NCBI GenBank assembly: GCA_012515985.1
Contig: JAAYXJ010000212.1
Coordinates: 1-42,864 of the forward strand
Reading direction: 5' to 3'
Origin: Gammaproteobacteria bacterium
Lineage (GTDB): Bacteria; Pseudomonadota; Gammaproteobacteria; Xanthomonadales; Xanthomonadaceae
DNA length: 42,864 nucleotides
Below the pieces are notes generated by a model. The model did not search any database, was not told the DNA's origin, and was given only the letters and a program-made list of their open reading frames with translations. Shown piece after piece: positions 1-42,864 of this stretch. Made by a program: the position numbers and the translations under genes. Each line of letters starts with the position of its first letter. Within the stretch, counting starts at the first letter, position 1.

Positions 1-969
1 CTGGCCGCGGCCGGCCTGGACACCCGCGCGCACGCCGGCCCCGAGGCCATCGCCGCGCTCGCGGCCGACGACTGCTGCGACACGGTGCTGGCCGCGATCG
101 TCGGTGCCGCCGGGCTGGATTCCACGCTTGCCGCCGCCCGGGCCGGCAAGCGCCTGCTGCTGGCCAACAAGGAATCGCTGGTCCTGGCCGGCGAACTGGT
201 GATGTCCGCCGCGCGCGAGGCCGGCGCCGCCGTGGTTCCGATCGACAGCGAGCACAGCGCGGTCTTCCAGTGCCTGCCCGGCGGCCGCATGGGCCCGGGC
301 GTGCGCCGGATCATCCTCACCGCCTCGGGCGGGCCGTTCCGTGGCCGGGCGCGCGCGGAGCTGGCCTCGGCGACACCGGAGCAGGCGGTGGCCCACCCCA
401 AGTGGTCGATGGGGCCGAAGATCTCGGTCGACTCCGCCACGCTCATGAACAAGGGCCTGGAGGTGATCGAGGCCCATCACCTGTTCGGCCTGCCTGCCGG
501 CCGGATCGACGTGCTGGTCCACCCGCAGAGCCTGGTGCACGCGCTGGTGGAGTTCCAGGACGGCTCCACCCTGGCCCAGATGGGCCTGCCGGACATGCGC
601 ACCGCGCTGGCGGTGGGCCTGGGCTGGCCGGAGCGGATCGATTCGGGCGTGTCCGGGCTGGACCTGCTGGAGCACGGTCGGCTGGAGTTCGAGCAGCCCG
701 ACCTGGAGACTTTCCCCTGCCTGGCGCTGGCGCGACAGGCGCTGGAAGCCGGCGGCACCGCGCCGGGCACGCTGAACGCGGCCAACGAAGTCGCGGTCGA
801 TGCGTTCCTGCAGCGCCGCATCGGTTTCCTGGACATCGCCGCGATCGTGGCCGATACCCTGGCCGCGTGTCCGGCCGCGGCGGCCGGATCGCTGGAAGCG
901 CTGCGCGAGGCCGATGCCCACGCGCGCAGGCTCGCGCGCGAGGCCCTGCCCCGGTACGCTGCACGCTGA
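1..969 (+). CDS. dxr: 1-deoxy-D-xylulose 5-phosphate reductoisomerase, 5'-truncated by window edge
   Basis: Open frame 1 from base 1; motifs [69 protein letters not shown]. Confidence 0.97.
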
Positions 970-1012
970 TGTCCGCTCCACTGCCCCTCCCCCGCGCCCC
1001 CGTGGTTTCGCG

Positions 1013-2374
1013 ATGACAGGCTTCCTCGGTTCGGTCTGGTGGCTGATCGTCAGCCTGGGCGTGCTCGTGACCTTCCACGAGTTCGGCCATTACTGGGTGG
1101 CCCGGCGCAACGGGGTCAAGGTGCTGCGCTTCTCCATCGGCTTCGGCAAGCCGCTGTGGACGCGCCGCGGCCGCGACGGCACCGAGTGGGTGATCGCGGC
1201 GATCCCGCTGGGCGGCTACGTGAAGATGCTCGACGAGCGCGAAGCCCCGGTGGTGGAAGAACAGGCCGGCCAGGCCTTCAACCGCAAGACGGTGTGGCAG
1301 CGGATCGCGATCGTGGTCGCGGGCCCGCTGGCCAACCTGGTCCTGTGCGTGATGCTGCTGTGGGCCATGTTCGTCATCGGCCGGCCCGACTATGCGCCCG
1401 TGGTGGGCCTGGCCGAAGCCGTGGCCGCCGAGGCCGGGCTGCAGCGCGGCGACACCATCAATGCAGTGGGTGAGCGCCGGACACCCACCTGGAACGAGGT
1501 GCAGATGGCGCTGCTGCCGGCCGCCCTGGACCGCAGCGATGTCCGCCTCGAGGTGACCGATGCGCGCGGCGACCAGCGCACCCGCATGCTGCCGCTGTCC
1601 CGGTTGCCGGCGGACCTCGACGACCGCATGCTGCTGCCTTCCATCGGCCTGCTCCCGCGCCACTTCCTGGCGCCGCCGGTGGTGGGCGCGGTGCGCGAGG
1701 GCACGCCCGCCGACGGCGTGCTGGCCGCCGGGGACCGCGTCACCGCGGTGGACGGCCAGCCGGTGGAGAGCTTCGAGCAGATCGGGCCCCTGGTGCAGGC
1801 GCTCGGCGAATCCGGCGGCATGGGCATGATCGAGGTCGAGCGCGACGGCGAGCGGCTGGCGCTTGAAATCCGCCCCGAGCGGGTGGAGGACCCGGCCCGC
1901 GGAGAATTCTGGATGCTGGGCATCGAGTCCGACCGCAGCCAGGCACCGCCGCGCGACGCCCTCCAGCGCTACGGGCCGGTGGCCGCCGTGCCGGCCGCGC
2001 TGCGCGAGACCGCGCATCTCACCGGCCAGCTGTTCGGAATGATCGGCCGCGCCTTCAGCGGCAAGGTGGCCTTGGAGAACACGGTGGCCGGGCCCATCAC
2101 CATCGCACGGGCCACGAATGCCTATGCCAGCCAGGGCCCGGCGTGGTACCTCACCATCCTCGCCCTGCTGTCGCTGAGCCTGGCGATCCTCAACCTGCTC
2201 CCCATCCCGCTCTTGGATGGCGGACACCTCCTGTATTACCTTATCGAGTTGGTCAAAGGCAGCCCGTTAAGCGATCGTGCCATGGCCGCCGGGCAGTATG
2301 TCGGCCTGGCCCTGCTCGCCGGCCTCATGGGGCTGGCGTTCTACAACGACATCCTGCAACTGATCCAACGCTAA
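1013..2374 (+). CDS. rseP: RIP metalloprotease RseP (site-2 protease, PDZ domains)
   Basis: HEFGH zinc motif near N-terminus, PDZ segments, C-terminal NLLPIPLLDGGHL; start MTGFLGSVWW. Confidence 0.95.
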   Translation: MTGFLGSVWWLIVSLGVLVTFHEFGHYWVARRNGVKVLRFSIGFGKPLWTRRGRDGTEWVIAAIPLGGYVKMLDEREAPVVEEQAGQAFNRKTVWQRIAIVVAGPLANLVLCVMLLWAMFVIGRPDYAPVVGLAEAVAAEAGLQRGDTINAVGERRTPTWNEVQMALLPAALDRSDVRLEVTDARGDQRTRMLPLSRLPADLDDRMLLPSIGLLPRHFLAPPVVGAVREGTPADGVLAAGDRVTAVDGQPVESFEQIGPLVQALGESGGMGMIEVERDGERLALEIRPERVEDPARGEFWMLGIESDRSQAPPRDALQRYGPVAAVPAALRETAHLTGQLFGMIGRAFSGKVALENTVAGPITIARATNAYASQGPAWYLTILALLSLSLAILNLLPIPLLDGGHLLYYLIELVKGSPLSDRAMAAGQYVGLALLAGLMGLAFYNDILQLIQR

Positions 2375-2443
2375 CCACCCACGCCACCGCCGCCGCTGCG
2401 CGCCAGCGCCGGCGCGCCGGCGGAACCGAGACGGACGCAATAG

Positions 2444-4966
2444 ATGACGCGATATCCCAGCCGCCACCTGCTCGCCCTTGCCCTTGCGGCGGCGCTCGTC
2501 TCCCCGGCCGTGGCCCAGGACGCCCAGGAGATGCCCGCTGCGGCGGCTCCCCAGGCCCCTGCCAGCAGCGCCTTCACCGTCAGCGACATCCGCGTCGACG
2601 GCCTGCAGCGCATCGGTGCCGGCACCGTGTTCACCTACCTGCCGATCGAGCGCGGCGACCGGGTCGACCAGACCCGCGTGGGCGAGGCGATCCGCGCCCT
2701 CTACCGCACCGGCTTCTTCGAGGACGTGGCGATCGGCCGCCAGGGCGACATCCTGGTGGTGAGCGTCACCGAGCGCCCGGCGATCAACACCCTGACCCTC
2801 ACCGGCAACAAGGACATCAAGACCGAGGACCTGATGCAGGGCCTGCGCGAGATCGGCCTGGCCGAAGGCGACACCTTCGACCGCCTGGCGCTTGACCGCG
2901 TCACCCAGGAGCTGACCCGCCAGTACAACAACCGCGGCAAGTACAACGTCCAGATCACGCCCACGGTCTCCAACCTGGACCGCAACCGGGTCAACGTCAC
3001 CATCACCATCGACGAGGGCTCGGCGGCGAAGATCCGCCACATCAACATCGTCGGCAACGAGCTTTACGACGAGGACCAGCTGCGCGAGAACTGGGAGTCG
3101 GACACCACCAACTGGCTGAGCTGGTACCGCCGCGACGACCAGTACTCGCGCGAGAAGCTGGACGGCGACCGGGAGAAGCTGCACAACTTCTACCTCGACC
3201 GCGGGCACCTGGATTTCAGCGAGGACAGCATCCAGGTCGCGATCAGCCCGGACCGCCAGGACATGTACATCACCGCCGGCATTTCCGAGGGCGAGGTGTA
3301 CACCCTGTCGGGCGTCGAGATCACCGGCGACACCGTGCTGCCGGTGGAAGAGATCGAGCAGCGGCTGTTCATCCGCGAAGGCCAGACCTTCTCGCGCGCA
3401 CTGCTTGAGCTGAGCACCGACGCCATCATCGCCACGCTCAGCAACATCGGCTACGCCTTCGCCCAGGTGAACCCGGTGCCGGAGGTCAACCGCGAGGACC
3501 GCACGGTCAAGATCAACATGCAGGTGGTGCCCGGGCCGCGCGTGAACGTGCGCCGCATCGTCTTCCGTGGCAACACCCGCACCGCCGACGAGGTGCTGCG
3601 CCGCGAGATGCGCCAGTTCGAGGGCTCCTGGTACTCGCAGGCCGCCCTGGACCGCTCGCGGGTGCGCCTGCAGCGGCTGGGCTTCTTCGAGTCCGGCAGC
3701 GTGAGCGTGGAAACCGAGCCGGTGCCGGGCACGCCCGACCAGGTCGACGTGATCGTCAACGTCGCCGAGACGGCGTCCGGCAGCTTCGTGTTCGGCCTGG
3801 GCTATTCGCAGCTGGCCGGCGTGACCACCTCGATCCAGCTGTCGCAGAACAACTTCCTGGGCCGCGGTAACCGGGTTTCGATCGAGGCCAGCCGCAACCT
3901 GTACCTGCAGCGCTACGCGTTCTCCTACGTCAACCCCTATTTCACCGATGAGGGGCTGTCGATGGGCTACAACCTGTGGTGGCGCGAATTCGACAACTCC
4001 GAGTTCAACACCGCCCAGTACTCGTCCACCAGCGCCGCCGGGCAGTTCTTCTTCGGCGTCCCGATCACCGAGCACGACAGCTTCTCGGTGCTGTTCGGGC
4101 TGGACCGCAACGAGATCCACGCCTGGCGCGGCGCCACCCCGGATTCCATCGTCGATTACATCGACGCGTTCGGCTCGCGCACCTTCCACGCCTGGCGCAC
4201 GGAGCTGGGCTGGGCGCGCGATACCCGCAACGATTACCTGCAGCCCACGCGCGGCACCTTCCAGCGCATTGCGGCCGAGGTCACCATGCCCGGCTCCACC
4301 GCCGAGTACTACAAGCTCAACTACGAGTTCTCCAAGTACTGGCCGCTGCACCGCACGCTGGTGCTGAACACGCGCGCAGAGGTCGGCTACGGCGACAGCT
4401 ACGGCAGCGACGTGGTGCGCGACGTGTGCTACATCCCGCCGCCGCCGCCGACCGACGACAACCCGTTCCCGCTGCCGCCGCCGCCCACGGACCCGTGCAC
4501 GCCCGACGCCGCTGACTACGTGCGGACCCTGCGCGCCAGCGGGCTGCCGTTCTACGAGAACTTCTACGCCGGCGGCCCGCGCTCGGTGCGTGGCTTCCGC
4601 GACAACACCCTGGGCCCCCGGGAAGCCGTGGGGGGCAGCAACTACCTGCAGCCGCTGGGTGGCTCGCTCAAGACCGTGGGCTCGCTGGAGATGTATTTCC
4701 CGACCCTGCTGGACTCGCCGGCGGCGCGCGTCTCGGCGTTCGTCGATTTCGGCACCGTGTTCGCCGACGCCGACGCCTTCGACACCAAGGATTTCCGCGC
4801 CTCGGCCGGCATCGCGCTGATGTGGCGCGCACCGGTGGGCCCGATCTCGATCAGCTATGCGTACCCCATCCGCAAGAAGGATGACGTGTTCGGCGGTTCC
4901 GGCGACCTGATCCGCCGCGGCGACGAGGTCGAGCGGCTGCAGTTCACTTTCGGCGGCGCGTTCTGA
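2444..4966 (+). CDS. bamA: Outer membrane protein assembly factor BamA
   Basis: POTRA repeats, beta-barrel, FYENFYAGGPRSVRGFRDNTLGP (VRGF loop), C-terminal aromatic F. Confidence 0.96.
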   Translation: MTRYPSRHLLALALAAALVSPAVAQDAQEMPAAAAPQAPASSAFTVSDIRVDGLQRIGAGTVFTYLPIERGDRVDQTRVGEAIRALYRTGFFEDVAIGRQGDILVVSVTERPAINTLTLTGNKDIKTEDLMQGLREIGLAEGDTFDRLALDRVTQELTRQYNNRGKYNVQITPTVSNLDRNRVNVTITIDEGSAAKIRHINIVGNELYDEDQLRENWESDTTNWLSWYRRDDQYSREKLDGDREKLHNFYLDRGHLDFSEDSIQVAISPDRQDMYITAGISEGEVYTLSGVEITGDTVLPVEEIEQRLFIREGQTFSRALLELSTDAIIATLSNIGYAFAQVNPVPEVNREDRTVKINMQVVPGPRVNVRRIVFRGNTRTADEVLRREMRQFEGSWYSQAALDRSRVRLQRLGFFESGSVSVETEPVPGTPDQVDVIVNVAETASGSFVFGLGYSQLAGVTTSIQLSQNNFLGRGNRVSIEASRNLYLQRYAFSYVNPYFTDEGLSMGYNLWWREFDNSEFNTAQYSSTSAAGQFFFGVPITEHDSFSVLFGLDRNEIHAWRGATPDSIVDYIDAFGSRTFHAWRTELGWARDTRNDYLQPTRGTFQRIAAEVTMPGSTAEYYKLNYEFSKYWPLHRTLVLNTRAEVGYGDSYGSDVVRDVCYIPPPPPTDDNPFPLPPPPTDPCTPDAADYVRTLRASGLPFYENFYAGGPRSVRGFRDNTLGPREAVGGSNYLQPLGGSLKTVGSLEMYFPTLLDSPAARVSAFVDFGTVFADADAFDTKDFRASAGIALMWRAPVGPISISYAYPIRKKDDVFGGSGDLIRRGDEVERLQFTFGGAF

Positions 4967-4992
4967 CCGCGCGCCGCGTTCGGGGGTCAGGC

Positions 4993-6012
4993 ATGGGCAG
5001 AACCTACACCGCCGGCCAGATTGCGGACCGGCTTGGCCTGGAGCTGCGCGGCGACGGCGACGTGCGCCTGACCGGCGTGGCGAGCCTCGCCGCGGCCGGT
5101 CCGGGGCAGCTCAGCTTCCTCGCCAATCCGCGCTATCGCGGCGAGCTCGCCACCACCGGGGCCGGCGCGGTCATCGTCACCGGATCAGAGGCCGGCAACC
5201 GCGAGGGCACCGTCCTCATCGCCAGGGATCCGTACGTGGCGTACGCCAAGGCGGCGTCCCTGTTCGAGGTCCGCGAGGCGGCCGATCCCGGCATCCATCC
5301 CAGCGCGGTGGTTGATCCCTCCGCGCAGGTGGACCCGGGTGCCCACGTCGGCCCGCTCTCCACCATCGGCCCGCGCACGAAGGTGGCCCGGGGCGCCGTC
5401 ATCGGCCCCGGCTGCACCATCGGCGAAGACTGCGAAATCGGCGAAGGCACCGAACTGGTCGCCCGCGTCAGCCTGGTGCGCCGGGTGCGCATCGGCGCGC
5501 GGACGGTGGTGCACCCGGGCGCGGTGCTCGGTGCCGACGGCTTCGGGCTGGCGATGGAGGACGGCCAGTGGATCAAGGTGCCGCAGCTTGGCGGCGTGCG
5601 CATCGGCGATGACTGCGAGATCGGTGCCAACACCACCATCGATCGCGGCGCCATCGATGACACCGTGCTGGAAGACAACGTGCGCCTGGACAACCTGATC
5701 CAGATCGCCCACAACGTGCACGTCGGCGCCCACACCGCGATGGCCGGCTGCGTGGGCATCGCCGGCAGCACCCGGATCGGCCGCTATTGCATGCTTGCCG
5801 GGCAGGTGGGCGTGGCCGGTCACCTGGAGATCTGCGACCGCGTCACGGTGATGGCCAAGAGCATGGTCTCCCACTCGATCACCGAACCGGGCGAGTATGC
5901 TTCGGGCATACCGGCCACGCCGGCGCGCGACTGGCGACGCAACGCGGTCCGCATCCGCCAGCTGGACACGCTCGCGCGCCGCATCAGCGCATTGGAAAAG
6001 GAAGGGGAATGA
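4993..6012 (+). CDS. lpxD: UDP-3-O-(3-hydroxymyristoyl)glucosamine N-acyltransferase
   Basis: Left-handed beta-helix hexapeptide repeats, NTTIDRGAIDDT, IAHNVHVG; operon context. Confidence 0.95.
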   Translation: MGRTYTAGQIADRLGLELRGDGDVRLTGVASLAAAGPGQLSFLANPRYRGELATTGAGAVIVTGSEAGNREGTVLIARDPYVAYAKAASLFEVREAADPGIHPSAVVDPSAQVDPGAHVGPLSTIGPRTKVARGAVIGPGCTIGEDCEIGEGTELVARVSLVRRVRIGARTVVHPGAVLGADGFGLAMEDGQWIKVPQLGGVRIGDDCEIGANTTIDRGAIDDTVLEDNVRLDNLIQIAHNVHVGAHTAMAGCVGIAGSTRIGRYCMLAGQVGVAGHLEICDRVTVMAKSMVSHSITEPGEYASGIPATPARDWRRNAVRIRQLDTLARRISALEKEGE

Positions 6013-6473
6013 GCAAGACACCGCCATCGATGCCGATGGACATCACCGCGATCCGGGCCCTGTTGCCGCACCGCTATCCGTTCCTGCTGGTCGACCGGGT
6101 GGTCGAGGCGGAACTTGGCAAGCGCATCCGCTGCTACAAGGCGGTGAGCGGCAACGAGCAGTTCTTCCAGGGCCACTTTCCCGCGCAGCCGGTGATGCCC
6201 GGGGTGCTGGTGATCGAATCGCTGGCCCAGGCCGGGGGCCTCCTCAGCCACCTCAGCCGCGGCACCGGCGCTGACACCAGCGGCCGGGTGTCCTACCTGG
6301 TCAAGGTCGACAAGGCGCGGTTCTCCAGCATGGTGGTCCCGGGTGACCGGCTGGACCTGGACGTGGAGATCCGCCGCGAGATCCGCAACATGACCCTGTA
6401 TGCCGGCACCGCAAGCGTGGACGGCAGGGAGGTGGCCTGCGCGGAGATCCTGTGCGCGGAGGTGGTTGCCTGA
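6009..6473 (+). CDS. fabZ: 3-hydroxyacyl-[acyl-carrier-protein] dehydratase FabZ
   Basis: [37 protein letters not shown] overlaps lpxD stop. Confidence 0.95.
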
Positions 6474-6474
6474 C

Positions 6475-7263
6475 ATGGAAGCCGGCGGCCAGGTGCATCC
6501 GACCGCGGTGATCGATCCGTCGGCACGGCTGGGCAGCGGCGTCAGCGTCGGGGCGTTCACCATCATCGGCCCGGACGTGGAAATCGGCGACGGCACCCGC
6601 ATCGGGCCGCACTGCAGCATCCAGGGCCCCACCCGCATCGGTCGCGACAACGTCGTGCACGGCCACGCCGCGATCGGCGGGGACCCGCAGGACAAGAAGT
6701 ACGGCGGGGAGACGGTGCGCCTGGATATCGGCAATGGCAACGTCATCCGCGAATTCACCACGATCAACCGTGGCACCGGCGGAGGCGGCGGCCTGACCCG
6801 CATCGGCGACGACAACTGGCTGCTCGCCTATACCCACATCGCCCACGACTGCCTGGTGGGCAGCCACTGCATCTTTTCCAACAATGCCACCCTGGCCGGG
6901 CACGTGGAGATCGGCGACTACGTGATCCTCAGCGGGTTCGCCGGCATCCACCAGTTCTGCCGCATCGGCAAGCATGCCTTCATCGGCATGGGCGCGTTCG
7001 TCAACGGCGACGTGCCGCCGTTCCTCATGGTTGCCCAGGACGGCTACGGGCGCCCGCGCGGCATCAACAGCGAAGGGCTCAAGCGCCGCGGCTTCGATGC
7101 CGGGCGCACCGCCGCCATCAAGCGCGCCTACCGCGCCCTGTACATGTCCGGCGCGGAGCTGGCGCAGGCGCGCGAGCGCCTGGCCGAAATCGCCGGCGAA
7201 AGCGACGACGTGCGCGAAATGCTGGAGTTCATCGAATCCGGCCAGCGCGCCCTGCTGCGATGA
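6475..7263 (+). CDS. lpxA: UDP-N-acetylglucosamine acyltransferase LpxA
   Basis: Hexapeptide repeats, [45 protein letters not shown]. Confidence 0.96.
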
Positions 7264-8429
7264 CCCCCGCCCCGGACCGCCCACTGCGATTCGCGCTGGT
7301 GGCCGGCGAAGCGTCGGGCGACCAGCTGGGCGCGGGCCTGGTGGGCGAGCTTTCCCAGCGCTTTCCCGACGCCCTGTTCGCCGGCGTGGGCGGGGCGGCG
7401 ATGCGCTGCGCCGGCCTGGACGCCTGGCACGATGCCTCGGAGCTGGCGGTGATGGGGCTCAGCGAGGTGATCTCCCATCTACCGCGGCTGCTGGCATTGC
7501 GCTCGCGGCTGCGACGGCGCCTGCTGCAGTGGCAGCCGGACGCGTTCATCGGCATCGATGCACCCGACTTCAACCTCGGCCTGGAGCGGCAGCTCAAGCG
7601 CCGTGGTGTGCGCACGGTGCATTACGTCAGCCCTTCGGTATGGGCCTGGCGCAGCGGCCGCGCGCGCACCATCGGTCGCAGCGCCGACCGGGTCCTGTGC
7701 CTGTTCCCGATGGAACCGGATATCTACGCCGCCCACGGGGTGGATGCGCGCTTCGTTGGCCACCCGATGGCCGACCAGATGCCGCTCAACCCCGACCAGC
7801 GGGCCGCGCGGATGCGTCTGGAACTGCCGCGCGATGGCACCGTGCTGGCGGTGCTTCCGGGTTCGCGCTTGGCCGAGATCGGCCGCCTGGGGGAGCCGTT
7901 CCTGCAGGCCGCCCGCCAGGTGGCCACCCAGGTGCCAGGGCTGCGCATCGTGGTGCCGGCCGCCAATCCCGGATGCCGTGAGGCGATCGATGCGCTGGTG
8001 GCCTCGTCGGGCTTCCCGCCCGGCGCGGTCACGGTCATCGATGGCCAGGCGCGCGAGGCCATGGTGGCCTCCGATGTGGTCCTGCTGGCCTCCGGGACGG
8101 CCACCCTGGAAGCGCTGCTGGCCAAGCGGCCGATGGTGGTGGGCTACAAGGTTGCCCGCGGCACGGAGGTGCTGGTGCGCGCCGCCGGCCTGCTGCGCAC
8201 GGATCGCTATTCGCTGCCCAACGTGCTCGCCGGCGAACGCGTGGTGCCCGAACTGATCCAGGAGGACTGCACCCCCGACCGGCTCGCCGACGCGGTGCTG
8301 GCCTGGCTGCGCGATCCGGAGGCGATGGCCGCGCTGGAGCCGCGCTTCCGCGACATCCACATGGACCTGCGCCGCGACGCGTCCGCGCGTGCCGCCGACG
8401 TGGTCGAAGCGCTGGTGGCGCGGCAATGA
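7260..8429 (+). CDS. lpxB: Lipid-A-disaccharide synthase
   Basis: [44 protein letters not shown] overlap with lpxA. Confidence 0.96.
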
Positions 8430-9001
8430 CGCTGCTGGTGGCCGGCGTGGACGAAGCCGGGCGCGGGCCGCTGGCCGGCCCGGTGGCGGTGGCAGCGGTG
8501 ATCCTGCGCCCGGACCACGGCCTTGACGGCCTTGACGACTCCAAGCGCCTGACCGAAGCAAGGCGCGAGGCGCTGTACCCCCGGATCCTGTCTGCCGCGC
8601 TCGCGTGGCGGGTCGAATTCGTCGACTGCGCCGAGATCGACCGGCTCAACATCCTCCAGGCCACCCTCACCGGCATGTGCCGGGCCCTGCGCGCGCTCGA
8701 CCCAGCGGCGCAGATGGCACGCATCGACGGCAACCAGATGCCCCGCGACCTGCCCTGCCCCGCCGAGACCGTGGTCGGGGGCGACGGCCTGGAGCCGGCC
8801 ATCATGGCCGCTTCAATCCTGGCCAAGGTCTCGCGCGATCGCCACATGCGCGAGCTGCACCTGAAGTATCCGCAGTACGGTTTCGACAGGCACAAGGGCT
8901 ACGCCAGCCGCGAGCATCTCGCGGCCCTCGAGGAACACGGCCCCTGCCCGGTACACCGGCGCAGCTTCATGCCGGTGCAGATGTCGCTCGCGCTGGCCTA
9001 G
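8426..9001 (+). CDS. rnhB: Ribonuclease HII
   Basis: [51 protein letters not shown] overlap with lpxB. Confidence 0.96.
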
Positions 9002-9201
9002 GACTGGTCCTGGTTCGGCCTTGGCCGGGAGGGACCCACGACCACCGGCATCTGGCTCTCGCCCCCTCCCGGTTCAGGGGCCGGCGGCGTGCCCCCTTCG
9101 TCGGCCGGGGCACCCCCGCCCTTGACGTGCCGGGAGAAGTCCACGTTTCCGACGTGCCGCGGATCATGGGTGCGGCTGCCCGGTCTGTTTTTCCTGCTCA
9201 T
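8998..9201 (-). CDS. Candidate small uncharacterised protein (about 67 aa)
   Basis: [33 protein letters not shown]...; fills the gap between rnhB and the TPR regulator, 4-bp convergent overlap with rnhB; no family recognised. Confidence 0.35.
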
Positions 9202-11452
9202 CTGCCTGCTCCGTCGTGCCTTCCCGCCCGGGATGGACGGGTTCGGTCCCATCTCGTGCCGGCCCTTCCGCCAGTTGGTCTTCAAGCACCCGGCGGAGGC
9301 CGGGATCGGCGCGGATGCGTGATTCGGGCACGCCCGACCGGCGGGCCACCCCGATCCAGTGCAACGCGGCCGCGTTATCGCCCAGCGCCGCCATCGTCTT
9401 CGCGTTCATGACCCCGACCTCGGCGCGGCCGGCCCCGAGCCGTCCCGCGCGTTCCACCATCTCCAGGGCCCGTTCGCGCTGCCCGGAGTTCACCAGGTAC
9501 CAGCCGGTGGCGGCGGCCATGGTGGCGTCGTCGGGATTGATCTCGAGGTACTCGCCGGCCAGCCGCGCCGCTTTCTCATGGGCGTCCGGGGCCTGGCCCG
9601 CCGTCACCGGGTCACCCAGCAGCGCATCGCCCAGATTGCCCCAGAACACGGGGTTCCCCGAGTCGAGTTCCAGCGCCCGCCGCAGCAGGGTGACCGCCGC
9701 CGCGTAATCGCCGTGCTGCTGCTTGATCTCTGCATAGTTGCTCAGCACCGCCGCCGTGGGACGGATCGCGAGCGAGCGTTCGAATGCGAGCGCCGCCTCC
9801 CGGTTGAGCCCGGCGGCGAGGTAGACGCCGCCCAGGCTGCTCCACAGTTCGGCCGAGCCGGGCTCCAGTTCCACCGCACGCCGGAACGCGGTGATCGCGC
9901 CGTCAAGGTTGCCGGCGCGGTACTGCTCCAGCCCGAGGAATCCATGGATCGAAGCGTTGCCCGGGCTGATCTCGATGGCCTCGTGGAAATACGCGGCGGC
10001 GCGTTCGTGTTCCCCGCGCGCCGCATGCAGCTGGGCCATCCCGACCAGGGCCTCCGGTGCCCGCGCCGGGTCGCGCCGCGCCTTGGCGTAGAACGCCATC
10101 GCCTGTCCGGCGTCACCGCTGAGGCGGTGCAGGTCGCCCAGGGCCAGGTCGACCTCGCTGGAGCCCGGCGCCATTTCCCTTGCAAGGGCACACGCGGTCT
10201 GCGCGTTGCGGAACGCCCGGGCATCCTGCATCGCGTCGAACCGCGCGAGTTCCGAGCGGCAGATGCCGGCCTGGGCGCGGAAGAACCCGCTGTCCTCCTC
10301 CAGCGCGCGGTCAAACCACTGGATCGCCGAATCCAGGGCTTCGGAGTCGCTGGCGGCCAGGCGCAGCTGCTGCATGCCCCGCAGGTAGGCGTCGAACGCG
10401 GACGCGTTGCGGGTGGGGGCCAGGCGCCGGGCGAGGGCCTCTTCACGCGGCTGCGGCAGCGCCCCGAGCAACGACTCCACGACCAGCGCGGCGATCTCGG
10501 CCTGGGTGTCGAAGACATCCCCCACCTGCCGGTCGAAACTGCGGCTCCACAGGGTGAATCCGGTGTTGCAGTCGGAAAGCCGGGCGTTGATCCGCACCCG
10601 GTCCCCGTCCCGCCGGACGCTTGCATCCAGGACAGTGGCCACACCCAGCGTCCTTCCCAGGGTCCTTACGTCGGTGTCCAGCTTCGCCGCGGCGGACGCG
10701 GGGATCCGGGCGGCCACGCGCAGGCCCTCGACCCCGGCCAGCGCGTCGTGCATCTCCACGGCCAGCCCCTCGGCGAAGAAGTCCTGGTCCCGATCGCTGC
10801 CCAGGCTGGTGAACGGGAGGACCGCCACCGAGGCTTCGGCCGGGCCCAGCGCCGCGTCGCGCTGGCCGGCCCACAGCAACAGGCCGGCAAGCAGCACCCC
10901 GACCGCCACCGGCAGGGCCCAGGCCGACAGCCTTGACGGGGCTGCTTCCTCCGGGGCCAGGGGACCGCCCCTCCCTTCCAGCGCCACAGCCTCGCCGGCG
11001 CCCGCCGGGCCGTGGGAAGGGACTTCACCGTCCGGCCCGTGGGAGGGCGGACCCGGCCCGGACCCGGCCCACTGCGGCCCTTCGTGGCGCCTGCGGTCCC
11101 CGGACGGAGGTTCCAGCTCGCCGATGAAGGCATATCCCAGGGCATGGCGGGTCTGGATGTAGCGCGGGTGGTGGTGGTCATCCCCCAGCACCGCCCGGAG
11201 CTGGGCGATCGCCCGGGTGAGCACGCCCGGGGTCACGTGGCGGTGGCCCCAGACCGAGTCCAGCAGCTCGTCCCGGGAGACCAGTTCGCCGGGATGCTCA
11301 AGCAGGGCCAGCAGGACGGCGAATGCCTTGGGCTCGATCTGTTGCGGTACGCCGGCGCGGGTCAGGATGTGGCCGACGGTGTCGACCTCCACGTCTCCGA
11401 AGCGGAAATACCGCTCCGGCGGGTTGCCAGGACCGCCTGAGTGCGGCGCCAT
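9164..11452 (-). CDS. Winged-helix (OmpR/CadC-type) DNA-binding protein with one TM helix and TPR repeats
   Basis: N-terminal FRFGDVEVDTVGHILTRAGVPQQIEPKAFAVLLALLEHPGELVSRDELLDSVWGHRHVTPGVLTRAIAQLRAVLGDD; TM LPVAVGVLLAGLLLWAG; multiple C-terminal TPRs. Confidence 0.88.
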   Translation of the reverse strand: MAPHSGGPGNPPERYFRFGDVEVDTVGHILTRAGVPQQIEPKAFAVLLALLEHPGELVSRDELLDSVWGHRHVTPGVLTRAIAQLRAVLGDDHHHPRYIQTRHALGYAFIGELEPPSGDRRRHEGPQWAGSGPGPPSHGPDGEVPSHGPAGAGEAVALEGRGGPLAPEEAAPSRLSAWALPVAVGVLLAGLLLWAGQRDAALGPAEASVAVLPFTSLGSDRDQDFFAEGLAVEMHDALAGVEGLRVAARIPASAAAKLDTDVRTLGRTLGVATVLDASVRRDGDRVRINARLSDCNTGFTLWSRSFDRQVGDVFDTQAEIAALVVESLLGALPQPREEALARRLAPTRNASAFDAYLRGMQQLRLAASDSEALDSAIQWFDRALEEDSGFFRAQAGICRSELARFDAMQDARAFRNAQTACALAREMAPGSSEVDLALGDLHRLSGDAGQAMAFYAKARRDPARAPEALVGMAQLHAARGEHERAAAYFHEAIEISPGNASIHGFLGLEQYRAGNLDGAITAFRRAVELEPGSAELWSSLGGVYLAAGLNREAALAFERSLAIRPTAAVLSNYAEIKQQHGDYAAAVTLLRRALELDSGNPVFWGNLGDALLGDPVTAGQAPDAHEKAARLAGEYLEINPDDATMAAATGWYLVNSGQRERALEMVERAGRLGAGRAEVGVMNAKTMAALGDNAAALHWIGVARRSGVPESRIRADPGLRRVLEDQLAEGPARDGTEPVHPGREGTTEQADEQEKQTGQPHP

Positions 11453-11584
11453 CGCCTTTTCCTCACGGCCTCACGGTTCCCTCCGCATTCGCTCATGCAA
11501 GCGTCGGGGTTACTTCATGACTTAACGCCGGCCCGCACCGAATCTGGCCATGCGCCGATGGGGCGCGCCCCACAGGAGACCGCC

Positions 11585-12214
11585 ATGAACGCCACCTTCG
11601 CCAACGCCGTCCTCCCGCTCTCCCCGGTGCGGCCGCACCGCCGCTTCCATGTCGGCGGACACGCCCTGCGGCCCGAGGCCGTCGCGGCGTTCAACCGGGT
11701 GCTGGAGCGGCTCGGGACCGCGCCCCTGGATGAGGACCAGATCGCCTCGTTCAGCCGTGCAGTCAGTCCGCGCCAGGATGCGACGGCTGTGCCTGCCTGG
11801 ATCCTCACCCACATGCGCGACGCAGCCGCGATCAGGCTGATGCTCGGCGATCCGGGCTGGGACCTGCTCGAACGCGCTGCGGACCCGGCCCATGTGGTCA
11901 GCGACTATCTGCGCGACCACGCGGACCTGATCCCCGACCGCCTGCCGGTGCTCGGGCGCCTGGACGACGCCATCGTGGTGGAAGCCGCCTGGTCCGGGAT
12001 CGGCACCGAGGTGATCGATTACCTGGACTACCGCCGGCTGAGGCGGCTGGAAGCGGCCATGCGTGGCTGCGATGAACGGGCTTTCCGCTTCGGCCGCACC
12101 GACTGGGAGGAAGCCCGGCAGGCCGAGGCCGCACTGGTCCGGCACCTTCGGGAAGTGGGTACCCGCAGCTACCTGCCGGCGACCGGCGGGCCCGGCCGGT
12201 TCCGCATCAACTGA
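11585..12214 (+). CDS. Hypothetical protein with a weak DUF1232/YkvA-like segment
   Basis: ORF with DHADLIPDRLPVLGRLDDAIVVEAAWSG, reminiscent of DUF1232; divergent from the TPR regulator. Confidence 0.65.
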   Translation: MNATFANAVLPLSPVRPHRRFHVGGHALRPEAVAAFNRVLERLGTAPLDEDQIASFSRAVSPRQDATAVPAWILTHMRDAAAIRLMLGDPGWDLLERAADPAHVVSDYLRDHADLIPDRLPVLGRLDDAIVVEAAWSGIGTEVIDYLDYRRLRRLEAAMRGCDERAFRFGRTDWEEARQAEAALVRHLREVGTRSYLPATGGPGRFRIN

Positions 12215-12230
12215 CGTGCGTGCAACGACA

Positions 12231-12258
12231 GCGGGCGCGCCACGGATGGCGCGCCCGC
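12231..12258. terminator. Perfect 12-bp hairpin between the hypothetical gene and dnaE
   Basis: GCGGGCGCGCCA-CGGA-TGGCGCGCCCGC; no strong T-tract. Confidence 0.5.
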
Positions 12259-12310
12259 CCTGCTGTCAAGCCTTGTCCCCGCCTGCCCCGCCGCCTACGC
12301 TGCATGGGCC

Positions 12311-15838
<3,528 letters not shown>

Positions 15839-15874
15839 CCCCGCCTCCGGCGCGATCCTCCCGAACCCGCCCCG

Positions 15875-18226
15875 CTAGTCCTCGCCTCCACCGGCGTGCT
15901 CATCGAGCACCGGCTGCACCCGCTCGTCCCAGAACTTGCGCACCGCCTTCGTAAGCGCCTCGCGGCCGGCATCGTTGACGATCACCGCGTCCGCGATCTC
16001 CCGGTGTTCGGCGTCCGAAGGCTGGGCGTCCATCCGCTCCCAGGCCTCTTCGCGGGTCATGCCGCGCACGTTGACCAGCCGCTCCACGCGCACCTCGGCG
16101 GGCGCCTCCACCACCAGCACCAGGTCCAGCCCGGCCCGCGGCTGGTCGGTCTCCGCCAGCATCGGCATGTCGGCCACCACCACCGCGTCCGGACCGGCCT
16201 GTGCTGCAAGCCGCGAGAACTCGGCGCGCACGCGCGGGTGGATGATCTGGTTGAGCCGGGCCCGCGCGGTATCGTTGCCCGAAACCAGCCTGCCCAGTGC
16301 GGCGCGGTCGACGTTCCCGCCGGGGGCGATCACCTCATCGCCGAACAGCTCCCTGATCTCCGCGACCGCGTCGGTGCCCGGACCGATCAGACGTGCGACC
16401 AGTTCGTCGGCGCTGATCACCACCGCCCCAAGCGCTCGCAGGTCCTCGGCCGCAAGCGTACGGCCGGAACCGATCCCCCCCGTCAGCCCGATGGTCAGCA
16501 ATGCCGCGCTGTCGCGAAGTTGCCGGCCCAGGCGGGTGGCCGGGGGATGGGTGTCGTGCTCGGGCTCCGTGCCCGGCTCGTACTCGGGCCGGATCACGTA
16601 CTCGGCCATGTCGTGCTCGTCCTCGCGGGCCCGGCGCCTGTACTCCTCCACCGGCAGCACCTGCTTCCACTGCCGGGTGCGCAGCGGCTTGAGGGTCCCC
16701 GCATCCTCGCGCAGCGCGCGCAGCAGCAGCAGGCACAGGCCCATCACCAGCAGCATCACCGGCGCACCGATGACGATGATGACCTCCTGCAGCGCGGCCA
16801 GACCGTGTTCGCCCGAGGTGACCAGGATCACTGCGCACACCACCCCCACCGACATCGCCCACAGCACCCGCTGCCGCTTCGGCCCCACGTCCCCGTGCCC
16901 CGACGCGAGGTTGTCGAGCACCAGCGCGCCGGAGTCCAGCGATGTCACGAAGAAGATGGTGATCACCACCAGCGCCAGCACCGCGGTGAAGCCGTAGAAC
17001 GGAAACGACTGCAGGAACTGGAACAGCGCCGCTTCCACATTGCCGTTGGTGACGATGGTTTGGGTGAGGCTGCCGGCGGTCTCCGGCGCCCGGTCGATCC
17101 GGAACGCGCTGAAGCCCCAGGTACCCATCCAGATGATGACGAAGGCCGTCGGCAGGCCGATCGACGCGGTGACGAACTCGCGGATTGAGCGGCCGCGCGA
17201 GATGCGGGCGATGAACAGCCCCACGAAGGGCGACCAGGTGACGGTCCACGCGTAGTAGAAGACGGTCCAGTCCCCCGACCACCGGCCGCCACCAAAGGAA
17301 TCGTTGAAGAACGAGAGCGCCGGGAGGTGCGACATGTACGCGCCGGCCGACTCCACGATGGCGCGGATGGTATCCATGCTTGCGCCCCACATGAGCACGA
17401 ACAGCATCAGGGCCACGGTGAGCACGATGTTGAGGTAGGACAGCCGCTTGACGCCCTGGTCCAGGCCGGCCAGCGCCGACGCCAGCGCGAGCGCCGTGAT
17501 CACCGCGATGATCCCCGCCTGCAGCCAGCCGTTCATGGGAACACCCATGACGTAGTTCATGCCGGCGTTGATCTGCATCGCGCCAAGGCCCACCGACACC
17601 GCCAGCCCGAACACCGTGGCCACCACGCAGGTGATGTCCACCGCCCTGCCCCAGGGGCCGTGGATGCCCTCGCCGATCAGCGGCTGCAGCGCCGACGACA
17701 CCCGCGGCGGCAGCCGGCGCTTGTAGGTGAAGTAGCCGAAGCACATGCCCGGGATCACCAGCAGGGCCCACATGTGGATGCCGAAGTGGAAGTTGGCGAT
17801 CGCCAGCGCCTGCATCGCCGCCATGTCGGTGGCGGGCTCGGTACCGTAGAGCGGCGGATTGGCGTAATGGTTCATGGGCTCGGCCACGCCCCAGAACATC
17901 AGCACGGCGCCCACCCCGGCGGCGAACAGCATGCCGAACCAGGCCACCCCGGAAAATTCAGGCTTGGCATCGTCCTGCCCGAGCTTCGCCCGCCCGTAGC
18001 GGCTGGCCGCCAGCCCGAACGCGAACAGGACCAGCGCGGTCGTCCCCAGGGTGTACATCCAGCCCAGCTCGTAGCGCAGCCAGCTGGCCACCACGCCGAA
18101 CGCGCTCTGGACGGGGCCGGGGAACAGGGACATCGCGGCTGCGAACGCGGCGATGATCAACAGTGAAATGAAGAACGTCGCGGGGCCGGTGCGAAGGCCG
18201 AGGAAATCGTGCAGCCGGGTCAGCAT
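15875..18226 (-). CDS. BCCT-family transporter fused in frame to a C-terminal CoaE (dephospho-CoA kinase)-like domain
   Basis: One uninterrupted frame. BCCT signatures FAAGVGAVLMFWGVAEP and YYAWTVTWSPFVGLFIARISRGRSIREF, then LTIGLTGGIGSGRTLAAEDLRALGAVVISADELVARLIGPG...HPRVRAEF...IADAVIVNDAG at 15875-16498. Confidence 0.9.
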   Translation of the reverse strand: MLTRLHDFLGLRTGPATFFISLLIIAAFAAAMSLFPGPVQSAFGVVASWLRYELGWMYTLGTTALVLFAFGLAASRYGRAKLGQDDAKPEFSGVAWFGMLFAAGVGAVLMFWGVAEPMNHYANPPLYGTEPATDMAAMQALAIANFHFGIHMWALLVIPGMCFGYFTYKRRLPPRVSSALQPLIGEGIHGPWGRAVDITCVVATVFGLAVSVGLGAMQINAGMNYVMGVPMNGWLQAGIIAVITALALASALAGLDQGVKRLSYLNIVLTVALMLFVLMWGASMDTIRAIVESAGAYMSHLPALSFFNDSFGGGRWSGDWTVFYYAWTVTWSPFVGLFIARISRGRSIREFVTASIGLPTAFVIIWMGTWGFSAFRIDRAPETAGSLTQTIVTNGNVEAALFQFLQSFPFYGFTAVLALVVITIFFVTSLDSGALVLDNLASGHGDVGPKRQRVLWAMSVGVVCAVILVTSGEHGLAALQEVIIVIGAPVMLLVMGLCLLLLRALREDAGTLKPLRTRQWKQVLPVEEYRRRAREDEHDMAEYVIRPEYEPGTEPEHDTHPPATRLGRQLRDSAALLTIGLTGGIGSGRTLAAEDLRALGAVVISADELVARLIGPGTDAVAEIRELFGDEVIAPGGNVDRAALGRLVSGNDTARARLNQIIHPRVRAEFSRLAAQAGPDAVVVADMPMLAETDQPRAGLDLVLVVEAPAEVRVERLVNVRGMTREEAWERMDAQPSDAEHREIADAVIVNDAGREALTKAVRKFWDERVQPVLDEHAGGGED

Positions 18227-18404
18227 GAGCCGTCCGTTGGTCAAGATCCCGGCACATGGTGCCACGCACGCGTGATGGCGCCGTACCCGGCGGGCCGCAG
18301 GCGATCCGGCGTGGGAAGGCGGCGAGGCCCCACACACGCTCCGGTACGGTGCCCCGGCGGCCGGTCCGATAGACTGTCGGGATTGTTTCCGGCCTTCGTA
18401 CCCG

Positions 18405-19364
18405 ATGAATCCGAATTACCTCGATTTCGAACAGCCCATCGCCGATCTTGAGGCGAAGATCCACGACCTGCGCCAGGCCAGCACCGGCCCCGGGGTCAAC
18501 ATCGACGCCGAGCTGCGCACCCTGCAGGACAAGCTGCGCCGGCGCACCGCGCAGATCTTCCGCGACCTCACCCCCTGGCAGGTGGCCCAGCTGGCGCGCC
18601 ATCCCGCACGCCCGTACACCAGCGACTACATCCGGGTGATGTGCGACGAGTTCGAAGAGCTGGCGGGCGACCGCGCGTTTGCCGACGACCCGGCGATCAT
18701 CGGCGGCCTGGGGCGCATCAACGGCCGCAGCGTGATGATCATCGGCCATGAGAAGGGCCGCGACACCCGCTCCAAGGTTCGCCGCAACTTCGGCATGCCG
18801 CGCCCGGAGGGCTACCGCAAGGCGCTGCGGCTGATGAAGATGGCCGAGCGCTTCGGCCTGCCGCTGCTGACCTTCATTGACACCCCGGGCGCGTACCCCG
18901 GCATTGGCGCCGAGGAGCGCGGCCAGTCCGAGGCCATTGCGCGCAACCTGATGGAGATGGCCGAGCTGAAGATCCCGGTGCTGTGCACCGTGATCGGCGA
19001 GGGAGGCTCGGGCGGCGCGCTGGCGATCGGCGTGGGCGACCGGACCCTGATGCTTGAGTACAGCACCTATTCCGTGATCTCCCCGGAAGGCTGCGCCTCG
19101 ATCCTGTGGAAGGATGCGGACAAGAAGCGCGATGCCGCCGAACAGCTGGGGCTGACCGCCAAGCGCCTGGTCGAACTGGGCCTGGTGGACAAGCTGGTGC
19201 GTGAGCCGATCGGCGGCGCCCACCGCAACCCCACCCAGACCGCGATCCGGCTCAAGGCGGTGCTGCTCAACCAGCTCGACGAACTGGAGGCAATGCCCCC
19301 GGCCCAGCTGGTGGAACGGCGCTACCAGCGCCTGCGGGGCTACGGCGCCTACGAATCCGGCTGA
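18405..19364 (+). CDS. accA: Acetyl-CoA carboxylase carboxyltransferase subunit alpha
   Basis: [73 protein letters not shown]. Confidence 0.97.
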
Positions 19365-19447
19365 CCCACGGGCCTGGTGGCCGCCCCTGCGCCACGCCGA
19401 CTACCATCGGTGGGCCGGCAACCGGCCGGCGCAATGGGGAGAAGTCA

Positions 19448-19732
19448 ATGGTCATCCGAAAGATCGACGTCCTTTCCGCCGGCAAGATCGGCGGCATCAT
19501 CGCCGCCGCGCTCGGCCTGCTGATGGGCCTGTTCATGCTGGTGTTCGGCGGCCTTATCGGCAGCCTGGCCGGGGGTGACGGCGGGATCTTTGCCTTGGGG
19601 GGCGGTTTCGCCGCGGTCATCATCCTGCCGATCATGTACGGCGTCTTCGGCTTCATCGGGGCGCTGATCCAGGCGCTGATCTACAACCTGGCGGCCGGCT
19701 TCGTCGGCGGCCTGCGCATCGAGACGGAGTGA
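19448..19732 (+). CDS. Small (94 aa) two-TM Gly-rich membrane protein
   Basis: MVIRKIDVLSAGKIGGIIAAALGLLMGLFMLVFGG...; RBS-like GGGGAGAAG just upstream. Confidence 0.75.
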   Translation: MVIRKIDVLSAGKIGGIIAAALGLLMGLFMLVFGGLIGSLAGGDGGIFALGGGFAAVIILPIMYGVFGFIGALIQALIYNLAAGFVGGLRIETE

Positions 19733-19737
19733 CCACC

Positions 19738-19775
19738 AGCGGCCGTGGGCCGCGCTGCCCGCGGCCGCTCTTTCC
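19738..19775 (+). terminator. Strong hairpin plus CTTTCC directly before the tilS start
   Basis: AGCGGCCGTGGG-CCGCGCTG-CCCGCGGCCGCT followed by CTTTCC; 12-bp stem with one G-T pair. Confidence 0.5.
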
Positions 19776-21089
19776 ATGAGCCGAAACCTTGCCCTGCCCC
19801 CACCCCCCGTGTCCGCTCCGGTCGTGGCCGGCTTCAGCGGCGGGCTGGACTCCACCGTGCTGTTGCACCTGCTCGCCTCCGACCAGACGCAGCGCGCGCC
19901 CGGCCTGTGCGCCATCCACGTGCACCACGGCCTGAATGACCGCGCCGACGTGTGGGCGGAACACTGCCAGCGCACCTGCGAAGCGCTCGACGTGCCCCTG
20001 CGGATCGTCCGCGTCACGGTCGACCGCGGCTCGGGATTGGGACTGGAAGGGGCGGCCCGCGACGCCCGCTACCGGGCGTTCAGCGACCACCTGCCTGACG
20101 GCGGGATCATTGCGCTGGCGCACCACCGCGACGACCAGGCCGAAACCTTCCTGCTGCGCGCCCTGCGCGGCTCCGGCGTGGATGGCCTGCGCGGAATGCC
20201 GGCCTGGCGGCGCCTGGGAAGGGGATGGCTGTGGCGCCCGCTGCTTTCGCAGCCGCGCGACGCCCTGCTCGCATACGCCCGGCATGCCGGCCTGGACTGG
20301 GTGGAAGATCCGTCCAACGAGGTCGCCGCCCATGACCGCAACCACCTCCGCCGCCACGTGATGCCGCTGCTGCGCCAGCGCTGGCCGCACGCGGATGCCA
20401 TGCTGGCGCGCAGCGCGGCACTTTGCGGCGAGGCTGCGCACCTGTTGGCAGCGGGGGACGCAGCGGCGCTCGATGACGTTTCCACCGCGTCGCCGATAAT
20501 GATCGATGTCCCGCGCCTGCTGCAGCACCCGCCGGAGCGGCGCGCACGCGTGCTGCGCCTGTGGCTGGAGCGCCTGGGCCTCCCCCCCCTGCCGGCCGAG
20601 GGCATCGCGCGCATCGAAGCCGGCCTGCTCGGGCCGGCCGGTGACACCCTCCCTGAATTCGCCTGGTCGGGCAGCGTGATCCGCCGCTGGCGCGACCGCC
20701 TGCATGCCTCCCGGCAGCGCGCCGGCCTGCCGGACGGGTTTGAGGTGACCTGGGACGGCCGCGCCCCGCTGCGGCTTCCCACCGGCGACACGCTGGAACT
20801 GGAAGGCCTGGATATCCACGATTCCCCGGGCGCGCCATGGCCCCTGGTTGTGCGGGCGCGCCGCGGCGGGGAGCGGATCACCCTGCCGGGCCGCATGCAT
20901 TCGCACGAACTGAGGAAAGTCCTGCAGGAGCGTGCGGTGCCGCCGTGGCTGCGCGGGCGCATGCCGCTGGTGTGCAGCCCCGGGGGCACGGTGCTGGCGG
21001 CCGGGGACGTGGCGCTTTCCGCGGAACTTGAACACCAGCTGGCCCGGAGCGGCTTGCGCCTGCGCTGGCGCTGTCCGGACCCCGCCTGA
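19776..21089 (+). CDS. tilS: tRNA(Ile)-lysidine synthetase
   Basis: VVAGFSGGLDSTVLLHLL, IHVHHGLNDRADVWAEHCQ, ALAHHRDDQAETFLLRALRGSG. Confidence 0.94.
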   Translation: MSRNLALPPPPVSAPVVAGFSGGLDSTVLLHLLASDQTQRAPGLCAIHVHHGLNDRADVWAEHCQRTCEALDVPLRIVRVTVDRGSGLGLEGAARDARYRAFSDHLPDGGIIALAHHRDDQAETFLLRALRGSGVDGLRGMPAWRRLGRGWLWRPLLSQPRDALLAYARHAGLDWVEDPSNEVAAHDRNHLRRHVMPLLRQRWPHADAMLARSAALCGEAAHLLAAGDAAALDDVSTASPIMIDVPRLLQHPPERRARVLRLWLERLGLPPLPAEGIARIEAGLLGPAGDTLPEFAWSGSVIRRWRDRLHASRQRAGLPDGFEVTWDGRAPLRLPTGDTLELEGLDIHDSPGAPWPLVVRARRGGERITLPGRMHSHELRKVLQERAVPPWLRGRMPLVCSPGGTVLAAGDVALSAELEHQLARSGLRLRWRCPDPA

Positions 21090-21125
21090 TTTGCGTATCT
21101 ATCCACATGGGCCTGGAAAAGCCCC

Positions 21126-21147
21126 GCGGAGCCGGCCGCGGCTCCGC
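21126..21147. terminator. Hairpin downstream of tilS
   Basis: GCGGAGCC-GGCCGC-GGCTCCGC inverted repeat; no T-tract. Confidence 0.35.
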
Positions 21148-21228
21148 AGACCCGAGCCGCATGCAGGATGCGCGTGCCAGGCCAGGATCGGCCGAACCCT
21201 TGCAGATTCCGCAACCGGCCGCCCCCGA

Positions 21229-22134
21229 ATGAACAACCGGCACCCGCAGCTTGCCACTCCGCGACAGCCACCTGCCCCTTACTCTGTTAACTTAGCCACA
21301 CCCTCCGCAGGACCCGGGTCGCCAGTGGTTGACGCACACTCTCAGGATCCAACGGCCACAGCCCGCGCCACCACTCCTCCCGATGCCGAGCCCGCCCTGG
21401 TTGCCGAAGCCACCGACCACGGCATCCGCCAGATCGAGTTCGGCCACCTGACCCACGTGGGCCTGCGCCGCGACCTCAACGAGGACACGTATTACGGCGA
21501 CAGCGAGCTGGGCCTCTGGCTCGTGGCCGATGGCATGGGGGGGCACGAATACGGCGAGGTGGCCAGCGCCCTGGCACGCGAGACCATCGTGCGCGAAACC
21601 CGCCAGGGCACGCCGCTGGCGCAGGCGATACGGATCGCGGACGAGGAGATCATCCGCGCCTCCCGCCAGCGCCACGATACCCTGCCCATGGGCACCACGG
21701 TGGTCGCCGCGCGCATCGCCAACGACCGCTTCGAAGTGGCCTGGGTCGGGGACAGCCGGGTCTACCTTTGGCACGCCGGGCGCCTGACCCAGCTCTCGCA
21801 GGACCACAGCTACGTGCAGGAGCTGATCAGCCAGGGCACCATCAGCGTGGACCAGGCGCGCAACCATCCGCACCGCAACGTGGTGACCCAGGCGCTCGGG
21901 ATCACCGATCCGAAGGCGCTCAACGTCGAGACCATGACCGGCGAGCTTCTGCCGGGGATGCAGCTGCTGCTGTGCAGCGACGGCCTGACCGAGGAGGTGG
22001 ACGACGGCAGCATCGCCCGGGTGCTGTCGCACACCGAGTGCAGCGCGCAGGAATGCGTGGATGGGCTGGTGGCCGCGGCGCTCGACAACGGCGGCTCCGA
22101 CAACGTCACCGTCGTGCTGGTGCGCCGGGCCTGA
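21229..22134 (+). CDS. PP2C-family serine/threonine protein phosphatase (start uncertain)
   Basis: GHLTHVGLRRDLNEDTYYGD, LWLVADGMGGHEYGEVAS, WVGDSRVYLWHAGRLTQLSQDHS, CSDGLTEEV, NGGSDNVTVVLV. Confidence 0.9.
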   Translation: MNNRHPQLATPRQPPAPYSVNLATPSAGPGSPVVDAHSQDPTATARATTPPDAEPALVAEATDHGIRQIEFGHLTHVGLRRDLNEDTYYGDSELGLWLVADGMGGHEYGEVASALARETIVRETRQGTPLAQAIRIADEEIIRASRQRHDTLPMGTTVVAARIANDRFEVAWVGDSRVYLWHAGRLTQLSQDHSYVQELISQGTISVDQARNHPHRNVVTQALGITDPKALNVETMTGELLPGMQLLLCSDGLTEEVDDGSIARVLSHTECSAQECVDGLVAAALDNGGSDNVTVVLVRRA

Positions 22135-22153
22135 GCCGCAGGCCCCGTCGGGC

Positions 22154-22888
22154 TCAGGCCGGTTCGGCCTCCGGCTGCGGCGCCGTCGCTTCCACCGCAA
22201 GCTGCCACAGGTTGCGCCCGGCGCGGGCGCTGATCGCCTCGACGCGGGCCGCATGCAGGGCCAGGTCTTCGGGCGTGGGGACCACCCGCGGCCGCGGGCC
22301 CGCCGGTGGCGCGGAACTGATGACCGCCGTGGCGGCCGCTGGCTCCGGCGCGCCGAAGCCGATCTCTCCCTGGCCAGCAGTGAGCGCAAGGTACACCTCG
22401 GCCAGCAGCTGGGCGTCCAGCAGCGCGCCGTGGAGCTGGCGATGGGCATTGTCCACGCCCAGCCTGCGGCACAGCGCATCGAGCGAATTGCGCTGGCCCG
22501 GATAGCGCTGGCGGGCCAGCTCGAGCGAGTCCAGCACCGTCGTGCAGTCGGCCATGCAGCCGCGCTCCGGCCCGAGCCGGGCGAGCTCGGCGTCCAGGAA
22601 GCCGATATCGAACGCAGCGTTGTGGATCACCAGCTCGGCGCCATCGACGAACCCGAGGAATTCGTCAACGATGTCCTCGAACAGCGGCTTGTCGGCGAGG
22701 AACTCCAGGGTCAGCCCGGTGACCTCCTGTGCACCCTGCTCGAACTCGCGCTGCGGGTTGATGTAGCAGTGCCAGGTGCGCCCGGTCGGTCGACGCTCCA
22801 CCAGTTCCACGCAGCCGATTTCGACCACGCGGTTGCCCTTTTTCCACTCCAGCCCGGTGGTTTCGGTATCCAGGACGATCTGTCGCAT
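22154..22888 (-). CDS. dnaQ: DNA polymerase III subunit epsilon
   Basis: MRQIVLDTETTGLEWKKGNRVVEIGCVEL, VIHNAAFDIGFLDAEL, HGALLDAQLLAEVYLALTAGQ. Confidence 0.95.
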   Translation of the reverse strand: MRQIVLDTETTGLEWKKGNRVVEIGCVELVERRPTGRTWHCYINPQREFEQGAQEVTGLTLEFLADKPLFEDIVDEFLGFVDGAELVIHNAAFDIGFLDAELARLGPERGCMADCTTVLDSLELARQRYPGQRNSLDALCRRLGVDNAHRQLHGALLDAQLLAEVYLALTAGQGEIGFGAPEPAAATAVISSAPPAGPRPRVVPTPEDLALHAARVEAISARAGRNLWQLAVEATAPQPEAEPA

Positions 22889-22892
22889 GCGG

Positions 22893-23360
22893 CTAGCCTA
22901 ACGCATCGGCCGGGGCTGCCTTGATCCGCTCGGCCTCGGTGCGGGCAAGCAGGTCGACCCGCTCATTGTCCGGGTCGCCGGAATGGCCCTTCACCCACCG
23001 CCAGTCGACGCGATGGCGGCCCGCCGCCTCGTGCAACCGCTGCCACAGGTCCTGGTTCTTCACCGGCGCGCCGGCGGCGGTGCGCCAGTTGCGGCGCAGC
23101 CAGTTGGGCATCCACTCGGTGATGCCCTTGCGCACGTACTGCGAATCCGTGTGCAGGATCACCTCGCAGGGTTCGGTCAGCACTTCCAGCGCCCGGATGG
23201 CGGCCATCAGTTCCATGCGGTTGTTGGTGGTCAGCGCTTCGCCACCCACCAGCTCCCGCTCGCGTACGCCGTAGCGCAGCAGCGCCGCCCAGCCGCCGGG
23301 CCCCGGATTGCCAAGGCACGCGCCGTCGGTATGGATGTGCACCTGCTTCAACGCGCTCAT
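22893..23360 (-). CDS. rnhA: Ribonuclease HI
   Basis: [75 protein letters not shown]. Confidence 0.96.
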
Positions 23361-24013
23361 CCCGCGGTCAATCCGTGCTGCAGGCGCACCCGCGGCGCCT
23401 TGCCGGCCACCGGGATCAGGGGCACGACGCGCTTCTGTGCGCAGACCACGTAGGCCGCGGCGAGCCCGGGTCCGTCGCGTGTCTCCTCGCGGACCTGGAT
23501 CTTCCACACCGGGCCCACGCCACGGGAGACCGGCTCGGGCTCCAGGCCGGCGCGGCGCAGGCGCCTGCGCCAGGTCAACGGTTCACCCGCTGCCAGGCCC
23601 GTATCGCGCCAGCGCAGCCGGTAGGGAGAAAGCGGATTGAGCGCGATCAGGTGCAGCTTGCCACCGTCAACGAGCACCCGCTCGCACTCCTCCAGCAACG
23701 CATCGATCGGACCGGCCACGGCGCGCGCGTGCTGCAGGACCACCGTGGACAGGGATTCGCTGGCGAACGGCAGCGGCAGCCCGCAGCGAAGCGCACCTTC
23801 CCAGGCGTCCTCGCCAGCCACCAGGCAGGCGCCCCGGCCGCAGCCATCGGCCGGCACCGGGCACGGCGCAAACCACGCCCAGGGCGGGGCCGGACGCTCG
23901 CCCAGGGCGCGCCGGATCAGCGGGAGTTCGCTCTGGACCAGCGCCTGGCCCGCTTCAGAAGCGAACCACGCCTGGCCGGCAGCGGGTTGACCATTCGGGG
24001 AGAGCGCGGGCAT
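23357..24013 (-). CDS. SAM-dependent methyltransferase-like protein
   Basis: [18 protein letters not shown]...[30 protein letters not shown]; adjacent to rnhA/gloB. Confidence 0.8.
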
Positions 24014-24048
24014 GGTCCCATTCTACTGGGTGTCCGGGGAGCCGGCCG

Positions 24049-24816
24049 ATGCAGCCCACGCCACTGGCGGCGCTGTCCGACAACTACATCTGGACCCTGG
24101 AGGGGGAAGGCGGCCGCTTCCTGGTGGTCGACCCGGGCGATGCCGGCCCCGTGCTGGCCGCCGCGCGCGATGGCCGGGAGCCCGCCGCGGTGGTGCTCAC
24201 CCACCACCACCACGACCACATCGGCGGCGTGCCTGCACTCCTTGAGCGCTGGCCGGAGCTGCCGGTGTACGCGCCGGACGACGAGCGGATCCCGATGGCC
24301 ACTGCCCGCCTGCGCGGCGGCCAGTCCGTGGACATCGCGCAGTGGCGCTTCGAGGTGATCGACGTTCCCGGCCATACCCGGAGCCACATCGCGCTGCATG
24401 GCCACGGGATCCTGTTCAGCGGGGACACCTTGTTCAGCCTGGGTTGCGGACGGCTGTTCGAGGGTACTCCGTCGCAGATGCTGGAGTCCCTGGACCGGCT
24501 GGCGCGCCTGCCCGCGGCCACGCTGGTGTGTTGCGGACACGAATACACGCGCAGCAATGCCGCCTTTGCCCTGGCCGTGGAGCCGGGCAACCAGGCACTG
24601 CGCGAGCGCAGCGAGGAGGTTGAACGCATGCGGGAGCAAGACAGACCCACGGTACCGTCGACGCTGGGCAGCGAGTTGGCCTGCAATCCGTTCCTGAGGA
24701 TCGATGCGCCGGACGTCGTCCGCGCCGTCGGGGCGCGGGCCGGTGACGGCGGGGCGGTCGATCGCGTGGCGCGCTTCGCGGCCCTGCGGGCCTGGAAGGA
24801 CGGGTTCGGGGCATGA
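24049..24816 (+). CDS. gloB: Hydroxyacylglutathione hydrolase (glyoxalase II)
   Basis: LTHHHHDHIGGVPALL, PGHTRSHIALHGHGILFSGDTLFSLGCGRLFEGTPSQM, CCGHEYTRSNAAFA. Confidence 0.95.
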   Translation: MQPTPLAALSDNYIWTLEGEGGRFLVVDPGDAGPVLAAARDGREPAAVVLTHHHHDHIGGVPALLERWPELPVYAPDDERIPMATARLRGGQSVDIAQWRFEVIDVPGHTRSHIALHGHGILFSGDTLFSLGCGRLFEGTPSQMLESLDRLARLPAATLVCCGHEYTRSNAAFALAVEPGNQALRERSEEVERMREQDRPTVPSTLGSELACNPFLRIDAPDVVRAVGARAGDGGAVDRVARFAALRAWKDGFGA

Positions 24817-26045
24817 ACATCCCCGGGATGGCGCGCGCGTGCGCGCTGGCGGGGGCGCTGGTGCTCGGCGGGGCTGCGCCGGCATGGGCCGGCGGGCCGG
24901 CCGTGCCGCTGCAGGCGTCCCAGCTTCCCGCCATCGCCCACGGCGCGCCGCGGACGAGCGAGGTCCTGCAGCCGGTCAGCCGCAGCGGGCGCGAGATCTA
25001 CGAGAGCTTCCGCAGCGGACTGTCCGACCAGGCATGCGCGGTGGAGCCCGGCGACCGCTGGCGACGGCATTTCGCCCACGTGCCCGGCGACCTGGCCAAC
25101 CGCCCCGAGCGCCTGCTGCCGCTGTTCGGCTACGTGCTCGATGCCCTGCGCACGTACCACCTGCCGTCCGAATATGCGCTGATCCCGTTCGTCGAGAGCG
25201 GTTACCGCCCGGGCGCGCGCAGCCCCTCCGGCCCCGCCGGCCTGTGGCAGTTCATCGGTGCCACCGCGCGCAACCACCAGGTCACCATGCGGCCCGGCTA
25301 CGACGGGCGGCTGTCGCCGGTGGAATCCACTGCCGCGGCCGTGCGGTACCTGCGAACGCTGCACGGCATGTTCGCCGGTGACTGGCGGCTCGCGGTCATG
25401 GGCTACAACGCCGGCGAATACCGCATCTTCGGCGCCCTGCGCAATGCCGGCCAGCGGGCCATGGACGCGGAGCCCGAGAAGCTGGCGGTGCCCCCGATCA
25501 CCCGCGCATACGTGCGCAAGCTCCAGGCCCTGTCCTGCCTTCTGGTGGAAGCCGGGGAAGATCCCGAGTGGCTGGAGGCCATTGACCAGGCGGTGCCGGT
25601 ATTGACCAGCGCCCCATTGCCGCCGGGCGTGCGGCGCCTGGAACGCTGGGCGGTGCGCAACGGCCACGATCCGGCGCTGGTGAGCCATTTCAACCCCGCC
25701 GTCGCCGAAGGGCGCGCCGGCCGCGCGGGCAGCGTGGAGGTGTTGGTCCCGGCCCGGCCACAGGACGCTCTGGCGGCGCTGTGGCCTGCGGACGGACCGG
25801 GCCCGGGGGAACAGGCGCCGGTGTTCATCGCCGACGCCAGCGACGTGCTTGCCGCGGACAGTGCAGCCCGGACCCACATCGTGGCGCGTGGCGAATCGAT
25901 CTGGCGCATCGCCCGGGACTACGGCATCGAGCCCGGCCAGCTCCTGCGCCGCAATGGCCTGGACGCCGGCACGGTTCTGCATCCGGGGATGGTGCTGCAG
26001 ATCGACGCGGCGGAACCCGGGGACGCGCCGGCCGTGGCAAACTAG
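24813..26045 (+). CDS. mltD: Membrane-bound lytic transglycosylase MltD-like, C-terminal LysM
   Basis: Signal peptide; [34 protein letters not shown]; Lys[30 protein letters not shown]. Confidence 0.88.
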
Positions 26046-26073
26046 GGCGTTGCTTAACCGAGAGACAGCACCC

Positions 26074-26868
26074 ATGGGTTTCCTGCAAGGCAAGCGCGCC
26101 CTGATCACGGGCATCGCCAGTCAGCGCTCGATCGCCAACGGCATTGCCGAGGCGATGCACCGCGAAGGTGCGGAACTGGCCTTCACCTACCAGAACGAAA
26201 AGCTCAAGACGCGCGTGGACGAAGTGGCCGAGCGCCTGGGCGGCGGGCCGTCGTTCGCGCTGGACGTGACCGATGACCGCCAGATCGACGCCCTCTTCGC
26301 CGACCTGGGCAAGCACTGGCCCGAGGGCTTCGACATCCTCGTCCACGCCATTGCCTTTGCTCCGCGCGAAGCGATCGCGGGTCAGTTCCTTGACGGACTG
26401 TCGCGCGAGGCATTCGCCACGGCCCAGGACATCTCCGCCTACTCGCTGGCCGCCCTGGCCAAGGGCGCGCGGCCGCTGATGCAGGGCCGCAAGGGTTCCA
26501 TCCTCACCCTCACCTACCTGGGCGCCGTGCGCACCCTTCCCAGCTACAACGTGATGGGAGTGGCCAAGGCCAGCCTGGAAGCCACCATGCGCTACCTGGC
26601 CTACAACCTGGGGCCGGAAGGCATCCGCGTAAACGCGATTTCGGCCGGCCCGATCAAGACCCTGGCGGCCGCGGGCATCGGCGGCTTCCGCAAGATCCTG
26701 GGCCACGTGGAAAACGAGGCGCCGCTGCGGCGCACGGTCACCATCGAGGACGTGGGCAACGTCGCCGCGTTCCTTTCCTCCGACCTCGCCGCGGGCGTCA
26801 CCGGCGAAGTCACCTACGTGGACGGCGGCTACAACATCGTCAGCATGACCGGCATCGAGGGCAGCTGA
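26074..26868 (+). CDS. fabI: Enoyl-[acyl-carrier-protein] reductase FabI
   Basis: [81 protein letters not shown]. Confidence 0.96.
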
Positions 26869-26890
26869 GCCCTCGGCAAGCCCACGTGGT

Positions 26891-26919
26891 GCGGCGCGCT
26901 CCTTTCGAGAGCGCGCCGC
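26891..26919. terminator. 11-bp GC-rich hairpin between convergent fabI and ppiD
   Basis: GCGGCGCGCTC-CTTTCGA-GAGCGCGCCGC; no T-tract, so only a candidate. Confidence 0.45.
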
Positions 26920-26944
26920 CACAGCCGGGCGGGGCCCAGGGCCC

Positions 26945-28927
26945 CTAGAGCTGCGCTTCGATCACCGTCACCTTCATCCGCTCGCGCAGCGCACGCAACA
27001 CGGCTGCGGCAGACTCGTTGCCGGCGAGGATGGTCAGCTGCTGGCGCAGCAGTTCCTTCTCCTGCTCGCTCGCCTCGGAAGGGTCACCGGGGATCACGGC
27101 GGTCACCGCAAAGACGACGATGCTGCCGTCGTCCAGTTCCACCTGGCCGGCGCTGGCGGCGCCTTCCGCGGGCACATCGGCGGCGAAGTAGGCATCCACG
27201 GCCGCAGGGTGCGGGATCGGGGTGCCGCGGGGCACGCCCGGGACCTGCTGCACCGCCAGCCCTTCTTCGTCCGCGATTTCCTGCAGCGACTCGCCCGCAG
27301 CGATGCGCTCCACCAGCTGCGACGCCGCTTCCGCGGCGCGGCGCGCGCTGCGGTCGGCGCGGATGGCTGCGACCACCTCTTCGCGCACTTCCTCCAGCGG
27401 CCGGGCATGCTCGGCGGTGTGGCCGACCACGCGGATCAGGACGCTGTGGTTGGTTCCCACCTCGATCGGATCGCTGACGGTGCCGTCCTCGATCAGGCTC
27501 TCGGTGAATGCCGCGCGCTGCACTGCCGGATGCGCGGCGACGCCCTCGCCCCCGCCGCGCGCGAACGGACCTGCTGTCTTCACCTCAAGCCCGCCGACTG
27601 CAGCCGCCGGCTCAAGCGAGTTCGGATCGCGGTACGCCTGGTCCACGACCTGGCCGACCAGGTCGCTCCAGGCACGTTCGCGGGCATTCCCGGTCAGCTC
27701 ACGGGCGAGCTCGTCGCGGACCGCTTCGAACGGTACCGCTCCCTCGCCGCCGCGCACGTCCCGCAGGTACAGCACGTGCCAGCCGAAATCGGTGCGGACC
27801 GGATCGCTGACTTCGCCCGGCTCCATCTCGAACAGCGCGGCCTCGAACTCCGGCACCATCGCGCCCGGCTCGACCCAGTCCAGGTCGCCGCCGGCGTCCG
27901 CCGATCCGAAGTCGTCGGAATGCTCGCGGGCAAGGGCGGCGAAGTCAGCGCCCTCGGCCTGCGCCTGCTCTGCCAGGTCGCGCGCCCGCTCACGCGCCGC
28001 CTCCACGGTGGCGTCATCGGCGTCGGCAGGCACCTCGACGAGGATGTGCGAGGCCAGGCGCTCCTCGTCGCCTGCAAAGCGGGCCCGCTGGCTCGCGTAG
28101 AAGGCACGCAGCTCCTCCTCGCTGGGCATGTCGGCGATCTCAATCGCGGAATCGTCGATCTCCACGTACTCGATCGTGACCGTCTCCGGTGCCCGGAAGT
28201 CCGCCGTGTTGGCGGCGTACCAGGATTTGATTTCATCCTCGGCAACGTCACCGGCGTCCGGCTCGGGCGGGGGGAGGATGGCGAATTCCACGTCGCGGCG
28301 CTCGCCCAGCAACACCATCAGGCGCTCCAGCTGCGACGGCGTGGCGAACGCCGACTCGCCCACCTGCACCGGGATCAGCGACTGCTGCAGGCTTTCGCGG
28401 ATGGCCGCTTCGAACTGGCGCGGCGTCTGCGGCGGCACCTGGGTCTGCAGCGCCAGCTGGTAACGCTCCAGGTTGAACTGGCCGTCCACCTGGAACGCGG
28501 GGAACTGCTGGATCTGCGCGGCCACCGCGGCGTCGCCCACCGCGATGCCGCGGTTGTCCGCCGCGAGCCTCAGCACCGCCTGGTCGACAAGGCCTTCCGC
28601 CACGCGGCGACGGTTCTCGATCTCCTCGAAGGCGCGCGGATCGTAGGCGTCGCCCATTTCGATGCGGGTTTGCTGCCGCTCCTGTTCGAACGCGCGGCGG
28701 AAGTCCTCGACCGAGATGGTTTCCGACTTCCACACCAGCTTGCGCACCGGCCAGAAGTCCGGCGCGCTGCGCCACCACGACGGCGGGGCCTCGACCCTGG
28801 CGACATAGCTGGCGCCGCTCTGGAACAGATACTGCTCCATGCCGAAGAAGGCGAACGGGATTGCCAGCAGGATCACGATGCCGATCGCGATCCAGCCGGA
28901 CATTTTTTCTCGGAGTGCTTGCAGCAT
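26945..28927 (-). CDS. ppiD: SurA N-terminal domain/PpiC-type periplasmic peptidyl-prolyl isomerase PpiD
   Basis: MLQALREKMSGWIAIGIVILLAIPFAFFGMEQYLF; parvulin domain ASHILVEV...AREHSDDFGSADAGGDLDWVEPGAMVPEFEAALFEMEPGEVSDPVRTDFGWHVLYL. Confidence 0.93.
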   Translation of the reverse strand: MLQALREKMSGWIAIGIVILLAIPFAFFGMEQYLFQSGASYVARVEAPPSWWRSAPDFWPVRKLVWKSETISVEDFRRAFEQERQQTRIEMGDAYDPRAFEEIENRRRVAEGLVDQAVLRLAADNRGIAVGDAAVAAQIQQFPAFQVDGQFNLERYQLALQTQVPPQTPRQFEAAIRESLQQSLIPVQVGESAFATPSQLERLMVLLGERRDVEFAILPPPEPDAGDVAEDEIKSWYAANTADFRAPETVTIEYVEIDDSAIEIADMPSEEELRAFYASQRARFAGDEERLASHILVEVPADADDATVEAARERARDLAEQAQAEGADFAALAREHSDDFGSADAGGDLDWVEPGAMVPEFEAALFEMEPGEVSDPVRTDFGWHVLYLRDVRGGEGAVPFEAVRDELARELTGNARERAWSDLVGQVVDQAYRDPNSLEPAAAVGGLEVKTAGPFARGGGEGVAAHPAVQRAAFTESLIEDGTVSDPIEVGTNHSVLIRVVGHTAEHARPLEEVREEVVAAIRADRSARRAAEAASQLVERIAAGESLQEIADEEGLAVQQVPGVPRGTPIPHPAAVDAYFAADVPAEGAASAGQVELDDGSIVVFAVTAVIPGDPSEASEQEKELLRQQLTILAGNESAAAVLRALRERMKVTVIEAQL

Positions 28928-29038
28928 CGTGTTCGACTGGCCGTGGACGTAGCCGGGCATTCTAACCGGATTCAGCCATCCACCGGCCCGGTGTGGACGC
29001 CGGGAAGGCCTGCGTGGGCGGGCCCCGGCCAGCGCCCA

Positions 29039-29072
29039 AAGAAAAACCCCCGCCAGGTGGCGGGGGTTCTCC
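29039..29072 (-). terminator. Rho-independent terminator after tRNA-Asp
   Basis: Minus strand reads GAACCCCCGCCACCTGGCGGGGGTTTTTCTTT. Confidence 0.85.
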
Positions 29073-29081
29073 TTGTTCTAG

Positions 29082-29158
29082 TGGCGGAGCGGACGGGACT
29101 CGAACCCGCGACCTCCGGCGTGACAGGCCAGCATTCTAACCAACTGAACTACCGCTCC
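29082..29158 (-). tRNA. tRNA-Asp (anticodon GTC), CCA encoded
   Basis: Minus strand GGAGCGGTAGTTCAGTTGGTTAGAATGCTGGCCTGTCACGCCGGAGGTCGCGGGTTCGAGTCCCGTCCGCTCCGCCA; complete cloverleaf. Confidence 0.97.
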
Positions 29159-29183
29159 GCACTGAAACCTTGAACCTTTGGCG

Positions 29184-29258
29184 TGGTGGGTGCTGAGGGT
29201 TTCGAACCCCCGACCCTCGCCTTGTAAGGGCGACGCTCTACCGCTGAGCTAAGCACCC
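29184..29258 (-). tRNA. tRNA-Val (anticodon TAC), CCA encoded
   Basis: Minus strand GGGTGCTTAGCTCAGCGGTAGAGCGTCGCCCTTACAAGGCGAGGGTCGGGGGTTCGAAACCCTCAGCACCCACCA. Confidence 0.97.
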
Positions 29259-29270
29259 GTACCGAGCCGC

Positions 29271-29546
29271 TTAGTTTACAGCGTCTTTCAGCGCTTTGCC
29301 AGCCTTGAACGCAGGATTCTTTGCAGCCGGGATCTGGATCTCTTCACCGGTGCGCGGATTGCGGCCGGTGCGGGCGGCGCGTTCGCGGACTTCGAAGGTG
29401 CCGAAACCGGCGATGGCCACGCTCTCGCCTCGTGCAAGCGAACCGCTGATGGTGTCGAACACGGTGTCCACGGCGCTGGTCGCGTCGGCGCGGGTCAGGC
29501 CAGCGGTGCTGGCCACGGCTTCGATGATGTCACTCTTCTTCGTCAT
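29271..29546 (-). CDS. hupB: HU family DNA-binding protein
   Basis: [33 protein letters not shown]...[45 protein letters not shown]. Confidence 0.97.
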
Positions 29547-29733
29547 GTTCCTGGTATCTCCTGTGCGACGCCGTCGCGATTAGATGCCGGACGGGCTGCG
29601 TCCGGCTTGGAGCGGCGCGCCGGGAGGGCGCCGCGAATGGGCAACGTTATACCAGCGCGCGCCGCCGGGACGCAACCGAAAAGCGCGCAACCGCGCCACT
29701 TTTCAGCTGCCTGCCACGGCGGCGCCACGTTCG

Positions 29734-32208
<2,475 letters not shown>

Positions 32209-32257
32209 CAGGGCTCCGGGAACTCTGGTTCGGGGCCGGCAAACCGGCATGCCCCTG

Positions 32258-32286
32258 TTATGGGGCTGCCCGGAGGGGGATGCAAG
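32258..32286 (-). promoter_or_regulatory. Sigma-32 (heat-shock)-like promoter upstream of lon
   Basis: Minus strand CTTGCAT-N14-CCCCATAA about 50 nt before the lon ATG; close to E. coli consensus CTTGAAA-N(13-15)-CCCCATNT. Confidence 0.6.
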
Positions 32287-32470
32287 CGGGCGGACGCCAG
32301 CAGATCGCGGCCCTGGGCCGGTATCCAAGTTGAATCAATAAGTTGGGAGCAGCGTCTTCCGGATTCGAAGGGAAACCTGAACAGACTTGCCACCCACGCC
32401 CGCCTCCCCAGGTCGCCCCCGCCGGCAGCGTTGGGAAACGACGGGCGACGAATGTAGAAGTCGAAGACGG

Positions 32471-32825
32471 TCAAAGGTTCCCGGAACTGGCTGCATCCAG
32501 CAGGCTTTTGCAAATTTGCACCGTGATCGCAGTTGGGCCTTCGGGGACGTCAACCGGAAGCCAGCGGCCGCCGGATCGTCGGACGCAAAAATCAACGGCG
32601 TGATTGCGCGTCCCGTGCTTGCCCCACGCCGGAGACCTGATAGCGAAAGAATACGGCCAGTCCTCTTCCAGTTCCGCTGGGGCAATGACCTCCGTGTAGC
32701 CATCGGGGAGGTTCCCGTAGGCCAGGCATTCGCCTGGCGCCAGCCGATGGGGGGGGGTGGTCCGGATCCAGGACAATGCTCCACGGCTTGGGAGGTGAAT
32801 CGCCCCGGGAATCCCGGAGGCTCGT
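32471..32825 (-). pseudogene. 5'-truncated copy of a putative T6SS immunity lipoprotein
   Basis: LAPGECLAYGNLPDGYTEVIAPAELEEDWPYSFAIRSPAWGKHGTRNHAVDFCVRRSGGRWLPVDVPEGPTAITVQICKSLLDAA aligns to the product of 39147-39728; no signal peptide; abuts an IS3 fragment. Confidence 0.8.
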
Positions 32826-32834
32826 TGGTGTGAG

Positions 32835-33345
32835 TCACGCCGCCATGGCGAGCTCACGGGTCTGTTGATAGTAGGTTGCTTCGGCTTCGGCCGGCGGGAT
32901 GTTCCCGATCGACTCCAGCAGGCGCCGGTTGTTGAACCAGTCCACCCACTCCAGGGTGGCCAGCTCGAGTTGCTCAAAGCTCTTCCAGGAGCGGCGGTGG
33001 ATCACCTCGGCCTTGTACAACCCGTTGATCGTCTCGGCCAACGCGTTGTCGTAGGACTCGCCCACGCTGCCCACGGACGGTTCGATGCCGGCCTCGGCCA
33101 GCCGCTCGGTGTAGCGGATCGAAACGTAGTGGCTGCCGCGGTCGGAATGGTGGATCAGGGGCCGGCCAGCGCGGCCCGGGCGCGCGTGCAGAGCCTGCTC
33201 CAGCGCATCGAGCACGAAGTCGGTGTGCGCCGTTCGCGACAGCTTCCAGCCCACGATCCGGCGGGCGAACACGTCGATGACGAAGGCCACGTACGCGAAC
33301 CCCTGCCAGGTCGAGACATAGATGAAGTCCCGCATCAGTTCCGCT
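32835..33345 (-). mobile_element. IS3-family transposase OrfB, 3' fragment (integrase core)
   Basis: DFIYVSTWQGFAYVAFVIDVFARRIVGWKLSRTAHTDFVLDALEQAL...HHSDRGSHYVSIRYTERLAEAGIEPSVGSVGESYDNALAETINGLYKAEVIH; HTH region and OrfA missing. Confidence 0.9.
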
Positions 33346-33373
33346 GTCGCCACTGGACAACTTGTCATCACAC

Positions 33374-34501
33374 TCAGCCGTCGAGACTCGACAGCGGTCT
33401 GCTTGCTGGGCGGTATCGCCACATCGCTAGCGCGCCATACAGCAGCACCAGTAAAGCGAGATTGCACAGCTCCGGTGCGGTTTCCCCGAGGCTGGCGCCC
33501 ATCTGGTTGAGCTTGACCATGGCGTTGACGCCGGGGGTGGACGGGAACAGCTTCGACAGCCACACCAGCATGGGCGGCATCGACGACGCCGGCCACGACA
33601 GCCCGGACAAGAAGAACAGCGGCAGCGAGGTGACGATCAGCAGCTGGAACGGCCGCTCGCGGGTGCGGAAGTAGCTGCCCGCGAACAGGGCGAACGCCAC
33701 GACCGCGGCCACGTACAGCGCACCGCCCAGCAGCGTGCCCAGTGGATTGCCACCACGCGGATAGTCCTGCAGCCACAGCACGAAGCCGTTGTAGTACAGC
33801 ATGCTGCACAGGCCGATCAATGCGAATGCCGAGGCGATGCCGAGCAGCCCCGGACGCGAGAACGCCAGTGGGCCTATGCGCTCGCGGCGGGTGCCCGCCA
33901 GCACCAGCATGCCGATCAGCAGCGTCTGCTGCACGATCACCTGTGCCACGCCGGGCACAACGGCGCTGCCATAGCCCTCGCGCGTGTTGAACAGTGGTCG
34001 TGTCACCAACTGCAGCGGCGGCGCGGCCGGCGCACCTGCAAAGTGTGCCTGTGCCATCGCGGCTTCGCGCGCGAACGCGGATGCAGCATCACCCAGGCCT
34101 TCGAGTACGGTACCGCCTCGCCCGAGGAAGGCGCCGCTACCATACAGCGCCAGCTGTCCCGGCTTCCCGCGCAGGATGTCGCGCTGGAATCCCGCCGGTA
34201 TCGCCAGCACGCCTTCTGCCTCGCTGCTGGCGATGCGCAGCCGCGCGTCCTCCATCGACATCGCGCCGTCGACCACGCGCACCGCACGCACGGCATCGAC
34301 CTTGCGCACCAGCGCGCGGCTCATCTGGCTGCGATCGTGATCGACCACCACGACCGGATACTCCGAGGCCACCTGGTGGCGGTAGGCGACCGGATAGAAG
34401 AACGAATACAGCACCACCGCGCCGATCAGGGTCGACACCGCGTAGCGGTCGGAGAACACCGCGCGCAGCGTTTCCCGGAAGCCTGCGGCGAGCCTGTTCA
34501 C
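33374..34501 (-). CDS. ABC-2 type transporter permease (second of pair)
   Basis: N-terminal TM plus large periplasmic domain, C-terminal multi-TM ABC-2 region; GTG start overlaps upstream permease stop. Confidence 0.85.
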   Translation of the reverse strand: MNRLAAGFRETLRAVFSDRYAVSTLIGAVVLYSFFYPVAYRHQVASEYPVVVVDHDRSQMSRALVRKVDAVRAVRVVDGAMSMEDARLRIASSEAEGVLAIPAGFQRDILRGKPGQLALYGSGAFLGRGGTVLEGLGDAASAFAREAAMAQAHFAGAPAAPPLQLVTRPLFNTREGYGSAVVPGVAQVIVQQTLLIGMLVLAGTRRERIGPLAFSRPGLLGIASAFALIGLCSMLYYNGFVLWLQDYPRGGNPLGTLLGGALYVAAVVAFALFAGSYFRTRERPFQLLIVTSLPLFFLSGLSWPASSMPPMLVWLSKLFPSTPGVNAMVKLNQMGASLGETAPELCNLALLVLLYGALAMWRYRPASRPLSSLDG

Positions 34502-35688
34502 CGCTGTCCCCACGCGGCCGGATCGCGTGCGCTGCGCCCGTACAGGCGTAGCCCGGCACCGCCGGCCACCAGCACGAACAGCAACAGGATCCCCAGCAGC
34601 GGCAGGGACACCGTCCACGCCGCGCCGCGGTCGAGCTGCTGCGCCTGCAGCTTGAGATAGGGAGTGAACGGCAGCAGGTGGCTCCAGATCTGGGCAAACA
34701 GCGGCGCGCCCTGGATCGGGAAGGTCGCTCCCGAGAACGCCAGCGATGTGCCCGCGTACAGCCCGGTCAGGGACAGCGCCGTGCCCATGTTGCGGGTCGC
34801 GCCGACCAGCAGCAGCGCGATGCCCCCGTAGGCCAGGTACATCGCCGCCTGCGCGGCCACCAGCATCGGCGCGCTGCCGGCCACGCCGCCGCCGCGGATC
34901 GCCGCCAGCCATACCAGCGAGGCCACGCCGTAGGCCGTGAACAGCAGCAGGTAGGGCGCCAGCTTACCTGCAACGGCCGGCAGCAGGCGGTCGCCGGATT
35001 CGCGCAGCCAGGCGCCGGCGCTGCCATCGCGCAGTTCGCGCCCCAGGGCGCTCACCATCGTCAGGCAGGCGACCAGGTGCAGCAGCGCCGGGAACAGCAG
35101 GCCAAGCAGGAAGTGTTCGTAGCTGCGCGCCGCATTGGCCAGCACCGTGGCCTGCACCTGCAGCGTCGGAGCGCGCACGGCCTCCGGTCCGCGCACCAGC
35201 GCCAGTTCGTGGCGGACGATGCGCCCGCCCGCGGCCTGCACCGCCTCGCCGATCCCGCGCACGGCGGCCTGTCCCGCGGTCTGGTGGCTGGCGTTGTAGT
35301 GCGCGAACACGACTGCGCTGCCCCCGCGCAGGATCTCGCGCTCGGTGCCCGCCGGTACGTACGCCACCGCGAACGCCCGCGTTGCGCGCACTTCTGACCA
35401 GGCCTGCGGCAAGCCGGTCGGCCGCGACACCACGCGCAGTCCCGGCGCTGCGTCAAGCGCGCGCACCAGTTCGCGGCTGACGGCGCTGTTGTCGTGATCG
35501 ACCACCGCCACCGGCAGCTCGCGCGGCACGCCGGCGGAGAACATCCAGGCGAACAGCGCCAGCAGCAGCAGCGGGATCCAGGTGACCAGGGCCAGGTCCC
35601 AGGGGTCGGCGCGCAGCCGCGCGCACTCGCGCAGCGCCGAACGGACGAAGGCTTCCCGCGCCGTCGGCCGCGTCAGCGCTGCGGCCAT
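34498..35688 (-). CDS. ABC-2 type transporter permease (first of pair)
   Basis: MAAALTRPTAREAFVRSALRECARLRADPWDLALVTWIPLLLLALFAWMFSAGVPRELPVAVVDHDNSAVSRELV...; overlaps HlyD stop. Confidence 0.87.
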   Translation of the reverse strand: MAAALTRPTAREAFVRSALRECARLRADPWDLALVTWIPLLLLALFAWMFSAGVPRELPVAVVDHDNSAVSRELVRALDAAPGLRVVSRPTGLPQAWSEVRATRAFAVAYVPAGTEREILRGGSAVVFAHYNASHQTAGQAAVRGIGEAVQAAGGRIVRHELALVRGPEAVRAPTLQVQATVLANAARSYEHFLLGLLFPALLHLVACLTMVSALGRELRDGSAGAWLRESGDRLLPAVAGKLAPYLLLFTAYGVASLVWLAAIRGGGVAGSAPMLVAAQAAMYLAYGGIALLLVGATRNMGTALSLTGLYAGTSLAFSGATFPIQGAPLFAQIWSHLLPFTPYLKLQAQQLDRGAAWTVSLPLLGILLLFVLVAGGAGLRLYGRSARDPAAWGQR

Positions 35689-36707
35689 GCGAACAGCACG
35701 CTCATCCCCGGCCGGAAGCCCGCGATCGGCGCCACCGGCCGGGCTCGCACCTCGAAGCTGCGGATGTCGTATCCGGCCGACTGCCGGGTCGCGCGCCAGG
35801 TGGCGAAATCGCCGGCCGGGCTGATGTAGTAGACCTCGAACTCGACGTCCTCCAGCGTCAGCGCGGGGATTTCGCCATGCAACCGGCGACCGACCTCGAG
35901 TCCGGCGAACTGGTCCTCGCGCAGGTGGAAGGCCACCCACACGCGCTGCAGGTCGATCAGGGTGTAGATCGGGTAGCCGGCCGGCACCAACTCCCCGACG
36001 TCGGCCATGCGCCCGGATACCTCGCCGGCCACCGGCGCCCGCCCGTGCACCTCGTCCTCGGCCGCCTGCACCTCGGCGACTGCGCCCTCGGCCTGGCGCA
36101 CCTGCGCCTGCGCCGCTTCCTTGTCCTCGCCGCGGGCGCCGGCCAGCGCCTGCTCGTACTGCGCCCGCGCCGCGCGCGCCTGCTGCTCGGCGTCGATCGC
36201 CGCCGCCCGCGCCTCGTCGCGCCGCTGCCGGGTGACCACGCCCTCGGCGTGCAGCCGCTCCAGCCGCTGGAACGTGGAACGCGCCAGTTCGCTGCCCGCT
36301 TGCGCGCGCCGCCAGCTGGCCTCGGCGGCGCGGATGTCCTCCTCGCGCGCGCCGGCCTCGGCCTTGTCCGCCTGCGCCTGCGCGGCGGCGAGCGCGGCCT
36401 CGGCCTGCCGCTTCTTGGCCGCGACCTCGGGACTGTCGAGTTCGAACAGCAGCTGCCCGGCCTCGACTCGCTCGCCCTCGGCCACCCGCAGCGCCGCCAC
36501 TCGCGCGGTCACCTTGGCCGAGACGTTGACGCTGTCGGCGTCGGCCATGCCCTGCACCAGGTCGGCCGGGCTGCGAAACGCCAGCCACAGGCCGCCGATC
36601 AGGATCACGGCGATCGCCGCCAGCGCGACCATGCGCACGCGGCGGCGATCGGGCGGTGGCTGCTCCCCGGCGGGCGACTGCGGGGCGGACGGCGCGGTTT
36701 CATTCAT
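35673..36707 (-). CDS. HlyD-family periplasmic adaptor (membrane fusion) protein
   Basis: N-terminal TM, VNVSAKVTARVAALRVAEGERVEAGQLLFELDSPEV, long coiled coil, beta-barrel near GRMADVGELVPAGYPIYTLIDLQRVWVAFHLRED. Confidence 0.93.
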   Translation of the reverse strand: MNETAPSAPQSPAGEQPPPDRRRVRMVALAAIAVILIGGLWLAFRSPADLVQGMADADSVNVSAKVTARVAALRVAEGERVEAGQLLFELDSPEVAAKKRQAEAALAAAQAQADKAEAGAREEDIRAAEASWRRAQAGSELARSTFQRLERLHAEGVVTRQRRDEARAAAIDAEQQARAARAQYEQALAGARGEDKEAAQAQVRQAEGAVAEVQAAEDEVHGRAPVAGEVSGRMADVGELVPAGYPIYTLIDLQRVWVAFHLREDQFAGLEVGRRLHGEIPALTLEDVEFEVYYISPAGDFATWRATRQSAGYDIRSFEVRARPVAPIAGFRPGMSVLFAWPQR

Positions 36708-38091
36708 GGACAGGCACCCTGTGGTCCGCCTTGCGGACGTATTCGCCGAAGCGCGCCGACTGGCCGCTCAGCTCCAGCAACCGCGCCAGCGCCACGCCGT
36801 AGGCATAGGCGGCCTGCGCGCGTTCGACCTGCGCGCCACCCAGGCCGAGCCGGGCGTCGATGACGTCGAGCGAGGTCGACTGGCCCTCGCGGAACGATAG
36901 CTCTTGCAGGCGCAGGTTCTCGCGCGACTGCTCGATGCTGCTGTCGAGCAGCAGGAACTGCTGGCGCGCGGTTTCCAGCGCGCTCCAGGCCTGCGCCACG
37001 CCGATCGAGATCCGGTTCTCCGCCTCGCGCAGCGCCGCCTGCGCCTGCGCCTGCTGCGCGCGCGCCGCCCCGATCCGGCGCGGACGGTCGCTGCCCGACA
37101 GGAAGGTGTACTTCAGGCCGATGCCGAACGCCCAGTCGCTGTCGGTCAGCAGCGCGTCGTCGCGGTATAGGTCGTACTGGCCGAACAGGAACAGCTGCGG
37201 CTTGAGCGCCGCCCGCTGCGCGCGCACGTTCTCGCCGGCCTGCTCGTCCAGCGCCCGCAGCTGCGCCAGCTGCGGATGCCACGCCAGTGCCGCCTCGGTG
37301 AATTCCTCCAGCGTGCCCGGCGGCGTCCCGACCACGAACAGCGGCGTGGTCGGCGCCACCAGCCCGCCGCTGCGCAGCATCAGCGCCAGCGCCATGGCCG
37401 CCGCGTCGCGGTCGTGCACCGCCTTGAGGTAATCGCGCTCGCTGGTGTCGCGCGCCACCGCGGCCTGCAGCCGCTGGGCGCGGGTGGCGAACCCCTCGCG
37501 TTCGAGCGATTCGGCGTGGGCCAGATGCCGCTGCATGCCGTCGCGCACCTCGCGCCGCACCGCAACCGCCTGCTCGGCCAGAAGCTGGCCGAAATACGCC
37601 TCCACCAGTTGCGAGGTCAGCGCTTGCGATTGCAGTGCCCGCCCTGCTTCGGCCTCGCGCACCGCCGCCGCCGCCGCGGCCTGCGCAGCTGGGATCTGCC
37701 CGCCGGTGTACAGCGGCAGCACCGTGGTCAGCACCGGGCGCAGACGCCGGTCGCGCTCACGGAAACGCAGTGGGTCACCGATGTCGAACGTCTCGGCCAC
37801 CGGCGCCAGCGAGCCCAGCGGCAGCTCCACGGTATTCTGGAACTCCAGATATCGCGCCTCCAGTGCGATCTCCGGCAGGCGCAGGCGTCGTGACGCATCG
37901 GACAGGTCCTGGCGGGCATGCAAGTTGGCGTCGGCCGCCGCCAAGGCGTCGGACACCTGCTCCAGCCGCTCGCGTGCCTGCTCGAAGCTCAGCGCCACCG
38001 CGTCCTGCGCATGCACGGCCGCCGTCTGCGCCAGCAGGAGCAGGCAGAGCGCCAATCCCTGCATCGCTCCGGGCGCGCACCGACTATCCAT
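36700..38091 (-). CDS. TolC-family outer membrane efflux protein (start uncertain; ORF extends to 38133)
   Basis: Signal peptide QGLALCLLLLAQTAAVHAQ; two OEP repeats; overlaps the hlyD start. Confidence 0.88.
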   Translation of the reverse strand: MDSRCAPGAMQGLALCLLLLAQTAAVHAQDAVALSFEQARERLEQVSDALAAADANLHARQDLSDASRRLRLPEIALEARYLEFQNTVELPLGSLAPVAETFDIGDPLRFRERDRRLRPVLTTVLPLYTGGQIPAAQAAAAAAVREAEAGRALQSQALTSQLVEAYFGQLLAEQAVAVRREVRDGMQRHLAHAESLEREGFATRAQRLQAAVARDTSERDYLKAVHDRDAAAMALALMLRSGGLVAPTTPLFVVGTPPGTLEEFTEAALAWHPQLAQLRALDEQAGENVRAQRAALKPQLFLFGQYDLYRDDALLTDSDWAFGIGLKYTFLSGSDRPRRIGAARAQQAQAQAALREAENRISIGVAQAWSALETARQQFLLLDSSIEQSRENLRLQELSFREGQSTSLDVIDARLGLGGAQVERAQAAYAYGVALARLLELSGQSARFGEYVRKADHRVPVHE

Positions 38092-38142
38092 CGCTTCGGG
38101 TTCGATCTGAATCGCCCCGGCTTCTGTAGACACCCCAAAGCC

Positions 38143-38228
38143 TCATAGTGCTTGCCGCTTTTCGAAGTCTACCGGAGACAGCCCGTGTGGCCGTGCTGTC
38201 TGCGGAGGTTGTAGAACATTGTAATGAC
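38143..38228 (-). pseudogene. Decayed 3' terminus of a further IS3-family transposase
   Basis: Minus strand reads TMFYNLRRQHGHTG then, after a frameshift, LSPVDFEKRQAL*, the typical IS3 OrfB C-terminus (FYNxxRRHxxxGYLSPVxFE). Confidence 0.75.
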
Positions 38229-38247
38229 CCAGCGGCTTCTGCTCAGG

Positions 38248-39033
38248 TCAGGCCGCTAAAGCATAAGCCTCAGCGGGTGTCTTCATGCCCAGCGCCTGGT
38301 GGGGCCGCCGGAAGTTGTAGAACTGGATCCAGTCGCTGATCACACGCATTGCGTGCTGCTGGCTCTCGAAGCGGTGTCGGTGGGCACATTGTTCCTTCAA
38401 GGTGCGGATGAGCCGTTCGACCATGCCGTTCTGCTGCGGGCAGTGCGGGGTGATGAACTCCTGTTTCAGGCCGTAGCTGCGCACCAGTCGCGTGTAGTGG
38501 CGACTGGTGAAGACCAGACCGTTGTCCGAGCGCAGCAGGAAGGGGGTTGGAACCCGCCCCAGAGAGCCATACCGGGTGATCAGTGCTTGCTCCAGCGCAG
38601 ATGCCGCGGTGCTGGCCTTGCCGCTGCGCGAGAGCTGCCAGCCAAGCAGCTGCCGGGTGTGGCAGTCCACCACCAGGGCCAGTGTCAGCCAGCCATCCCG
38701 GCCGCCCCAGATCCGGCACAGGTCGGTCGCCCAGCGCTCATCGGGTGCGCTTGCCACCGACGGCAGCGCCTGGATCCGCGGACGCTGGCCCACGGCCCGT
38801 TTGCGGACCTGCCAGCCCTTGAGCTGGAAGATGCGCTGCACGGTGTTCTTGTTCATGCCCAGCAACCCGGCTACGGTGCGGTAGCCGAACGACGGCTCCT
38901 CCTCGATCAACTGCTTGATCGGCTCGGCCAACTCCGGCCGCACCTTCGGCGGGGCCTTGGTGGCCCGGTAATACACCGTCCGCCGAGGCACGCCGAACTC
39001 GCCGGCCAGCCCCGCTATGCCCAGCTCGCTCAC
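38248..39033 (-). mobile_element. IS3-family transposase OrfB (HTH_21 plus rve integrase core); OrfA not present
   Basis: GEFGVPRRTVYYR, SFGYRTVAGLLGMNKNTVQRIFQLKGW, ATDLCRIW...LRSDNGLVFTS...VERLIRTLKEQC, FYNFRRPHQALGMKTPAEAY. Confidence 0.92.
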
Positions 39034-39146
39034 CCAGAGCGGTTCGGGAAGGAACCCCTAAACGCCAACGCTGGTGTCAAAGCTTCAGGCGCAGTCCGAG
39101 GGCGCTGGTGCCGATCGCGGACGCCAAATGCGGACGGACTGCCGCA

Positions 39147-39728
39147 TCACTTCTTCCCGCCGATACGACTACCGCCGGGTTCCGCGGCACGCGGTTCGGC
39201 AACCCCGCTTTTCGGGTCCACCTCGGTATCGACCGCATCGAGCCGCTGCCTGCAGACATCTGCCGTCACCCCGGCTGGCCCTTTGGGAACATTGGCGACC
39301 AGCAATCCATGGGGCGTGCGCCTGAGGCAGAAAACGCCGGAGTAGTTGCGCGTACGGAACCTCCCCCACTCGGGCAACCTGATCGCAAACGAATAAGGCC
39401 AGTCGTCACGCAGCTCGGCCTCACCCCCGACGCGCGCATAGCCTCTTGGCACCTGGCCGACTGCAAGACATTCTCCCGGCTCAAGCGAAAGCATTCCCGG
39501 GCCCTCCGCGAAACTGATACCCCAAGGAGAAGGGAGGCGGCGACCATTCACCTGCAGGGACGAGACGCCGGCGTCTTCCACGACGACGCTCTCGCCTTCA
39601 TCGTGCGAAACGCAACCGAGGATCTGGTTGCCAGCGGCTCGCACCTCCAGCGGGCGGGCCCCATAGGACGTCGCACCTGCACATGCCGATACCGCGAGTG
39701 ATAGAACACAGATCACCGTCATTCGCAT
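39147..39728 (-). CDS. Putative T6SS immunity periplasmic lipoprotein
   Basis: Signal peptide/lipobox MRMTVICVLSLAVSAC; SLEPGECLAVGQVPRGY...DDWPYSFAIRLPEWG...YSGVFCLRR; homologous to 32471-32825 and weakly to 40482-40982. Confidence 0.75.
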   Translation of the reverse strand: MRMTVICVLSLAVSACAGATSYGARPLEVRAAGNQILGCVSHDEGESVVVEDAGVSSLQVNGRRLPSPWGISFAEGPGMLSLEPGECLAVGQVPRGYARVGGEAELRDDWPYSFAIRLPEWGRFRTRNYSGVFCLRRTPHGLLVANVPKGPAGVTADVCRQRLDAVDTEVDPKSGVAEPRAAEPGGSRIGGKK

Positions 39729-40043
39729 CAGCGGCCTCCCTGGAAATTACTGCTCGATGACGGGTCGGCCGGGCATCCGGTCCGGCCGCCGTCAATTCTG
39801 CGGACAACTCGCATGGGGGCCTACGAACGAAGTTCGCCCAATAGCGGGCAATCCCCGCAGGAATTGCCTGCTTCTGCCCTAAGGCGTGTCGCAAAGGTCC
39901 CACCGGTACTGCCGCAGCTTTTCGCTTCACTCAACCTGAATGACTCAACGCTCCTCGGAAGGTGGAAGGCAATAGAACGCCCGAAATCGAAAATTGTCGC
40001 GACGCTCACCCGCATCAACATTCAGAAAAACCTCCAACATGGT

Positions 40044-40506
40044 TCAGTCCAGCTCCATCCCGTCACTCTGGAGAAGCAGGTATTCCCCGCAGGCCGGTGC
40101 TGAACATCCGAAGTGGCGGATCCCTGGAACCCGCCGTCCAGGTCGCCATGCCGCTGCCGTTTATCTCGAACCTCCATTCACGCCCTTCCGCTCGAAGCCT
40201 GCCGCTCACGCCGCATCCGATCTGGTAGAACCGGGCGTACGGCGCCTCCGGATAATCCTCGCTGAGTTGGAAAAAGCCGGAAACGCTCGAAGGCGTCCAG
40301 GTCCAGCCGCGACAAGCGTTGTTCAATGCATGAGTGTCAGAACCGTCGAAACGAGGCGGAGACACCTCCAGGATATCAATGCCAGGCGCCGGGTGCGGGT
40401 CCGACGGTGCCGCGCAGGCTACGGCCGCCAACAGCAGAGCACAGACACCGGACCCTGGACCTGTGGAAATCCCGTTCGCGATCACCACCTGACACTCGGC
40501 ACACAC
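40044..40506 (-). pseudogene. Cys-rich exported/lipoprotein-like gene with an apparent 1-nt frameshift near the 3' end
   Basis: CRGWTWTPSSVSGFFQLSEDYPEAPYARFYQIGCGVSGRLRAEGREWRFEINGSGMATWTAGSR; removing one G from AGGG gives IRHFGCSAPACGEYLLLQSDGMELD*. Confidence 0.6.
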
Positions 40507-40982
40507 TCGGCCCAGCCAGAAGCATCGCTACGCCCCCCGGACTCCACCTGATGGGGGACAAGGCCTTGCACTGATTCAACGATGCAAAAATGGGCCGTGT
40601 ACCAACGGGCCGTATAACGACCGTTTGCTTTCACGTCCGCAAGGATGGTGACGCTGTAGGCCTCGCCCGGCCCCAAGGCCGGCGCAGGATCGGGAACACC
40701 ATTCGAGTACGGGATGCACTCACCGGCCTCCAGGTCATAAGGAGGCTCGCGCTCGAGAAAGTCCGCCTCCCAGATATTCCGGGCAATCCCATCGATCCGC
40801 TGGTCCACCCGAACGTTAGACAGCAAGGGGGCCGCCTGATTTCTGGAAGCTGACGGATCAATGGAGAAACATAGCTCTCCCCGCACGACATGTATTTCGG
40901 CTCGCTGATAGCGCTCGCCAGCGGTACCGCACCCGGAGGCGGCGAGTGCAGCGATAAGACAGCAGACCGTCAATGCTTTCAT
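40482..40982 (-). CDS. Putative T6SS immunity periplasmic lipoprotein
   Basis: Lipobox MKALTVCCLIAALAASGC; LEAGECIPYSNGVPDPAPALGPGEAYSVTILAD...YTAHFCI resembles 39147-39728; starts 7 nt after the effector stop. Confidence 0.75.
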   Translation of the reverse strand: MKALTVCCLIAALAASGCGTAGERYQRAEIHVVRGELCFSIDPSASRNQAAPLLSNVRVDQRIDGIARNIWEADFLEREPPYDLEAGECIPYSNGVPDPAPALGPGEAYSVTILADVKANGRYTARWYTAHFCIVESVQGLVPHQVESGGRSDASGWAECVPSVRW

Positions 40983-40988
40983 GGTTGC

Positions 40989-42227
40989 CTAGCGGGTCGT
41001 GGCGGGGAGATTGGCCGGGTCGCTTGGATCCGCCAGGAAACCCCGAATCGTGTGGTGAAGCAGTGTGCTGTAACTGCCGTCGAGTCGATATTCGCGCTGG
41101 CTTGTCTGCCGCTGGGCGGCCTTGAACTCAGTGAGGAAATAGTCCGCTATAATATTTCCCTGTGCTTCCATGTTGAAATCCCGTAATTCTTTCCGCCCAT
41201 CAAGCTCATAGTCATATCGCATGCGCGGACGAGGCACCCGGACACGCTTGACTGGATAACCAAGCTGATACTGCCAAACATGCGTCATTTCGTGAATGAG
41301 CAGATGTTGCATGTGGAGCGGTTCAACCGAGTAATCGTCCCTATACAGGTCGCGCCCGAAGTAGATTTCACCGTTCGGCGCCATGGCAGTGTTTCTGGGC
41401 TGGAAGCCAAGCGTCATCCAGTACGCGTGGTCGTGGATCTTCACTCGCTCGTACGCGATCGCGTCCCCAAACACCAACCGCGCCATATGGATTTCGCCAA
41501 CGGTCAAACTGCGTTCGTGACCCGATGAAGTGACCTGGACAATAGACGTTCCCACATCTGCGTTATGGGTAACGACGCCGTCCAGTTCGAACACGGCCTC
41601 TTCAAGATCGCTTCCGGGATGCATCGCACAGCAGGCAATGGCTTCCGACGGAGGAGCGATCGTGGCACGGATGATTTCAACAGGTTGCTCTGTTCGCACA
41701 CGCTCAGTGACGCCGTCTTCGTCAGTCACCCCCTGGCACGCTGCACCGTCCGACAAATGAAGTGTATAGATCATGCCTCCGAGCGGCTTGCCTGCCTCGG
41801 TGCAGAAGCGCAGCGCCTCGTCATACTCAACGGCATCTTCGGCATCAGGCTGTTTCGAGGTGGCAATCGCGGATGCGACCCGGGTGCCTGCAGCAATAGC
41901 CGCCGCTGCCTGCACTCCGCCGGCACTTCCGCCTCCAGCTCCGCCCGCATCCACAAACACCCGCACCTGCTGCGCAGACAGCACCTTGCAGCCGCACGAA
42001 AGGGAGCTGCCGTGCAGGGCGACGGGTTGGCCGTCGACGATCAGGGTGTCGTCGCCATCAACGATGGGATAGGCGCCCTTGTGGCTCGGGCAGGTGGCCT
42101 GGTCGGTGACGCGGGCCACGGGGATGCCGTCGATGTCGGTGAACGGCGAGCCCGTGACGACCGAGCCGCCGCTGCTGGTCGGGTCGCCGACCACGATCCA
42201 ATTCCTTGCCATCATGCCTCCATGCAC
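40989..42227 (-). CDS. PAAR-domain protein with C-terminal HExxH zincin domain (candidate T6SS effector)
   Basis: PAAR: GDPTSSGGSVVTGSPFTDIDGIPVARVTDQATCPSHKGAYPIVDGDDTLIVDGQPVALHGSSLSCGCKVL; toxin: LTVGEIHMARLVFGDAIAYERVKIHDH...LLIHEMTHVWQYQLG...NMEAQGNIIADYF. Confidence 0.88.
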   Translation of the reverse strand: MHGGMMARNWIVVGDPTSSGGSVVTGSPFTDIDGIPVARVTDQATCPSHKGAYPIVDGDDTLIVDGQPVALHGSSLSCGCKVLSAQQVRVFVDAGGAGGGSAGGVQAAAAIAAGTRVASAIATSKQPDAEDAVEYDEALRFCTEAGKPLGGMIYTLHLSDGAACQGVTDEDGVTERVRTEQPVEIIRATIAPPSEAIACCAMHPGSDLEEAVFELDGVVTHNADVGTSIVQVTSSGHERSLTVGEIHMARLVFGDAIAYERVKIHDHAYWMTLGFQPRNTAMAPNGEIYFGRDLYRDDYSVEPLHMQHLLIHEMTHVWQYQLGYPVKRVRVPRPRMRYDYELDGRKELRDFNMEAQGNIIADYFLTEFKAAQRQTSQREYRLDGSYSTLLHHTIRGFLADPSDPANLPATTR

Positions 42228-42266
42228 GATCGGCGGGCAGCGCCCGCCCCCGGGTTCTTCCCTGCC

Positions 42267-42864
42267 CTATTCGGCGGATGCCACCTTCTGGGCCGGCTGG
42301 TTCTGGTAGATCAGGTACGGCTCGGACTTGTGCTCGATCACCGACTCGTCCACCACCACCTTGCTCACGTTCTCAAGCGAGGGCAGCTCGTACATGGTGT
42401 CGAGCAGCACCGATTCGACGATGGTGCGCAGGCCGCGCGCGCCGGTCTTGCGCTTGATGGCCTTGCGGGCGATGGCGGCCAGGGCGTCGTCGCGGAACTC
42501 CAGCTCGGCGCCTTCCATCTCGAACAGTTTCTTGAACTGCTTGGTGATGGCGTTCTTGGGCTCGGTGAGGATCTTCACCAGCGCCGCCTCGTCCAGCTCC
42601 TCGAGCGTGGCGACCACCGGCAGGCGGCCGACGAACTCGGGGATCAGGCCGAACTTGATCAGGTCCTCGGGCTCGACCTCGGCCAGCACCTTGCCGGTGT
42701 CGGTCTTGCGCTCGGTGCTCTTGAGCTTGGCGCCAAAACCAATCCCGCCGGCCTCGGTGCTGCGCTGCTGGATGATCTTGTCCAGCCCGGCGAACGCGCC
42801 GCCGACGATGAACAGGATGTTCTTGGTCTCCACCTGCAGGAATTCCTGCTGCGGATGCTTGCGC
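42267..42864 (-). CDS. clpX: ATP-dependent Clp protease ATP-binding subunit ClpX, 5' part beyond window
   Basis: [34 protein letters not shown]...[53 protein letters not shown]. Confidence 0.97.

Follow-up and report, generated by a model that had tools for sequence, protein, structure and literature searches.

A BCCT transporter with a C-terminal CoaE-derived domain of putative regulatory function in a gammaproteobacterial genus and in Micrococcales

The window (the whole 42,864-nucleotide stretch of gammaproteobacterial DNA analysed here, contig JAAYXJ010000212.1) harbors a gene whose product joins a BCCT transporter to a complete dephospho-CoA kinase (CoaE) fold. The product is proposed to belong to a single-origin family in which a duplicated CoaE became attached to the BCCT C terminus, and which was acquired horizontally in the present lineage; its CoaE-derived domain would no longer make CoA but would bind a phosphorylated ligand and tune solute uptake, a reading to which we assign a probability of approximately 0.55. 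The fusion is real, has a single origin and is without description in the literature searched: BCCT proteins bearing a C-terminal extension are known, while the presence of a repurposed CoaE at that position appears to be new. In the first-pass annotation of the sequence, this domain pairing was not known to be a described family. A literature search, thin in its coverage of subscription journals, returned no paper on a BCCT-dephospho-CoA kinase pairing.

Architecture, integrity and distribution of the fusion gene

A minus-strand frame of 847 codons stays open from plus-strand position 18415 until its stop at 15875. The start of the fusion is the ATG at 18226, which agrees with the conserved N terminus of its homologues (MLxRLHDxLGLRT), and the 783-aa protein encoded at 18226 to 15878 comprises a full BCCT transporter followed by the C-terminal tail native to it and by an entire CoaE fold. 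Pfam assigns BCCT to aa 18 to 508 (E 5.5e-161) and CoaE to aa 578 to 754 (E 6.9e-43), with no other domain. The open reading frame, the Pfam assignments and the full-length homologues thus bear out the original observation that both parts lie in one minus-strand frame. The relevant features are as follows.

15875 to 18226, minus strand: BCCT::CoaE fusion gene, 783 aa plus stop, from the ATG at 18226 to a TAG ending at 15875 (single frame, Pfam, full-length homologues with the same start)
16703 to 18175, minus strand: BCCT transporter domain, aa 18 to 508, 12-TM LeuT-like fold (PF02028, E 5.5e-161; AF2 model versus TmaT 8zxk, TMt 0.95, 38% identity)
16556 to 16693, minus strand: transporter C-terminal tail, aa 512 to 557, PxRTRQWKxVLPxEEYxRRA...RPEYEPGTEPEH (common to unfused relatives)
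16508 to 16555, minus strand: variable linker, aa 558 to 573 (low model confidence, pLDDT < 50 at aa 557 to 566; variable in the alignment)
15878 to 16507, minus strand: CoaE-like domain, aa 574 to 783 (PF01121, E 6.9e-43; AF2 pLDDT 95.8; changes at R589 and S605; fused-specific W729/D733)
16457 to 16480, minus strand: P-loop GGIGSGRT, aa 583 to 590, with Arg589 in place of the Walker-A Lys (all 82 free CoaEs with a resolved P-loop have Lys)
16406 to 16414, minus strand: S605-A606-D607, equivalent to the DXD motif of CoaE (first Asp gone, catalytic Asp retained)
16028 to 16042, minus strand: fused-specific lid signature W729-x3-D733 (fused domains: W in 36/36, W plus D in 35/36; free CoaEs: both together in 0/84)
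12311 to 15838, plus strand: dnaE, left neighbour and host backbone gene (ORF; 75 to 290 bp separate it from accA in 22 fusion-free congeners)
18405 to 19364, plus strand: accA, right neighbour, divergent to the fusion (ORF; found in 52/52 genomes of the genus)

The segment joining the two domains, originally described as a charged linker, turned out to be mostly ordinary BCCT tail (PxRTRQWKxVLPxEEYxRRA...RPEYExGTEPE). The core of this tail is invariant in all 31 fused proteins and is also present in the four nearest unfused homologues, which end some residues beyond it without a CoaE domain. A specially evolved linker is consequently ruled out, the true linker being confined to approximately aa 558 to 573. 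Modelling of the full protein with AF2 (67 sequences; pLDDT 86.3, pTM 0.67), a check which the first-pass annotation had proposed, yielded a BCCT fold and a CoaE domain, the placement of the latter relative to the membrane part being uncertain (pTM 0.67, linker pLDDT < 50). The CoaE domain alone gave a clean fold (AF2 pLDDT 95.8), for which the first 30 Foldseek matches were dephospho-CoA kinases or CoA synthase, with E values down to 9e-17.

The same full-length fusion occupies the dnaE/accA site in two complete, single-contig congeners, G127 and G118, whose homologues share 99% (residues 1 to 781) and 83% (residues 1 to 779) identity, respectively, with the window protein. A sequencing or assembly error at the junction, raised at the outset as a potential explanation of the uninterrupted frame, is excluded by these two genomes together with the Micrococcales homologues. 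Although the assembly containing the window is 73.8% complete and comprises 281 contigs, the occurrence of the same full-length frame at this site in two single-contig genomes, and in Micrococcales isolates, reduces to a negligible probability the notion that an artefact masks a stop between two genes; a chimeric contig is refuted by the site shared between the two complete genomes.

Within the genus of the window, 3 of 52 genomes carry the fusion, and it was found in no other genome of the 100-genome family sample or of the 387-genome class sample. A contig scan led to carriers in the Actinomycetota, namely Micrococcus terreus, Dermacoccus abyssi and several species of Kocuria. Scored by full-length coverage, the fusion was present in 25 of the 199 Micrococcaceae genomes examined, in 7 of 396 from the order and in 2 of the 399 sampled from the phylum, with more than 25 Micrococcales species represented. 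Plasmid carriage was rejected, there being no plasmid record with 80% coverage of the fused protein. The fused gene is frameshifted in two draft Kocuria genomes, those of K. atrinae and K. marina KCTC 9943 (L072, 5001 to 7323, and L075, 6726 to 7333), reflecting either sequencing error or decay.

Locus order and evolutionary origin

The 35 fused sequences in the BCCT tree form one clade (SH-aLRT 100), inside which the three sequences from the genus of the window are placed among the Micrococcaceae, where they and L247 to L250 and L252 make up a group of eight (support 99). The CoaE tree unites 36 fused domains (96) and groups the free CoaEs from Micrococcaceae relatives with these (98), with a partly open backbone. 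These trees indicate that the fusion arose once, in the Micrococcales (Actinomycetota), at an rpsA-coaE-uvrB locus where a BCCT gene stood beside coaE, and the placement of the window's lineage points to horizontal acquisition of the fusion, now held between dnaE and accA. Because the dnaE-accA gap measures just 75 to 290 bp in the 22 congeners without the fusion, its presence there is regarded as an insertion. A different stretch of 0.85 to 1.0 kb lies at the dnaE-accA junction of two further congeners (L290 and L296), and this junction may be a repeated insertion point.

The locus order in the Micrococcaceae is rpsA - BCCT::CoaE - coaE - uvrB. Near unfused relatives display either rpsA - coaE - BCCT - uvrB or, in Kocuria palustris and G640, rpsA - BCCT - coaE - BCCT - uvrB, while G629 has an unfused BCCT gene followed by a fused one, and G157 and G578 each harbor two tandem fusions. 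No coaE gene adjoins the fusion in G265, G403, G414 or the genus of the window. The simplest account of these arrangements is that a BCCT gene beside the housekeeping coaE would have been followed by local duplication and one in-frame fusion, and then by transfer to other genomic backgrounds, the order of the intermediate steps being inferred.

Several of these loci have further peculiarities. Tandem BCCT::CoaE pairs followed by a free coaE and uvrB (L069, 178 to 5786; L268, from G578) represent repeated local amplification at the rpsA-uvrB locus. In K. palustris (L073, 5001 to 6722 and 7566 to 10031) and G640 (L267), the unfused BCCT protein ends near the point where CoaE is joined in others, and a free coaE and a second BCCT gene follow, the product of the latter being just 48% identical to that of the window. 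This layout is possibly a pre-fusion state or possibly the outcome of secondary domain loss; the gap of about 830 bp after the unfused K. palustris gene has no CoaE similarity, and a fused-CoaE remnant at that position was accordingly rejected. In G265, a serine recombinase gene (L183, 5459 to 7042) lies upstream of the dispersed fusion at a distance of approximately 3 kb and may be tied to its mobility.

The transporter and the CoaE-derived domain

Membership of the BCCT family is evident from the profile scores (PF02028, 536.8 bits, cut-off 27; TIGR00842, 472.9 bits, cut-off 407.55) and from the 12-TM LeuT-like fold of the solved BCCTs (Foldseek TMt of 0.95 to TmaT and about 0.9 to BetP, with BetT also matched). 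Residues F425, T428 and S429, which we take from BetP to belong to the Na2 site, are invariant, and by this analogy the transporter is likely to be Na+ coupled. TmaT W151, W325 and W329 are conserved in the window protein, and the third Gly of GXGXG is replaced by V108. Of the quaternary-ammonium aromatic box (TmaT W146, Y154, W326 and W329), just W329 is kept (as W331), the other positions being occupied by F148, L156 and T328; F148 and T328 are present in 31/31 fused proteins. Conservation of TmaT W146, Y154 and W326 is restricted to transporters of quaternary-ammonium compounds (PMC11708041). The NF047988 score (461 bits), considered for membership of the glycine betaine and quaternary-ammonium BCCTs, falls below the cut-off of 650. 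The altered box and V108 mean, therefore, that glycine betaine, choline and carnitine are not first-guess substrates, and the pocket argues against a quaternary-ammonium substrate. The initial designation of the protein as a BCCT osmolyte transporter holds as regards the family; the term osmolyte is rendered insecure by the three altered aromatic-box positions.

As a fold and homology family, CoaE is readily recognized in the fused domain (PF01121, 146.9 bits; TIGR00152, 103.1 bits, cut-off 65.55). Its catalytic condition was assessed on a set of seven residues, K14, D30, D32, R66, P113, R140 and Q159, numbered after the Mycobacterium paratuberculosis structure 6n39. All seven are present in each of the 82 free CoaEs with a resolved P-loop and in 6 of the 36 fused domains; the remaining 30 have lost at least one and retain two to five. 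The clade of the window lacks both the Walker-A Lys, replaced by Arg (K14R; in the window, L059 and L060), and the DXD pair, whose first Asp is replaced by Ser (D30S). It retains the general base together with R66, P113, R140 and Q159 (D607, R641, P688, R716 and Q735 in the window, equivalent to D32, R66, P113, R140 and Q159), several of which are lost in most other fused clades. The earlier description of a complete CoaE layout is thus accurate for the fold and has to be qualified by two active-site changes in the window copy, Arg589 and Ser605.

Losses differ between lineages: the fused domains of G265, G403 and G414 combine K14A/T with Q159R, that of Micrococcus terreus has lost R66, P113 and Q159 while its P-loop Lys is intact, and most Kocuria domains have also lost D32. 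Several Kocuria have changes in the P-loop as well as in DXD, and ligand binding may be lost in these. Given that the nearest actinobacterial relatives of the window clade in the BCCT tree possess all seven residues, K14R and D30S most likely arose on the branch of the window clade itself. The role of the Walker-A Lys is that of P-loop kinases in general, and the K-to-R replacement need not remove all activity; K14 and D30 are the only two of the seven residues which differ in the window clade. Residues G8, G13, R80, P89 and R140 are invariant in 36/36 fused domains, and W153 (36/36) and D157 (35/36) form a lid pair present in 35 of 36 fused domains and in none of 84 free CoaEs. In the Mycobacterium tuberculosis enzyme, Asp32 is the general base, Arg80 is among the residues contacting phosphates in a docked model, and CTP is bound, by docking at the dephospho-CoA site (PMC2765170).

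Pairwise NG86 dN/dS, a crude measure here in view of divergence and high G+C, was 0.07 to 0.26 for fused CoaE (ten pairs), 0.10 to 0.42 for free CoaE (same or related pairs) and 0.03 to 0.15 for the BCCT part. The values for fused and free CoaE being close, the domain is about as constrained as the free enzyme, even without catalytic residues; it evolves faster than the BCCT part. A free CoaE was also present in all 16 fusion-bearing relative genomes searched whole (G118, G127 and 14 Actinomycetota), and the fusion as sole cellular CoaE is rejected in each. The small genomes G265, G403 and G414, considered as sole-CoaE cases for want of an adjacent coaE, each have a free copy elsewhere; that of G414 (L182) has a very long branch (1.64) and an odd composition. 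No free CoaE was found in the window's own assembly, which is 73.8% complete, and we take this absence to reflect incompleteness.

Proposed role and alternative explanations

The fused domain is probably a CoaE-derived pseudokinase acting as a cytosolic ligand-binding regulator, and the pattern of catalytic losses with retention of R80, R140 and the P-loop glycines fits a ligand-binding, mostly non-catalytic, sensor-like domain. Because the domain follows the transporter into hosts which have their own CoaE, it is believed to act with the transporter. Purifying selection, joint travel with the transporter and the retention of free CoaE elsewhere therefore favour a role in transport over one in CoA synthesis, and they lend support to the original suggestion that the BCCT transporter bears a cytosolic domain; the sensing of nucleotide or CoA and the gating of transport, also suggested there, are putative.

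The events leading to this state comprise, in steps supported by sequence comparison, the gain of a BCCT gene by the rpsA-coaE-uvrB locus of the Micrococcales, a single in-frame joining of a CoaE copy behind the transporter tail with retention of the free coaE, the repeated loss of catalytic residues from the fused copy under purifying selection with a conserved W...D lid signature, and movement of the entire fusion to other lineages, including the gammaproteobacterial genus of the window. Functionally, the domain is envisaged to have ceased making CoA while still binding a phosphorylated ligand (ATP/ADP, dephospho-CoA/CoA or CTP) near the kept P-loop glycines, R80 and R140. Binding would shift the C-terminal tail at the cytosolic face of the BCCT trimer, turning uptake up or down and thereby joining it to the energy or CoA state of the cell. 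Against this reading, deletion of the domain may turn out to leave transport unchanged. BCCT C termini are believed to be important in osmosensing (PMC7876524), and CoaE is able to bind a nucleotide, CTP, that it does not consume (PMC2765170); ligand-dependent control via the C-terminal tail is the most likely role, with a structural role in the trimer as its main rival. The more far-reaching proposal, of a new transporter family which arose by duplication of an essential enzyme of CoA synthesis, its single fusion to a BCCT transporter and its conversion to a nucleotide- or CoA-sensing pseudokinase gating uptake, and which then spread between phyla as a unit, is advanced tentatively, with somewhat less than even odds.

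In the structural alternative, the domain is an assembly or stability module whose CoaE-CoaE contacts stabilize the transporter trimer, ligand binding being incidental or lost. The closest solved BCCT, TmaT, forms a homotrimer (PMC11708041), several CoaE PDB entries contain three chains (1n3b, 1t3h, 2if2 and 1uf9), and catalytic and substrate residues have been lost while the fold and the new W...D signature persist. Three crystal chains are, however, no proof of a trimer, a scaffold would have no need of the P-loop glycines, R80 and R140 kept in 36/36 domains, and the unfused relatives manage without the domain, leaving this alternative with a minor, though appreciable, share of the probability. 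A bifunctional protein, still active as a dephospho-CoA kinase at the membrane in at least some lineages, is unlikely: the loss of at least one residue invariant in free CoaEs from 30 of the 36 domains, the constant retention of free CoaE and the missing Walker-A Lys of the window copy weigh against it, even though the six Micrococcaceae fusions with all seven residues, in which catalysis may persist, the one such fusion tested, which passes the NCBIfam CoaE equivalog cut-off, and the five residues retained by the window clade speak in its favour.

A marginally less probable alternative holds that the domain is an inert, drifting and tolerated leftover of read-through between neighbouring genes. 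BCCT and coaE were indeed neighbours beforehand, the fused CoaE evolves faster than the transporter part and the gene is frameshifted in the two draft Kocuria genomes, but dN/dS lies far under 1 and is similar to the values for free CoaE, both the fold and the signature persist in different phyla, and the domain was not lost when the gene moved to new hosts and sites. Ligand-dependent regulation remains the preferred reading; if true, it would tie solute uptake directly to nucleotide or CoA state, with the staged series of relatives providing natural controls.

The fusion resembles several known systems in part. With BetP, BetT (8ybr) and TmaT (8zxk), BCCT transporters which have regulatory tails or domains at the C terminus, it shares the 12-TM BCCT fold, the conserved F425/T428/S429 and a cytosolic C-terminal extension; unlike theirs, its extension bears a whole CoaE-derived domain, and its aromatic box and GXGXG motif are altered. 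With free CoaE (Escherichia coli 1n3b, Burkholderia 4i1v and M. paratuberculosis 6n39) it has in common the full fold, the P-loop and DXD regions and the lid arginine, whereas the fused form is membrane tethered, carries W...D in its lid, lacks the Walker-A Lys and first DXD Asp in the window clade, and is never the sole CoaE in the relative genomes checked. The actinobacterial CoaE-UPF0157 protein (PRK03333), in which CoaE also occurs as part of a fusion, gives the fused domain its strongest NCBIfam match (201.5 bits against a cut-off of 215); there, in contrast, CoaE is N-terminal and active, with UPF0157 aiding its folding (PMC2765170), while here CoaE lies C-terminal to a transporter. The CBS-domain sensor subunits of the OpuC/ProU ABC osmolyte importers likewise possess C-terminal cytosolic domains linked to osmosensing (PMC7876524), but they belong to another transporter class and have an unrelated fold, and the analogy is one of principle only.

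Unfused neighbours, fusions with an intact site and fusions with a lost site all occur in living relatives, in which a housekeeping enzyme appears to be caught in stages of becoming a transporter domain. The six fusions which combine all seven catalytic residues with an adjacent free coaE (L243, L247 to L250 and L252) are natural candidates for an active membrane-tethered CoaE. Proteins of this kind can pass TIGR00152 and constitute an annotation hazard, as EC 2.7.1.24 could be assigned to the window copy despite its lost Walker-A Lys.
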